Origin: Vibrio pacinii DSM 19139
GTDB lineage: Bacteria; Pseudomonadota; Gammaproteobacteria; Enterobacterales; Vibrionaceae
Length of the DNA: 64,000 nt
NCBI RefSeq assembly: GCF_000711795.1
Contig: NZ_KL543977.1
Span: forward strand, 180,934 to 244,933
Direction of reading: 5' to 3'
A model generated the notes under the pieces. That model had not been told where the DNA came from and made no database searches. It worked only from the letters and a program-made list of their open reading frames with translations. This document shows, in pieces, positions 1 through 64,000 of this stretch. Position numbers and translations under genes: made by a program. Every line of letters begins with the position of its first letter. Position 1 is the first letter of the stretch.

Positions 1-2720
<2,720 letters not shown>

Positions 2721-2871
2721 ATAAGGCTCAGCTATGTGCTCAATTAATTAAAAATACAATGATCTGTTAAATATATCGGATAAACCCATCAAAACTATAG
2801 GTGTAGAGGCAAAAAATGTGTGTCCAACGCCATATTCGCATTAATCTCACACAATTTTTCTGAATTCGATT

Positions 2872-2897
2872 AAAAAAGCCTCACACTAAGGTGAGGC
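2872..2897 (-). terminator. intrinsic terminator downstream of asd
   Basis: On the minus strand a perfect 7-bp stem (GCCTCAC/GTGAGGC) with a 6-nt loop is followed by six T residues. It lies 26 bases after the asd stop codon and separates asd from hubP. Confidence 0.85.
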
Positions 2898-2923
2898 TCT
2901 ACAGACTAAATCATTCGTTGTGA

Positions 2924-3937
2924 TCAGTAGTAATCACGAATAAGAATTTCGGCAATCTGAACCGCGTTGGTTGCCGCGCCTTTACGAACGTTGTCTGCAA
3001 CCACCCATAAGTTAATGCCACTGTGATGGCTGATGTCGTTACGAATGCGTCCAACCATCACGTTGTCTTTGCCACCAGCATCGCGCACTTGGGTCGGGTA
3101 GTCATCATTCTCGAACACTTGTATTCCATCGGTCTGCTCAAGAAGAGTTGTCACTTCTTGTGCATCGATTGGTGCACAGGTTTCTACGTGAATGGCCTCA
3201 GCGTGGCCGTAGAAAACCGGAACGCGAACACAAGTCGGGTTAACGGTAATACCAGGATCGTTCAAGATTTTTTGCGTTTCCCATACCATTTTCATCTCTT
3301 CACGGGTGTAGCCGTTTTCCATGAATTGGTCGATCTGTGGAATACAGTTAAATGCGATCTGTTGCGAGAAGTGTTCAGTGTCTGCCGGCATACCATTGAG
3401 CAACTTAGCCGTTTGACCCGCCAGTTCATCAATACCAGCTTTACCCGCCCCAGACACAGATTGGTAAGTAGAGACGTTAATACGCTCGATCCCCACTGCA
3501 TCATGAATCGGTTTCAACGCCACCAGCATTTGAATCGTTGAGCAGTTCGGGTTGGCGATGATATTGCGGTTACGAAATTCGGCAATCGCTTCTGGATTGA
3601 CTTCTGGAACCACTAATGGAATGTCAAATTCGTAGCGAAATTGTGAAGTGTTATCAATCACGATTACGCCTTCATCCGCCGCGATAGGTGCCCATTTAGC
3701 CGACAATTCACCACCAGCGGAGAACAGCGCAATGTGCACTTGCGACCAATCGAAATCTTCAACACTTTGTACTTGGATAGTTTTACCGTTGAAACGGTAA
3801 GCCTTACCTTCGCTGCGCTCACTGGCAAGCAAGAACAGTTCACCGACAGGAAATTCGCGCTCTTTCAGCACTTCTAAAATCGTCTCACCGACTGCACCTG
3901 TCGCACCTAAAATCGCAACATTATATTGTTGGCTCAT
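2924..3937 (-). CDS. asd: aspartate-semialdehyde dehydrogenase
   Basis: This enzyme reduces beta-aspartyl phosphate to aspartate semialdehyde, the branch point to lysine/diaminopimelate, threonine and methionine. The 337-residue protein opens with an NADP-binding GATGAVG loop. It has the active-site cysteine at residue 132 in NPNCSTIQ and the SVSGAGKAG segment. E. coli carries the Asd-like gene usg next to pdxB, but Usg lacks the catalytic cysteine; this copy keeps it and so should be a working enzyme. Vibrios can carry two asd genes, so this may be the second one. The start overlaps the pdxB stop (ATGA), which indicates translational coupling. A terminator follows the gene. Confidence 0.92.
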
Positions 3938-5067
3938 TGACTTACCTCAATCTGAAAACCTAGTTTTTCTAGTGGCGACAAACGACATGTATGATCACCC
4001 ACTATTGTGACAGCGCTGTACTCACGGCGATCCCAGTAATTTTTTCGCATCAGGTCAAAGGCGCCTGGCTTACTGATTTCACGACGAAACAGCGCATCGT
4101 CTCTACGCACATCATAGACAAGCTGCGTGATATTATGCAGTGTTGCTTCATCCCAATTACGATCCAGTTCCACACGTGGCACGGGCGCAGTTGGAAGCAG
4201 CTCACTGGCATGCGCAAATAAATCTTTATCTAAAAACTCGCAGTAATGATTAAATATCATCGTCGTCCCGCGCGCTTTACCCTCCAGACCATAGCCTGCA
4301 ACATGAGGGGTGGCGAATGCTAGCAGAGGCAAGAGCTCCATATCAACCTCTGGTTCAAATTCAAACACATCGAGCGCGGCGGTAAAGCCATCGTTTTTCG
4401 CCAATCGAGCTTTTAACGCCTGATTATCAACAATCGGCCCACGAGCCGCATTGATTAATATTTGGTCACCGCGTAACGTATTCAGCACCTTTTCGTCCAC
4501 TAAGTGATGGGTTGGATACTCACCATCTCGCGTGATTGGGGTATGCAAAGTAATAATATCCGCTTGTGAAAGAAGTTCATTCAGCGGAGTAAAACTTCGT
4601 TTGTCACCTTGAGCTTGCTTAGGTGGATCATTAATCAACACCTTAATGCCGATACCTTGCAAACACTTTTGCAGATAACTGCCCACCTGACCAGCGCCGA
4701 TAATGCCCACTGTTTTATCAAATACAGAAAACCCATGCTGCTGCGCCAACACCATCATCACGCTAAATACGTATTCAGCCACACCGACCTTATTGCAGCC
4801 CGGGGCCGCGGTGAAATAGATGCCTTTTTGCGCCATTAAAGTTTGGTCAACATGGTCCATGCCCGCTGTCGCGGTACCAACAAATTTGAGTTTGTTGGCT
4901 TTGGATATCAGTTGCGCATTCACTTTGGTTACTGAGCGAATCATTAACGCATCAACATCAATAAGGTCATCGGCGGTTAATGTACGACCAGATTTTAAAA
5001 TCACCTCACCGAGCTGGCTGAAAAGCTGCTCAGCATACGGCATGTTTTCATCTATCAGGATTTTCAT
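3934..5067 (-). CDS. pdxB: erythronate-4-phosphate dehydrogenase
   Basis: PdxB oxidises 4-phosphoerythronate in the DXP-dependent pyridoxal 5'-phosphate pathway. The 377-residue product belongs to the D-2-hydroxyacid dehydrogenase family: substrate domain, then an NAD-binding Rossmann core with [13 protein letters not shown], the NAARGPIVD segment, and a C-terminal PdxB dimerisation domain. I place the start at the ATG at 5067; an in-frame GTG lies one codon upstream. The stop overlaps the asd start by 4 bases, so the pair is likely one transcript. Confidence 0.93.
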
Positions 5068-5157
5068 CACAATATCGGCTTGAGTTTGAATTGGTTTGAT
5101 TGTGCAGAAAAGCGCACTGGGTGTCGAGGACTAATCTGCCTTGCTCAGCGCAGTTAG

Positions 5158-5183
5158 AAAAATGCCCGACATAGCGCCGGGCA
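5158..5183 (-). terminator. intrinsic terminator of the fabB transcript
   Basis: Minus strand: GCCCGGC and GTCGGGC arms around a short loop, then ATTTTT. It lies well downstream of the fabB stop, leaving a long 3' UTR, and is the natural 3' end for a fabB-derived small RNA. Confidence 0.8.
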
Positions 5184-5262
5184 ATAGTCCAGAACAAAAG
5201 GATCTTAACCCGCTCTCCAGGAGTTAAAGTCTGCGTCTGTTTGATTGCTCTTTAATACTAAA
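5158..5262 (-). ncRNA. farS: candidate FarS-type small RNA from the fabB 3' UTR
   Basis: The fabB stop is followed by about 135 untranslated bases that end in a strong intrinsic terminator (5158-5183). The 3' UTR holds a second foldable segment and a CU-rich stretch, aactcctggag on the minus strand (around 5215-5225), able to pair with Shine-Dalgarno sequences. In Vibrio cholerae the fabB 3' UTR is processed into the sRNA FarS, which represses fadE genes in a fatty-acid feed-forward loop. Position, strand and terminator match that RNA. The 5' end given here is a guess, because no processing site can be read from sequence. Confidence 0.5.
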
Positions 5263-5318
5263 GATCAATCAGCTCTGGAAAACGGGACTGCAGAGTTCGT
5301 TGAACACTGCATAATCCA

Positions 5319-6530
5319 TTAGCCTTGGTATTTTTTGATCACAAGCGTGGCGTTTGTGCCACCAAAGCCAAAACTGTTTGACATAACAGTTGTTAACTCG
5401 GCATCGCGCATTTCAGTCACAATATCAAGACCTTGCGCCGCTTCGTCGAGGTTTTCAACGTTAATACTTGGGGCAACAAAGTTGTTCTCTAGCATGAGGG
5501 TTGAGTAAATTGCTTCGTGAACACCGGCCGCACCTAATGCGTGACCTGTCATCGCTTTCGTCGCAGAAATTGCCGGGCTGTTACCACCAAAAACTTCTTG
5601 AATCGCACCAAGCTCTTTAACATCACCGACAGGTGTTGAAGTACCGTGAGTGTTCACGTAATCAACGCCATCAACATTTTGCATTGCCATCTTCATACAA
5701 CGCACCGCGCCTTCACCTGAAGGAGCAACCATGTCGTAGCCATCAGACGTTGCGCCATAGCCAACGATTTCGCCGTAAATTTTTGCACCACGGGCAAGCG
5801 CATGCTCAAGCTCTTCGACAACTAACATGCCGCCACCACCAGAGATGACAAAACCGTCACGAGCCGCATCATAAGTGCGTGATGCTTTTTCTGGGGTTTC
5901 GTTGTATTTGGTTGATAGCGCGCCCATTGCATCAAACATCATGGTTTGAGACCAATCAAGCTCTTCACCACCACCTGCAAATACGATGTCTTGTTTACCC
6001 AATTGGATAAGTTCCATCGCATGGCCGATACAGTGTGCAGAAGTCGCACAAGCTGAACTCATTGAGTAGTTCACGCCACGAATTTTAAATGGTGTTGCCA
6101 GACACGCAGAGACAGTTGAAGACATAGTACGTGGCACCATGTAAGGACCGACACGTTTTACCCCTTTCGCACGCATCGTATCAGTTGCTACGGTTTGGTT
6201 TAATGCTGATGCACCACCAGAGCCTGCAACAATACCTGTGCGATCGTTTGAAACTTGGTCTTCAGCCAGACCTGCATCTTCAATCGCTTGCTGCATCGAT
6301 AGGTATGCATAAGCGGCCGCATCACCCATAAAGCGCATCTGTTTACGGTCAATGTGCTCTGCTGGGTTAATCTTTAGATCACCCCAAACCTGTGAACGAA
6401 GACCGTGTTCTTTAAACTGCTCAGAGGCAGTAATACCAGATTTACCTGCTTTTAGAGACGCTAAAACTTCTTCGACGTTGTTACCGATACTTGAAACAAT
6501 ACCCATACCGGTGATTACGACTCGTTTCAT
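5319..6530 (-). CDS. fabB: beta-ketoacyl-ACP synthase I
   Basis: FabB condenses acyl-ACP with malonyl-ACP and is needed for unsaturated fatty acid elongation. I use the ATG at 6530 (403 residues, [10 protein letters not shown]), the family's normal N-terminus; the frame stays open seven codons further upstream. The Cys-His-His catalytic triad is visible: Cys ~161 in [10 protein letters not shown], His ~295 in [11 protein letters not shown] and His ~330 in [10 protein letters not shown]. mnmC is divergent, as in E. coli. The gene has its own promoter region and a long 3' UTR. Confidence 0.95.
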
Positions 6531-6562
6531 TATGACATTCCTATAATTCAAAAATCCGCTAG

Positions 6563-6599
6563 ATGATAACGAAGATAACGGGGAAAAGTGGTCAGCTTT
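6563..6599 (-). promoter_or_regulatory. candidate fabB promoter with a FadR-like half-site
   Basis: Minus strand: a -10-like TATCAT (6563-6568) follows a poor -35 hexamer. The -35 region overlaps AGCTGACCACTTTT (6584-6599), whose GACCA matches one half of the FadR operator. In E. coli FadR activates fabB from about -40, and a weak -35 fits an activator-dependent promoter. The second operator half is poor, so this is tentative. Confidence 0.3.
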
Positions 6600-6658
6600 C
6601 CTTTAAATCCGTACAATTGCAATCATAATATCGTTTCTTTACACACAAATCCGACACT

Positions 6659-8674
6659 ATGACCTCGATAACCAATGCCCAGCTAGGCTGGAATGAAGCA
6701 GGTACCCCTGTTTCTGACCAGTTCGATGACGTTTATTTCTCTAACGTTAACGGCCTCGAAGAGACACGTTATGTGTTTCTTGAGCAAAATCATCTGCCAC
6801 AAAGGTGGCAACATTATGACCATAGACGTTTTGTCATCGCTGAAACAGGGTTTGGAACCGGTCTCAATTTCCTAGCTGCATGGCAATGGTTTGATCAATT
6901 TAGGCAGCAACACCCCGAAGCGCCACTAAAAGAGCTTCATTTCGTGAGCTTTGAAAAGTACCCACTGAGTAAAGAGGACTTGATCAAAGCGCATCAAGCG
7001 TGGCCCGAGTTGGCTGACTATGCTGATAAACTACAGCAATACTACCCTATTGCCGTCCCTGAGTGTCATCGGATTATTTTAGCAGACGGTGCCATTACCT
7101 TAGATTTATGGTTTGGTGACATTAAAGATTGTCTGCCCAAGGTGCCTGTCACTGAGCAGGGCTTCGTCGATGCATGGTTTTTAGATGGCTTCGCGCCAAG
7201 CAAAAACCCTGAAATGTGGAATCAAGATCTGTTCAATGGTATGGCTCAATTAGCCAAACAAGAGTGCACTTGCGCCACTTTCACGGCTGCTGGCTTTGTT
7301 CGTCGAGGACTAATAGAAGCAGGCTTTAGTATGAAAAAGGTCAAAGGCTTTGGTACCAAACGCGAGATGATTGCTGGCTCACTCGATGATAAACAAGCCT
7401 ACAGCAATATCGCGCCATGGTTCTACCGCCCGGCGAGTCAGTCGAGTGAATCGATCGCGATTATTGGTGGCGGCATCGCCAGCGCCGCACTGGCCAGAGC
7501 GCTGCGAAATCGACAAAAGAAAGTCACGCTATACTGCCAAGATGAACAAGCCGCCCAAGGGGCATCGGGTAATCGTCAAGGCGCAGTGTATCCATTACTC
7601 AACAGCGAACATAGCGGCATATCACGCCTATTCGCTCCGGCGTTTTTGTTTGCTCGTCAGTTTGCCGATCAAATCGCACAGCACGTCGAGTTCGATCATG
7701 ATTGGTGTGGCGTGACCCAACTGATGTGGAATCAAGACGCACAAACTAAACTCGACAGAATGCTGAAAGGCAATTTTGACCCGCAGTTAATTCATCGTTT
7801 AGATGCCCAGCAAACCAGTAACGTAATTGGATTACCGCTTGATATGGCGAGTGTCCACTACCCGCTTGGCGGCTGGATCTGCCCTGCTCAGTTAACTCAA
7901 GGGTTAATCTCGACATTGAGTGAACATGAAGGGTTTAGCGCCAAATTTTCGACCAAGATTGAACGCCTTAGCTGGAATGAAAGTGAAAAACACTGGACGC
8001 TGCATAGCGCCAATGACACCTTTGTCCATGACGCGGTCATTGTCGCCAATGGTCATCAGTTCGCCGAACTCGCCCAGTGTGCTGATGTTCCGCTGGGGCA
8101 AGTAAAAGGCCAAGTCAGCCATGTTCCGACCACTGCCGAGCTCGAAAAGCTCAAAACGGTGCTGTGTTACGATGGCTATATGACGCCTGTCAACCCAAGT
8201 AACCAGCATCACTGTATCGGAGCGAGCTACGATAGGAACAACATCGATAATCATTTTGATGCCAATGCTCAGCAAGAAAATGGTGACAGACTACGTCGCT
8301 GTGTTGCCAACCAACCATGGCCAAAACAAGTCGATACTTCGACGAATCAATCACGCCAAGGAGTACGTTGTGTCAGTCGCGATCATCTGCCTTTCGTCGG
8401 CAGTGTTGGCGACTTGGCCAAAACAAAAGTGGTCTATCAATCACTGCAGAAGACTCGCGCCGAAGACGCTGAGCAAGTGCCTAGCTATCCGAACCTGTTT
8501 TGCTTGCTAGGGTTAGGCTCTCGGGGTTTAAGCTCTGCTCCGCTCGCAGCAGAGCTATTGGCATCGCAGATTTGCAATGACCCGCTGCCGCTGCCGACCG
8601 ATGTTTTAGAAACCCTACACCCAAGTAGAATGTGGGTACGTAAACTGCGCAAAGGCAAAGCGATCTCTCAATAA
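6659..8674 (+). CDS. mnmC: bifunctional tRNA mnm5s2U biosynthesis protein MnmC
   Basis: MnmC finishes the 5-methylaminomethyl-2-thiouridine modification at the wobble position of tRNA. The 671-residue protein has both modules. The N-terminal SAM methyltransferase (about 1-250) carries [11 protein letters not shown] and [15 protein letters not shown]. The C-terminal FAD-dependent oxidase (about 265-670) carries the dinucleotide fold [13 protein letters not shown] and a late [12 protein letters not shown] segment. Length matches the E. coli protein (668). It is divergent from fabB and ends just before a strong terminator. No obvious Shine-Dalgarno precedes the ATG. Confidence 0.95.
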
Positions 8675-8684
8675 CCAAATCGAA

Positions 8685-8713
8685 AAAAGGGTTGCCGAAG
8701 CAACCCTTTTCTT
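8685..8713. terminator. bidirectional intrinsic terminator between mnmC and yfcL
   Basis: An 11-bp perfect stem (aaaagggttgc/gcaaccctttt) with a 4-nt loop has T-rich tails in both directions. It can end mnmC on the plus strand and yfcL on the minus strand. Confidence 0.9.
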
Positions 8714-8733
8714 TGCGATAACGCTGTTTGTTC

Positions 8734-8997
8734 TTAGACGTTATTGACTAACTCTAACCATAAATCATTGACGATGGTGCGATCGGCAGGCGTTAGCTCC
8801 GAACGAGCGACATCTAAGCTGTGCTGAATACGCGCTTTAAACTGTTCGATATCATTGATGCCTTCTTCTTCACATGCGGCAGCAGAAAGAGAGATATGAC
8901 CACGTAAATAGCCACCTGCAAATAACTCATCATCCGATGCGGCTTCAATCCGTGCATCAATTAGTTCAAGTAGCTGTTCTTCAAATTCAATAATCAT
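8734..8997 (-). CDS. yfcL: YfcL family protein
   Basis: A small acidic, mostly helical protein of 87 residues that matches the YfcL family by sequence (IIEFEEQLLELID near the start, SLSAAACEEEG in the middle) and by its place between mnmC and epmC, as in E. coli. No signal peptide or membrane segment is visible. Its biochemical function is not known. It may share a transcript with epmC, 170 bases upstream, since no terminator is evident in that gap. Confidence 0.85.
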   Translation of the reverse strand: MIIEFEEQLLELIDARIEAASDDELFAGGYLRGHISLSAAACEEEGINDIEQFKARIQHSLDVARSELTPADRTIVNDLWLELVNNV

Positions 8998-9167
8998 GTT
9001 GCGTTAGTGCCTAATCAGTTTGCATCTCAAAAAGAAAGCCAAGCTTCTCACATCAAGAAAAGCAACGCAAACCCTGTAACAACAAGGGGTAGATGCATAT
9101 CATACAAAGTCATTCATCAAGATAATAAACGTACGTATTGTGCGTAACTGTAACCAATTTTGTTGTT

Positions 9168-9698
9168 TTACTTAACTTCAAACATTGAGTATTCGAGCTC
9201 AGGTGTTTGATAATATTCCCTTAATGCCTGCGATAACATCGCAACGCGGAGAGGAAGTCCCTTTGCTAAAATAGTGCCGACTTCTTGATGAACCTTAGTC
9301 ATAAAGGCCAAACGATCCGGTTCAAAATCTCCATTGAGATTGTCGCAACTGACCGTAAACGCAAAGCCCGCACTCATGGATAAAATCCACTCATACGCTT
9401 GAGGTCGAATCTCAACCTGTTCAAATTGCGCTTGGACGGCTTCGGTACGGCCATCTGGCTGATACCAATAGCCAAAATCTTCCAATAAACGGCGCTCTGG
9501 CCCGGCAACACACCAATGACTGATCTCATGTAACGCCGAAGCGTAAAATCCACGAGCAAAAATAATTCGATGATGGTCGACGTTGTCATCAGCCGGCAGA
9601 TAAATAGGCTCATCAGCACCAAGCTCTAACTTGGTATTGTAGCCCGAATAGAAGGTATGATTAAAAATACCAATTAAGTCTTGATATGCGTGGATCAT
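9168..9698 (-). CDS. epmC: elongation factor P hydroxylase EpmC
   Basis: EpmC (YfcM) hydroxylates the beta-lysylated lysine of elongation factor P, the last step of EF-P modification. The metal-binding HEISHW motif and the DFGYWYQPDGR segment are diagnostic. I use the ATG at 9698 (176 residues), because homology starts there (HAYQDLIGIFN); the open frame extends 44 codons upstream without family similarity. epmA and epmB are not in this window. The gene diverges from the TRIC-type channel gene. Confidence 0.92.
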   Translation of the reverse strand: MIHAYQDLIGIFNHTFYSGYNTKLELGADEPIYLPADDNVDHHRIIFARGFYASALHEISHWCVAGPERRLLEDFGYWYQPDGRTEAVQAQFEQVEIRPQAYEWILSMSAGFAFTVSCDNLNGDFEPDRLAFMTKVHQEVGTILAKGLPLRVAMLSQALREYYQTPELEYSMFEVK

Positions 9699-9917
9699 GG
9701 TCAATTCGTTGAGAGTGAAATATCGCGCTCGGCATTCTCGCATTTTTACTCTCATTTGCAAATCCATACTGGCTGCATTGACATTAGATATTGTTATCCA
9801 ACAAACGTTTTCGTCTTCACAAAATCTCATTCGTCACTGGTAATATTTCCGACTACACTCTCGGCTTAAAATTTGTCGTACCTGTGGGTCGTTAAACGCG
9901 TTTCTTGAGGATTCATC

Positions 9918-10541
9918 ATGCTGCTCAGTGTCTTGTATATTATTGGTATTACAGCGGAAGCGATGACAGGAGCCCTAAGTGCTGGTCGTCGTAAAATGGA
10001 CTGGTTTGGCGTTATGTTAGTCGCAAGTGCCACCGCGATTGGTGGCGGCACTGTGCGCGATATATTGCTCGGTCACTATCCCTTAGGCTGGGTAAAGAAT
10101 CCGGAGTTTTTAGTCATCACGTGCATCGCGGGTGTACTGACGACTGGTCTTGCAAAATGGGTCATCAAACTGAAAGGGCTATTTATTCGCCTTGATGCAC
10201 TTGGCCTGATTGTCTTTAGTATCATCGGCACCAAAATTGCGATGGCAATGGGCCACCATGCGCTTATTTGTATGGTGTCAGCTTTAGTGACAGGAGTATT
10301 CGGTGGTCTGCTGCGCGATCTAATTTGTCGTCAGGCGCCGTTAGTGCTCCATCAAGATCTATACGCTTCGGTCGCACTTGCCTCGTCAGGGCTTTACTTA
10401 GCTTTGCTAGAGCTAGGTATCAACGATGTGACCGCGACGGTTTCAACGCTGATCTTCGGCTATCTACTGCGCATGGCCGCCGTGCGCTTCAAATGGCGAC
10501 TTCCTTCGTTCCAGTTAGAGGCAGAAAGTTCCGTTCACTAA
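9918..10541 (+). CDS. TRIC/UPF0126 family membrane protein (YadS/YicG type)
   Basis: The 207-residue protein is almost entirely hydrophobic, with about seven membrane segments. It contains the duplicated glycine-rich family signature: ATAIGGGTVRDILLG in the first half and VTGVFGGLLRDL in the second. Bacterial members are trimeric cation channels; some are reported as glycine transporters. Substrate here is not deducible. A GAGG Shine-Dalgarno sits 7 bases before the ATG. In E. coli this position holds yfcA, so the occupant differs. It ends at a bidirectional terminator shared with aroC. Confidence 0.88.
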   Translation: MLLSVLYIIGITAEAMTGALSAGRRKMDWFGVMLVASATAIGGGTVRDILLGHYPLGWVKNPEFLVITCIAGVLTTGLAKWVIKLKGLFIRLDALGLIVFSIIGTKIAMAMGHHALICMVSALVTGVFGGLLRDLICRQAPLVLHQDLYASVALASSGLYLALLELGINDVTATVSTLIFGYLLRMAAVRFKWRLPSFQLEAESSVH

Positions 10542-10550
10542 TCTAAATAC

Positions 10551-10584
10551 AAAACGGCTTCCGATAGGAAGCCGTTTGATTTTA
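10551..10584. terminator. bidirectional intrinsic terminator between the TRIC gene and aroC
   Basis: An 11-bp perfect stem (aaacggcttcc/ggaagccgttt) with a GATA loop. T-rich tails follow on the plus strand, and A-rich bases before it give T residues on the minus strand. It serves two convergent genes. Confidence 0.9.
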
Positions 10585-10599
10585 CATCACCGATTACGA

Positions 10600-11685
10600 T
10601 TAAATGTGCGGTGTTTCTGTTGTCACGCCATGGTTTTGACCACGATGACGCAACAAATGATCAAGCACTACAATAGCCAGCATCGCTTCTGCAATTGGCA
10701 CCGCTCGAATACCGACACAGGGGTCGTGGCGACCTTTTGTGATCAGTTGAGTTGACTCACCTTGTCGAGTAATGGTGGCACCTGGCACAGTGATGCTGGA
10801 TGTTGGCTTTAACGCAATGTTAGCCACAATATCTTGGCCGGTTGAAATGCCACCCAAAATACCACCAGCGTGATTGCTAGCGAAACCATCTGGTGTCAGT
10901 TCATCACGATGTTGGCTACCTTTCTGGCTCACAACATCAAACCCATCACCAATTTCAACGCCTTTAACGGCATTAATACTCATCAATGCATGAGCAATAT
11001 CGGCATCTAGGCGATCGAATACAGGCTCACCTAAGCCGACAGGTACTTTAGTCGCCACCACTTGCAGTTTAGCGCCAACTGAGTCACCTTGCTTTTTCAA
11101 GTCACGAATCAGTTGATCAAAGGCGTCCACTTTGTCGACATCTGGACAGAAAAACGGGTTATTTTCAATCTCATTCCAATCAACTTTATCGATCGCTACG
11201 TCACCCATTTGTGACAAATAAGCGCGAATTTCAACGCCAAACTCTTGCTTGAGGTATTTCTTAGCAATCGACCCCGCCGCAACGCGCATCGCCGTTTCGC
11301 GAGCAGAAGAACGGCCACCACCTCGATAATCACGGACACCATACTTCTGGTGATAGGTGTAGTCAGCATGACCTGGACGGAATTTATCTTTTATTTCTGA
11401 GTAGTCTTTTGAACGTTGATCGGTATTTTCAATCAACAATCCAATAGAAGTTCCGGTGGTTTTCCCTTCGAATACCCCTGAGAGAATTTTTACCTCATCG
11501 GGTTCGCGACGCGCAGTGGTATAACGAGAAGTACCCGGACGACGGCGATCAAGATCGATTTGAATATCTTCAGCGGTGATTTCAAGACCCGGAGGACATC
11601 CGTCGACAATACATCCTAGTGCGATACCATGACTCTCTCCGAATGTCGTCACCCGAAAATGTTGTCCGATACTGTTTCCTGCCAT
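10600..11685 (-). CDS. aroC: chorismate synthase
   Basis: AroC converts EPSP to chorismate using reduced FMN, the last step of the shikimate pathway. Signatures seen: [18 protein letters not shown] at the N-terminus, [14 protein letters not shown], and the [11 protein letters not shown] signature. I choose the ATG at 11685 (361 residues), the family start; the open frame extends 13 codons further upstream. A terminator for prmB lies between the two genes, so aroC should have its own promoter in the 11686-11817 gap. Confidence 0.96.
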
Positions 11686-11817
11686 TACTTCCTCAAACTT
11701 TGTTCGCTCATGCATACCTATCACATGTATACAGAGCTTTACACTTCAATTATTGGTAAATTCATAGTCGCTTTATTGCGGTTTGATGTAAACCCCTAAA
11801 CACCATTTTACTCGCAT

Positions 11818-11852
11818 AAAAAAGCCAAGCCCAACATCGAGTCGGGCTTGGC
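11818..11852 (-). terminator. intrinsic terminator downstream of prmB
   Basis: Minus strand: a 9-bp stem (GCCAAGCCC/GGGCTTGGC) with an 11-nt loop, followed by six T residues. It lies 30 bases beyond the prmB stop and insulates aroC from prmB. Confidence 0.9.
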
Positions 11853-11881
11853 GATTATCTGCGCATTGAGAGACGTTGTGA

Positions 11882-12814
11882 TTAGTCTATATACAAAGAG
11901 AACTCATCTTTATATTCAATCAGCTGCTCTCGGGTCAACATGAATACGCCATGCCCGCCATTTTCAAACTCAATCCAAGTAAATGGAATCTGTGGGTACT
12001 GCTCTATCATATGCACCATAGAGTTGCCCACTTCACAAATTAGAATACCGTTGTCAGTCAGATAATCCTCAGCATTGGCTAAAATACGGCGTACCAGTTT
12101 CAGACCATCCGTACCTGCCGCCAAACCGAGTTCAGGTTCATGAGTGAACTCGTCGGGCAAACTGTTCATATCTTCTTGATCCACATAAGGTGGGTTCGAT
12201 ACGATCAGGTTGTATTTCTCTTTCGGTAGATCACGGAACAGATCAGAACGAATAGGGAAAACTTGCTGTTCCATTCCGTGGTCTTGAACATTTTGCTCGG
12301 CAACTTGCAGTGCGTCGGTAGAGATATCAATCGCGTCCACCTCTGCATCAGGGAACGCGTAAGCACAAGCAATCGCAATACAGCCACTACCGGTACAAAG
12401 ATCCATAATTCGTGTTGGTTCTTCGACTAGCCAAGGTTGGAATTCGGCTTGAATCATTTCACCAATCGGTGAACGTGGCACCAAAACACGCTCATCGACA
12501 AAAAACTCAAGACCGCAAAACCAAGCGCGGTTGGTCAAGTAAGCCACGGGGGTACGATCATTAATACGCTTAACAACACGCTCAACAATACGCATACGCT
12601 CGCTGGTTGTCAGACGAGAATTCAATACATGTGGAGGCACATCGATTGGAAGGTATAGCGTTGGCAGTACCAGCTGAACGGCTTCATCCCAAGAGTTATC
12701 CGTACCATGGCCGTAAAAAAGGTTCGCGGCGTTGAAACGGCTCACGGTCCAACGAATCATATCTTGAAGCGTGTGAAGTTCTGAAACTGCTTCTTCTACA
12801 AAAATCTTATCCAA
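11882..12814 (-). CDS. prmB: ribosomal protein L3 N5-glutamine methyltransferase
   Basis: PrmB methylates a glutamine of ribosomal protein L3 and helps 50S assembly. The 310-residue protein has the SAM-binding loop [12 protein letters not shown] and the NPPY catalytic motif typical of glutamine N5-methyltransferases. Homology to E. coli PrmB begins exactly at [13 protein letters not shown], which here is encoded from a TTG codon at 12814. A strong GGAGG lies 5 bases upstream, so the TTG start is well supported. The gene diverges from smrB. Confidence 0.95.
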
Positions 12815-12877
12815 AATTGCCTCCGAAAAGCGCTACAATACTGCTTATTATATTGTTCAATATTAATGAATAATCCC

Positions 12878-13408
12878 ATGAGCAAAAAAGACACCGAGAT
12901 GAATGATGACTTCGCCCTGTTTAGGGATGCAGTACAAGGCGTTAAAAAGTTGGCACAGGATACCATAGTCCGACAGCCAAAAAGAAACAGTAAGCAAAAA
13001 GAAATTCGCCGCGACGCCCGTGAAGCAAGCGATACAGAGTTCTATTTTTCTGATGAGTTTGTGCCATTGCTCAGCCAAGATGGGCCCACACGTTATGCGC
13101 GCGACGGTGTCTCTCATTATGAAGTCAAACGTCTACGTCGCGGTGTTTATGTTCCGGATGTGTTTTTAGATATGCACGGCATGACTCAGCAAGAAGCCAA
13201 GCGTGAACTCGGGGCAATGATCGCTTACTGCATTAAAAACGAAGTCAGTTGTGCGTGCGTACAGCACGGCATTGGCAAACACATCCTTAAGCAAAAAGCG
13301 CCACTATGGCTGGCCCAACACCCTGACGTAATGGCCTTTCACCAAGCGCCGTTAGAATATGGTGGCAACGGTGCTTTATTGGTCTTACTGTCTATTCCAG
13401 ACAAATAA
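12878..13408 (+). CDS. smrB: ribosome-rescue endonuclease SmrB
   Basis: SmrB cleaves mRNA at collided ribosomes. The 176-residue protein has a basic N-terminal tail that binds the ribosome and a C-terminal Smr domain. Domain motifs seen are DMHGMTQQEAK and the HGIGKH catalytic segment. I prefer the ATG at 12878 (MSKKD...), which lines up with the E. coli start; an in-frame ATG four codons upstream (12866) is possible. It converges on flhB with only 24 bases between stop codons and no clear terminator. Confidence 0.92.
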   Translation: MSKKDTEMNDDFALFRDAVQGVKKLAQDTIVRQPKRNSKQKEIRRDAREASDTEFYFSDEFVPLLSQDGPTRYARDGVSHYEVKRLRRGVYVPDVFLDMHGMTQQEAKRELGAMIAYCIKNEVSCACVQHGIGKHILKQKAPLWLAQHPDVMAFHQAPLEYGGNGALLVLLSIPDK

Positions 13409-13432
13409 AGCACCAACCAGACAGGTAATAAT

Positions 13433-14563
13433 CTAACTGCGAAAATCTGGAGGAATCGGTAGATCTGACGTTTTCAGATTTGGCCGTTGTCCACCGCGCT
13501 TACGATATTGCTTAAGCTGGAAAACATACGCAAGAATCTGTGCGACGGCAGTAAAGAGGCCATCTGGAATCTCTTGTTCGAGCTCTGTGGAGTGGTATAG
13601 CGCTCGAGCTAATGGCGGCGCCGGAACGATGTAGATATCGTGTTCACGAGCAACTTCACGGATTTTAAGTGCCATATGATCAGTGCCTTTGGCGACCACA
13701 ATCGGCGCGCGATCACTGTCTTGCTTATAACGAAGGGCGACCGAAAAGTGCTCTGGGTTGGTCACAATCACGTCGGCTTGTGGGACTTCCGCCATCATGC
13801 GGCGCTGCGCAGCTTCACGTTGCAACATGCGGATACGCCCTTTGACTTCAGGCTTACCTTCGGTCTCTTTGTATTCGTCTTTGAGCTCTTGTTTGGTCAT
13901 TTTTAACTGATCGGCGTGTTGCCAAATCTGAAATGGAATATCGATTGCGGCAACAATCAACAAGGTACAACTAATCAATAAAATAAAGTCGAGCAAAATA
14001 TCAAGGGCGTGGAAAATGTTTTGCGGATAGACATCCATGCTGAGCTGAAACAGATCTTCTTTAGCAGCATTGATCAAATAGAACGCCATGCCCGACACCA
14101 AGGCAACTTTTAGTATCGATTTAAGCAGTTCGACCCAACTTTGCAACCCCACCATACGTTTGAGGCCACTAAGTGGGTTCATCTTCGACCATTTAGGCAT
14201 CGCCGCTTGCGCTGAAAAGCTAACGCCACCCACGCCCGCAGCCCCAACCAAAGCCGCAACAAACAAAGTGATCAGAATCAGTAGCAGCGGTAACAGTAAG
14301 CTGCCTAACGAGCCGAGAGCAATATCATACAACTTAACTTGATCAAAGATTTCCTCACGCGACAGACTAAATAGCCGTCCCATCGCGTCAAAAAGTGCGC
14401 GTGCCAGCCCCTCACCAAACCACATTAATGCGATGGAACCGACCACTAATACCGACACCGACGCGAGTTCCTTAGACCTTGCAACCTGCCCTTTTTCACG
14501 AGCCTGTTGCAAGCGCTTGGGCGTCGCGTCTTCGGTACGTTCTTGACCATCTGACTCTGCCAT
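13433..14563 (-). CDS. flhB: flagellar type III export protein FlhB
   Basis: FlhB is the export-gate protein that autocleaves and switches secretion from hook to filament substrates. The 376-residue protein starts with the family leader (ESDGQERTEDATPKR), has four membrane segments (about 30-210) and a cytoplasmic C-terminal domain. The autocleavage motif, usually NPTH, reads NPEH here (TNPEHFSVAL), keeping the Asn-Pro scissile bond. Start is supported by AGGAGG four bases before the ATG. It is the last gene of the fliK-flhB group; fliR lies 8 bases upstream. flhA is not in the window. Confidence 0.95.
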   Translation of the reverse strand: MAESDGQERTEDATPKRLQQAREKGQVARSKELASVSVLVVGSIALMWFGEGLARALFDAMGRLFSLSREEIFDQVKLYDIALGSLGSLLLPLLLILITLFVAALVGAAGVGGVSFSAQAAMPKWSKMNPLSGLKRMVGLQSWVELLKSILKVALVSGMAFYLINAAKEDLFQLSMDVYPQNIFHALDILLDFILLISCTLLIVAAIDIPFQIWQHADQLKMTKQELKDEYKETEGKPEVKGRIRMLQREAAQRRMMAEVPQADVIVTNPEHFSVALRYKQDSDRAPIVVAKGTDHMALKIREVAREHDIYIVPAPPLARALYHSTELEQEIPDGLFTAVAQILAYVFQLKQYRKRGGQRPNLKTSDLPIPPDFRS

Positions 14564-14571
14564 TGCGCCTC

Positions 14572-15354
14572 CTAGCAGTTAAGCCTGATTAAGCGGCAAA
14601 TCTGTTGCTCGCCTTGAACCCAAAACAGCTCATAATGACTATATAGACCACTAATGATGTACCAACAAATCAGCAAGCCAACCATAAGCGCAAACGCGAA
14701 ACCGAGTGAAAAAATATTTAACTGCGGCGCTGCACGAGTCATCACACCAAAAGAAAGGTTTATCGTCAGTAGCGCGATAATGCCGGATAACGACATACTG
14801 AGCGCGACTTTAAACATAATCCCAAGCCAAAGCGCTAACTCACGAAAATCAACAGTTGTTAGCGAGCCCGAACCAATCGGTAGCGATTTGAAACTCATCA
14901 CCACCAGCATGATCATTTTTAAATGGCCGTCGGTGGCAAGAAAAAACATCGTCGCCAAGAACATAAACAATTGACCGAGCAAAGGCGTATTCTGACCATT
15001 AGCCGGGTCGACCATCGAGGCAAAACCCAAGCTCGCTTGCATACCGAGTATTTGACCAAGGATAACAAAAGTTTGGATCATAAATTGGGTGACGGTCCCC
15101 ATCGCAACACCAATGATTACCTGCTCAAGCAAGGTCATGAAACCTGCAAAAGAGAGCAGCTCGATGGTGTCGGGTACCGCAGGAATAGCAGGCATGACCG
15201 CAAAGGTAATTGCTAAACCTAAATAGAGTCGCACTCGGGTAGAAACAAAACGCGCGCCCGTCACCGACATAACCATTAACATCGCCGCGATGCGTGTATA
15301 TGGCCAAAAGTAGTTGGCAATCCAATCGAGTACAATGCTAGCAGGATACTCCAT
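14572..15354 (-). CDS. fliR: flagellar export gate protein FliR
   Basis: FliR joins FliP and FliQ in the helical export-gate pore inside the MS ring. The 260-residue product is hydrophobic throughout with about six membrane segments. It contains the family stretch LGQILGMQASLGFASMVDP near the middle. It starts 8 bases after the fliQ stop and ends 8 bases before flhB, fitting a tight operon with the other gate proteins. Confidence 0.93.
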   Translation of the reverse strand: MEYPASIVLDWIANYFWPYTRIAAMLMVMSVTGARFVSTRVRLYLGLAITFAVMPAIPAVPDTIELLSFAGFMTLLEQVIIGVAMGTVTQFMIQTFVILGQILGMQASLGFASMVDPANGQNTPLLGQLFMFLATMFFLATDGHLKMIMLVVMSFKSLPIGSGSLTTVDFRELALWLGIMFKVALSMSLSGIIALLTINLSFGVMTRAAPQLNIFSLGFAFALMVGLLICWYIISGLYSHYELFWVQGEQQICRLIRLNC

Positions 15355-15362
15355 AATAAGAC

Positions 15363-15632
15363 CTAATAGAGAACCTGAGGTAAGCGTTCGACCATGCTAA
15401 AGAAAAATTCCATCAACATTTGTGTCATCCAGTGACCAAACATCATTAACGCCAGTAAGGTGACAATTAAACGTGGCAAGAAACTTAGCGTTTGTTCGTT
15501 GATCGAGGTAGCGGCTTGGAAAATCGCCACCACTAGACCGATCATTAAACTGGGAATAATAATCGCGCAGACCATGATAAGCACCATCCACAGTGCTTCA
15601 CGAAACAGCTCGACAAACATCTCAGGAGTCAT
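15363..15632 (-). CDS. fliQ: flagellar export gate protein FliQ
   Basis: A small gate subunit of 89 residues with two membrane helices (about 15-40 and 50-75). The start ATG at 15632 is chosen because a GGGAG Shine-Dalgarno precedes it and the family begins at MTPEMFVELF; the frame is open eight codons further upstream inside fliP. It therefore begins just after the fliP stop (15646), in the conserved order fliP-fliQ-fliR. Confidence 0.93.
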   Translation of the reverse strand: MTPEMFVELFREALWMVLIMVCAIIIPSLMIGLVVAIFQAATSINEQTLSFLPRLIVTLLALMMFGHWMTQMLMEFFFSMVERLPQVLY

Positions 15633-15645
15633 AGATTTTCTCCCG

Positions 15646-16521
15646 TCACAAGGCAAAGCTGCCGGCTAAGGTCGACAAGATTAAGTTCCAACCATCAACC
15701 AGAACAAACAACATTAGTTTAAAAGGCAGAGAAACGATCATCGGCGACAACATCATCATACCCATCGCCATCAGAACCGAGGCAACCACCAAATCGATAA
15801 TCAAAAACGGTAAGAACAACATAAAGCCAATCTGGAAAGCCGTTTTTAGCTCAGAGGTGATAAAAGCAGGAATTAATACCGCCATTGAGACATCTTCTGG
15901 TGCGGTTGCGGTTGAGCCAGAAATATTGACAAAGGTTTCGAGGTCTTTGACTCGAGTCTGCTTGAGCATAAAGTCTTTCATTGGTACTTGAGCAACATCA
16001 AAGGCCTGCCTAGCGCTTATTTGCTCGTTGATGTAAGGCTGGATTGCGTCATCGTTGATTTTGTTCAGGACCGGCGACATGATGAAAAAGGTTAAGAAAA
16101 TGGCGATACCGATAATGACCTGATTAGATGGCGTCTGTTGTAAACCCATCGCTTGGCGCAATATCGACATCACCACCACAATACGCGTAAATGACGTCAT
16201 CAAAATGACCATGGCAGGCAAAAAGCCGAGCATGGTCATGAGCGCTAAGATCTGCAGATTAATCGAGTAATCTTCGGTGCCGTCTGGATTGGTTGTCATG
16301 GTAAACGCAGGAATACCCGATCCACTGCCAGCAACAACGCTGCTCGACGTGGTTCTTGATGCGCCCTGATCACGCTCCATCGCCGCCACCGTTACCGAAT
16401 CAGCCGGAGCAATATTTGCCGGAACTGGCGTCTCTAGCTCTTGCTGCGCCGATGACATGGTTGCAAACAGAGCGAAGGCTAACGCTAGCAACAGCGTTAC
16501 AAAATTAGTGGTTTTTATCAT
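15646..16521 (-). CDS. fliP: flagellar export gate protein FliP
   Basis: FliP is the main ring of the export gate. The 291-residue precursor has a cleavable-looking signal sequence (about 1-25), a non-conserved Ser/Ala-rich segment to about 80, and then the conserved four-helix core. Visible signatures are [19 protein letters not shown] and [19 protein letters not shown]. It overlaps the end of fliO by 17 bases, a usual coupling in this operon. Confidence 0.95.
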
Positions 16522-16909
16522 TCTTCTTTAACAGCTGAGTCAGTTGACTTGAAAACGGACTGGCAGCCAGCTCCTCCTGAGACAGTGGTTTTTCCAGCTT
16601 TGAAATCAGTTGAATCGACTGGGCAGTGACACCAACTAAGAACTGCTCTTCTCCCGCCTGGACAATCATGATTCTTTCTCGATGCCCAACGGGCATTTGA
16701 CGAACAACATGTAGCCCTTTCTGGTTGATCAAAGCTGGCACGCGCATCCGCTTAAGTAACCAAGCCAAAAACAAAATAAAGGCAATAACGAACAAGAGCG
16801 ACCCAAAAGTGGTCGCCCAGTCTAACTGGCTACCTGTCGAGGTAGCCATTGCGGTTGGTGAAAGTAGGAAAAGCGCTAAAGGTAAGTACTTCCTAACTTT
16901 TAAAGTCAT
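16505..16909 (-). CDS. fliO: flagellar assembly protein FliO
   Basis: FliO helps FliP assemble or stay stable in the membrane. The 134-residue product has an N-terminal hydrophobic signal, a membrane helix at about 32-52 ([18 protein letters not shown]) and a small cytoplasmic domain with the family pattern [20 protein letters not shown]. Position between fliN and fliP and overlap with fliP support the call. Confidence 0.9.
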
Positions 16910-16922
16910 ACAAAACCTTACT

Positions 16923-17333
16923 TTATCTGAGTTTCTTAATCCGCTCAGTTTGACTGATCACATCAGTAAGACGAATACCAAACTTATCGTTGACCACCAC
17001 CACTTCACCGTGAGCAATCAAGGTTCCATTGACCAACACGTCAAGCGACTCACCCGCTAAACGCTCAAGCTCGACCACTGAACCTTGGTTAAGTTGTAGT
17101 AAGTTACGGATACTAATTTGCGAACGACCCACTTCCATCGAAATGGTGACCGGGATATCCAAAATCGTATCAAGTTTACGACGCTCATCATCAGTAATTG
17201 GCGATCCAGTGTCTTTTAATTCATCAAGTTGCGCCGACATCACTTCATCAACATCAATCTCTGGCGCTGATGGGTCTTCGCCAAGAGCCGCAGCCCATTC
17301 ATCCGCTAATTTTTGGTCGTCACTCGGTTCCAT
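16923..17333 (-). CDS. fliN: flagellar switch protein FliN
   Basis: FliN forms the lower C-ring with FliM and sets rotation direction and export docking. The 136-residue protein has an acidic variable N-terminus and a C-terminal SpoA (surface presentation) domain with IPVTISMEVGRSQISIRNLL and ELERLAGESLDVLVNG. It follows fliM by 20 bases and precedes fliO by 13 bases. Confidence 0.95.
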   Translation of the reverse strand: MEPSDDQKLADEWAAALGEDPSAPEIDVDEVMSAQLDELKDTGSPITDDERRKLDTILDIPVTISMEVGRSQISIRNLLQLNQGSVVELERLAGESLDVLVNGTLIAHGEVVVVNDKFGIRLTDVISQTERIKKLR

Positions 17334-17353
17334 ACCAGTTACCTATTTTTGTT

Positions 17354-18403
17354 TTATTCATCCATATCACCTTCATCGTCTTCGAGGTCAGAAATGACGT
17401 CTTTACCGAGGAAAGCAATATCGGTTTTAACGACATCGGGACGCTTAATCTTTTCAGAAACTTGCACTGCGAGCTTTTCTCCCGAACGACCCATTTTCAC
17501 TCGGTAGGTCGGCAGCTCTTCGACAAACATTACCGCATGCTCTGGCATATTAATCGGAATAATGTCTCCCGGGCGCAATTCCATCAAATCACGTAACGAA
17601 ATATCTTGTTCAAGTAAATCGACGCGGAAGTTAACTGGCACATCCATGATTTCCTCACGTAGCGCCGAACTCCAACGAACGTCGGTTTCCATCTTGTCTG
17701 ATTGAACACCGGCATCCAACAGTTCACGAATTGGTTCAACCATCGAATAAGGCATCACCACGTGAAAGTCGCCACCTCCCCCATCGACTTCGATGTGGAA
17801 TGAGCTGACAACAATAACCTCTGTCGGGCTAACAATGTTGGCCATACTCGGGTTGACTTCAGAGTCTAAGTATTCAAACTCAACCCCCATCACCGGAGAC
17901 CAAGCTTCTTTATAATCTTCAAATACAATTTTTAGTAGCAACTGTACGATTCGACGTTCCGTTGGGGTAAATTCACGCCCCTCGATACGGGCGTGGAACC
18001 GACCATCACCACCAAAGAAGTTTTCCACCAAGATAAAGACCAAACGCGCCTCCATCGTGACAAGGGCGGTTCCTTTTAACGGTCGAAAGCGCACCATATT
18101 CAAACTGGTTGGTACGTAGAGCGTATTTTGGTACTCACCAAACTTCATCATCTGTACGCCGTTAATCGATACTTCGGCGGTTTTTCGCAGCATATTGAAT
18201 AAGCTGATGCGTAAATGACGTGCGAAACGCTCGTTGATAAGCTCGAGCGTTGGCATCCGACCACGGACAATGCGGTCTTGGGACGAGAAGTCAAACTCAA
18301 CGGCACTGGTGTCCGTGCCAACATCATCATCTTCTACCTCATCGACATCATCGACACCATGCAAAAGCGCATCGATTTCGTCTTGGCTTAGTAGATCAGT
18401 CAC
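17354..18403 (-). CDS. fliM: flagellar switch protein FliM
   Basis: FliM is the C-ring protein that binds phospho-CheY. The 349-residue sequence begins with the CheY-binding peptide LLSQDEIDALLHG, followed by an acidic linker, the middle CheC-like domain and a C-terminal SpoA domain. Translation begins at a GTG (18401-18403) preceded by an AGGTGA Shine-Dalgarno. The gene starts 7 bases after fliL. Confidence 0.96.
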   Translation of the reverse strand: MTDLLSQDEIDALLHGVDDVDEVEDDDVGTDTSAVEFDFSSQDRIVRGRMPTLELINERFARHLRISLFNMLRKTAEVSINGVQMMKFGEYQNTLYVPTSLNMVRFRPLKGTALVTMEARLVFILVENFFGGDGRFHARIEGREFTPTERRIVQLLLKIVFEDYKEAWSPVMGVEFEYLDSEVNPSMANIVSPTEVIVVSSFHIEVDGGGGDFHVVMPYSMVEPIRELLDAGVQSDKMETDVRWSSALREEIMDVPVNFRVDLLEQDISLRDLMELRPGDIIPINMPEHAVMFVEELPTYRVKMGRSGEKLAVQVSEKIKRPDVVKTDIAFLGKDVISDLEDDEGDMDE

Positions 18404-18410
18404 AGGTCAC

Positions 18411-18911
18411 CTATTGCATTACAAAATCAGTAAACAAAACACGTTCGATCACTGGTTGACCAACGGCACGATTCAAGCTGGATTTTATGTCGTCTGTCGC
18501 CTTGTCACGCAATTCAACACGACCATTGGCGGTTCTTAACTGATCAACACTAGCCGAAGCAAACGTGCTCAGTAACGAACTTTCAATCAATGGCGAGTGG
18601 TAACGGGCCAAGTTTTCATTTTCACTGCCTCGCACCATGAGCTGCACTTTAATCTGGACTAAGCGATCTTTATTATCGCCAGCAACGTTAAACAGAAACG
18701 GCTGCGGAATATTTACATACGCCACAGGATCGATCGGTGTCGCCGATTGTTGTGACGCGGTTTGGGCGCCTTGCGACGCGTCATCCGACCCGAGCAAGAA
18801 AAAGGCAGCGCCACCACCACCGACGAGCAACACCACCACCGCAATAATGATGATCAGTAATTTGCTTTTTCCCTTGGGGGCTTCTTCTGTTTCGATTTCT
18901 TCAACTGCCAT
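18411..18911 (-). CDS. fliL: flagellar basal body protein FliL
   Basis: FliL surrounds and supports the stator units. The 166-residue protein has a short acidic cytoplasmic tail, one membrane helix (about 17-40, LLIIIIAVVVLLVGGGGAAF), a Gln/Ser/Thr-rich linker and a periplasmic stomatin-like domain (PFLFNVAGDNKDRLVQ). It sits between fliK and fliM as in other gammaproteobacteria. Confidence 0.94.
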   Translation of the reverse strand: MAVEEIETEEAPKGKSKLLIIIIAVVVLLVGGGGAAFFLLGSDDASQGAQTASQQSATPIDPVAYVNIPQPFLFNVAGDNKDRLVQIKVQLMVRGSENENLARYHSPLIESSLLSTFASASVDQLRTANGRVELRDKATDDIKSSLNRAVGQPVIERVLFTDFVMQ

Positions 18912-18945
18912 AGCTTAACGTTCTCTATTTGTTCATTTTTATAGT

Positions 18946-20967
18946 TTAAGCGTAATAACTAATTCCATCACGCTTTGCCGCGACATTCAAATCAAGATTG
19001 ATGTCTGGTTCAAGGTTTTCTTCACCTTGGAAGCCACGACCGCTGCCTCCTTGAGCAGAATTCCCCTGCCCACTGTCAGCATAGCGCTTTTGTTGCTGAC
19101 CTGAGGCTTGTTGCTGAACCGAACTGTCCCCTAATTGTACACCTTGCTGAGCAAGCATTTCGCGCAATCTTGGCATTGATTGTTCAATCACGTCTCGGGC
19201 TTGCTGATTCGCCACGGTAAAGTGTACCGTTGCGCCATCACCATTCATGCTCATTCGAATCTGCATTCGACCTAACTCTGGCGGATCAAGGCGGATATCA
19301 ATGTTCTTTAAGTTCTTCGACATCATCATTTGTACACGCTCTGCCATCTGCTCACCCGCGAGATCTCGACTGAGTTGTAGCGGAGCTTGCGCCGCTTGCT
19401 CTGCACGTGCTTGAGTCAGTGAGTTCATCCCTTGCTGGCCTGCGGCCTGAGAGAGTTGTTGAGCAAAACCACTACTGCTATTTTCACTGCCTGGCTGCGC
19501 TCCCTCTTTGCTCCCTGAGGCTAATTTACCGAGCGTGCCTACCGCCTTAGCACCCAACGCCGCTTTTAATAACGCTTGGTCTTGGTTTATTGGTGTCGTG
19601 GTTGCTGCAGCGAGTTGTTGTAACTGGCTCGCGGCCAATTCATTAGACATTGAAGTAACTTGAGTATTTGATGCTTGCTGAGCTTGTTGAACCATTTGCG
19701 CTTGCGACTGCTGATTAACCAACGCCTGATGGACTGATTGCGCTACTGCCGCTTGTTGCGATTTTGGTTGGTGTTCAAGTTTGACTTTACCTTCATCAGT
19801 GATGACCTGCTCAGAAGCCCCCCATGGTATCGCCGCAGACACTGTGGCTGAGGTAACATCTGGGGAGGCATCAGCCAGCTCTTGGCCTTCGATCTTAATG
19901 CTGCCAATGGTCGCTGTGACTGGCGCCAACACGGCTTCAGCAGCCTCTTCACCAGCCTGAGTTGCAACCGTTGACGTTGTAGCGCCTCCAGTGGCAAGGC
20001 TAGCTGTCGCTGCCGCAGTCAGTGCCACGGCGGCGGCCTCTTCACCAAGCTGCTCCTCAATAATGGCATGTTCGCCTTGAGTGACAACCATTTTGGGCTC
20101 ATCCACTGCGCTATGTTGCTGCGCTGAAGCGGCGGCTAATTTTTGCGACTGCGCGTCAATGGCTTGGTTTTCACTCTGATTGTGTTTGATGGCAGCGGCG
20201 GCAACGATCGCTTGTTCCGTCAGCGGTTGCGACGCTGAAGACTCACTCTCACTTTGACTTTGCTGAATAAAACGCTGCGCCGATGGTGGAATCACTGGCT
20301 GGTCGCTTTCAGCGGTTGGTGTCTCGCTCACGTTCTGTTGACGATTAACCATTAACGCTTCAGCTTCTTTAGGCGTCAACTTTTGCTCTGCTCCCGCGCC
20401 AAGCTTAGTGTCCGAAAGGGTTGTGCTAGTCTGAGTACTCTCACTGACTACTGGCTTATCATCTGTTAATTGCTCACTCGAAACCGACTTGACACTATCT
20501 TCTGCAAGCACTCTCGGTTGTTGTGGCAACTCTTTGCCGTCTTTTAGTGGTAACGCTTTATTCGATTCATCTAAGCGCTGCAATACTTGATCACTGTCAG
20601 AAACAATTTTCGATGCATCAGGCGCGGGTGACGATTCACCACCTTTGCTAACAGCTTTAGCCTCATTGCTTTCGAGCGCTTCGGCCTCGCTCTCTTCAAG
20701 TAAGCTATCAGTTGATTGGTTACCACTGGCTTGCTTAGCTGCTTCGGGCTCGACTTCGCCTTCTCCGGTCACTTCAATATCGACGTCAGACGTGACGGAC
20801 GTGGCTTTCTCACCACTGACTTCCTTACCCGTTTCGCCTTTGATTAGCGCCGTAAGCTTGGCAAAAAAACCACCTGACTCAGAAGCTTCCGTCGCCGCTT
20901 CACCACCCTCGGGGTTGGACTGGGTCACTTTTTGGCTGTCAGATACCGATGACAAGTTAATATTCAT
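18946..20967 (-). CDS. fliK: flagellar hook-length control protein FliK
   Basis: FliK measures hook length and triggers the FlhB specificity switch. The 673-residue protein is long for the family: a low-complexity Glu/Ser/Gln/Ala-rich ruler of about 530 residues, then the conserved FliK C-terminal domain (DIRLDPPELGRMQIRMSMNG) and a Gln/Gly-rich tail. I use the ATG at 20967 (MNINLSSVSD); the open frame extends 22 codons further without family resemblance. A 248-bp gap with repeats separates it from fliJ. Confidence 0.92.
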   Translation of the reverse strand: MNINLSSVSDSQKVTQSNPEGGEAATEASESGGFFAKLTALIKGETGKEVSGEKATSVTSDVDIEVTGEGEVEPEAAKQASGNQSTDSLLEESEAEALESNEAKAVSKGGESSPAPDASKIVSDSDQVLQRLDESNKALPLKDGKELPQQPRVLAEDSVKSVSSEQLTDDKPVVSESTQTSTTLSDTKLGAGAEQKLTPKEAEALMVNRQQNVSETPTAESDQPVIPPSAQRFIQQSQSESESSASQPLTEQAIVAAAAIKHNQSENQAIDAQSQKLAAASAQQHSAVDEPKMVVTQGEHAIIEEQLGEEAAAVALTAAATASLATGGATTSTVATQAGEEAAEAVLAPVTATIGSIKIEGQELADASPDVTSATVSAAIPWGASEQVITDEGKVKLEHQPKSQQAAVAQSVHQALVNQQSQAQMVQQAQQASNTQVTSMSNELAASQLQQLAAATTTPINQDQALLKAALGAKAVGTLGKLASGSKEGAQPGSENSSSGFAQQLSQAAGQQGMNSLTQARAEQAAQAPLQLSRDLAGEQMAERVQMMMSKNLKNIDIRLDPPELGRMQIRMSMNGDGATVHFTVANQQARDVIEQSMPRLREMLAQQGVQLGDSSVQQQASGQQQKRYADSGQGNSAQGGSGRGFQGEENLEPDINLDLNVAAKRDGISYYA

Positions 20968-21102
20968 ACGAGCTTCACTCACTGTAATACGCACTGTTAG
21001 GCGATAGATGGCGGAGACGCGGCTAATAACCAACGCTGTTGATTTCTATTGCGTGCTATGTCGTTTCTGTTACATACAATCCAATGACTGCAAATAACGC
21101 TT

Positions 21103-21150
21103 TGTAAGAAATAAGCTGCAAGAAATAAGCCAAAGACTGTAAGAAGTAGC
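21103..21150 (-). repeat. three imperfect direct repeats between fliJ and fliK
   Basis: TGTAAGAAATAAGC (21103-21116), TGCAAGAAATAAGC (21117-21130) and TGTAAGAAGTAGC (21138-21150) lie head to tail, read on the plus strand. No reading frame explains them. They overlap a possible sigma-54 element. Confidence 0.7.
21117..21132 (-). promoter_or_regulatory. possible sigma-54 promoter before fliK
   Basis: Minus strand TGGCTTATTTCTTGCA keeps the GG and GC pair with the required 10-base gap and a good -12 half (TTGCA), but the -24 half lacks the AC of TGGCAC. It lies about 150 bases before the fliK start. It could drive fliK-flhB separately from fliE-J, or be chance. Confidence 0.35.
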
Positions 21151-21215
21151 TAAAGGCCACCAGAAGTGAGCCAAAATGCAAGTGAGGCGCGCAACACAAA
21201 CGATGCGAGATGAAA

Positions 21216-21656
21216 TTAATTGAAACGACGACGATTGAATTGCAGTGTGGAAAATTCGTCCATCTGCTTTTGCTCGCGCTGATGCTGTACGCGTTGCTTT
21301 TCATTGTGTTTCTTTTCAATCAACCATTCGTAAGAACGGCGATTTTTGCGACTCTCAAACCAGTTTTGCTCGCAATTAGTCACCTGATCTTTGAAGTGTG
21401 ACTCGGCTTGTTTTTGCTTAGACAGCGTTTCGTCGAGCGTGGTCAAGAAGCGATTTAAATGGGCGTATTGACTGGCATTTAACCCTTTTTGACCACGGTC
21501 TACCAACTGATGACAATAATCAAGCCGATATTTTTCGATTTGTTCGAGCTGCTGGTAATATCCTTCAAGCTCACTACGAGCTTGGCCGAGCGCTAAAGCG
21601 GCTTGGTTTTCGCGCTCTTTCGCTTGTTCTAATAGAAACTCTAATGCATTTTCCAT
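21216..21656 (-). CDS. fliJ: flagellar export chaperone FliJ
   Basis: FliJ is the coiled-coil stalk linking the FliI ATPase to the FlhA gate. The 146-residue protein is charged, Gln/Glu/Arg-rich and helical throughout, with no membrane segment. It follows fliI by 6 bases. Sequence conservation in this family is low, so the call rests on length, coiled-coil pattern and position. Confidence 0.9.
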   Translation of the reverse strand: MENALEFLLEQAKERENQAALALGQARSELEGYYQQLEQIEKYRLDYCHQLVDRGQKGLNASQYAHLNRFLTTLDETLSKQKQAESHFKDQVTNCEQNWFESRKNRRSYEWLIEKKHNEKQRVQHQREQKQMDEFSTLQFNRRRFN

Positions 21657-21662
21657 CGCAGG

Positions 21663-22985
21663 TTACTCCCCTTGCAATAAGTTACGCAGCATGTTGACGC
21701 ACATATCGTAAGGCACGGTCTCTTTCATACTCTGTTGCAAGTAAGTGTCTAACTTAGGTTTGAGGGTAAAAGCACCATCAATCGCAGCATCGGTTCCGGG
21801 CTTATAAGCCCCGATTGAGACTAAATCTTGATTCTTACGGCAAATCGACAATACCTGACGAACCGCTTTAGACATCAACATATGTTCATCTGACGTAATT
21901 TGCGGCATGACACGGCTGACCGATTTTTCGACGTCAATCGCAGGGTAGTGACCAGCATCGGCCATTTCGCGCGACAACACCACATGTCCATCAAGAATCG
22001 CGCGTGATGCATCGGCTATCGGATCTTGCAGATCATCACCTTCGGTCAAGACAGTAAAGAAAGCCGTAATTGAACCTTGTTCAGAGCTGCCATTCCCTGC
22101 ACGCTCTACCAATGCAGGCAGCTTTGCAAACACTGAAGGTGGATAACCTTTGGTTGCGGGAGGCTCACCGACCGACAGGGCAATCTCACGTTGCGCTTGA
22201 GCAAAACGAGTTAAAGAGTCCATTAACAGCAGTACATCAAGCCCTTGGTCGCGAAAATACTCCGCGACGGTCAGGGCGGTTTGACACCCTTTTAAGCGCA
22301 TTAACGGCGAGGAGTCAGCAGGCGCCGCAACCACAACCGAGCGTTGACGGCCATCGACACCTAAGATCTCTTCAATAAATTCTTTGACTTCGCGGCCACG
22401 CTCACCGATCAGCCCGACAACAACAACTTGAGCCGTTGTGCCTCGCGTCATCATCCCTAAGGTGACCGATTTACCGACACCAGAGCCCGCAAATAGACCA
22501 ATACGCTGGCCTTTGCCCACCGTAAGCAGACCATTGATCGCTTTGATGCCAACATCAAGTGGCTCAGAGATCGGTTTTCGGGCAAGTGGGTTAATCGGCT
22601 CTGCGTTAAACGGAGCGCGCTGGTCGGTATAAATAGTACCAAGTCCATCAAGTGGGTTACCAACCCCATCAATCACACGGCCCAATAACTCCATCCCGAC
22701 CGCTAAACCCGTTTCACTGGTCAATGGGGTGACTTTGGCGCCCGGTAAGACACCCGTGATCTGTTCACTTGGCATTAGGTAGAGATTGTCACCAGAGAAA
22801 CCGACCACTTCGGCTTCCATTTCGCCTTGCATGGTTTCCACACTGCATAAGCTACCGATTGGCGCTCGACATCCTGTCGCTTCAAGCGTCAAACCAACAA
22901 CCCGGACTAATTTGCCAGATGCAACGGGACGGCAGGTCAACCCTTGGGTTTTGTACTGCGTGAGGCGTTGTGCTAAAGCAAGCAC
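21663..22985 (-). CDS. fliI: flagellum-specific ATPase FliI
   Basis: FliI is the hexameric ATPase of the flagellar type III exporter. The 440-residue protein has the Walker A loop [15 protein letters not shown], the [18 protein letters not shown] Walker B region and the family C-terminus. It starts with GTG (22983-22985), which shares a base with the fliH stop (TAGTG), so the two are translationally coupled. Confidence 0.96.
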
Positions 22986-23785
22986 TATTCACCACCTTGG
23001 TGACGATTCACCCCACAAAAGCTCTGAATAACACTACGAATGCGATCTTCCATGCGGTAGTTGACGCTCGACTCACCAGCTTCAATCTGAACATCACCAC
23101 GGTTTAATGCCGGTTCACTCATCAAGGTCCAGTTACGAAAATCCAGCTGTTCTTCACCATAGGAAGAGCGAATGATCTCAACATCATCAGGATGAAGCTT
23201 CAAAGTGATGGCATGGCCTGAAATAGGCAGCGATTCAACCGATTGTTTGATGGTATCAAGGATGACTTGAGGGTTGGTTTGAACTTCGACATGTACCACC
23301 TCTTTGACCAAAGTCAGTACCATGTCGACGAGTTGTTTCTCGACCTGAGCATTCATCAACTCAAGTGGTTGGGCAAATTGATTGGCTAAATTGACAAAGG
23401 TTTGTACTTGCTGCTGGATAAACTCTTGTCCAGCGGCCACGCCTTCGACTTTGCCCGTTTCAAGCCCCTCGGCATGACCTTCTTCTAGGCCTTGTTGTTT
23501 GCCTTTTTCGTAGCCTTGCTTGAAGCCCGCTTCCTGACCTTGATGCAAACCTTCCTGATGCGCTTGCTGCTTGATCAGTTCGATTTCTTCTTTAGTCAGT
23601 TCTTTAGGCGCTTCTTCTTTAACGGGTTCCGCAACAGGAATCCAACTTGGGTCGTAGTTCAGCGCCGTTTCTTTTGCTTGCTTGTGGCTCTCTGCCGTGT
23701 AATCAGGCATCCCCCAACGCTCTGGTTTTTCGACCAGTTCATCATCGTCAAGACGCAAAAAACCGCGTTTTCTTTCCCCAGACAT
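22985..23785 (-). CDS. fliH: flagellar assembly protein FliH
   Basis: FliH binds FliI and regulates its ATPase. The 266-residue protein has an N-terminal FliN-binding-like segment, a central helix of Gly/Gln/Glu repeats of the GxxxG type ([19 protein letters not shown]) and a C-terminal V-ATPase E-subunit-like domain. I choose the ATG at 23785, which has AAAGG five bases upstream; a GTG two codons earlier (23791) is the other option. Confidence 0.93.
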
Positions 23786-23806
23786 AGACACCTTTACTTA
23801 ATTGAC

Positions 23807-24862
23807 TTATAGGAATTCGTCAGCGCCGCCAGCCAGCATCAACTCACCAGAGTCAGCCATGCGCCTTGCAATTGCCAAGACTTCTTTTTGTGCAGCTTCT
23901 ACGTCAGAAACCTTAATCGGCGGCATCGCCTCAAGGTCATCACGCATCATTTCAGCAGCACGTTTGGACATGTTCTTGAAGATCTTGTCACGCAATGCAT
24001 CGTCGGCCCCTTTCAAGGCACGTTGCAATGCGTCTTGTGGAACATCGCGTAGCAGTTTTTGAATGCCTTGATCGTCGACTTCGATAAGGTTCTCGAACAC
24101 GAACATAAGATCTTGGATCTGTGTCGCCATGTCTTCGTCTTGATCGCGAATTTGCTCCATCAAGATACCTTCGACGTTGTTGTCCATGTAGTTCATGATT
24201 TCGGCCGCCGCTTTCAGGCCACCAATCTTGGCCGCTTGCGCCCCCGCTTGACCCGCGAACTGTTTCTCCATGATTTCATTCAGCTCTGCTAATGCAGAAG
24301 GTTGAACTTCTTCTAGGTTCGCAATACGCATCATCAAGTCAAGGCGATCACGCTCAGCAAACTGAGATAAAATCTCTGCCGATTGGTCAGGCTCAAGGTA
24401 TGAAAGTACGATGGTTTGAATCTGGGGGTGCTCGTTGATAATAATGCTGGCAACCTGACGAGGATCCATCCATTTGAGCGAGTCGAGGCCTTTAGAGCCC
24501 GTTCCCAATAGGATTTGATCAACAAGATTACTTGCTTTGTCTTCACCCAGAGCCGCAACCAAGGCGTTGCGCATAAAGTCTTCACTGCCCATACCAATAT
24601 TGGTGTACTTCTGAATGTCTTCTAAGAAGGCTCGATGTACTGCACCGACTTTATCTTGACTTAAGTCGGTAGCACGCGCCATGGCGCTACCCACTCGTTG
24701 AACTTGTTTAGGTTCGAGATGACGAATAATGCCTGCAGCATCTTCTTCATTTAAACTAAGAAGAAGAATAGCCGCGCGCTCTTCACCCGGAATGGTTGAT
24801 ATATCCACGGTGTTATCTACTACCTCACCGCCCTCTCCTTGAGGCACTATTTCGTTAGGCAT
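23807..24862 (-). CDS. fliG: flagellar motor switch protein FliG
   Basis: FliG connects the MS ring to the C-ring and contacts the stator for torque. The 351-residue protein shows the N-terminal FliF-binding domain (EERAAILLLSLNEEDAAGIIRHL), a middle armadillo domain with EHPQ (residues IINEHPQIQTIVLSYL), and the C-terminal torque helix with alternating charges (LREVPQDALQRALKGADD-type, here RDVPQDALQRALKGAD). It overlaps the fliF end by 8 bases. Confidence 0.96.
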   Translation of the reverse strand: MPNEIVPQGEGGEVVDNTVDISTIPGEERAAILLLSLNEEDAAGIIRHLEPKQVQRVGSAMARATDLSQDKVGAVHRAFLEDIQKYTNIGMGSEDFMRNALVAALGEDKASNLVDQILLGTGSKGLDSLKWMDPRQVASIIINEHPQIQTIVLSYLEPDQSAEILSQFAERDRLDLMMRIANLEEVQPSALAELNEIMEKQFAGQAGAQAAKIGGLKAAAEIMNYMDNNVEGILMEQIRDQDEDMATQIQDLMFVFENLIEVDDQGIQKLLRDVPQDALQRALKGADDALRDKIFKNMSKRAAEMMRDDLEAMPPIKVSDVEAAQKEVLAIARRMADSGELMLAGGADEFL

Positions 24863-26600
24863 CCTGCATCCAATTCTTCACAACTTGTGCTGCCAGCTCA
24901 GGTTCGTTAGCCACCAGTGCACGAACCGCTTTCAACACATCTTCGTCTTTATGTAAGTTAGGCAAGTCAATACTTGAGCCAAACTCAAATAACTCACCAC
25001 CATCTAAATCGCCACCAATTAGGCTTGTTTCACCATCAGCACCGATTGGCAGGCCATCTGGGCCATACAACTGATCTTCATCATCCGATGCAGGGTTGAG
25101 CAGTTTCTTCATGGCTGGACGGACCAATACCACAATCACGACAATGATAACCAACGCACTGGCAAACCAACGAATCCAATCGTTGAAGTTCGGATGTTCC
25201 CAAATAGGGACGTCTGCAACGACTTCCATTTCTGGAGTAGCAAACTGCATACTTAGTACATTGAGTAAATCACCACGCGCTTCGCTAAAACCAACCGTGC
25301 CGATCAACATCTGTTTAATAGAGTTTAGCTCAGCATCAGAAATTGGCTCGTAGCTGGTTTCACCCGTCTCTGGATTAACTATCGCACGATTTTTCACCGC
25401 CACTGCCACCGTCTGACGATTCACAATACCGGTTTGTCGACGTTCATGACTGATGGTGGTATCAATTTCAAAGTTTCGTGTTGCTTCTTTGTGCACAGAA
25501 CCTTGGCCCAATAGACTGCCGTCTTTCATCTGCGCCACATCTTGTGGAATTGAGGCATCCGCTGGAGGCTGATTACTTAACGCGCCGGGGACGCCAGCAA
25601 CAACGTTGCCATTGTTGTAATCTTCGAGCGTATATTCACTGCGAGTCGCTGGGGTGTTAGGGTCAAAACTTTTGCGTGTTTGCTCAATAGCGCTGAAATC
25701 GAGTTCGATATCGACTTGGGCTGTGTAATTACCAAAGCCCAAAATAGGGATCAGGACAGAGTCAATTTTTTCACGCAGTGCTTGTTCTTGCTTACGTTCA
25801 AGCTCGTGTTCTTTGCGGCGCGCTGTAGAAGCTGCGTCTTGAGAGCCAGAGCTCAACAGGCGACCATGCTGGTCCGTTACCGTAATACGGTTTGGCTTCA
25901 TGCCTGGCACGGCGCTGGCGACCATGTCAACGACCGAATCGACCTCTTCTTGTTTAAGATTGGCACCCGTTTTTAGAGTCAAGAAAACCGATGCTGACGC
26001 TTCTTGGTTATGGCGAACAAACACGCTCTGTTTTGGCAATGCCAACAACACACGTGCTTTACGTACTTGCTTCATCTCTTCGATGGCTTTAGATAACTGA
26101 CGCTCACGGCTGAGTTTTAAGCGCTCTTGCTCAAGACGCTGAGAAACACCAAAGCCCATGTCTTGCAATAAGATTTCATCGCCTGCTTGCTTCTCTTGAT
26201 TAAGGCCAGCACGGACCATATTGAGCTTTAAGCTGTTGTATTCATTGGCTGGAACAAGGATGGTATTACCATCAAGTTTATAATCGAGTTTTTGCTGATC
26301 GAGGTAATCTAGGACAGGGATTAGCTCTTCAGTTTCATACGCGCCTAACGGACGCATTTCTGGCTCTTTAACCCAGAAGAACAACATGACAATCAAGGCA
26401 ACACAGATAGAAATGGACAGGACTAACACCACCTGACGCAGCAAATCGAGGTCACCGACTGCCATATCAAATTTTGAACTGCTCTTCTCATCCAAATCAG
26501 GATTTTGCGAACTGGTATCGAGATCGGTTGCAGTTAGCATTGCGCTGTCTGCGCCGCCATCTGCAATTGCCAGATCCGTTGATTGATTTTGCTCTGCCAC
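24855..26600 (-). CDS. fliF: flagellar MS-ring protein FliF
   Basis: FliF builds the MS ring in the inner membrane. The 581-residue protein has two membrane helices (about 58-80 and 480-500), a large periplasmic region with ring-building motifs, and a C-terminal cytoplasmic tail that binds FliG. The start is GTG (26598-26600). An AGG about 8 bases upstream is a modest ribosome site. It follows fliE after 17 bases. Confidence 0.95.
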   Translation of the reverse strand: MAEQNQSTDLAIADGGADSAMLTATDLDTSSQNPDLDEKSSSKFDMAVGDLDLLRQVVLVLSISICVALIVMLFFWVKEPEMRPLGAYETEELIPVLDYLDQQKLDYKLDGNTILVPANEYNSLKLNMVRAGLNQEKQAGDEILLQDMGFGVSQRLEQERLKLSRERQLSKAIEEMKQVRKARVLLALPKQSVFVRHNQEASASVFLTLKTGANLKQEEVDSVVDMVASAVPGMKPNRITVTDQHGRLLSSGSQDAASTARRKEHELERKQEQALREKIDSVLIPILGFGNYTAQVDIELDFSAIEQTRKSFDPNTPATRSEYTLEDYNNGNVVAGVPGALSNQPPADASIPQDVAQMKDGSLLGQGSVHKEATRNFEIDTTISHERRQTGIVNRQTVAVAVKNRAIVNPETGETSYEPISDAELNSIKQMLIGTVGFSEARGDLLNVLSMQFATPEMEVVADVPIWEHPNFNDWIRWFASALVIIVVIVVLVRPAMKKLLNPASDDEDQLYGPDGLPIGADGETSLIGGDLDGGELFEFGSSIDLPNLHKDEDVLKAVRALVANEPELAAQVVKNWMQDA

Positions 26601-26617
26601 AGACTGTACCTAACTAC

Positions 26618-26929
26618 TTAAACCGGCATATTCATCAATTCTTTATACGCTTCAACTAACTTGTTACGTACTTGAATTGTTGCTTCAAAAGCGACGCTGG
26701 ATTTGTTTCGGGCGATCATTACATCAGAAAGAGAGACATCGGCATCACCGCGATCAAAGCGCATCTGCATATTACTCGATGTTTTAGAGAGACTATTAAC
26801 GTTGTTAATAGCGCTGTTGAGTAGCTGGCCAAAATCTGCGCCAACAGCTTGACCGGTTGCTCCAGGCTTGGTTCCCGTAGCTTCGAACATCATCGCTTGC
26901 ATTTCGCCTTGAAAACCATCAACTCTCAT
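26618..26929 (-). CDS. fliE: flagellar hook-basal body protein FliE
   Basis: FliE joins the MS ring to the rod. The 103-residue protein shows the family C-terminus (VMIARNKSSVAFEATIQVRNKLVEAY, quoted in part). I use the ATG at 26929, with GAGG five bases upstream; an in-frame TTG six codons earlier is less likely. It is the first gene of the fliE-J group, directly downstream of a near-consensus sigma-54 promoter. Confidence 0.94.
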   Translation of the reverse strand: MRVDGFQGEMQAMMFEATGTKPGATGQAVGADFGQLLNSAINNVNSLSKTSSNMQMRFDRGDADVSLSDVMIARNKSSVAFEATIQVRNKLVEAYKELMNMPV

Positions 26930-26982
26930 CAAAACCTCGGTTGTCAACTCTTTGACATAAACATGTGCTGGACTTATGACGC

Positions 26983-26998
26983 TGCAATCCTTGTGCCA
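26983..26998 (-). promoter_or_regulatory. sigma-54 promoter of the fliE operon
   Basis: Minus strand TGGCACAAGGATTGCA is an exact match to TGGCAC-N5-TTGCA with the correct 10-base GG-GC spacing. It lies 54 bases upstream of the fliE ATG. In Vibrio, FlrA activates this class of basal-body operon together with sigma-54, and FlrA is encoded just upstream. Confidence 0.88.
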
Positions 26999-27025
26999 CG
27001 TCGCTCGTTACAGGAAAATAACACG

Positions 27026-28429
27026 TTAGTTGGGAATATCAATCCCGGCATCACGCATTTTTGCTAACTTGTAGCGCAAAGTACGCGGGCTTATGCCCAA
27101 TTTTTCCGCCATCTCTTTGCGTCGGCCGTGACACTCTTCCAACGTTTCAAGAATAATCGCAAACTCTTGATCTCTAAGCTCGCCACCCAAACCGACGCTC
27201 GACGTCAAATTTTTCGTCATTTCAGCAACTGGCTTAATGTCTGGAGCCACCATGCTATCACTGCTTTCAACCGCAACTTGTAAACTTGAAGCATCTTGCC
27301 AATCTAGACCCTCGAGCAGAATATGCTCGCCACCAATATTGTCATTTTCACTTAAAATTAACGCGCGTTGTATAACGTTATCAAGCTCACGGACATTACC
27401 TGGCCACGAGTAAGACAAAAGTTTATTCACGGCCTGAGCCGACACGCTTGGTACTGGCATTCCCAGTTTTTGACAATGGCGTTCAACTAGGTGATTCGCC
27501 AGTGGTTCAATGTCGCCTTGGCGCTCGCAAAGTGCAGGCCAAGCTATTGGAAATACATTAAGGCGATAATATAAATCTTCGCGGAAGTTACCTTGATTGA
27601 CGTACTGTTTTAGGTCACGGTTACTGGTCGCGAGTACGCGAACATCTAGTTTAATACTCTTGCGACTGCCAAGACGTTCCACTTCGCGCTCTTGCAGTAC
27701 GCGCAGGAGTTTAGCTTGTAGATTCAAATCCATCTCACTGATTTCATCAAGCAAAATAGTTCCGCCTTGCGCCTGTTCAAACTTGCCTGGGCACCCTTGT
27801 ACCGCTCCGGTAAAGGCTCCTTTTTCATAACCAAACAAGGTCGCTTCTAACATGTTGTCAGGAATCGCCGCGCAGTTAATTGCGACAAATGGTCCATCTT
27901 TACGATTAGACGCATTGTGAATATAGCGAGACATCACCTCTTTACCTGAACCACTCGGCCCAAGCACCATGACACTGGCGTCGGTTTTGGCAACTTTCTC
28001 TGCCAAGGCAAGTAGCTTAATACTCTTTTCATCAGCGACCACAGCGTCGCCATTATCGTCCGACTTAACCGGAGCATAACGGCTGACCATATTGAGCAAG
28101 ACTTCAGGCGCAAAAGGCTTAGCCATGTAATCAATCGCCCCGTCTTTCATCGCCGATACCGCATCTTCAATATTGGCGTACGCGGTCATTAGCAATACCG
28201 GAAGATTTGGCCAGTGCTGTTTAATGTTACGCAGTAAGGCTAAACCGCCCATACCGGCCATTTGCACATCAGATACCACAATATCGACACTGTTTGACTT
28301 AAGCTTGACCAAAGCGTCTTCTGCGCTATCTGCTTCGAGCCACTCGTAGCCTGCCAACGCTAACGTATCGACGAGAGCCTCGCGTAGACCTTCATCATCT
28401 TCTACTATCAGGACCTTGCTTTGAGCCAT
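27026..28429 (-). CDS. flrC: flagellar sigma-54-dependent response regulator FlrC
   Basis: FlrC turns on late basal-body, hook and flagellin genes. The 467-residue protein has a receiver domain with phospho-acceptor Asp54 (VVSDVQM), a AAA+ domain with GPSGSGKE, GAFTGA and GGTILLDEISEMD, and a C-terminal Fis-type helix-turn-helix (KEMAEKLGISPRTLRYKLAKM). The ATG at 28429 has GGAG at a 7-base spacing; an ATG two codons upstream (28435) overlaps the flrB stop but abuts its ribosome site. It forms a kinase-regulator pair with flrB. Confidence 0.95.
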   Translation of the reverse strand: MAQSKVLIVEDDEGLREALVDTLALAGYEWLEADSAEDALVKLKSNSVDIVVSDVQMAGMGGLALLRNIKQHWPNLPVLLMTAYANIEDAVSAMKDGAIDYMAKPFAPEVLLNMVSRYAPVKSDDNGDAVVADEKSIKLLALAEKVAKTDASVMVLGPSGSGKEVMSRYIHNASNRKDGPFVAINCAAIPDNMLEATLFGYEKGAFTGAVQGCPGKFEQAQGGTILLDEISEMDLNLQAKLLRVLQEREVERLGSRKSIKLDVRVLATSNRDLKQYVNQGNFREDLYYRLNVFPIAWPALCERQGDIEPLANHLVERHCQKLGMPVPSVSAQAVNKLLSYSWPGNVRELDNVIQRALILSENDNIGGEHILLEGLDWQDASSLQVAVESSDSMVAPDIKPVAEMTKNLTSSVGLGGELRDQEFAIILETLEECHGRRKEMAEKLGISPRTLRYKLAKMRDAGIDIPN

Positions 28430-28431
28430 TG

Positions 28432-29490
28432 TCATTCTCCAGTCATTGGTTCTTGGTCAACATCAGGGCGACGTTCAAGCGGAATACACATCGTAAAGCA
28501 CGCCCCTTCCCCCTGCGGTGAAATAAGTTCTAACCTTCCGTCATGCGCGCGACATACCATCTGTACCACGGCCAGTCCTAGCCCAGTACCTTGCGAACGT
28601 GTAGTGAAAAAAGGTTCCATAATCTTGTTTTGCAGTTCAACTGGAACGCCTGGCCCACTGTCTTGCACCGATATTTTTAATTCTCCATTAACCGCACGAC
28701 AGAAAATATCCAATTGTGACCCTTTACCTGCAATTTGAATCGCATTTAACGCGAGGTTGCTCAGGGCTGATGCTATCGCATTGGCGTTGCCTAATAACTG
28801 AGTCTGTTGCTGCTCAACTTCGAGATGGTAATCAATTTGGTTGGTTTTTACCGCCGTTTCAATCATCGGTGAGAACTCTGCCATTAACTCTTCGACGGTG
28901 AATGGTTTAACGACTTTATTGTCGCCACCTTTGGCAAACAACAACATATCATTGACCTGCTTTTCTAGATCGTGCAGACGATCCATCAGCTTAGTCTGAA
29001 AACGGTCCTTAGTCGCAGGAGGTAAGTTCGGCGCACCAAGGTTCGAGGCATATAGCATCGCGCTAGAGAGCGGGGTTCTGACCTGATGCGCCAACGAGGC
29101 CACCATCCGTCCCAATGAAGATAAACGTTGCAAGTCACTGATACGTGATTGCAATAAGCGCGTTTCGGTTAGGTCTGTAATCAAAATTAGCTGACCCGTT
29201 GCTGACGCAGAAATCGCCAAACGAACTTTACGACCATTGCGCAGCGATATTTCGTGGCCGTCATCTTCACGTGGTGAAAACGCTTGTTGAATCACCTCAA
29301 ACCACTTTTCACCGACCAGTGGCACTTCAAGTAAACGCCGCGCTTCTGGGTTGGCTTCTTGCACCATACCTTGAGTATCAAGCAGTATTACTCCTGCTGG
29401 CATCACATCGAGCACTTGTTGATAACGAACGACTTGTTGTTCAAGTGTGCCGAGCGGATTTGGGCTATCTATCGGTGGTGTTGAATGCAT
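28432..29490 (-). CDS. flrB: flagellar sensor histidine kinase FlrB
   Basis: FlrB phosphorylates FlrC. The 352-residue protein is soluble, with an N-terminal PAS domain (about 22-110), a HisKA domain whose phospho-His is residue 135 (SLAHQVRTPL) and an HATPase domain with the G boxes DSGPGVP and GTGLGLAVVQ. The absence of membrane segments fits a cytoplasmic cue such as assembly state. It is followed directly by flrC and preceded by a sigma-54 element. Confidence 0.95.
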   Translation of the reverse strand: MHSTPPIDSPNPLGTLEQQVVRYQQVLDVMPAGVILLDTQGMVQEANPEARRLLEVPLVGEKWFEVIQQAFSPREDDGHEISLRNGRKVRLAISASATGQLILITDLTETRLLQSRISDLQRLSSLGRMVASLAHQVRTPLSSAMLYASNLGAPNLPPATKDRFQTKLMDRLHDLEKQVNDMLLFAKGGDNKVVKPFTVEELMAEFSPMIETAVKTNQIDYHLEVEQQQTQLLGNANAIASALSNLALNAIQIAGKGSQLDIFCRAVNGELKISVQDSGPGVPVELQNKIMEPFFTTRSQGTGLGLAVVQMVCRAHDGRLELISPQGEGACFTMCIPLERRPDVDQEPMTGE

Positions 29491-29515
29491 GACGTATTTC
29501 TGCCTTAAAAACTAC

Positions 29516-29550
29516 AATAGCCTGTAATGCAAAAAGCACGCCAGGCTATT
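29516..29550 (-). promoter_or_regulatory. sigma-54 promoter of flrBC inside a 9-bp inverted repeat
   Basis: Minus strand TGGCGTGCTTTTTGCA (29528-29543) has GG and GC 10 bases apart, with a strong -12 half and a weaker -24 half. Perfect inverted arms aatagcctg (29516-29524) and caggctatt (29542-29550) flank the element. On the minus strand the hairpin is followed within 4 bases by TTTTT, so it may also terminate flrA transcripts. FlrA with sigma-54 is the known activator of flrBC in Vibrio. Confidence 0.7.
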
Positions 29551-29611
29551 TATTATATTTTTCAAAAACTTAACAATAAGTCGAAAAATTGACAGTCAAT
29601 ATTTGAGCACT

Positions 29612-31078
29612 TTATCGTTGCAAATTGTACTTTCGCATCTTCTCTACCAGCGTGGTACGACGCATACCAAGCATATCTGCAGCTCTTGCAACCACGCCAC
29701 CTTGAGCGTCTAAGGCTTGGTTGATCATATTGACTTCCAAATCAGCGAGCATCTCTTTCAAGTTGACCCCTTCCGGTGGCAAACTTTGCGGCGCATTGTC
29801 ATGCTGCTGGAAAATATCATTGGACTCGATACTGAAGTCTTCTGAGAAAATATCCTGCAGAGCATCGCGTTCTTGCTCTTCGACTGAGCCACGGTGATTA
29901 TATTCTGGTTGGAACTCAGGAATATCACTGTAACGATATTTGGTCGGTAAATGATTCACATCCACCAGACTATTAGGATAAAGAATGATCATACGCTCGA
30001 CTAAGTTAGCCAACTCGCGCACGTTACCATGCCATTCATGTTCCATTAACGAATTAATCGAACGTGGAGTAAAGCAGATCGGCAGTGCCCCTTCCGCCTC
30101 CATACGCGTCATTAATTCCTGCAGTAGCAATGGGATGTCATCTTTACGATCGCGCAGCGCTGGCATTTCAATCGGAAACACGTTCAGACGGTAGTAAAGG
30201 TCTTCACGGAAGGATTGATCCTCAATCATCGATTCTAAATCACGGTGAGTTGCCGCGATCACGCGCACATTGACGCGAATCGTGGTATTGCCACCCACCC
30301 GCTCAAAACTGCGCTCTTGCAACACGCGCAGAAGCTTAACTTGCATCGGCATTGGCATGTCACCAATTTCGTCCAAGAAAAGTGTGCCACCTTCAGCCAA
30401 TTCAAAACGACCTTTGCGTGAGGTTATCGCTCCGGTAAAGGCGCCTTTCTCATGACCAAACAGTTCACTTTCCAACAGATCCGGCGGAATAGCCCCACAG
30501 TTGATCGGCACAAAAGGACCATTACGGCGCGCCGAATGATAATGGATATTACGTGCAACGACCTCTTTACCAGTACCTGACTCGCCCAAAATCAATACAT
30601 TGGCTTCTGTGCCAGAGACTTGCTCAATTAAATGACGGACATCTTTAATGCCCATGCTCTGGCCAACTAAACTTCTAAACAGGGTGTTTTTACGTGACGA
30701 CGCAGCAACGTTGACCCCTTTACGTCCCAAAAAATCTTTGCAGTGACGTAGAGCCTCACTCAACTGCGGATAGTTAAGAGGGTATTCGAGCTCACCAACA
30801 TAGTTAGTTAACTCATCAACAGGGTATGAATGCTTGCCAGCGATTAATAGCGGAATATGGTTAGCTTGGGATAATTTGCTACTCAGCTCAGCAGAAAATT
30901 GATTGCTGTCCAAAGAACCCAGAATACAGCCAGCCCACACCTGAGACCAATCTAGATCGTCAAGCTGATGCGAAGATATCGCCTCACACTGTTCTCCAAC
31001 AAATTCTAAAATATTACTGAGACTGGTCCGCGCCTGCGCATCATCATCAATCACGAGTAGTTTTGCTAAACCTTGCAT
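29612..31078 (-). CDS. flrA: sigma-54-dependent master flagellar activator FlrA
   Basis: FlrA sits at the top of the Vibrio polar flagellar cascade and is the homologue of FleQ, whose activity is blocked by c-di-GMP. The 488-residue protein has a FleQ-type receiver-like domain without a clear phospho-Asp at the usual place, and a AAA+ domain with GESGTGKE (about 165-172), [13 protein letters not shown] (about 205-217) and [13 protein letters not shown]. The C-terminal Fis-type helix-turn-helix is [18 protein letters not shown]. The ATG at 31078 has no strong Shine-Dalgarno. Its promoter should be in the 266 bases upstream. Confidence 0.95.
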
Positions 31079-31193
31079 AGGTGAGAATGTTTGCCTTTAT
31101 TATGAAACGTTGTGGCTGGATTATGTTTCTAACGATTGATATTGATAACTATAGTTCAGATAGCTCGCTAGACAATGTAGAAATTTCAGCAAC

Positions 31194-31222
31194 AAAAAAA
31201 GCCACTAGGCTAGTTAGTGGCT
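31194..31222 (-). terminator. intrinsic terminator downstream of fliS
   Basis: Minus strand GCCACTA/TAGTGGC stem followed by seven T residues. It closes the flaG-fliD-flaI-fliS unit and separates it from flrA. Confidence 0.9.
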
Positions 31223-31344
31223 TCTATTCTATTTGATAAAAAAAATATGGCAACCAAGCAATTACTTGATGTGATGTTAGCCCAAAGCAATTTGGCTCAC
31301 ACTTAGTATATTGCTTATTAATCAATCACTTTATTGGCGATTGG

Positions 31345-31755
31345 TTATAAACCTACATCTTCCGCAGTCAAATTGTGGTATTCATTTGGAATCTGATCCC
31401 ACGCGGATTTAATTTCTCGGATGATCTCGATCACATCATCAATCGGTTGAGGGTTATTTTGATGATTGGCTTCTGTGATCTGAGTGATCATAAATTCATA
31501 CAATTGATCGAGATTTTGTGCGATATCTCCACCATCATCCATTGAAAGACAGCTACGCAAGCTGATTATAATATCTAGTGCTTTGCCAAAACGTTCACCT
31601 TTGACAGGAATATTTCCCGCCATCATCGCCGCTTTACCTTGAATCAAACGTTCAATAGCACCGGCCATTAACATTTGAACAATTTTATGCGGGGAGGCCG
31701 CACTGAGCTGGCTATCAACCGATACCTTCTTGTAAGCCTGAAGTGAACCACGCAT
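31345..31755 (-). CDS. fliS: flagellin export chaperone FliS
   Basis: FliS binds the C-terminus of flagellin and prevents early polymerisation. The 136-residue helical protein has the family opening (QAYKKVSVDSQLSAASPHKIV) and LMAGAIERLIQGKAAM. It is cotranscribed with flaI and fliD, 15 bases after flaI, and is followed by a terminator. Confidence 0.95.
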   Translation of the reverse strand: MRGSLQAYKKVSVDSQLSAASPHKIVQMLMAGAIERLIQGKAAMMAGNIPVKGERFGKALDIIISLRSCLSMDDGGDIAQNLDQLYEFMITQITEANHQNNPQPIDDVIEIIREIKSAWDQIPNEYHNLTAEDVGL

Positions 31756-31770
31756 AACAAACCTCTTTAT

Positions 31771-32094
31771 TTATAAAAACTTCTGATACTGCTGAACCGA
31801 GCGCTTACCACGACGGTATTTTTGTAGTGCTTGGCCAAACTCAGCAGTTTTATCTTGCATTAATTGCACAACATTGACGGTTCGTTTTACCGCATCTTGC
31901 CACTGTTGTGATGTTTTAAGCTCTGGTTGAACTTCAATTGCACTAAGTAAACTTTGCAATATCTGTTCCCTTGTATCGACAAGTTGTGCAATATCTTCAA
32001 CACTTAGTTCTTCGCCGACGATAGCCTGACTTATTTTGTGATCTAGATCACCAAGAAAGGCTAAATCACGCGTAAATTGGTTATCAAAGGGCAT
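31771..32094 (-). CDS. flaI: FlaI/FliT-like flagellar protein
   Basis: A 107-residue helical, charged protein between fliD and fliS, the place of flaI in Vibrio and of fliT in enterics. FliT-type proteins are chaperones for the FliD cap. No enzymatic motif is visible. It overlaps the fliD end by 11 bases. The chaperone role is inferred from position and size, as sequence conservation is weak. Confidence 0.75.
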   Translation of the reverse strand: MPFDNQFTRDLAFLGDLDHKISQAIVGEELSVEDIAQLVDTREQILQSLLSAIEVQPELKTSQQWQDAVKRTVNVVQLMQDKTAEFGQALQKYRRGKRSVQQYQKFL

Positions 32095-34102
32095 TCATCA
32101 TCCCTGCCAACTGAGACTGCATTTTACTGGTGGCATCTTGCATCGCCGTAAATTTGGCGTGAGTTCGATTTTCTAAGCTCTCCATGCGGCGATCCAGTGC
32201 CGCCTGATCATCTTGAAGTCGATAATTACGCTCAATCATGCTCCGTTCACGGTTACGGATCGAACCCGTTACCCCAGTAAGACCTTGGATTGCATCTTCA
32301 ACCTTTTTAGCAAAACCTTGGTTGCCCCCAAAAAAATCAGCTAACTTGTTGAAGTTATTGTTGAGCTGCTTATCGAGCATGTCATAGTTGATTTCTAAGT
32401 CGCCTTGTCGAGTTGTGGTGACTCCAAACTCAGTTAATGACTTTAAGTCTTCAGGTGCAGGCTCTACGCGAGAAGAAAATACCGATTTTAAGCGAGAATC
32501 TGCACTGCGAACAATGCTATCGCCCGAGAGCGGCCCCGCCATCCCTGTGGTTGGATCGACACTCGAGAGCTCTTTTGTCACTCGATAAAACTGATTATAG
32601 GCTGCAACGAACTGTTCGATGTCTTCTCGCACACCCTGACGGTCATATTCGATATCAATTTCTGATGGGGCTTTACCCGGCTGAGAACGGCCTTTGAGGG
32701 TCAAGTCGACGCCATCAATAGCATCTTCAATAATATTATTGCTACTCGATAACTGGGCGACCCCATCGAGCAGCACTTTGGCATCTTGTGCTGACTGAAC
32801 TTCGGTCATACCATGATAGGTATCAAACGACAGTTGAGCAGCATCGAGATCGCGCTGAGCTTGATCGATGCGCTCTAAATATTCACGTTCTTTTTGCGGT
32901 AATTTAGCCCGCTCCATTTGCTTGGCCTGTTCAGGCGTAAGCTCACCCGCTTCAACTCGCTGAGCCAAACGCGCTTTTTCGTCCGCGACTTGCTGTTCAA
33001 GGTTGGCTTTTGCAGCCTCCAACTTAGCTTGGGCTTCTTTAGGTGTTACGTAAGAATCGGTCAGCGTTCCCGAAGCGGTATTGCTCCAGCCAGGCACATC
33101 AGATGATTTTTCCAAAGCTTTGTTATCGAGCTCAGGGTCTGGTTCCCAGTATGAGTCGAGTAAGGTCCCCGACGCCGTCTCACTCCAACCCGGAATACGT
33201 TCTTCAGGCTTGAGGTATTTATTGGCTTGTATTCCCGCATTAGCGGCTGCCGCTGTCGCTGCATTAGACAGTTCATTACCAGGCGTCGCCTCTTTAACGG
33301 CGTTAGGATCGGCATTAATCGCCGCCTGTTTTGAGGTTTCGGCAATCTCTTGATCGACAACTTTTGCCGCATCGATGATTGTTTGCGCGATTTTATCGGC
33401 AACTTTCTTTTCTGCCGGGTTTAGCGGAGAAATCAACTCTTGAGCGGCCGCACGGGCGCGTTCGAGATCTTTCACTCGTTGCTCAAGGGTTTTGTATTCG
33501 AGTTTTTTGAGCGAGTCGCCTGGCTGCGCCTCGACGCGCATCGAGATATCGTTGTCTCCTCCAGATACATTGGAAGCAACGATCAAACGCGGACCCTCGA
33601 CGTCGTTAATAACGGCGGCGCGAACTCCCGGATTGGATTTACTGTTGTTGATACCTCGAACGATATCAACCAGTTTCGAGTCTTGCTGCAAGTTGATGGA
33701 AAAGTTTTTATCACCCAGCGAAATCTGCAGCTTGCCCGGGCCAAATTTTGCGTCTTGCGGAAGAACATCCGACGCAATTTTGTGGCTTTGGGCAAGCTGC
33801 AACACATCGATAGCATATCGACCAGCGATAGCTTCAGTGGTTGCCGTCGCGGATACAACCGTTTCATCCGTAGAATCCACGGTTCTTGCGGCGAATGCTT
33901 TCTCTTGACGAAAGCTCGCCATCAAGTTTTTCATCGTATCCAGCGACTCTCTGAGTCGACCATAGGCACTGATACTAGAATCAATCTCGGCCCGCTCATT
34001 CTCAATGCGTTGCTGTTTAGGAACACGCTCCGCATCAACAATTTTGCTGACCATAGAATTGATATCCATGCCAGAATTCATGCCTATAGGCCCAAAACTC
34101 AT
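32084..34102 (-). CDS. fliD: flagellar filament cap protein FliD
   Basis: FliD caps the filament and folds incoming flagellin. The 672-residue protein has the N-terminal family segment (about 8-110, SMVSKIVDAERVPKQQRIE) and the C-terminal FliD domain (about 430-670, RDDIEQFVAAYNQFY-like). Between them lies an insertion rich in Ala/Lys/Glu helices. The insertion carries a duplicated block, PGW-S-x-TASGTL-x-DSY, roughly 33 residues apart. At 672 residues it is larger than the E. coli protein (about 470). It lies 19 bases after flaG. Confidence 0.94.
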   Translation of the reverse strand: MSFGPIGMNSGMDINSMVSKIVDAERVPKQQRIENERAEIDSSISAYGRLRESLDTMKNLMASFRQEKAFAARTVDSTDETVVSATATTEAIAGRYAIDVLQLAQSHKIASDVLPQDAKFGPGKLQISLGDKNFSINLQQDSKLVDIVRGINNSKSNPGVRAAVINDVEGPRLIVASNVSGGDNDISMRVEAQPGDSLKKLEYKTLEQRVKDLERARAAAQELISPLNPAEKKVADKIAQTIIDAAKVVDQEIAETSKQAAINADPNAVKEATPGNELSNAATAAAANAGIQANKYLKPEERIPGWSETASGTLLDSYWEPDPELDNKALEKSSDVPGWSNTASGTLTDSYVTPKEAQAKLEAAKANLEQQVADEKARLAQRVEAGELTPEQAKQMERAKLPQKEREYLERIDQAQRDLDAAQLSFDTYHGMTEVQSAQDAKVLLDGVAQLSSSNNIIEDAIDGVDLTLKGRSQPGKAPSEIDIEYDRQGVREDIEQFVAAYNQFYRVTKELSSVDPTTGMAGPLSGDSIVRSADSRLKSVFSSRVEPAPEDLKSLTEFGVTTTRQGDLEINYDMLDKQLNNNFNKLADFFGGNQGFAKKVEDAIQGLTGVTGSIRNRERSMIERNYRLQDDQAALDRRMESLENRTHAKFTAMQDATSKMQSQLAGMMNAL

Positions 34103-34121
34103 CTAACTACTCCAAGTACGA

Positions 34122-34550
34122 TTACACCATTTGGTTTACAAGACCAGACGAATAGCGAGCGGTTTGCTCCCTTAAACGCCGTAAAATCTCCAACATTTCC
34201 TCATCGGGTATCTGACGAATTATATCGCCAGTATCCGCTTCGTATATCGTCACAACATCTCTGCCCGATTCTTCGTCAACACGAAATGACAAGCCTTTAT
34301 TGATCGACGAGATGAAATCATTCATCTGTTGAACAATCCTTTCACGCTCAGCTCGATTTAGCTTTTCACGCTCTTGCGAGGCTTCTATCGCTTTTTCTAT
34401 CGACTGACTCGTTTTCTCACTTATCTCAGCGGTAGAGACTTGCTCCTTGGGTGAGGAAACTTGCTGTACACCATCGTACTTTGAAGCAAGTTTAGTGCCA
34501 CTTTCTGAGCCATAAGGCTGGATGTTCGATGTGTAGGATGGTATTTCCAT
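34122..34550 (-). CDS. flaG: flagellar protein FlaG
   Basis: The 142-residue protein has a variable, polar first half and the conserved FlaG C-terminal domain (FISSINKGLSFRVDEESG, then IRQIPDEEMLEILRRL). FlaG proteins affect filament length; the mechanism is not settled. It sits between flaB and fliD. The 71 bases separating it from flaB show no recognisable promoter or terminator, so it may be transcribed partly by read-through from flaB. Confidence 0.92.
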   Translation of the reverse strand: MEIPSYTSNIQPYGSESGTKLASKYDGVQQVSSPKEQVSTAEISEKTSQSIEKAIEASQEREKLNRAERERIVQQMNDFISSINKGLSFRVDEESGRDVVTIYEADTGDIIRQIPDEEMLEILRRLREQTARYSSGLVNQMV

Positions 34551-34621
34551 AACGATCTCCCTTCCACCTTAGCAGGTCACAACATAACGTTGTACCAATA
34601 AGCTCCAATCGAACCTATCGA

Positions 34622-35755
34622 TTAACCTAATAAGCTAAGAGCTGCCGACGGAGACTGCTTAGCTTGCGCTAGGACAGAGGTACTCGCTTGCTGAAGAATC
34701 TGCGACTTAGTCATCGCCGTCGTTTCTTTGGCATAGTCCGTATCAACAATCCGGCTACGGGACGCATTAACATTTTCGTTAATGTTGTCTAGGTTACTGA
34801 TTGCATGGCCAAAACGGTTTTGGAAAGCACCCAGTTCTGCGCGCTGACTATCCACCGATTTCAGCGCACCATCAATGACAGAGACTGCCAACTGAGAGCC
34901 CGCAACCGAAGTAACGTCGACATCCGCCACGGTTCTGTCTTGCGCAGCGCCGAAACCGATTTCACCACCTAATCCACCACCAATAGTGACGTCTGTTGCA
35001 ACCTTGTTTGTAGATGCAAACAGTTGCAATTTACCTTCCTCACCCACAGACGCTTTCACGTCCTCACTTTGACCGTTAATGTAAGTGGCAAGTTGCTCCA
35101 TATCATCGCCAGCTTTAGCGTTGATCGTTAGCTCCTTAGCATCACCATTAACATCAGTATAGTTGAGAGTTAAGTCGGTTGTCCCTTCTGATACCACCCA
35201 ATCAGCCGCTTTACTTTCTTGAGCAACATACGCTTTACCACCCATATCCATGGTGTCAGAACGCATACTTCCCATTGAAAGCTGAACCGCTTCACCCGAA
35301 CTGGCACCAATTTGGAAAGATTGGCTGCCGAAGGTACCGTTAAGTAGTTTGTTACCACCAAACGATGTGGTTTCAGCAATACGGTTGAGCTCGTCATTTA
35401 ACGCAGTCACTTCCTCTTGGATAGCAATACGTTCAGAACGAGAGTTAGAGCCGTTAGAAGATTGCAACGCCAAATCACGCATACGTTGCAGAATGTTGGT
35501 GGTCTCATTCATCGCACCCTCAGCGGTTTGAGCGATAGAAATACCATCATTGGCATTTTTTACCGCCATGTCTAAACCACGGCTTTGTGAGTTCAAGCGA
35601 TTTGAGATTTGAAGGCCAGCTGCGTCATCTCGGGCACTGTTGATCTTGTACCCCGAGGATAGACGCTCCATCGATTTCTGCATGCCATCAGTCGCACCGT
35701 TAAGGTAACGCTGAGCAGTCATCGCAGACACGTTTGTGTTTACGTTAATTGCCAT
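34622..35755 (-). CDS. flaB: flagellin (FlaB type)
   Basis: The 377-residue flagellin has the conserved N-terminal D0/D1 helices ([40 protein letters not shown]), a short variable middle and the C-terminal helices ending in ALSLLG. It is the first flagellin upstream of flaG and is closest to the V. cholerae FlaB type from memory ([19 protein letters not shown]). A sigma-28 promoter lies 81 bases upstream. There is no signal peptide, as expected for type III export. Confidence 0.9.
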
Positions 35756-35835
35756 ATTTGATCTCCTTAGGCATTAGGGCGATGTGTATCAGCGTCTCTC
35801 ACCTCACTTCAACACATCTCATTTCTCTCAATCCT

Positions 35836-35862
35836 TTAACGGCCCTGTAGAAAATACCTTTA
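35836..35862 (-). promoter_or_regulatory. sigma-28 promoter of flaB
   Basis: Minus strand TAAA, a 15-base spacer, then GCCGTTAA, against the consensus TAAA-N15-GCCGATAA. The inferred start of transcription leaves a leader of roughly 75 bases before the flaB ATG. Confidence 0.85.
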
Positions 35863-35939
35863 GAAAAAAATAGTTCTTTTTTGCGCTTTTTTTGACTTGA
35901 TGGATATTTAGACAATAAGATCAATTAGTTAGCAGAAAC

Positions 35940-35969
35940 AAAAAAATCCAGCCGAAGCTGGATTTTTTT
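35940..35969 (-). terminator. intrinsic terminator of flaD
   Basis: The sequence aaaaatccagc-cgaa-gctggattttttt gives a perfect stem with a tetraloop and a T tail on the minus strand, 15 bases after the flaD stop. Confidence 0.9.
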
Positions 35970-35983
35970 CGATAGACGGTTAA

Positions 35984-37117
35984 TTAACCGAGTAGGCTGA
36001 GTGCCGAGTTTGGTGCCTGCTTCGCTTGAGCAAGAATTGAGCTTGAAGCTTGAGAAAGAATTTGCGTTTTGGTTAGCGCGGTTGTTTCTTTCGCGAAGTC
36101 GGTATCTTTGATACGGCTCTTCGAAGCGTTCACGTTCTCATTGATGTTGTCCAAGTTGCTGATAGCGTGGCTGAAGCGGTTTTGGAAAGCACCGAGTTCT
36201 GCACGGTGGCTATCTACATATTGTAGTGCTGCATCAACAATCGCTACCGATTCTTGCGCGCCACCAACCGACGTTACGTCAATCACATCAACGGTTACGG
36301 CTTTACCTTCACCCATGTTTAGCTCGCCCGCTAAGCCACCAGCAAAAGAAACGGCGCCGTCAACTTTGTTTGCACCAGCAAACACTTGTAGCTGACCATC
36401 TTCGTTTACAGACGCTTTAACCATGTCTGTTTGACCGTTGATGTATGTGGCAAGTTCTTCAATATCATCGCCTTGTTTTGCATTGATATTAATGGTTTGC
36501 TCTTGACCGCTTTTGTCAGTCAAAGTGATGGCAAGGTCGTTTGCACCTGTTGCAACTGTCCAGTTTTTATCTTTACCTTCTGTTGCTTGGTAGCTAGTAC
36601 CACCCATGCCAACGTTGTCTGAGCGCATGTCATTCAGGGTCAGCATTACTGCTTCACCGTTGTCGGCACCAATTTGCATAGACTTGGTTGTGAACGTACC
36701 GTTAAGTAGCTTGTTACCACCAAATGATGTGGTTTCGGCGATACGGTTAAGCTCATCATTTAGCGCTGTGACTTCTTCTTGAATCGCAACACGCTCAGAC
36801 TTAGAGTTTGAACCGTTTGCAGATTGTAGCGATAGGTCACGCATACGTTGAAGAATATTGGTTGTCTCATTCATCGCGCCTTCAGCAGTTTGCGCGATAG
36901 AGATACCGTCGTTCGCGTTACGTACTGCAACGTCAAGACCACGGCTTTGTACGTTTAAGCGGTTCGAAATTTGTAGACCCGCTGCATCGTCTTTTGCACT
37001 GTTGATCTTGAAGCCTGATGACAAACGCTCCATTGATGCTTGTTGAGCGTTGTTCGCACCGTTTAGGTAACGTTGTGCTGTCATTGCTGCTACGTTTGTA
37101 TTTACATTAACTGCCAT
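35984..37117 (-). CDS. flaD: flagellin (FlaD type)
   Basis: A second flagellin, 377 residues from the ATG at 37117 ([19 protein letters not shown]); the open frame runs 24 codons further upstream but flagellins start here. The terminal helices are nearly identical to those of the flaB product, while the middle third diverges. Residues such as [16 protein letters not shown] and the ending [19 protein letters not shown] match the FlaD type. A sigma-28 promoter lies upstream and a terminator follows. Confidence 0.9.
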
Positions 37118-37201
37118 GGTGATTTCTCCGTTTGATTTTCCGATATTTCCGGTTTCCGACGTCTCGGAAAACCAAAGTAGTTCTCTCAAAAGTTACATTT
37201 A

Positions 37202-37228
37202 TTAACGGCACGCTTTGCGAAACCTTGA
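37202..37228 (-). promoter_or_regulatory. sigma-28 promoter of flaD
   Basis: Minus strand TCAA (one mismatch to TAAA), a 15-base spacer and GCCGTTAA, the same -10 as at flaB. It lies 85 bases before the flaD ATG. Confidence 0.75.
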
Positions 37229-37363
37229 GTAATTTTTTGAGAATTTTTTAAAAAAAGTTCGTTTGGAAGAGAAAGCGTGACCAACAAGGAAAAACATTTA
37301 AAAAAGCGTATTTTTCGCTAAAGATTTATTTTTTCCTGTCGATACCATTCTCTTTTTTGAGAA

Positions 37364-38497
37364 TTACCCCAATAAGGTCAAAGCTAAGTTAGGTTGCTGC
37401 TTGGCCTGCGCAAGAATAGAAGTACTGACTTGCTGAAGAATTTGCTGCTTGACCATTTGCGTGGTCTCTTTGGCATAGTCGGTATCTTTAATCCGACTAT
37501 TCGATGCCGACAAATTCTCATTAACGTTCGACAAATTGTTGATCGCATGATTAAAGCGATTTTGCATCGCCCCCAGTTCTGCGCGATGACTATCAACATA
37601 CTTGAGCGCGGTATCAATAACCGACACCGCTCTCTGAGCCCCACCAACTTTAGAAATATCTAAGTTATCAACCGCTTCATAACCTGATAGGCTGAGATTC
37701 AGCTGGTTGGCAAGGTTGCCTGAAAACGAAATCGTGCCCGAAGTTTGCTCACCAGCCATGAACAGTTGCAGCTGTCCCTCTTCATTGACCGAAGCCGACA
37801 CTTTATCGGTTTGGCCATTGATGTAAGTCGCCAACTGTTCAATATCGTCGCCGATTTTGGCCGTGATATTGATGCTCTCTTGCTGCCCCTGAGCATTGGT
37901 GTATTGCATCACCAATTTATGACTGCCCTGCGTGACTTGCCAATTGCTGTCGGTCTTAGCCGCCGCAACATAACTGAATCCACCCATAGCTACACTGTCT
38001 GAACGCATGTTTTTCAGCGCCACTTGGACCGCTTCGCCAGAACTTGCCCCAATTTGAAAAGATGAGGAAGCAAATGAACCATTGAGCAATTTTCGACCAC
38101 CAAAAGAGGTGGTTTCAGCAATTCTGTTCAATTCATCATTTAAAGCTGTCATTTCTTCTTGTAGGGCATCACGTTCAGCACGACTATTTGAGCCGTTTGC
38201 CGATTGCAACGAGAGATCACGCATCCGTTGTAAGATATTTGTGCTCTCATGCATCGCGCCTTCAGCGGTCTGCATGATCGAAATACCATCGTTGGCATTT
38301 CTCATCGCAATATCTAGACCACTCATTTGCGACTCAAGCCGATTAGATATTTGTAACCCGGCAGCATCATCTTTGGCACTATTAATGCGATTCCCTGAAG
38401 AGAGTCTCTCCAGAGATTGGTTCAACAAATCGGTCGCATTGGTCAAGTGACGCTGCGCAGTCATTGCAGAAACATTAGTATTCACAGTAATGGCCAT
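37364..38497 (-). CDS. flaE: flagellin (FlaE type)
   Basis: The third flagellin, 377 residues. Terminal domains are conserved, but it departs most from its two neighbours: [23 protein letters not shown] at the N-terminus and [21 protein letters not shown] at the C-terminus. These changes match the FlaE type of V. cholerae. An AGGA Shine-Dalgarno and a sigma-28 element lie close upstream. No strong terminator follows it; only a short AGCG/CGCT hairpin with a T run is seen near 37312-37330. Confidence 0.88.
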
Positions 38498-38528
38498 AAC
38501 AAATGCTTTCCTCCATGGGGTACTCTCT

Positions 38529-38554
38529 GTATCGGCTCAAGCTGAATTTCTTTA
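38529..38554 (-). promoter_or_regulatory. sigma-28 promoter of flaE
   Basis: Minus strand TAAA, a 14-base spacer and GCCGATAC, one base from the consensus -10. The spacer is one base short. It starts only 32 bases from the flaE ATG and abuts the terminator of the peroxidase gene. Confidence 0.75.
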
Positions 38555-38564
38555 GTCGAAAAAC

Positions 38565-38590
38565 AAAAAAGCCGAGCGGTTAGGCTCGGC
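38565..38590 (-). terminator. intrinsic terminator of the DyP peroxidase gene
   Basis: Minus strand GCCGAGC/GCTCGGC stem, 6-nt loop and six T residues, 31 bases after the peroxidase stop and immediately upstream of the flaE promoter. Confidence 0.9.
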
Positions 38591-38620
38591 TGGCTATTTG
38601 TTCATTTACGACACGCGTGA

Positions 38621-39523
38621 TTAACTCACTTGCAAAGCGCGCAGCATCTCACTTGACGGCGCAAAGAAATACGCCCCCGTCACCGCTCGCGTAAAGCGCA
38701 ATAACTGATCGGTTTTACTGTCGGTGGCACCATACATACTCTCAAGCATGGTTTTAAAATTGTGCAGTCGATTGCAGTAAGCGATAAATAACAGACCGTG
38801 ATCACCTGATACGCTGCCATACGGTAAGCTGTGGCGAAGGATTTTCAGCCCCTTACCGTCTTGTTTAATGTCGACACGGCCCACGTGGGACGCAGCAGGC
38901 ACATCGTCTAATTCAACCGAATCCGGTTTGGTGCGGCCAATCACTTTTTCTTGCGCCGATACATTGAGTCGATTCCACGCTGGTAGGTTATGAATAAAGC
39001 GTTGCACCATGACATAGCTGCCACCAGCAAACTCACCTTCTGGAATGATCGCCACTTCTTCACGCTGCGCCGCTTTCGGGTTTTCCGTCCCATCGACAAA
39101 CTCGGTCATATCGCGAGAATCAAGATAACGATAGCCATATGTTTCATCTACAACCGTAACGTTGTCGCTGATGTGTTCAAACAGCTTACGCAGTAAATAG
39201 AAATGGAGGTCATGACGATTAGAGTGACAGTGAATTAACACATCAACTTCTGTACTTGGTGCCACGACGTCCCCTTCACCTAACGCTGGAAAATCAATCA
39301 ACTCATCTGGGATTGGTTGATTGAGCTGCTGCCAAAAGGTTTTACTGAACGCGAGTGATAACGTTAGTTGCGCGCCAGGTTGCTGGGCATTAAGATCTTC
39401 GACCAAGGTTGGCAATGCTTGCAATTGCTCTAGCACTGCTTGCGGATTTTGCTTGACCTTAAGTAAGGTATATTGAGCAAAGGGCCCCGATTCAGGAAGA
39501 ATGGCGCTTTGAGACTGTGACAT
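38621..39523 (-). CDS. DyP-type heme peroxidase (YfeX-like)
   Basis: The 300-residue protein belongs to the dye-decolourising peroxidases. It has the ferredoxin-like double fold, the distal FVDGTENP motif holding the catalytic Asp, a likely proximal heme His in ASHVGRVD and an Arg in KILRHSLPYG. No signal peptide is seen, so it is cytoplasmic. Members such as E. coli YfeX use hydrogen peroxide on porphyrinogens and dyes. The neighbouring upstream gene is the yfeZ-type membrane protein, as in E. coli. Confidence 0.92.
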   Translation of the reverse strand: MSQSQSAILPESGPFAQYTLLKVKQNPQAVLEQLQALPTLVEDLNAQQPGAQLTLSLAFSKTFWQQLNQPIPDELIDFPALGEGDVVAPSTEVDVLIHCHSNRHDLHFYLLRKLFEHISDNVTVVDETYGYRYLDSRDMTEFVDGTENPKAAQREEVAIIPEGEFAGGSYVMVQRFIHNLPAWNRLNVSAQEKVIGRTKPDSVELDDVPAASHVGRVDIKQDGKGLKILRHSLPYGSVSGDHGLLFIAYCNRLHNFKTMLESMYGATDSKTDQLLRFTRAVTGAYFFAPSSEMLRALQVS

Positions 39524-39606
39524 GATTACTCCTCACTATTATTATTTTTGGCTCAGTGTATTGGGTTTTACTTACCATGCATTGACACCGATCATCGCTA
39601 CTTTGA

Positions 39607-40065
39607 TCACTGTGTAGGGGGCGCAACAAAACTGTCTTTCACACTGCGGCTATTGGCAACATAAAGAATAAACCACAGTAAGAGCAACATCACGACGCCA
39701 TTAGTCCAACTGAATGCACCATGAAGCAAATAGACGTGATAGATAGATTGAGAGAGTTGCGCTAACGCGGTGACCAGTGTAATGGTTTTTCCCCACGCCA
39801 CTATGTGGTTTACCCAGTGCCTATCTGGGCTGCGCAGGCCGAAAAGCCACAACAGTAAAATACTGGGGACGCCCATCGCTAAACCGAGATATAGCATGGT
39901 ATGATCCGGATAGACTATCGCAAGAATCTTACTGCCACTCTCTCGACTGGCACCTGCCACGACAAAAACGACCCAAGCTTTGGCTAACAATAACCAACCT
40001 AACCAAAGTAGCTTTGGGGCTTTTAAAAAGCCATGTTTATCATATTGATCTATTGCGTAACGCAC
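39607..40065 (-). CDS. DUF2919 inner-membrane protein (YfeZ-like)
   Basis: The 152-residue protein has about four membrane helices and begins with the family stretch YDKHGFLKAPKLLWLGWLLLA. The start is a GTG at 40065 with a weak ribosome site; no later start would keep the conserved segment. It precedes the DyP peroxidase gene, the same pairing as yfeZ-yfeX in E. coli. Its function is unknown. Confidence 0.82.
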   Translation of the reverse strand: MRYAIDQYDKHGFLKAPKLLWLGWLLLAKAWVVFVVAGASRESGSKILAIVYPDHTMLYLGLAMGVPSILLLWLFGLRSPDRHWVNHIVAWGKTITLVTALAQLSQSIYHVYLLHGAFSWTNGVVMLLLLWFILYVANSRSVKDSFVAPPTQ

Positions 40066-40160
40066 TGAAATCTAACTACTGTCTATTATCAATCCATTAC
40101 TTTAACTCAATAAGCACAATTTTCTATCAGAATATTGTCATCTTGTCTGAGACTAGCAGG

Positions 40161-40625
40161 CTAAGTTAGCGGCTGATTGCGCTGACGAATCCGCCATACA
40201 GAAAAAGTAACAAAAACAACTAACAATATAATCGGAGCCAACCAGAGTAATGAGTTAGCCAAGCTAAACTCCGGCTTATAACGAACAAACTCGCCATAGC
40301 GTTGCGTCATGAAATCAATAACCGCTTGGTCACTCTGTCCTTGGTCAATCATTTGATAAACAATAAGCCGCAAGTCTTTGGCAATCGGCGAATTGGACTC
40401 AACTAAGTTTTGATTTTGACATTGTGGGCAGCGTAATGATTTCGCCAGTTCGATGGCTTGCTGCTGCTTCTGTGGTGACTGAAACTCAAATAACTCCACC
40501 TGCACCTGTTGTTCATTGGTAACAGCAACGAACAAAGTCTGCTCGGCAGCATTAAGCTGAGTCGCCATTAAACCAGCCACAAAAAAACTTAGAACTAGGG
40601 TCACCAACGATCTATTCGTTTTCAT
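40161..40625 (-). CDS. nrfF: cytochrome c nitrite reductase assembly protein NrfF (CcmH-like)
   Basis: NrfF is a membrane-anchored thioredox protein that presents the apocytochrome to the NrfE heme lyase. The 154-residue product has a signal peptide, the LRCPQCQNQNL motif (LRCxxC), a three-helix domain (MIDQGQSDQAVIDFMTQRYG) and a C-terminal membrane helix. It overlaps the thioredoxin-like gene upstream by 4 bases (ATGA) and is the last gene of the leftward nrf unit. Confidence 0.92.
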   Translation of the reverse strand: MKTNRSLVTLVLSFFVAGLMATQLNAAEQTLFVAVTNEQQVQVELFEFQSPQKQQQAIELAKSLRCPQCQNQNLVESNSPIAKDLRLIVYQMIDQGQSDQAVIDFMTQRYGEFVRYKPEFSLANSLLWLAPIILLVVFVTFSVWRIRQRNQPLT

Positions 40626-41167
40626 CCATTGGCTCCCTTAACGAAGTAAGCCGCAAAATGTTGTTGCCATACCCGCCCATCAAGTGCACCTAAGTGCTTA
40701 TAAATTATCTCACCAGCTTGGTTCACTAAGTAGGTTTCAGGGGTACCAACGACACCCAAATCGAGGGCTAGTTTTCCTTTTGGGTCAAATACAATATGTT
40801 GATATGGGCTGCCTAAGTTGGCGATATAGTTGAGAGCGGCAGAGCGTGTGTCGCGATAGTTAAGACCGATAATCGTCACCTGCTGCTCAGCCAGCAGGTT
40901 AAGATAAGCATGTTCTTGACGGCAAATACCACACCACGAGGCCCACACATTGACCAACTGATATTGCTGTGTAAACAATTCATCGCTTGACTGATGGCTA
41001 GCATTATCTGGTTCTAGCAGTTCAACTGAAGTGATGGGGAATTGGCGCACCACTAACTGTGATTGTGGCCCCATTTGTTGGGTCTTTAAGCTGACGACAA
41101 GGATTACGACAAAACAGAGTAAACCAATAACAAACAACGTAATTTTAAACTTGCTCGACTGTAACAT
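40622..41167 (-). CDS. DsbE/CcmG-family thiol-disulfide protein of the nrf locus
   Basis: The 181-residue protein has an N-terminal membrane anchor (about 8-27) and a periplasmic thioredoxin fold with the redox motif WCGICRQEH, GTPETYLV and a cis-Pro segment. It would reduce the CxxCH/CxxCK cysteines of apo-NrfA and NrfB before heme attachment. E. coli nrf lacks such a gene; it lies between nrfE and nrfF here. It overlaps nrfE by 23 bases. Confidence 0.88.
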   Translation of the reverse strand: MLQSSKFKITLFVIGLLCFVVILVVSLKTQQMGPQSQLVVRQFPITSVELLEPDNASHQSSDELFTQQYQLVNVWASWCGICRQEHAYLNLLAEQQVTIIGLNYRDTRSAALNYIANLGSPYQHIVFDPKGKLALDLGVVGTPETYLVNQAGEIIYKHLGALDGRVWQQHFAAYFVKGANG

Positions 41168-43040
41168 AACGGCCTCTACTTACTTGCCACTTAACCAAAG
41201 ACATCAGCGCGCCGAGAATTGCAACAATCGCCCCACCCCAAATCCAGCTCATGTAGGATTTATATTGTATTTTAACTGCATACGAGTGTGTATCGACTTT
41301 ACTGCCCAATGTGATGTAGTAGTCACCGTGCCAAAAGGTCTGTATTGCCGGTTCACTCATATTCATCACTCGAACCGGATAATGGCGTCGCTCGGGGGTA
41401 AGCTGATAGCTTTTGTTCGCTTGTTGAAGCGTTAACACTGCTCGCTCGGCAGTATAATTGGGACCAATCACCCAATCAGTACGCTGATAATTTATTTGAC
41501 CATCAGTAAGTTCCACCACTGAACCCGGTGACATCTTCCGGTTCAATTCAAACGAATGCTCGGCATGCATCATGGCGCCAACCGCGCTGATGGCAAGCCC
41601 AATATGAGCCGCCACCATAAAAGATAACCGAGTTTGACGAAGAGCGAGTAAACTATGGCTCCCCAAAACCCAGATTGCTAACCCCCAAGTGAGCGCAACC
41701 GACAGTGAGAAGTTTGCGACTTGGAACCAATACAGTAGCGCACCGATTGACAGACAAACGGCAAACAATGCAGCCATTTTTATCGTGCTAAAATAGTTTC
41801 CATGCTGCCATTTAAGGAAAGGAACCGCTCCCATTAAGCTTAAAGCTATCAGCGTCAGTGGCGTAAACAGGGTATTAAAATATGGCGCACCAACAGAAAT
41901 TGCCCCCAAGCCGAACAGCTCGTATAACATAGGATAGAAAGAGCCCAGAAAGACAGTAAAACTGGCAACGATCAACAACCCAACCGCACTTAAAGTCAAA
42001 TAATTTCGACTTACAATCGAGACAATTGGTCGGCTAATGATTTGTTCAGCGCGCATAAACAGTAAACTAAACCCTGCAATCAAAGTTACCACCATGATCG
42101 CAAGCAAGGTAATACCCTTACCCGGGTCAACCGCAAAGGCATGCACCGAGGTCAATACACCAGAACGAACAATAAAAGTGCCGAGAATACTCAGGCTAAA
42201 AGTTACCAAGGCTAATACCAAGGCACAGAACCTCTGTTGTTGTTGATGATTTGCAGCGACTAACGCATGAAGCAAAGCGGTTCCAGTAAGCCAAGGTAAT
42301 AACGACGCGTTTTCAACCGGGTCCCAAAACCACCACCCGCCCCAGCCTAGCTCATTGTATGCCCACCATGCACCCACCAATATACCTAAGGTCAAAAATG
42401 CCCAAGCCGATACTGCCCACGGCCTAGCTAACGCGACCCAATGCTGATTGATTTGAGGCTGCATTAACGCCGCTAGGGCAAAGGCTAATACCGTTGAAAA
42501 ACCAATGTACCCAAGATAAAGCAGTGGTGGATGAAATATCAAACCAACATCCTGCAACATTGGATTGAGATCGCGCCCCTGCTCTAGCCAAACTTGAGAG
42601 TAAGTAAACGGGTTAGAGGTGACTAAAGTAAACCAAGCAAACACACCAACAAAGAGCCCCATGATCCAGAGTACATCTTGTAAGTAGGCTTTTTTAGTCC
42701 GATGAAGACAGCTAATAAAAGCGGACCACAATGCTAAGGTAAACACCCAAAACAACATCGAACCTTCATGCCCTCCCCAAACAGCAGCAATTTTGAAGGC
42801 CAATGGCAAGGCTGAATTAGAGTGCGAGGCAACATATTGAAAGTGGAACTGATCAGAGATAAACAGATAAGCGAGAAGCACCAAACTCAACAGCGCAACG
42901 GCACCATTGAGTTTAGCGAGAAAAGAAAGCGAGAATGGGCGTTGACGAATATGCCACTTTTGCCAAGCGTACAAGGTCGAGCTAATACTGCTCGATATCG
43001 CAATCCACACCAGTGCAAAATGCCCTATCTCTCCGAACAT
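41145..43040 (-). CDS. nrfE: cytochrome c-type heme lyase subunit NrfE (CcmF-like)
   Basis: NrfE is the membrane heme lyase needed for the special CxxCK heme of NrfA. The 631-residue protein has some 14-15 membrane helices and the heme-binding tryptophan-rich WWD motif WGGWWFWDPVENASLLPWL. It follows nrfD after 2 bases. Housekeeping CcmF is nearly identical in kind; the nrf context decides the name. Confidence 0.93.
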   Translation of the reverse strand: MFGEIGHFALVWIAISSSISSTLYAWQKWHIRQRPFSLSFLAKLNGAVALLSLVLLAYLFISDQFHFQYVASHSNSALPLAFKIAAVWGGHEGSMLFWVFTLALWSAFISCLHRTKKAYLQDVLWIMGLFVGVFAWFTLVTSNPFTYSQVWLEQGRDLNPMLQDVGLIFHPPLLYLGYIGFSTVLAFALAALMQPQINQHWVALARPWAVSAWAFLTLGILVGAWWAYNELGWGGWWFWDPVENASLLPWLTGTALLHALVAANHQQQQRFCALVLALVTFSLSILGTFIVRSGVLTSVHAFAVDPGKGITLLAIMVVTLIAGFSLLFMRAEQIISRPIVSIVSRNYLTLSAVGLLIVASFTVFLGSFYPMLYELFGLGAISVGAPYFNTLFTPLTLIALSLMGAVPFLKWQHGNYFSTIKMAALFAVCLSIGALLYWFQVANFSLSVALTWGLAIWVLGSHSLLALRQTRLSFMVAAHIGLAISAVGAMMHAEHSFELNRKMSPGSVVELTDGQINYQRTDWVIGPNYTAERAVLTLQQANKSYQLTPERRHYPVRVMNMSEPAIQTFWHGDYYITLGSKVDTHSYAVKIQYKSYMSWIWGGAIVAILGALMSLVKWQVSRGRYVTVEQV

Positions 43041-43042
43041 AA

Positions 43043-44020
43043 TTATATAACCGTCATCTGTCCGGCATAGAGGATAAAGGTACGCAACATCAATACGCCA
43101 ACTAAACTTAAACTTGTCACCATAAAGATATAACCACCATTATGACGTGTCTCTTTTGAAGTCAAAGCATTAAGCGTAAGTGGAAGCACCATCCCTATCA
43201 GTACGACACCGAACCAGAACCAGTTGGACCAAAAGCCCCCACCGATGGCATTCCAAGCCGCAACTTCATTTTGTCCGCCACTAAAAATCAGCCCGGTAAA
43301 GAAGGTGACTAAGACAAACAACTCAAACATCACAACAGGTCGTTCAAAGCTATGTACCCAAGCTACGCTTGGACTGGATGCTGGCTCTTTAAACACTAAA
43401 ATACCAAACATCAAGCACGCCGCTGCACCCGAGGACAAACTTGAGAACAAAAATAGTATCGGAAGCACTGGATTATTGAGCATTGGGTAGGTTTTCAAAG
43501 CCGAAAGTAGAAATCCAGTATAAGCAGCCAGCACAATGGCAAGAAAGCCCAAGAATAACTCAATCGCGTTGGTGAACTTGCCAGATTTAAGTAGCACACT
43601 GTCGATAAAATCAAGCAACTTGCTTGGCAACAAACCTTCGCCAAACTTAGTGATTTGATGGCGGAATAAAATACCAATCCAGACAAACAGTACCAGCATG
43701 TAAACTTGGAACAAAATGACCCCCATCGACATCACTGAACTCGGGTTGAAATAGATCATTATTTTCCAAAATTCCAACGGTTTGGTTAAGTGAAAAATCA
43801 ATATCGTCAAGCCCGAGATAATGCCAAATGGTGCCAGCCATGCCATCGCCTTCAAAATTCCATTGTTGGCAGGATCTCCCTCAATAACTTTACGTTTCAA
43901 GTACAATGCTATCATTACCGCACCAGCAGACATCCCAGCCAAAAACAGATAAATAGCGATTATCCAGTCCCATACCAAAGCGTCGAAGTGAAATGCAGAT
44001 TCAAAACCATTCATGATCAT
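43043..44020 (-). CDS. nrfD: quinol-oxidising membrane subunit NrfD
   Basis: NrfD passes electrons from menaquinol to NrfC. The 325-residue protein has about eight membrane helices (for example WIIAIYLFLAGMSAGAVMIA) and a conserved early FESAFHFDALVWDW segment. The first ATG (44020) overlaps the nrfC stop; the ATG two codons later (44014) has the better spacing to GGGGAG. The order nrfB-C-D-E is conserved. Confidence 0.93.
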   Translation of the reverse strand: MIMNGFESAFHFDALVWDWIIAIYLFLAGMSAGAVMIALYLKRKVIEGDPANNGILKAMAWLAPFGIISGLTILIFHLTKPLEFWKIMIYFNPSSVMSMGVILFQVYMLVLFVWIGILFRHQITKFGEGLLPSKLLDFIDSVLLKSGKFTNAIELFLGFLAIVLAAYTGFLLSALKTYPMLNNPVLPILFLFSSLSSGAAACLMFGILVFKEPASSPSVAWVHSFERPVVMFELFVLVTFFTGLIFSGGQNEVAAWNAIGGGFWSNWFWFGVVLIGMVLPLTLNALTSKETRHNGGYIFMVTSLSLVGVLMLRTFILYAGQMTVI

Positions 44021-44703
44021 ATCTCCCCTTTTTGGTGAGGTACTTTATACAACTTAGGCTTGGTGCCAAGGTGCGCTTTGTCTCGATAAACCACCTCGGT
44101 TTTAAGGACCTGATTTATCTCACTGCTGGGATCGTTCAGATCACCAAAAATCAGTGCTTTAGTTGGACAGGATTCAACACAGGCAGGAAGCTTACCTTGC
44201 GCTAAATTGGTATCACGACAGAAGTTACATTTGTCGGCAGAGTGATCTTCCGGATGGAAAAAGCGCACTTGGTAAGGACACGCAGCTAGGCAATAGCCAC
44301 AACCAACACACTTTTCTTTGTGCACATCGATAATGCCGGTTTTCTCATCTTTATAAGCCGCTCCCGTCGGACAAACATAAACGCAAGGTGGGTTTTCACA
44401 ATGTTGACAAGATTTGCGAGTAAAACGGTAATCAACATCCGGAAACTCACCTTGAGGTTCACTGCGAATAATTTCTAGGCGTGAAACGCCCTCTGGCACG
44501 TTATTGACTTCACGGCACGCCTCAGTACAAGCCGTACAACCAATACAAGCGGTTTCATCGTGGATCATGCCATATAACTTATTGCCATCTTGCTCTATAT
44601 TTGCCAAGGATTTACGACTATTGAGCACAGCTGTCCCTGCTACACCAGTGGTAAAAATCACGGCACCAGCACCAGTTAAGAAGTTTCGTCTTGAGCAACT
44701 CAT
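44017..44703 (-). CDS. nrfC: ferredoxin-type electron carrier NrfC
   Basis: NrfC carries four [4Fe-4S] clusters from NrfD to NrfB. The 228-residue protein starts with a twin-arginine-type leader (CSRRNFLTGAGA), followed by cysteine blocks CIGCTACTEAC, CQHCENPPCVYVCP, CVGCGYCLAACP and CNFCRDTNLAQG. It starts one base after nrfB ends. Confidence 0.94.
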   Translation of the reverse strand: MSCSRRNFLTGAGAVIFTTGVAGTAVLNSRKSLANIEQDGNKLYGMIHDETACIGCTACTEACREVNNVPEGVSRLEIIRSEPQGEFPDVDYRFTRKSCQHCENPPCVYVCPTGAAYKDEKTGIIDVHKEKCVGCGYCLAACPYQVRFFHPEDHSADKCNFCRDTNLAQGKLPACVESCPTKALIFGDLNDPSSEINQVLKTEVVYRDKAHLGTKPKLYKVPHQKGEI

Positions 44704-44704
44704 G

Positions 44705-45292
44705 CTACTTCTCCTTTTTTAGGTGGTTAAAGTCAGAGTGACAATCAACACAGAGCTTAATACGCTGCTTGTGCTCTAACCCAAGAACCTTGGTTTTGCT
44801 CGCGTGGACATCATGACAGTTAGAGCAAGTTAGATTTTTGGCATGAACATCATGTGTCCAGCTACTTTCACGCAAGGGTTGTGGTTGGTGACAATCGACA
44901 CACTGACTATTGGCCTTGAGAATCGCTTGGGGATCGAGGAACACTTTATCGGTCCCCAATTGCGACTGGGCGCTTGAGTATTTGGTGACGATTGACGCAC
45001 CTTCGCGATGGTCTGGGCCGATATTGTTATGACATTCAGTACAGTTGACTTCACGACCAAGAGCTTTGTGAGCCTCTTCACCATGAGAACCTGCGAGGGT
45101 TTGTTTGGCATCCTTATGACATTGAATACATTTGTAATCCTTGTCACGGATAAATGTGACTTCATGACGCGCTAACGGTTCTTCAGACTGCAGTGTTGAA
45201 GTATCGGCAACGGCATGAAGAGAATAACCATAGAGGCAAAATGCTAGAAGAGATTTCAGCATTATGACCATGGCCAACTTTATATTGCCCAT
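44705..45292 (-). CDS. nrfB: pentaheme cytochrome NrfB
   Basis: NrfB is the periplasmic electron donor to NrfA. The 195-residue precursor has a signal peptide (about 8-30) and five CxxCH heme sites: CIQCH, CTECH, CVDCH, CSNCH and CVDCH. AGGA lies four bases before the chosen ATG (45292). It is the first gene of the leftward unit and divergent from nrfA, whereas in E. coli nrfA heads the same operon. Confidence 0.94.
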   Translation of the reverse strand: MGNIKLAMVIMLKSLLAFCLYGYSLHAVADTSTLQSEEPLARHEVTFIRDKDYKCIQCHKDAKQTLAGSHGEEAHKALGREVNCTECHNNIGPDHREGASIVTKYSSAQSQLGTDKVFLDPQAILKANSQCVDCHQPQPLRESSWTHDVHAKNLTCSNCHDVHASKTKVLGLEHKQRIKLCVDCHSDFNHLKKEK

Positions 45293-45570
45293 ATTATCCT
45301 TTCCTTATACTCGCCCTCATTATCGAATTAACAACAAATAAAGGACGGTTAAAAATTAAAACCCTTTGATATGTAAACAACAGATCAAATGAGATCAATT
45401 CTTATTCTGGATAAGCCACAACGCTATTGGTTAAATATTACTCCTGTTACACTTAGGGAGTAGCTCATGATGGTTAAATTTCGATCTCCATCACCTTATT
45501 TTTCGTCAGGCAAATAATCCTAACTCATTGATGATAATAAGTTTCATTATGAAAAAAACACACAAACTAA

Positions 45571-45586
45571 TACCCCTAAAGGGGTA
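45571..45586 (+). promoter_or_regulatory. 7-2-7 NarL/NarP binding site
   Basis: TACCCCT-aa-AGGGGTA is a perfect inverted pair of NarL/NarP heptamers (TACYYMT) with the 2-base spacing NarP requires. It lies between divergent nrfB and nrfA, 51 bases upstream of the FNR box. Nitrate/nitrite control of nrf by NarP is established in E. coli and Haemophilus. Confidence 0.85.
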
Positions 45587-45622
45587 TATGCAAATGAACA
45601 TGAACTAGATCACCTAGTAAAA

Positions 45623-45636
45623 TTGATCTAAAACAA
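45623..45636 (+). promoter_or_regulatory. FNR box upstream of nrfA
   Basis: TTGATCTAAAACAA matches TTGAT-N4-ATCAA at nine of ten positions. If it works at -41.5, transcription of nrfA starts near 45671, downstream of TATTTA-like sequence, leaving a leader of about 95 bases. Additional TTGAT/ATCAA half-sites occur at 45366-45398 on the nrfB side. Confidence 0.75.
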
Positions 45637-45765
45637 TTAAGACTTATTGCTAAGTTATTTATTTTATTTCTATTTACTACAATATATTTCAGTTTCTCCA
45701 ATTCTTAGTTTGGAATACGCCAGTTCACAACGCTGCTTATAAAAACAGAATACGGAGATAACACT

Positions 45766-47187
45766 GTGAATACACTTCATTGGATAGCAAAATCTGCGGT
45801 AGCGGTCGTGGCCAGCTCTTTATTGAGCACCACAAGCTTTGCTGCTTCTGAAACCAAAGAGTTGATAGACCCGCGTAATCAGGGCTATGAACAACAACAC
45901 CCTGACCAATACCATTCATGGCAAGCAACCTCTGAGAGTGAACATATTGAAGATGCCTTAGCAGAAGATCCCAATATGGTGATCATGTGGGCTGGGTATG
46001 GCTTCGCTAAGGACTACAACAAGGCTCGCGGCCACTTCTTCGCGCTTAATGATGTGCGTCAAACTCTACGTACAGGCGCGCCTCAAGACGAAAACTCTGG
46101 TCCTATGCCTATGGCGTGTTGGAGCTGTAAAAGCCCCGATGTTGGTCGTGTCATTGAAGAACGTGGTGAAGATGGCTATTTTCAAGGCAAATGGGCGCGT
46201 TTAGGCAACCAAATTGCCAACCCGATTGGCTGCGCAGATTGTCACGATACGCGCAGTGAAGGTTTCAAAAATGGTGAGCCTGCATTAGCTCTGACCAAGC
46301 CCTATGTTGAGCGTGCTTTCCAAGCCATCGATAAGCCTTTTGAAAAACAATCTCGTCTTGATAAACAAGCCTCAGTCTGTGGTCAATGTCACGTAGAGTA
46401 TTACTTTACTGGGCCAAACAAATCGGTCAAGTTCCCGTGGGACATGGGCACCACCGTTAACGATATGGAAGCCTATTATGATGCGCTTGGCTTTAAAGAC
46501 TGGACACACAAGGTATCAAAAGCGCCCATGCTTAAAGCTCAGCACCCTGGTTATGAAACTTGGCGCGATGGTATTCACGGCAAAAACAAAGTCTCTTGCG
46601 TAGACTGCCACATGCCAAAAGTAGCCAAAGAAGATGGTACGGTTTACACCGACCATAAAGTAGGTAACCCATTTGATCGCTTTGAAGATACTTGTGCAAA
46701 CTGCCACACACAATCCAAAGACCAACTTAGAGATATTGTCTCCACTCGAAAAGCTCAGGTCCTAAATATGAAGCTAACGGCTGAGAAACAGATCGTTGCC
46801 GCGCATTTTGAAGCCGGTGCAGCTTGGGATGCAGGGGCAACTGAACAAGAAATGAAAGACATTCTGCAAGATATTCGTCACGCTCAATGGCGTTGGGACT
46901 ACGCTATCGCGTCACACGGTGTCCATATGCATGCTCCTGAAGTGGCATTGGAAGTACTCGGTACCGCGGTCGATAGAGCTGCAGACGCTCGAACTAAGAT
47001 TGTCCGCTTGCTCGCGAAAAAAGGCATCACAGAACCAATTGAAATCCCAGACATTTCTACCAAAGCGGCGGCGCAAAAAGCCCTCGGTATGGACATGGAC
47101 AAGATGAATGCTGATAAAGCGCAATTCCTCAAAACCGTTGTACCAAAATGGGAAAAAGAGGCGCAAAAACGCGAATCGACATACTAG
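45766..47187 (+). CDS. nrfA: cytochrome c nitrite reductase NrfA (ammonia-forming)
   Basis: NrfA reduces nitrite to ammonium with six electrons in the periplasm. The 473-residue precursor has a signal peptide (about 1-27), the active-site heme motif CWSCK at about 118-122 and four CxxCH sites: CADCH, CGQCH, CVDCH and CANCH. Catalytic residues lie in the [12 protein letters not shown] region. Translation starts at GTG (45766) after GGAGA. It stands alone on the plus strand and ends at a terminator. Confidence 0.97.
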
Positions 47188-47218
47188 TCTGTTACGTTTA
47201 AAACCAGTCTAATAAGTT

Positions 47219-47251
47219 AAAAAATCGGCACTCTATGTGCCGATTTTTCTT
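47219..47251 (+). terminator. intrinsic terminator of nrfA
   Basis: The sequence aaaatcggcac-tctat-gtgccgattttt forms an 11-bp stem with a T-rich tail. Because the arms are A/T flanked, it can also end nrfG on the minus strand. Confidence 0.9.
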
Positions 47252-47792
47252 ACTGATTACTAGGTAACATTGCTTTGGCTTGATTAAGGGAATGAATAAC
47301 CGCTGCACGGTCGAGTTCGCTGTTTGCTGAATTAAGTATTTGCGTCCAAGTATCAATTGCTTGTTGATAACGAAAACTAATAAAGTGATCACTGGCAAGT
47401 AAAGACAGTGCCGTTAAATTATTGGGTTCAATGCGTAACGCACGATCTAAAAGCGCTTGTACGGGCGTGGTCATACGCTGTTTTTCGACATAATAGAGCG
47501 CCGTCGCCTTCGCCGCCAACTGATTGGCCGAAGGAACATCAGTTAAACGCTGAGCATAGTCAAAACAAGTCAAGGCAGAGGAAAAATCCTGCAGGTCTAG
47601 ATAACCCTGACCCAATTGGAACCACAGCTCGGCTTGATTCGGGTCTTGCGTCAATTGCTGCTGAATTGATTCCATCCACTGTGCGTGTGTTGGCGGAGTG
47701 TCAAGTAGTGCGCTTGGTTGTGGCTTCTGACCTTGGAACCAGAAGTAAACTGGCACCGCCAGCACTAAACTAGCGAGTAGCGTTCGTTTCAT
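47250..47792 (-). CDS. nrfG: NrfG-like TPR assembly protein
   Basis: NrfG-type proteins bind the NrfA C-terminus for attachment of the CxxCK heme. The product has one N-terminal membrane helix (LLASLVLAVPVYFWF) and TPR repeats (AELWFQLGQGYLDLQDFSSAL, YFVEKQR...). The ATG at 47792 (180 residues) has AGG at 7-base spacing; an ATG eight codons upstream (47816) lacks a ribosome site. It converges on nrfA rather than following nrfF. CcmI/CycH TPR proteins are the alternative family. Confidence 0.8.
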   Translation of the reverse strand: MKRTLLASLVLAVPVYFWFQGQKPQPSALLDTPPTHAQWMESIQQQLTQDPNQAELWFQLGQGYLDLQDFSSALTCFDYAQRLTDVPSANQLAAKATALYYVEKQRMTTPVQALLDRALRIEPNNLTALSLLASDHFISFRYQQAIDTWTQILNSANSELDRAAVIHSLNQAKAMLPSNQ

Positions 47793-47876
47793 CACCATAC
47801 CTAGGTTAATGTCCATCTTTAAACGATTATATCGTGTTAGGATATTGGCATCTTTGATTTAACAAGACTTTTTATT

Positions 47877-48218
47877 ATGAAGAATAAAGTCGTTTCCTCC
47901 CCAGAAACTCAACAAGAAGCGATGAAAATTGCCAAGGCGACACAAAAGCCGGCTCAAACCAAAGAGCAAACTAAACTCATTGCCCAAGGAATCGAAAAAG
48001 GCATTGCGCTGTACAAAAAGCAGCAAAAAGAACGCGCGAGACAGACTGACAAAGCAAAGAAAAAAGCGCAAAAGAGCAAGCAAGTGGTGCAGACACCTGT
48101 TGACATCAACAACGAGTCTCCTGCGGTTGCTGAACGCTCCACCAAGGCGCCTGTTCTACCTTGGATATTACTCATCACAAGTTGGATAGGATTTATCGTT
48201 TATGTTAGCCAAAGTTAA
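47877..48218 (+). CDS. DUF2956 family protein
   Basis: The 113-residue protein is very basic and helical (QTKEQTKLIAQGIEKGIALYKKQQKERAR, quoted in part) with one C-terminal membrane helix (about 92-111). This matches the uncharacterised DUF2956 family of Vibrio and relatives. Function is unknown; a tail-anchored, nucleic-acid- or ribosome-proximal role is only a guess. Its end overlaps the start of the next lipoprotein gene by 17 bases. Confidence 0.75.
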   Translation: MKNKVVSSPETQQEAMKIAKATQKPAQTKEQTKLIAQGIEKGIALYKKQQKERARQTDKAKKKAQKSKQVVQTPVDINNESPAVAERSTKAPVLPWILLITSWIGFIVYVSQS

Positions 48219-48549
48219 TCGCCTATTTACTATCGCTATCACCATTAGTCTCGTTGGCTGCACGTCACCCTATACCAAGGTTGACCCTGACGCGACTAAC
48301 GTCCATCTCAGAATGGATGCTCAATTCGATGCTAACGATTGCCAATGGTTAGGCGAAGTGACTGGCAGCGAGGGCCATTGGTACAGCTATTTATTGTTTC
48401 CTAATGATGTGATGGTACGTGGAGCATTTAACGACATCAAAAATCAAGCCCACACTCTGGGGGGCAATACCGTATTTTTGGTCCACCCACAAGATTTTGT
48501 CACTTCATTCACTGTGATGGGCAATGCGTACCTTTGCACTACTAAGTAG
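48202..48549 (+). CDS. DUF4156-type lipoprotein
   Basis: The 115-residue precursor has a lipoprotein signal with lipobox LVGC at about residue 19, then a small domain (DANDCQWLGEVTGSEGHWYS, GAFNDIKNQAHTLGGNTVFL) as in the DUF4156/RcsF-like lipoproteins. The two further cysteines could form a disulphide. It is coupled to the DUF2956 gene by overlap and ends at a terminator. Confidence 0.78.
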   Translation: MLAKVNRLFTIAITISLVGCTSPYTKVDPDATNVHLRMDAQFDANDCQWLGEVTGSEGHWYSYLLFPNDVMVRGAFNDIKNQAHTLGGNTVFLVHPQDFVTSFTVMGNAYLCTTK

Positions 48550-48561
48550 AGCCGAGCGCAT

Positions 48562-48592
48562 AAAAAAACCTAGCGATAAACGCTAGGTTTTA
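48562..48592. terminator. bidirectional intrinsic terminator
   Basis: A 10-bp perfect stem (aaacctagcg/cgctaggttt) with a 5-nt loop and A/T tails on both sides, between the convergent lipoprotein and winged-helix genes. Confidence 0.88.
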
Positions 48593-48609
48593 TGGTCTGT
48601 TGCCTTGCG

Positions 48610-48897
48610 CTATGCGCTAAAGCCTAAACTGGCGGCGATCGCGGTTTTTCTCTCGATAACCCACTGGCTATCAAAAGGCCCCCAATCTGACAATTGATAG
48701 TAGCCATCATTATGACGTCGACCATCTTGAACAAACATCAGCTCAATACCGATTCCCGGCAAGGCCTTAATGACGTCTTGAATCGTGCGACGGGGCCAAC
48801 CCGTCTGCTCGATAAGTTTTGGCACATTTGGTCTTTCTAAATTTTCAACAAGCAGTGCAAGATACAAGCGCCTCGCAAAAACAGGACTCAATTCCAT
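48610..48897 (-). CDS. small winged helix-turn-helix protein
   Basis: The 95-residue protein has a helix-turn-helix pattern (NVPKLIEQTGWPRRTIQDVIKAL) followed by a short wing (IGIELMFVQDGRRHNDGYYQL). It resembles small stand-alone winged-helix proteins of gammaproteobacteria (HTH_43-like). No ligand domain is present. Its targets are unknown; it may regulate itself or the divergent yffB gene. Confidence 0.7.
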   Translation of the reverse strand: MELSPVFARRLYLALLVENLERPNVPKLIEQTGWPRRTIQDVIKALPGIGIELMFVQDGRRHNDGYYQLSDWGPFDSQWVIERKTAIAASLGFSA

Positions 48898-49101
48898 TGA
48901 TACCTCCTATAAATTTCTAGGGTCATTATTTCTGTTTTGCGCAGCTATGTGTTGCGTTTGATCAAAAACTCTACAATCGCTATGGTTTGATAGCGATTTT
49001 TTTTACTCGTTGAAATATATACATCACACTTTTGTCTCGTTGTTCACTTCCTGCTAGGATGCAAAAAACAGAAATAAAAAGTCACTTGTAAAGGTTTCAC
49101 T

Positions 49102-49449
49102 ATGACAATCACCATGTACGGTATTCCCAACTGCGACACGATTAAAAAGGCCAAGAAATGGCTTGATGCGCAGAGCATCGACTACCAATTTCATGATTAC
49201 CGCAAACAGGGTATCGACACTAAAATGGTCGAAACTTTCTGCCAACAGCTTGGGTGGGAAAACGTACTTAACAAACGCGGTACAACCTATCGCCAACTGC
49301 CACAAGAGCAAAAAGACAATCTTAACCAAGACAATGTCATCGCGCTCTTGGTTGAGCAGCCTGCAATGATCAAACGCCCGATTCTCGTATCAGGTGACGA
49401 GTACCATATTGGTTTTAAAGCGGATCAATACGCCGCTCTTTTTTCATAA
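49102..49449 (+). CDS. yffB: ArsC-family reductase-like protein YffB
   Basis: The 115-residue protein has the ArsC/Spx thioredoxin-like fold with the single N-terminal cysteine in [17 protein letters not shown] and the later [15 protein letters not shown] segment. Its actual substrate is not known; E. coli YffB binds glutathione weakly. It precedes dapE by 22 bases, the same pair as in E. coli. Confidence 0.88.
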
Positions 49450-49471
49450 ATTTTTCGTAAGGATTTCAAGG

Positions 49472-50608
49472 ATGACAGACAGCCCTACTCTGGCTCTGGC
49501 AAAAGATTTAATTAGCCGCCAATCGGTAACCCCTGAAGACGCGGGTTGCCAGCAGGTGATGATTGAGCGATTGAAAGCGCTTGGTTTTGAGATAGAAGTC
49601 ATGGTGTTTGAAGATACCACCAACTTTTGGGCACGACGCGGCAGCGAATCGCCACTGTTTGCTTTTGCAGGTCACACCGATGTAGTTCCTGCTGGAAACT
49701 TAGATCATTGGCACACAGCTCCTTTTGAACCCACCATTGTCGATGGTTTTCTCTACGGACGTGGCGCCGCTGATATGAAAGGCTCATTAGCCAGTATGGT
49801 GGTTGCGGTAGAGCAGTTCATTACTGATCACCCAAATCACAAAGGTTCGATTGGCTTTTTGATCACCTCAGATGAAGAAGGTCCATTTATCAACGGCACA
49901 GTGCGTGTGGTTGAAGCATTAATGGCACGCGGTGAAAACATCGACATGTGTATTGTCGGTGAACCTTCCAGTACCGAAGTGGTTGGTGATGTTGTCAAAA
50001 ATGGCCGCCGAGGTTCGATCACAGGTGATTTGACCGTGAAAGGAATTCAGGGCCATGTCGCCTATCCGCATCTGGCAAAAAATCCGGTTCACCAGTCACT
50101 TCTCGCGATACATGAACTGGCAACAACCGAGTGGGATCAAGGCAACGATTATTTCCCGCCGACCAGTTTCCAAATTCCAAACGTGCACGCTGGCACGGGG
50201 GCCTCTAACGTGATTCCGGGCGAATTTAAGATTCAGTTCAACCTTCGATTCAGTACCGAGCTCAATAACGAGACCATCATGGCGCGTATCAACGACATTT
50301 TGGCTAAGCACGATCTTGACTATGATCTGCACTGGACTTTTAATGGCGACCCATTCTTAACCGATACAGGCGCTTTGCTTGATGCCGTTGTTGGTGCAGT
50401 CGATAACGTTAACCAAACCAAACCTGCGTTGCTTACCACCGGTGGTACGTCTGACGGTCGCTTTATTGCTCGTATGGGGGGTCAAGTTGTCGAACTTGGA
50501 CCTGTCAACGCGACCATCCATAAAGTGAATGAGTGCGTCAAGGTTGCCGACCTGGAGAAGCTCACTGCTATGTACCAAAAAAACCTTGAGAACTTGTTGG
50601 CGCAGTAA
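49472..50608 (+). CDS. dapE: succinyl-diaminopimelate desuccinylase
   Basis: DapE hydrolyses N-succinyl-L,L-diaminopimelate on the way to lysine and peptidoglycan. The 378-residue protein from the ATG at 49472 (AAGG directly upstream) shows the M20 metal-binding motifs [18 protein letters not shown] and SDEEGP. The open frame extends 26 codons upstream into yffB without family similarity. Its stop overlaps the next start (TAATG). Confidence 0.95.
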
Positions 50609-51282
50609 TGACTCCAGAGCAGCTTACCGGCCAAGTCACCAGCCACTTAGTTGACACTGTGGTGGGGCAAAAAGCATTTTTGGTTCACCCTAGTGTGAGC
50701 CAAGATCTGCTGATGCTAAAACAAGCCGCAGCCGAGGCTGGCTTTACTCTTAATATCGCCAGTGGCTTTCGCGATTTTGAACGTCAAGCGACGATTTGGA
50801 ATAATAAAATGGCGGGACGCAGTGTGATACTCGACAGCCACAGCCAAGCGTTAGCAAGTGACACCCTCAGTGACGAACAGAAGGTTGAGGCGATATTGCG
50901 TTGGTCAGCGCTTCCGGGAGCCAGTCGCCACCATTGGGGAACGGACTTCGACATTTTTGCTCGAGATCGTTTGCCTGAAGGCGACACACTAAAACTTGAG
51001 CCATGGGAGTACTTAACGGGCCATCAGCATGAGTTTTATCTGTGGTTACAGACCCACCTGAGTGAATTCGGGTTCTTTTTTCCCTATGCGCAAGATTTAG
51101 GTGGCGTCGCTCCCGAGCCTTGGCATATCAGCCACAAGCAGGTCAGCCAAGGTTGTTCAGAACAACTCACTTTGCCAGTTTTGCGACAAGTCCTGCAGCG
51201 CTCGCCTATTTTAGGTCAACAAGTGGTATTAGCTAAGCTCGAAACGATCTACAATCAATTTATACATAATATTTACCAGTAG
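50608..51282 (+). CDS. M15 family D-alanyl-D-alanine carboxypeptidase (VanY-like)
   Basis: The 224-residue protein has the zinc-peptidase motifs of family M15B: SGFRDFERQ, SRHHWGTDFDIF (SxHxxGxxxD) and EPWHISHK (EPWHxxH). These enzymes trim D-Ala from peptidoglycan stem peptides. No signal peptide is obvious from the chosen start, so the route to the periplasm is unclear. It is translationally coupled to dapE through TAATG. Confidence 0.88.
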   Translation: MTPEQLTGQVTSHLVDTVVGQKAFLVHPSVSQDLLMLKQAAAEAGFTLNIASGFRDFERQATIWNNKMAGRSVILDSHSQALASDTLSDEQKVEAILRWSALPGASRHHWGTDFDIFARDRLPEGDTLKLEPWEYLTGHQHEFYLWLQTHLSEFGFFFPYAQDLGGVAPEPWHISHKQVSQGCSEQLTLPVLRQVLQRSPILGQQVVLAKLETIYNQFIHNIYQ

Positions 51283-51290
51283 GTATCGTC

Positions 51291-51473
51291 ATGATGGACT
51301 TTCTAACCAACCCTTGGGTGATTATCGCGATTGTCCTTAGTGTCGTTATCGGCAACATCGCCGCCTTAAAGTACACCGCCAATATGAAATTTGGTCGGAC
51401 CGATAAAAAAACGCCATCGGCTCAAGACAACGACAAAAATCCCTCAGACCAAAACGACAAAGACCCGCAATAG
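51291..51473 (+). CDS. DUF2897 family small membrane protein
   Basis: A 60-residue protein with one membrane helix (about 7-27, WVIIAIVLSVVIGNIAALKY) and a hydrophilic Asp/Asn/Lys-rich tail. It matches the DUF2897 family of Vibrio. Function is unknown. It starts 8 bases after the peptidase gene and likely shares its transcript. Its stop codon lies in the loop of the terminator. Confidence 0.75.
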   Translation: MMDFLTNPWVIIAIVLSVVIGNIAALKYTANMKFGRTDKKTPSAQDNDKNPSDQNDKDPQ

Positions 51474-51493
51474 TGCGAGTCTTTGTCTTTGTT
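51456..51493 (+). terminator. intrinsic terminator overlapping the DUF2897 stop codon
   Basis: Arms gacaaagac (51456-51464) and gtctttgtc (51479-51487) enclose an inner cgca/tgcg pair; TTTGTT follows. The TAG stop (51471-51473) falls in the loop, so a terminating ribosome would cover the hairpin. Confidence 0.85.
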
Positions 51494-51531
51494 ATCTCGG
51501 TGTAAACCAGGAATCCATCGCGACATCTGCC

Positions 51532-52311
51532 TTACTTAAGGTGATCCCACGAAATATTCGACACAATTCGGCATGGTTCGCACTTAAAATAGAAGATATC
51601 GTGGACAGGCTCATCAAGTAACCAATCACCACCACATTTAGGGCACTTTCGCGCTTTTTCAGCGGCTAAGTTCTGGCCACCAACCCGATATTGGTAGTAG
51701 TAAGTGGGGATCTGGCTAATGTACTCAATACGTCCACGCAAATCCCACCCTCGTTTAAAAAGTACACTATCGACATCACAAATTTCATGCAGCGCCGCAT
51801 GCTCGGCGCGACATCCGCCCGCCATCTGAATTTCATCACACGCTTGCCACTCTGTTTGCCATTTGATCACCGCCTTATGATCCCCGTTGAGCGTCGGTCC
51901 ATTTCGATACAGTGGAATCGGTAATAAGGTTTCACCGCTGCGCAGCGGAGAGCAAGTATGAACATACGTGGTGTACAACACTTGCCAACTTGGCGACGTT
52001 GACTCTGCGGCCTCTTCTGAATTGAGGTCTCGCCCAAGCAAACGCATTTTAGGTGCCAATAGACTGGCATCGGTTAAGCGGTTTAAGCACACGTTGACAA
52101 AATCGGAGTGATAACTTGGATGAAGACTGTCTTGCTCGGGGCACACGACGCGAACAAAAAATTCACCATCGCCCATAACAATAGGAAACTCACGCCCCAA
52201 AACCTGACCGTTATAACGTAAAGCGTCCATCAAACCGTTGATCGCTTTGTCTACCGCAGAGACGGTGGTGTTATCGAAACATTCAAATTGCAGTTCAACA
52301 ACGTAACCCAT
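51532..52311 (-). CDS. DUF2310 zinc-ribbon protein
   Basis: The 259-residue protein ends in a zinc ribbon with two CxxC knuckles (CPKCGGDW and CEPCR). The larger N-terminal part (LQFECFDNTTVSAVDKAINGL) matches the uncharacterised DUF2310 family, described as possibly nucleic-acid binding. No membrane segment is seen. Function is unknown. Confidence 0.8.
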   Translation of the reverse strand: MGYVVELQFECFDNTTVSAVDKAINGLMDALRYNGQVLGREFPIVMGDGEFFVRVVCPEQDSLHPSYHSDFVNVCLNRLTDASLLAPKMRLLGRDLNSEEAAESTSPSWQVLYTTYVHTCSPLRSGETLLPIPLYRNGPTLNGDHKAVIKWQTEWQACDEIQMAGGCRAEHAALHEICDVDSVLFKRGWDLRGRIEYISQIPTYYYQYRVGGQNLAAEKARKCPKCGGDWLLDEPVHDIFYFKCEPCRIVSNISWDHLK

Positions 52312-52614
52312 AAGTCTAATTCACTACATGATTAATTGTTATTGGGGCTATTATAGAGATAATTTTTACATATATCTTGATAAATAACATATTTGACACA
52401 AAGCGTTACGAGACATGACATGAAACGATCTTTGAGTAGATATAAGTTGATTGCAATTGGACAAGAAGGCACAGTTGTTGGGCATCCACGCCAAGTTAAC
52501 GTTAAAAATCAAAATTTCGTCTAATGAAACGTCCAGTCTAACTTCTGGTTCAGATCACGTATTAGCCGAAGTCAATACGAATACAAACCGTTTAATTCGT
52601 TCTAGGAATAGAAA
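52312..52614. other. 303-bp gap before the AI-2E-family gene, with one small ORF
   Basis: The stretch is A/T-rich. It holds an open frame of 34 codons (52420-52524, starting MKRSLSRYKL) that I cannot assign, with no convincing ribosome site. No clear promoter or terminator motif was found. It is the left edge of the segment that looks accessory. Confidence 0.4.
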
Positions 52615-53709
52615 ATGAGGAAAGACTTGAATAATTCAAATGAGAACTTAGAAAAGGTATTAGTGAAAGCATTTAGTACTTCATTGATACGATTCGCAGC
52701 AATTACGCTTATTGTGATTGTCTGTTGGTGGGCGTTTTTACCATTTTTACCTATTTTACTTTGGGCGCTGGTATTGGCTATTGCACTTTACCCTCTTAAG
52801 TTGGCTATTGAACGTAAACTGGGCTTAAGATCTAGCCGATCGGCTACTTTAGTCGCGGTGATTGGCGTGCTTGTACTTGGAACGCCTACCGCTATGGTTG
52901 GTAACTCATTTGCATCTAAAACGTTAGAGGCACTCGATTCTTATCGAAATGGCACACTAGCCGTGTCGAAGCCAACTGACAACGTAAAAGAATGGCCATT
53001 AGTCGGGGAAAAAGTATATGCAGCCTGGGATGAAGCCGCTGTCAATCTGCCTGTTTTCATAGATAAGCATCAGCCTCAAATAAAAAACATTTTCGGTTGG
53101 GTGTTCGATAGTGCGGCTGGCGCAGCTAAGAGCGTATTTGTCTTGATAGGTGCGGTGATCATTGCTGGGGTAATGTTAGCTTGGGCTGAACCCGCATCAG
53201 CATCAATACGTAAAATTTTTATAAGTTTTACAGACCCGGTCAAAGGACCCACGCTGCATAAATTAACAACAGCAACCCTAAGGCAGGTCGCTGTAGGCAT
53301 TATTGGAATCGCATTTTTAACAGCAATGATATTTGGTGCTGTCGTAACGTTAGCAGGCGTTCCTGCGGCTTCTCTGTTTACGTTAATCGCCTTAGTTTTT
53401 GCTATCGTTCAGCTCCCTGTGACCGTCGTGGCTCTGGTCGCTGTTGCGATATTGTGGTCAGGAGATAGTGGAACAGCACACAATGTTATCTTCACAGTAT
53501 TAATTATTGCTGCAAGCTTGATAGATAATTTCTTAAAACCGATCATTCTTGGAAGAGGGTTGGATGTCCCAATGCCTATAATACTCATTGGTGCAGTGGG
53601 TGGGGTTATGTCTGGGGGAATACTGGGTATGTTCGTTGGTGCGGCATTTTTAGCTGCAGGATATCAAGTTTTTATGCAATGGGTAGAATCAGAAAGCAAG
53701 CAAGTCTGA
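52615..53709 (+). CDS. AI-2E family transporter (YdiK/TqsA-type permease)
   Basis: The 364-residue protein has about eight membrane helices and the AI-2E family C-terminal signature (LIDNFLKPIILGRG, PMPIILIGAVGGVMSGG). Family members include the AI-2 exporter TqsA and sodium/proton antiporters, so substrate cannot be inferred. AGGA lies ahead of the ATG. Its A/T-rich codon use and its place beside a transposase remnant suggest later acquisition. Confidence 0.85.
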   Translation: MRKDLNNSNENLEKVLVKAFSTSLIRFAAITLIVIVCWWAFLPFLPILLWALVLAIALYPLKLAIERKLGLRSSRSATLVAVIGVLVLGTPTAMVGNSFASKTLEALDSYRNGTLAVSKPTDNVKEWPLVGEKVYAAWDEAAVNLPVFIDKHQPQIKNIFGWVFDSAAGAAKSVFVLIGAVIIAGVMLAWAEPASASIRKIFISFTDPVKGPTLHKLTTATLRQVAVGIIGIAFLTAMIFGAVVTLAGVPAASLFTLIALVFAIVQLPVTVVALVAVAILWSGDSGTAHNVIFTVLIIAASLIDNFLKPIILGRGLDVPMPIILIGAVGGVMSGGILGMFVGAAFLAAGYQVFMQWVESESKQV

Positions 53710-54038
53710 GAGATCGTTGAAAATTCGAAATCGAAATATAAAGGCGCTAGTGAGTCATGTTTTATTTGAGTATAAAATTGATATCTGCGTTTTTTAAGGT
53801 TGGTGTGAAACCAGCTAGGTAAAAAGAAGGGCTTCACAGCGATGAAAGAAAGTGAAAGCAACAATCTGGCCTATGCCAGACGTATGATGATACACAGGGA
53901 CGCCCACATGGTATCGCTATTCAAGAGTATGACGTCATCAACGGGGCCCTCCTTTTTTGAAACAGATCATTCCCTTGAAGCCTATCGTGGTAGCCAAGGA
54001 TGTAGCCTCGAATATCAAACAGTCCTTTCACAGCAGAG
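53710..54038. other. 329-bp region without a recognised gene
   Basis: It contains one open frame of 66 codons (53842-54042, MKESESNNLAYARRM...) with no family I recognise. It runs into the transposase remnant and could be part of debris from an older insertion. No inverted repeat matching the right end of the IS was found here. Confidence 0.35.
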
Positions 54039-54470
54039 TTGAGTCTATCTAACGTAATCGATGCCGAAGTGTTCCCCTACTTGCTTAAGCAGACACGTCG
54101 TAAAGTCATTGAGATATAGGGTGATCGAGCTTATGACACAAGGAACTGCCATGATGCTATACGAATCAAGCGAGCAGTTCCGCTCATTCCGCCACGAGAA
54201 GGGGCAGTCTTCTGGGAGCAAGGACATCCTCGCAACTTAGCAGTAGGAGGCTGACAGAAGCTGTACGGCTCCAACAAGAAGTGGAATAAGCGGTATGGCT
54301 ATCATAAGCGCTCGCTATCAGAGACAGCAATGCATCGAGTGAAACCGTTGTTGGGTGGAAAATTCAGCCTCCGAAATTACAACGCTCAGGTTGGTGAGAC
54401 TTACGCAATGATTAAAGCGCTGAACAAGCTTACAGGACTTGGTATGCCTGAAACTCAGTATATTGTCTAA
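54039..54470 (+). pseudogene. truncated IS5-family transposase with two in-frame stops
   Basis: One frame reads through typical IS903-group transposase sequence: NVIDAEVFPYLLKQTRRK, GDRAYDTRNCHDA, PLIPPREGAVFWEQGHPRN, YHKRSLSETAMHR, SLRNYNAQVGE and ALNKLTGLGMPETQ. It is interrupted by TAG (54117-54119) and TGA (54252-54254). The first DDE aspartate region is absent because the 5' end is lost; the second Asp (GDRAYDT) and the Glu region (SLSETAM) are visible. It is a dead copy. Confidence 0.88.
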
Positions 54471-54505
54471 AAGCTGCTCAACGTTGGGCGGTTTGGTTTC
54501 TCGTC

Positions 54506-54524
54506 TGAATTACGCAACAAAGCC
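54506..54524 (+). repeat. right terminal inverted repeat of the IS remnant
   Basis: The sequence tgaattacgcaacaaagcc is the complement of GGCTTTGTTGCGTAATTCA, the terminal repeat type of IS903-related Vibrio elements. Its left partner is not present in the window. Confidence 0.8.
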
Positions 54525-54568
54525 TTGACAATGTTAATATTTTATCTTGTCAACATTCCAGATGTACA

Positions 54569-55117
54569 TTACTGCACCACGACGTCAAGTTGGTTGATAA
54601 ACTGGCCGAGATTGTCCGCCAATACGTCACGCTTATCGGTACCAAGACGTTCTAACACAACGTTACCAGTTAAATTACAGATAGAGATAACATCCATCTC
54701 TGTATCTGTCGCGGCGATAAAGACCGTCGGTTTTAATTTCAAACGACGCTGAGTCACTAAGTGACCAAGAATGTTCTCTTGCAAACGAACAAAGTCCTCA
54801 TCACTCCATACTTGCAGCAACGACAGTGGGTTACCTTGCCAGGTCGCTTCCATATCGGCGCTATACTGGGTGCCGTAAAAGAGTTTGATATCATCATGGA
54901 GCACGAGTTCAATCCCGTTCTCAACGTTGGTAAAATCGGCTGCAACCTCACGTTGGCAGGCTTGCCATTCGACCGCTTGATCGGTCTTTTTCTCCACACA
55001 TGGAGAGACAAGATCAACCAACTCTGCGCTTTTCGGTAAGTGTCCCAAAGCATCTAAGTGTGCTTGGCGGTATTTTGCACTGAATGAGAGCAACGCTTGT
55101 AAGGCATTATCAGTCAT
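54569..55117 (-). CDS. syd: SecY-interacting protein Syd
   Basis: Syd binds cytosolic loops of SecY and is thought to check the integrity of the SecYEG translocon. The 182-residue acidic protein from the ATG at 55117 (GGAGA upstream) shows the family segments [23 protein letters not shown] and [19 protein letters not shown], quoted in part. It is divergent from queF, as in E. coli. Confidence 0.93.
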
Positions 55118-55200
55118 TAGATTCTCCAACATGAGTAGTCGCTTTTAATGGCAGGATTGCGTAAAATTCTCGACATTCTAATAGAAAACGAACAAAAAGT

Positions 55201-56046
55201 ATGAGCAAATATTCTGATGCGAAAGAGTTAACTGGCCTAACCTTGGGGCAGAAAACCGAGTATGCAAACCAATATGACCCAAGCCTGCTGCAACCTGTAC
55301 CTCGTAGCCTCAACCGCGACGACCTCAATTTAGGCCAAGATCTGCCTTTCGTAGGTTGCGATATTTGGACTTTATATGAGCTCTCTTGGCTAAATGACAA
55401 AGGTTTGCCACAGGTGGCGATTGGTGAAGTGTCAATTCCAGCCACCAGCGCCAACTTAATCGAATCAAAATCATTTAAGCTCTATCTCAACAGTTTTAAT
55501 CAAACCCGTTTTTCAGGCTGGGATGACGTTGAAAAGAGACTGATCAAGGATCTGTCAGCCTGCGCGGGTGAAACAGTCGATGTGACCTTGCGCTCAGTTG
55601 ACGACTATACCGATAGCGTGATCGTCACGATGGATGGTGACTGTATTGATGCTCAAGATATCGAAATCACCAGTTATGATTTTGACCGTAATCTATTAGC
55701 GGGCGCCGCAAGCGGTGAGTGGGTCACAGAAAGTCTTCATAGCCATCTGCTAAAATCCAACTGTCTTATCACTAACCAGCCTGATTGGGGTAGTGTTGAG
55801 ATTCACTACACGGGTAAACAGCTCGATCGTGAAGCGCTACTGCGTTATATCGTCTCTTTCCGCGAACACAATGAATTCCACGAACAGTGTGTGGAACGCA
55901 TCTTTACGGACATTACGCAGTTCTGCCAACCTCAATCCTTAACCGTTTATGCGCGTTATACACGTCGTGGTGGACTCGATATTAATCCATATCGCTCAAA
56001 CATCAGCAGTCAGCCTAACCACAACCAACGTATGGCTCGTCAATAA
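55201..56046 (+). CDS. queF: NADPH-dependent 7-cyano-7-deazaguanine reductase QueF
   Basis: QueF reduces preQ0 to preQ1 in queuosine synthesis. The 281-residue protein is the long, two-domain form (YqeH/E. coli type): the substrate motif [15 protein letters not shown] lies in the first half and the catalytic Cys and Asp in [14 protein letters not shown] in the second. No riboswitch is seen in the 84 bases shared with syd. Confidence 0.95.
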
Positions 56047-56059
56047 GGAACACATCTCT

Positions 56060-58330
56060 ATGGTGAAAGTACGCTGCATGCGCATTGTTGGCGCATTGTT
56101 GTTACTGCTCGCTTGGCCATTGATGGCCAACACGATTTACGCATCAGCAAGCTTAAGTGAAGCGAACAACTTGGTTAATGTCGTGCCGCATCAGGCCAAA
56201 CAACTGGTCAGCGACTACCTCGAGCAGCGTACTATTTCGGATAAGACCGAGCAAAGCCCATCGGCGATGTCACGTGATGAAGCCGATAGTCGTATTCGTA
56301 CTCCCGGCAGTACCATAGATGCTCTGCGCATTCTTGCTCAAGCAGAATATAACTTAGGCAACACCCTTCAAGCGTTGAAGCATTTACGTGAAGCGCACAT
56401 TATCGCTGAAAGTTATCATCTTCCATATCTGTCTATTAGTGTCGATTTGCAGCAAACCGAATTAATTTGGCTTATCGATCACGACAGTGATAAAGCACGT
56501 AACAAATTGGCTCAACTAGAAAATAGTTTCTCTAGCATTGAAAACCCGCAACAATTGTTACGTGGACTCGGCTATCGGATGTTGATGTTTAAAGCGCGTA
56601 TTGCATCAAAACAAGGCAACATTGCTTTGGCAGACGAGCTTTATTTACAAGCCAAAGACTATGTTGACAGTACCGATACCACTTCTATCTTTATCGACTA
56701 CCACACCACGGTCGGCCAACACCTACTGGCGAACAAACAATACAACCGCGCTTTGTCTGAATTACTGATCAGTTATTGGAAGGCGATAGAGAAAGACTCC
56801 GCCAATCAACTAGCACAAGTCAACCGCCTACTCGGTCAGCTTTTTTACGAACGTAAGGTGTTAGACAAGGCCAATGACCACTACTCACAAGCCGCCGACT
56901 ACTACGATAATTATCAGGGCTCACCTGCGCTGCCACCAATACTAAAAAGTATGGGCGACATTTATTACCATCAAGGCAAATACAATCTCGCCTTGGTCCA
57001 TTACTTCAATGCCATGGATCACGACCGGCTCAACAACAATATCGATAATATTATCGAATTGCATATCGCTCTTGCCTCAACTTACCTTAAGCTGGTCAAC
57101 TACCCTTTGGCCGAACAATATCTAGAGCGTGCCCAAGAGCTACTCCAATTCGCCAACATTCCGCGCTTAAAGTCTTATGCGCTATTACTTGAAGCTGAGT
57201 TAGCCCAATATCAAAGTCAACCACAGCAAGCAATCGACCGAGCCAAACAAGCCCTTAACATTGCGCGTGAAGAGCAAGATGTGAGCCTCGAAAAGATGGC
57301 CTACAAGATGCTCTACTTGGGCTATGAATTAGACAACCAGTATCAACTGGCTCTTGAGAGCCTAAAGCAGTACGACTCACTAGCAACCATTGAGCAACAA
57401 GAACTCGACTTGATCAGTGAAGATGCTTTTCGTCAGCAGAAAGAGTTTGTCGAGCAAACGCTGCACTTAAATAGTCAAAGACAAGAACTTGAGCAGACAC
57501 AAAGCGACCACCGTAAGTTTCAAAATATTACCTTAACGCTGTTTATCCTCAGTGCGATTTTATTTCTTTTCCTGATGAGACGTGGCCATATCATCGGTTT
57601 GCAAAATGAAGAACTCGACGCACTCAATGAAGATCTTTACACTCACTCGCGTTCAGGCTTAAAGAACTTACGCATGCTGAACGCGCGTTTGCCCGCTTCA
57701 CTCGAAGAGAGTAATCACAAGTTTGAAAAATGGCATGTGGGTGAACTTATTCATGAGCCGCTCAACGATCGATTACGTTTTGTGATGATCGATATCCCTT
57801 TCTTACGCAACATGTACTTGCAACATGGCTATCAAGAAGGGCTAAAACTGGAGCGTGCTTTTGGTGATTTTCTAAAAGAGCGAGTGACGCACCCGGCGCG
57901 AATCTACCACTTCTCAGATGCTAATTTGCTTTATATCGAACCGAACAGTGAACAGAACACACAACCTGAGCAAGTGTTTGAAAAAATCCAACAATGGATC
58001 TTAGAGTTTGAACCTGAGCGTCACATCAATCGAATTATTCGTATCGGCATGGCGGACTACCCATTCCTACCCAGAGCTTACACCGCGGTCAATGATAAGG
58101 AACTGATTGATGTGCTACTTATGTCAACAAGCACTGCACGCACACTCAGTATGAAAGAACATTGCAGTCAGTGGGTCTATTTACGGGCGATTGAAAACGC
58201 TCCAGCCGCCAGTTTAGCCACCGGAAATATCCGCAAAGCATGTAAACATTCGATAAATCAAGGCTTGATCAAAGTCCACTCTTCGTTCAAGAATGAGGAC
58301 AGTATCAAAAAACTATTAAAAGATGAGTAA
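56060..58330 (+). CDS. membrane TPR protein with degenerate GGDEF domain
   Basis: From the ATG at 56060 the protein has 756 residues: a signal sequence (about 7-28), periplasmic TPR repeats (about 95-450), a coiled segment, a membrane helix (about 492-512) and a cytoplasmic C-terminal domain. That domain aligns in pattern with GGDEF proteins (SGLKNLRMLNARL for TGLxNRRxL; FVMIDIPFLRNMYLQHGYQEG for the metal region), but the active-site loop reads FSDAN instead of GGDEF, so it should not make c-di-GMP. It starts 13 bases after queF and precedes a diguanylate cyclase gene by 99 bases. A sensing or scaffold role is inferred. Confidence 0.8.
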   Translation: MVKVRCMRIVGALLLLLAWPLMANTIYASASLSEANNLVNVVPHQAKQLVSDYLEQRTISDKTEQSPSAMSRDEADSRIRTPGSTIDALRILAQAEYNLGNTLQALKHLREAHIIAESYHLPYLSISVDLQQTELIWLIDHDSDKARNKLAQLENSFSSIENPQQLLRGLGYRMLMFKARIASKQGNIALADELYLQAKDYVDSTDTTSIFIDYHTTVGQHLLANKQYNRALSELLISYWKAIEKDSANQLAQVNRLLGQLFYERKVLDKANDHYSQAADYYDNYQGSPALPPILKSMGDIYYHQGKYNLALVHYFNAMDHDRLNNNIDNIIELHIALASTYLKLVNYPLAEQYLERAQELLQFANIPRLKSYALLLEAELAQYQSQPQQAIDRAKQALNIAREEQDVSLEKMAYKMLYLGYELDNQYQLALESLKQYDSLATIEQQELDLISEDAFRQQKEFVEQTLHLNSQRQELEQTQSDHRKFQNITLTLFILSAILFLFLMRRGHIIGLQNEELDALNEDLYTHSRSGLKNLRMLNARLPASLEESNHKFEKWHVGELIHEPLNDRLRFVMIDIPFLRNMYLQHGYQEGLKLERAFGDFLKERVTHPARIYHFSDANLLYIEPNSEQNTQPEQVFEKIQQWILEFEPERHINRIIRIGMADYPFLPRAYTAVNDKELIDVLLMSTSTARTLSMKEHCSQWVYLRAIENAPAASLATGNIRKACKHSINQGLIKVHSSFKNEDSIKKLLKDE

Positions 58331-58429
58331 AAGCTCGGCAATCGCACTCACTAAGTCGTGACGGCCCCGATTTATTTGATATTATCGACAGATTAATAAA
58401 TAGCATTAGAATCCAACTTAAGTTTATTC

Positions 58430-59995
58430 ATGGGTGTTCTTGAGCAAGATCTTCAGTCACAGCTGCACAAGCTGAAATCTCAATTGGAACAAGTCCGATT
58501 GACACAGCGGGACACCTCGTTCAAATTTAAAAGAGAACAGAAGGTCCTTCAGCGCATCATTGCGTCGCTAAGTTGTGCCTATAAAACTGAAAACCCGCGT
58601 TTAAACGCAGGGTTAACTGAGCTCAAACAAGCTATCGAGCAACAGCAAGACGTCAGTACTCTAATTCCAAAACTAGCCGTTTTGGAGCGTTTGCTTAAAC
58701 AACAAGGCTTGGCTATGGATAAACACACCGATCATCTTGACTCGCAAATAAAACACAGCGGTGAAACCTTGTTGAGGCTGACGGGTTTACCGGCCAAGGT
58801 CAAACGCGATTTACGCGATTTGCTGAGCTATTCTAATGGCCTTAAGCACCCAAAGGCTGAACAGGCCGTGCGTTTACTGAGCCTGTATGAGCGTTCTGTT
58901 AAAATTATCACTGCCAATCCTGAACACACCATCAATCAAATCGCAAATAGCTCAGACCGAGAATTACTACTAAGACTTTCTGATGAACTTCAGCACTTAA
59001 TCACCGAACTTGATTTCGAAGGTGAGTCGGGAGAGTTGTTGTCCGATATTCGTGCCAAGCTTCTGATTGGAGTTAATAGCCATGTGCTGCTTGAATTAAC
59101 TCTACAAACTCTGAAACTGGTTATTGATGGCACAAATTATGAGCGTAAAACGTCAGAGCAGTTCTTAGAACAAGTCAACGCAAGCCTCTCTTCGTCTTTA
59201 AAAAGCTCAACGCAAAACGTACAGCAGTCGCACAGTTATTTTCAGCATAGACAAGAGATGAGCGGTGAACTCGCCGATCTGATTGACAGTACCCAATCAA
59301 AAGTAACACAAGCCACATCACTAGATGGACTCAAAGCTGAAGTTAACCCTTTACTCACTCAACTGAATTCGCTTTCAGAACGTTTGAAGCACGCAGAGCA
59401 ACGTGAGCAATCCCTGCTTGAACGGATGAGTTATGGCAAAAACCAACTTGAAGCCCTCTTTGAAGTAACCCAAGATTATCGCCGTCGTCTTGAAGATCAA
59501 GCGCAACGTATGTTGTTGGATCCACTGACTAAGGTTTACAACCGCGCCGCATTTGGCGACCGTTTAGAGCTAGAGTATCGACGCTGGATTCGTGCTCAGC
59601 ACCCTTTACGCGTTGTGATACTAGACATTGATGGTTTTAAATCGATTAACGATAGTTTTGGTTACACCGCTGGTGACAAAGCGCTGAAGATTATTGCGCG
59701 TACGATTAAAAAAGAGCTGCAAGATACCGATACTGTGGCTCGTTTTTCTGGTGAAGAGTTTATTTTACTGCTCCCAGAGGTCAGTGATAACGATGCGTTT
59801 AATGTCATTCAAGCCATTCAAAAACAAGTGGCTAAACTGCCATTCAAGTTCCGCGATCGCCACCTCACCATTACTCTTTCGGCAGCCAGTACCGCCTTTA
59901 AAGACTCCGACACACCAGAAGAGATACTCGAACGTTTGAATCTGTGTCTCAACGAAGCTAAAACACTCGGTAACAGCCAACTGGTTTGGCGTTAA
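58430..59995 (+). CDS. GGDEF diguanylate cyclase with long coiled-coil N-terminus (DgcP-like)
   Basis: The 521-residue soluble protein has a helical, coiled-coil N-terminal region (about 1-350) and a GGDEF domain (about 360-520). Metal-binding Asp (ILDIDGFKSINDSFG) and the active-site loop ARFSGEEF are intact in kind; SGEEF replaces GGEEF. The inhibitory I-site RxxD is altered to QDTD. The N-terminal pattern (FKREQKVLQRIIASLS) recalls Pseudomonas DgcP, a pole-localised cyclase tied to FimV; that link is from memory and tentative. No strong Shine-Dalgarno is seen. Confidence 0.87.
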   Translation: MGVLEQDLQSQLHKLKSQLEQVRLTQRDTSFKFKREQKVLQRIIASLSCAYKTENPRLNAGLTELKQAIEQQQDVSTLIPKLAVLERLLKQQGLAMDKHTDHLDSQIKHSGETLLRLTGLPAKVKRDLRDLLSYSNGLKHPKAEQAVRLLSLYERSVKIITANPEHTINQIANSSDRELLLRLSDELQHLITELDFEGESGELLSDIRAKLLIGVNSHVLLELTLQTLKLVIDGTNYERKTSEQFLEQVNASLSSSLKSSTQNVQQSHSYFQHRQEMSGELADLIDSTQSKVTQATSLDGLKAEVNPLLTQLNSLSERLKHAEQREQSLLERMSYGKNQLEALFEVTQDYRRRLEDQAQRMLLDPLTKVYNRAAFGDRLELEYRRWIRAQHPLRVVILDIDGFKSINDSFGYTAGDKALKIIARTIKKELQDTDTVARFSGEEFILLLPEVSDNDAFNVIQAIQKQVAKLPFKFRDRHLTITLSAASTAFKDSDTPEEILERLNLCLNEAKTLGNSQLVWR

Positions 59996-60261
59996 AAGCC
60001 ATTATCCCACCTCGCCCACACTTTGCCTGTCTGCGTCCTCTCTGCATTGACCTATATATATCAATAATTTAACTTTATTATTTGCGATTAACTGCTAAGC
60101 TTAAGCTATCTTTGCTCGTCGAATGCTCACGTTAAGCAACTTAAAACAGTACCAATGCAAAGCGATAACAATAACGCAGAAGAATAAAAATAATATAAAA
60201 CGATAACAATAAATAATAACAGCGATGAAGCTCGATTCCGTTCATCGCCTAAGGGGTCCCC

Positions 60262-61626
60262 ATGATTACTCATATCAGTCCAGCGGGTAGTATGGACTTA
60301 CTTTCTCAACTTGAAGTTGAGCGTCTTAAGAAAACCGCTACCAGTGATCTGTATCAACTCTACCGCAACTGTACTCTCGCGGTGCTCAACTCTGGTGCGC
60401 ATACTGACAACTCCAAAGAACTATTAGACAAGTATCAAGATTTTGATGTCAATGTGATGCGCCGTGAACGTGGCATCAAATTAGAACTCATCAATGCCCC
60501 TGATCACGCTTTTGTCGACGGAGAGATCATCAAAGGGATCCAAGAACATCTCTTTTCGGTCCTGCGTGACATTGTCTACGTCAATATGCACCTGGCCGAC
60601 AATCAGCGCCTTAACTTAACTAACCCAAGCCATATCACTAACTTGGTGTTTGGTATATTGCGCAATGCCGGTGCCCTGACGCCAAGGATTGAGCCAAATC
60701 TTGTTGTCTGTTGGGGCGGTCACTCCATTAACGCCACCGAATACCAATATACCCGTGAAGTCGGCAATGAGCTTGGGTTACGTGAAATGAACATCTGTAC
60801 TGGCTGTGGACCTGGTGCAATGGAAGGGCCAATGAAAGGGGCCGCGATTGGGCACGCTAAGCAGCGCTACTATGATCAGCGTTATCTTGGCTTAACCGAA
60901 CCCTCCATCATTGCTGCTGAGCCGCCCAACCCTATCGTCAATGAACTGGTGATCATGCCTGATATTGAGAAGCGACTCGAAGCGTTTGTTCGCATGGCGC
61001 ACGGTATTGTCATCTTCCCTGGCGGTGCAGGTACAGCCGAAGAGCTGCTCTACATTCTCGGCATTATGATGCACCCAGAGAATGCCGAACAGCCACTCAG
61101 AATTGTTCTCACCGGACCAAAGGAAAGTGAAGAGTATTTCTTTTCGATTGACCAGTTCATTGGTGAGACACTAGGCAGTGAAGCGCAAAAACACTATCAA
61201 ATTGTTATCGATGATCCTGCCAAAGTAGCGCAAATTATGAAGCAAGGTATGGTCGATGTACGCCAACACCGCAAAGACCATGGCGATGCCTACAGCTTTA
61301 GTTGGTCGCTCAATATTGAACCTGAATTCCAGATGCCATTTGAACCGACCCACGCCAATATGGCGAGCCTTGACTTGCATCTCGATCAACCACCGGAAGC
61401 GTTAGCCGCAGCGCTGCGACGCGCTTTCTCAGGTATTGTTGCAGGTAACGTAAAATCAGAGGGTATTCTAGAGATCGAACAGCATGGTCCATATCAATTA
61501 GATGGCGATCCTCGCTTAATGGCTAAGATGGACAAATTGCTCAAAGATTTTGTTGCTCAAGATAGAATGAAGCTGCCCGGCGGCACGGCATACGACCCTT
61601 GCTATAGAATCAAAACCAGCAACTAG
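60262..61626 (+). CDS. ppnN: pyrimidine/purine nucleotide 5'-monophosphate nucleosidase
   Basis: PpnN (YgdH) splits nucleoside monophosphates to base and ribose 5-phosphate and is stimulated by (p)ppGpp. The 454-residue protein has an N-terminal PpnN domain, a LOG-type Rossmann core with the [13 protein letters not shown] motif (PGGxGTxxE) and a C-terminal domain. AAGGGG lies before the ATG. The 266 bases upstream are A/T-rich and should hold the promoter; I see no defined motif. A terminator follows. Confidence 0.95.
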
Positions 61627-61651
61627 TGGTAATCTATCACTCATCCGATAC

Positions 61652-61679
61652 AATAAGGGCTTGATGCCCTTATTTTTTT
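61652..61679 (+). terminator. intrinsic terminator of ppnN
   Basis: The sequence aataagggc-ttgat-gcccttatt is followed by seven T residues. Its tail ends only about seven bases before the xni start codon. Confidence 0.92.
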
Positions 61680-61686
61680 GCTTGCT

Positions 61687-62463
61687 ATGTCTATTCACTT
61701 GGTCATTATTGACGCTTTAAATCTGATTCGCCGAGTTCACTCAGCACAACCCGACCCGACCGATATAGCCAGAACGATCACCACGACTTCGCGCACCTTG
61801 CAACGAATTCTTAATGAGGCGCAACCGACGCATATCATCGCCGTCTTCGATCATCACCTGCAAGAGCGCGGCTGGCGAGCGGAAATCTTGCCTGAATACA
61901 AACAAAACCGTAAACCTATGCCGGAGCCACTGCTTAATGGCCTTGAAGCGATACAAGACGCCTGGTGGAAAATGGGGATTGACTCGCTGCTTTCTGAAGG
62001 TGATGAGGCTGATGATTTAGTCGCGACACTGGCCATCAAGGTGGCAGAGCATCATGAGAAAGTCACTATTATCTCAACCGACAAAGGTTATTGTCAGTTA
62101 TTGTCACCAACTTTGCAGATCCGTGACTACTTCCAGCATCGTTGGCTAGATGAACCCTTTATTGCCAAAGAGTTTGGCGTTAAACCGTATCAATTGGCTG
62201 ATTACTGGGGACTCACTGGCATTAGCTCGAGTCAAGTACCTGGCGTGGCGGGAATTGGGCCTAAAGCGGCCAAAGAAATATTAACTCAGTTTAATGATAT
62301 TGAGCAGGCATACGCGAGTGATGAATTAGCCGCTAAATATCGAAAAAAACTTGATCAACACATCGAGTCGGCTCGGCGATGTAAGCAAATAGCCGCCTTA
62401 AAGACCGACATAGAGCTCGGCTTTAATTTGCAAGATTTACGCTTTAATGGGCCAAATGAGTAA
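61687..62463 (+). CDS. xni: flap endonuclease-like protein Xni (ExoIX)
   Basis: Xni is related to the 5'-3' nuclease domain of DNA polymerase I. The 258-residue protein from the ATG at 61687 shows LVIIDALNLIRRVH, YKQNRKPMP, EGDEADDLVATLA, STDKGYCQLL and VPGVAGIGPKAAKEIL. It comes directly after the ppnN terminator and has no visible Shine-Dalgarno; an in-frame TTG three codons upstream is the only other start. Confidence 0.93.
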   Translation: MSIHLVIIDALNLIRRVHSAQPDPTDIARTITTTSRTLQRILNEAQPTHIIAVFDHHLQERGWRAEILPEYKQNRKPMPEPLLNGLEAIQDAWWKMGIDSLLSEGDEADDLVATLAIKVAEHHEKVTIISTDKGYCQLLSPTLQIRDYFQHRWLDEPFIAKEFGVKPYQLADYWGLTGISSSQVPGVAGIGPKAAKEILTQFNDIEQAYASDELAAKYRKKLDQHIESARRCKQIAALKTDIELGFNLQDLRFNGPNE

Positions 62464-62579
62464 CAAGAAGGTTTGCAGCGTTGCCAGTTGTGATCGCGTG
62501 CTTTGAGCAAGGCAGCGCTTAAGATTGTACAATGTGTAGTAGCAGCGCTCTTGTCTCCAAGAGCGCAACATTTACCGGT

Positions 62580-63671
62580 TTAGTGCGGCGATATGTTAGA
62601 CAGACATTGAATGTGTACAGTAATTTCCTCACGGTCGTGATAAAGGTGTTTAGCTTGTAGCTTAAACTTAACCCCGTTTTCCTTAAGGAAGATTTTCAGG
62701 TTATCAATATCTTCTAGCACTTCGTCATAGCGCCCTTTCATCGGCAATTTCAGGTTAAAGATCGCTTCTTTTGCCCAACCACTAATGATCCATTCACCCA
62801 TCAACTGAGCCACGCGTGACGGCTTTTCAATCATGTCACATATCAGCCAAGTGATGTTCTTACGTGCAGGTTCAAACTTAAAACCATCTTCTTGATGGTG
62901 TTTAACCTGACCCGTTTCCATCAAACTGTCGGCCATCATGCCGTTATCGACCGAGTGTACAAACATCGAACGCTTCACCAGTTGATAAGTCCAACCACCA
63001 GGACAAGCACCTAAGTCAACGCCCCACATCCCCGGCGCTAAACGTTCATCCCACTCTTCACGAGGAATAAAGACATGGAAAGCCTCTTCTAGCTTTAACG
63101 TCGAACGACTCGGCGCATCAGACGGAAATTTAAGACGCGGAATGCCCATGAAGAACTGTGAGTTATTTGTCGTCAGCGAGTAACCTATATAGCAATGTCC
63201 TGGCTCGACAAAGCACAAGTGCAGAACCGGCTTTTTCGGGCTATCTTTGGCAAACAAAATCTCTTTACCGCGAAGCGCCTGACGCATAGGTACCGTGAAC
63301 TTACGACAGAACTTAAGCAGCTCTTTCGCTTCGTTAGTATCTGGGGTTTCAATGCGAAGATCGCCACAACGCGGTAAACCGTCAATATCGGCGAGCTGCT
63401 GCAAGATAGGAGAAATACGATCTTCACGAGGTAGATCATCAATTTCCACCGCAACGGCAAACATTTGGCGGGCAAAAATTAACGATTTAAAATCGATCTC
63501 TTTGACCAGTTTTTGCGCATCGCCCTCTTGATAGCACTCAAAGATAACAAAACCACTGTTCTTTTTAAGGCGAGGGAAACCAAATACTTCTAGCTGAGTG
63601 GCACGATCTTGAATTTCACCGGCACACTCTTTCTCAAAGCCACTGCGGCAGTAGAGCATTAACTGTTTCAC
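62580..63671 (-). CDS. rlmM: 23S rRNA 2'-O-ribose C2498 methyltransferase RlmM
   Basis: RlmM methylates C2498 of 23S rRNA. The 363-residue protein has an N-terminal THUMP domain and a Rossmann methyltransferase domain with the SAM loop [15 protein letters not shown] and a [12 protein letters not shown] lysine segment of the K-D-K-E type. Its ATG overlaps the ygdD stop by 4 bases (ATGA), and the E. coli pair has the same order. Confidence 0.95.
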
Positions 63672-64000
63672 TGTTTCACCTCTTTAATTTGCAATGCTGC
63701 GTAGACAAACAGTCCCCAACCCACCATAAAGCTCAAACCACCTAATGGCGTAATTGGCCCAAACCACTTAATGCTGGTCAACGCGAGTGCGTAGAGACTG
63801 CCGCTAAAACAAAAGACGCCGATGATAAAGCAAATTGCCGCAAGGGCGAAATATTTTTGTGACTTAGACGATAATTTTAGCTGGAGCAACAGCCCACAAA
63901 GTAAAATCGCCAGCGCATGAATTAATTGATACAACACACCAGTGTTAAACACCTCGATAAGATAGGGTGACAACAGCGTTTTTAATCCATGAGCACCAAG
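63668..64000 (-). CDS. ygdD: DUF423 membrane protein YgdD, N-terminus cut off by the window edge
   Basis: The frame is open to position 64000 ([20 protein letters not shown] at the cut end), so the first codons lie outside the window. The visible 110 residues hold three membrane helices and the family segment [11 protein letters not shown] followed by [15 protein letters not shown]. YgdD proteins are small inner-membrane proteins of unknown function. It precedes rlmM with an ATGA overlap. Confidence 0.9.

Follow-up and report, generated by a model that had tools for sequence, protein, structure and literature searches.

Two adjacent genes of Vibrio pacinii DSM 19139 raise the question of whether a predicted membrane protein with a degenerate GGDEF domain serves the cyclase-type protein encoded next to it, and of what each of them does in genomes where the partner has decayed or disappeared. 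The pair lies in a window of 64,000 nucleotides, the whole stretch of DNA that we analysed. For gene 1 we use the name dead-GGDEF TPR protein (TPR, membrane helix, degenerate GGDEF), and gene 2 is named cdgG after its published orthologue.

Architecture of the gene pair

Table 1. Features of the gene pair and its flanks; positions refer to the 64,000-nt window on contig NZ_KL543977.1 of Vibrio pacinii DSM 19139.
Feature	Position	Strand	Basis or remark
queF, conserved upstream neighbour	55201..56046	+	NCBIfam QueF equivalog, synteny
Gene 1, 756 aa	56060..58330	+	ATG 56060, stop 58330
Gene 1 signal-like hydrophobic N-terminus, about residues 1-24	56060..56131	+	Hydropathy
Gene 1 TPR region, about residues 87-470	56318..57470	+	Pfam TPR matches; outer limit is our reading
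Gene 1 membrane helix, about residues 487-514	57518..57601	+	Hydropathy
Gene 1 degenerate GGDEF domain, about residues 525-708	57632..58183	+	hhalign, shuffle control, PDB profile search
Gene 1 FSDAN at the catalytic-hairpin place, residues 618-622	57911..57925	+	Sequence reading, alignment
Gene 1 C-terminal extension past the GGDEF core, about residues 709-756	58184..58327	+	
Gene 2, cdgG orthologue, DGCcoil + GGDEF, soluble, 521 aa	58430..59995	+	ATG 58430, stop 59995
Gene 2 DGCcoil (PF20975), residues 5-344	58442..59461	+	287.9 bits
Gene 2 GGDEF domain, residues 363-516	59516..59977	+	129 bits
Gene 2 inhibitory I-site place, QDTD instead of RxxD	59720..59731	+	
Gene 2 SGEEF loop, residues 440-444	59747..59761	+	Sequence, alignment
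ppnN, conserved downstream neighbour	60262..61626	+	NCBIfam PpnN equivalog, synteny

The architecture first proposed for gene 1, in which TPRs and a membrane helix are combined with a GGDEF-like domain whose loop reads FSDAN, was borne out by Pfam, hydropathy and profile comparison. TPR_12 exceeds its Pfam cut-off, and the helix in Table 1 is the single internal hydrophobic stretch besides the N-terminus (19-residue windows, mean hydropathy of 1.6 or more). It is directly followed by RRGH, positive-inside as judged by eye. Because of this topology, a signal-like N-terminus and one membrane helix, we infer that the TPRs are periplasmic; gene 1 would then be a membrane protein with a cytoplasmic pseudo-GGDEF domain.

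Judging from profile comparison, gene 1 carries a GGDEF-like but degenerate C-terminal domain, as had been claimed. In hhalign, 33 dead domains matched 31 GGDEF domains at 96% (E 2.2e-9, score 66.2), the best score among 100 column shuffles being 21.35 and that of the reversed alignment 13.5. The nine best PDB sequences for the dead-domain profile were GGDEF proteins (best E 2e-5), and Pfam GGDEF singly matched six of the 33 members (best 5.2e-7). The AlphaFold2 model of the domain, made from an alignment too shallow for the purpose (15 close relatives), has a mean pLDDT of 42.4; the Foldseek matches of this poor model were weak, the best having E 4.7e-3 and none reaching 0.001, and ranks 1-36 were all GGDEF chains.

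As a single sequence gene 1 gave no Pfam GGDEF match, and the PF00990 matches of the V. pacinii genome do not include it. Its FSDAN loop departs from the GG[DE]EF of active diguanylate cyclases, a motif found at this loop in none of 85 readable rows (86 gene 1 rows aligned), and no I-site RxxD was found ahead of the loop, where the residues are KERVTHPARIYHFSDAN. The open-licence literature that we searched did not describe gene 1 as a degenerate GGDEF protein. Since Pfam GGDEF counts overlook it, a conserved and strongly constrained protein of c-di-GMP type has stayed hypothetical beside a published biofilm regulator.

Gene 2 is, on the evidence of its sequence, an orthologue of that regulator, CdgG. 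Both domains scored above their curated cut-offs (26.7 bits for DGCcoil, a name unmentioned in the open-licence literature searched, and 23.8 for GGDEF). No hydrophobic window reached 1.6 over 19 residues, which agrees, together with SGEEF and QDTD, with its original description as a soluble protein lacking RxxD. The AlphaFold2 model of CdgG has a mean pLDDT of 61.8, its alignment also being too shallow. The primer ends of V. fischeri VF_0596 match exactly the start and end of cdgG at one of our loci, beside a gene 1 orthologue, and the SAEEF mutation ascribed to CdgG in PMC11575326 lies in VF_0596.

Linkage, decay and constraint

Between queF and ppnN, gene 1 and cdgG make up an old module whose linkage extends far beyond Vibrio. 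Among 247 Vibrionaceae genomes, both genes occur in 219, gene 1 alone in 22, cdgG alone in one and neither in five, some unlisted gene negatives in this tally being inferred from the search table. The loci were read in 155 Vibrionaceae records picked for carrying one of the genes: the pair was adjacent on one strand in 135, with gene 1 only in 19 and CdgG only in one. The order syd/queF/gene 1/cdgG/ppnN is kept across relatives; ppnN directly follows gene 1 in genomes without cdgG, and cdgG follows queF in the genome that lacks gene 1. Outside Vibrionaceae (40 loci, taken from 65 PF20975-positive genomes), a dead-GGDEF TPR gene lies directly upstream of the CdgG-like gene at 30 loci, of which 15 were already in the alignment of the gene 1 model; a narrower model recovered 22, and at ten loci the CdgG-like gene has no recognisable gene 1. 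In an order-wide sample, PF20975 occurs in 29 of the 31 genomes that carry gene 1 versus 42 of the 97 that lack it (Fisher p 2.4e-7, the species not being independent). The original prediction had proposed co-occurrence across Vibrionaceae as one check, and had named unlinked genes, or a C-terminal domain that is not GGDEF-like, as what would speak against it; given the linkage beyond Vibrio and the GGDEF-like domain, we found neither.

Only 13 bp separate the queF stop from the gene 1 start, and no terminator-like site is listed between the two genes of the pair (58331-58429, plus strand). A search for a private start of cdgG gave seven promoter-like sites against 8.7 expected, one of them at 58385-58412. 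HapR binds a cdgG promoter (PMC7472637), which suggests that cdgG is transcribed not only with gene 1.

In Vibrionaceae CdgG has repeatedly decayed or been lost, and gene 1 is usually kept and strongly constrained. Over 118 genomes of the family, the CdgG loop reads GG[DE]EF in 26, [SA]G[DE]EF in 64 and something else in 28, and the I-site RxxD is kept in 21 and lost in 97; relatives outside the family have GGEEF in 40/40 and RxxD in 24/40. A single genus contributes 18 of the 28 divergent loops (e.g., NDDAF, SDDAF, DGDKF), with GGDEF in two of the 20 loops read there. In seven other genera, all genomes sampled (1-4 each) carry GGEEF, so that part of Vibrionaceae has probably retained catalysis. 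The cdgG genes with degenerate loops still have open frames and are constrained, with dN/dS of 0.059-0.381 over the 11 pairs listed.

The loss of cdgG requires a minimum of four changes on the tree of sampled genomes, one of which depends on a long branch. The gene 1 frame is open and stop-free in all 22 cdgG-less genomes; of five cdgG-less pairs, one is saturated and the other four have a dead-domain dN/dS of 0.020-0.086. Gene 1 thus stays under purifying selection after cdgG loss and must act without CdgG; the excess of lone gene 1 over lone cdgG likewise indicates that regulating CdgG is not its only job. In the bin of PpnN divergence 0.12-0.18, the dead domain diverged by 0.553 in cdgG-less pairs (n=15) versus 0.350 in cdgG-bearing ones (n=210), which could reflect some relaxation. 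It diverges less than the GGDEF domain of CdgG in three of four bins (0.310 vs 0.296 in the fourth).

The C-terminal extension of gene 1 was also considered as a dock for CdgG that relaxes after cdgG loss. Its median divergence in the closest bin is 0.119 in cdgG-less versus 0.048 in CdgG-bearing pairs. We rejected this candidate: the within-clade parsimony ratio of ratios was 1.11, and values at least as high came from 75 of 185 sliding windows and from 1329 of 5000 sets of random columns.

What the pair may do

The explanation that we favour, with a probability of about 0.5, is an old signalling module in which the pseudo-GGDEF domain binds or controls CdgG and gene 1 has a second output. 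Ancestrally, the pseudo-GGDEF domain would have bound CdgG, GGDEF to GGDEF or to coil, and would have controlled the assembly, place or activity of a cyclase. The second output, independent of CdgG, would keep gene 1 selected where cdgG is gone. Because it has lost the feedback site and carries SGEEF, CdgG of the window's Vibrio may be weak or inactive, and may serve as a binding partner instead of a c-di-GMP source. More tentatively, gene 1 might be the hub of the module, its own output being other than c-di-GMP synthesis, and CdgG an accessory that is becoming a second pseudoenzyme or is dropped in Vibrionaceae. A linked prediction is that CdgG has been deemed inactive partly because partner amounts were unmatched in the tests.

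The original prediction, partly supported as a whole, had the dead domain dock on and regulate an active cyclase, with feedback of the c-di-GMP produced on FlrA, a sequence of events that now looks rather unlikely. A FleQ-family sigma-54 activator at 29612-31078 does fit FlrA in the same window, and it has Arg at 135 and 176, presumably the positions that contact c-di-GMP in V. cholerae FlrA. However, the loci lie ~25 kb apart and the genome has 58 GGDEF-domain matches, so the feedback is not specific and a private FlrA loop is unlikely. An active CdgG would agree with the metal-site DxD and GEEF residues retained in the alignment of the window's clade. SGEEF does not decide the matter, since the effects of first-glycine substitutions are idiosyncratic and activity is possible with SGDEF or AGDEF according to PMC3974145, VF_A0057 being an example of this type in PMC11575326. 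PMC11575326, however, reports that overexpressed V. fischeri CdgG, also SGEEF, left cellulose and motility unaltered, and it terms V. cholerae CdgG non-functional; the V. fischeri partner gene should have been present on the chromosome. In PMC3974145 a first-position Ser abolished VCA0965 activity. CdgG as an active partner, as originally claimed, is therefore doubtful, and its survival by gene 1 in 22 genomes also counts against this reading. Given the idiosyncratic loops, the silent overexpression is no proof of inactivity, and tests of CdgG alone may mislead, since RcbB of V. vulnificus is also little active without its TPR partner RcbA (PMC12282931).

Less probable still is that neither GGDEF domain is catalytic in Vibrionaceae and CdgG is now a c-di-GMP-independent partner or anchor for gene 1. 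The 28 divergent loops in genes that are nevertheless open and constrained, and the frequent loss of the I-site, fit this idea, but the 26 loops with GG[DE]EF and the genera with GGEEF throughout do not. A screen for c-di-GMP binding found V. cholerae CdgG negative although listing it with RxxD, where gene 2 has QDTD, but many true binders are missed by DRaCALA according to its authors (PMC4624772). We regard as least probable that the two genes do not cooperate and lie side by side through the inherited order of a stable housekeeping block. The entire block is conserved (syd, queF, ppnN, xni, rlmM) and each gene is sometimes found alone, but the pair is adjacent even where the flanks differ or diverge strongly, and the co-occurrence of PF20975 with gene 1 points the same way. 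Two neighbouring GGDEF-type proteins among so many genome matches would also be a coincidence, a weak one.

Should gene 1 control or anchor CdgG, two genes would suffice for a direct test of how CdgG acts in the absence of cyclase activity, which has been a puzzle. Should it work without CdgG, it would be a pseudo-cyclase outliving its enzyme, a clear case of dead signalling domains gaining a function of their own.

Comparison with known systems

LapD, PopA, FimX and CdgC/CsrD are among the receptors and scaffolds with a degenerate GGDEF domain that keep the fold, have lost catalysis and play regulatory roles. Gene 1 resembles them in being GGDEF-like without the catalytic motif. It differs in its N-terminal periplasmic TPRs, as predicted here, and in the lack of EAL and RxxD, which leaves it with no known c-di-GMP site. 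CdgG (VC0900 of V. cholerae, VF_0596 of V. fischeri), reportedly from Beyhan et al. 2008, is like gene 2: VF_0596 has SGEEF and the same DGCcoil, beside a gene 1 orthologue. In V. cholerae VC0901 is, by its position, the probable orthologue of gene 1. It is described only as a hypothetical protein in the predicted operon VC0900-901 (PMC9201469). The CdgG of PMC7112168 is a different, Bacillus protein.

The best functional precedent is RcbAB of V. vulnificus, a separate operon that likewise pairs a TPR protein with a cyclase (PMC12282931). RcbB has TPRs of its own and an intact motif, whereas gene 2 has DGCcoil and no TPR at E 0.01 in Pfam, and so differs from the TPR-bearing cyclase of RcbAB. 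Moreover, rcbAB is mostly found on the smaller chromosome, and a separate rcbAB-like pair is present in the V. pacinii genome on contig C6. In hhalign (20 rows), the C-terminal region of RcbA scored 25.1 against the GGDEF alignment, with a probability of 9% and E 0.0036, where 60 shuffles reached 21.2 at most, and it gave no match to the dead-domain alignment (score 14.7, shuffles up to 19.3); that it too is a degenerate GGDEF domain may be taken as a lead only. RcbA de-represses and anchors RcbB by partner binding, and in E. coli the activity with RcbB was about 1.5-fold alone and nearly 4-fold with RcbA (PMC12282931).

Linkage and asymmetric loss of the pair

The two genes form a linked pair under constraint, in which the first member carries a degenerate GGDEF domain and the loss of members is asymmetric. 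Both open reading frames are present at the positions originally predicted for them. Gene 1 encodes TPRs, a hydrophobic N-terminal stretch and a single membrane helix (Pfam and hydropathy), and gene 2 a DGCcoil (PF20975) and a GGDEF domain (Pfam). The order at the locus is syd (reverse strand), queF, gene 1, cdgG, ppnN, xni and rlmM (reverse strand), the intergenic gaps from queF through to ppnN measuring 13, 99 and 266 bp, and the two proteins share 96% and 98% identity with those of V. salilacus (L022).

Coordinates of the features discussed
Feature	Position	Strand	Description
Gene 1	56060-58330	+	756 aa
Gene 2 (cdgG)	58430-59995	+	521 aa
FleQ-family sigma-54 activator	29612-31078		fits FlrA
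rcbAB-like pair	L259:371-3419 (G000:C6:156370-159418)		495-aa TPR protein, then 526-aa TPR-GGDEF protein with GGEEF
Frames upstream of cdgG-like genes	L154:3211-4995; L160:2015-3862; L181:1865-3685	opposite	about 600 aa each; loci outside the family, no gene 1 found

That the two genes would be linked in other genomes was borne out: among 247 Vibrionaceae genomes, PF20975 was found in 220 and the gene 1 dead domain in 241, with both in 219, gene 1 only in 22, cdgG only in one and neither in five. All 22 genomes with gene 1 only were rechecked, one being 74% complete (G152) and two lying in more than 300 contigs each (G041, G067); in the 19 loci fetched, ppnN directly follows gene 1 and no cdgG match was found. 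The sole genome of the sample with cdgG only (G014) has that gene directly after queF (L207). In 155 Vibrionaceae records, picked for holding at least one of the genes and including 18 named records that may duplicate species of the remaining set, the genes were adjacent in 135, with gene 1 only in 19 and cdgG only in one. In a quick phylogeny of 60 gene 1 products, cdgG presence requires four changes, three of them within the genus, in separate well-supported clades, and the fourth (L143) on a long branch.

Across the order (128 genomes), PF20975 occurred in 71 genomes and the dead domain in 31, 29 of which also had PF20975; PF20975 alone was found in 53/143 genomes across the class. In 40 loci outside the family, drawn from 65 positive genomes, a dead-GGDEF TPR gene lay just upstream of the cdgG-like gene in 30 by a wide model, 15 of these 30 being among the sequences it was built from, in 22 by a narrow one, and was not found there by the wide model in ten. 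The opposite-strand frames in L154, L160 and L181 may resemble M61 peptidases.

Degenerate domains and constraint

The C-terminal domain of gene 1 is GGDEF-like, as originally predicted, but degenerate. Pfam GGDEF gave no match to this domain in the window sequence, gene 1 is absent from the PF00990 list of this genome, and the Pfam model was reached by 6/33 dead-domain members singly. Nevertheless, hhalign aligned the dead-domain profile with GGDEF at 96% (E 2.2e-9, score 66.2, against a best score of 21.35 in 100 column shuffles), and the top nine matches of a PDB profile search were GGDEF proteins. The AlphaFold2 model is poor (pLDDT 42.4); its Foldseek ranks 1-36 are all GGDEF chains, with weak E-values. 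The hairpin reads FSDAN, RxxD is not present in the domain, and GG[DE]EF occurs in 0/85 readable gene 1 rows, the 86th (L183) being left out of the count for its split frame.

The CdgG loop has decayed within the family. Outside Vibrionaceae it is GGEEF in 40/40 sequences, six with weak or no match to the Vibrio coil model, and RxxD is found in 24/40; in the 118 Vibrionaceae genomes read, out of the 220 that carry the gene, it is GG[DE]EF in 26, [SA]G[DE]EF in 64 and other in 28, with RxxD in 21. In one genus (g8; e.g., L213, L218, L219 and L242-L249), CdgG is open and constrained with loops such as NDDAF, SDDAF and GDDAF, and is likely a second pseudoenzyme. Frames of cdgG that fall short at the coil end (434-473 aa) stand beside an intact gene 1 in L191, L192 and L193 (G149, G151 and G207) and also in G180, G104, G112 and G167; in-frame stops lie inside the cdgG match of G104, G167 and G207.

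Dead-domain dN/dS, with dS above 1 in several pairs, was 0.032, 0.086, 0.033 and 0.020 in cdgG-less pairs (a fifth was saturated) and 0 to 0.044 in eight cdgG-bearing pairs. Dead-domain divergence was similar between these groups in three bins; in the PpnN 0.12-0.18 bin, cdgG-less pairs were more diverged (0.553 vs 0.350). Within clades, the ratio of core to TPR-region change was 0.61-0.77 in cdgG-less clades and 0.43-0.78 in others. Compared with the CdgG GGDEF domain, the dead domain had lower divergence in three of the four bins and marginally higher divergence in the other. In g8, whose CdgG loops are for the most part broken, dN/dS was 0.059-0.381 for the CdgG GGDEF domain (11 pairs) and 0.018-0.076 for the dead domain (seven unsaturated pairs of the same 11). 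These comparisons indicate that, of the pair, the dead protein is the more stable.

CdgG, FlrA and related systems

Over the gene-specific parts that could be compared, the V. fischeri VF_0596 primers are exact matches to both ends of the DGCcoil gene in locus L217, and the locus survey places a gene 1 orthologue beside that gene. In PMC11575326, a SAEEF change was made in VF_0596 and the mutant is assigned to CdgG. Taken together, these observations identify gene 2 as CdgG. The same paper reports no effect of CdgG or SAEEF overexpression on cellulose or motility, terms V. cholerae CdgG non-functional and cites a separate study in which cdgG deletion reduced motility (PMC11575326). Other papers list VC0900 with RxxD yet negative in a c-di-GMP binding screen (PMC4624772), predict an operon VC0900-901 with VC0901 hypothetical (PMC9201469), and report HapR binding at the cdgG promoter (PMC7472637).

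A feedback of c-di-GMP on FlrA had also been proposed. The activator fitting FlrA has Arg at residues 135 and 176, the positions that contact c-di-GMP in V. cholerae FlrA. Nothing links FlrA to this pair in a genome that has 58 GGDEF matches.

The pseudo-GGDEF domain of gene 1 may contact CdgG, its TPRs would sense in the periplasm, and gene 1 might have a second output. The closest worked example is RcbAB, for which c-di-GMP in E. coli rose about 1.5-fold with RcbB by itself and nearly 4-fold when RcbA was present too (PMC12282931). It is a different operon, since RcbB carries TPRs and gene 2 none, and V. pacinii has its own separate rcbAB-like pair, recognised by architecture rather than through a comparison to RcbA and RcbB of V. 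vulnificus. At the hairpin position, the C-terminal region of the 495-aa protein matches the GGDEF profile weakly (score 25.1, against at most 21.2 in shuffles). The gene 1/cdgG pair is genuine, well conserved and under-described, and belongs to an already-known type, that of a pseudoenzyme paired with a cyclase-type protein.
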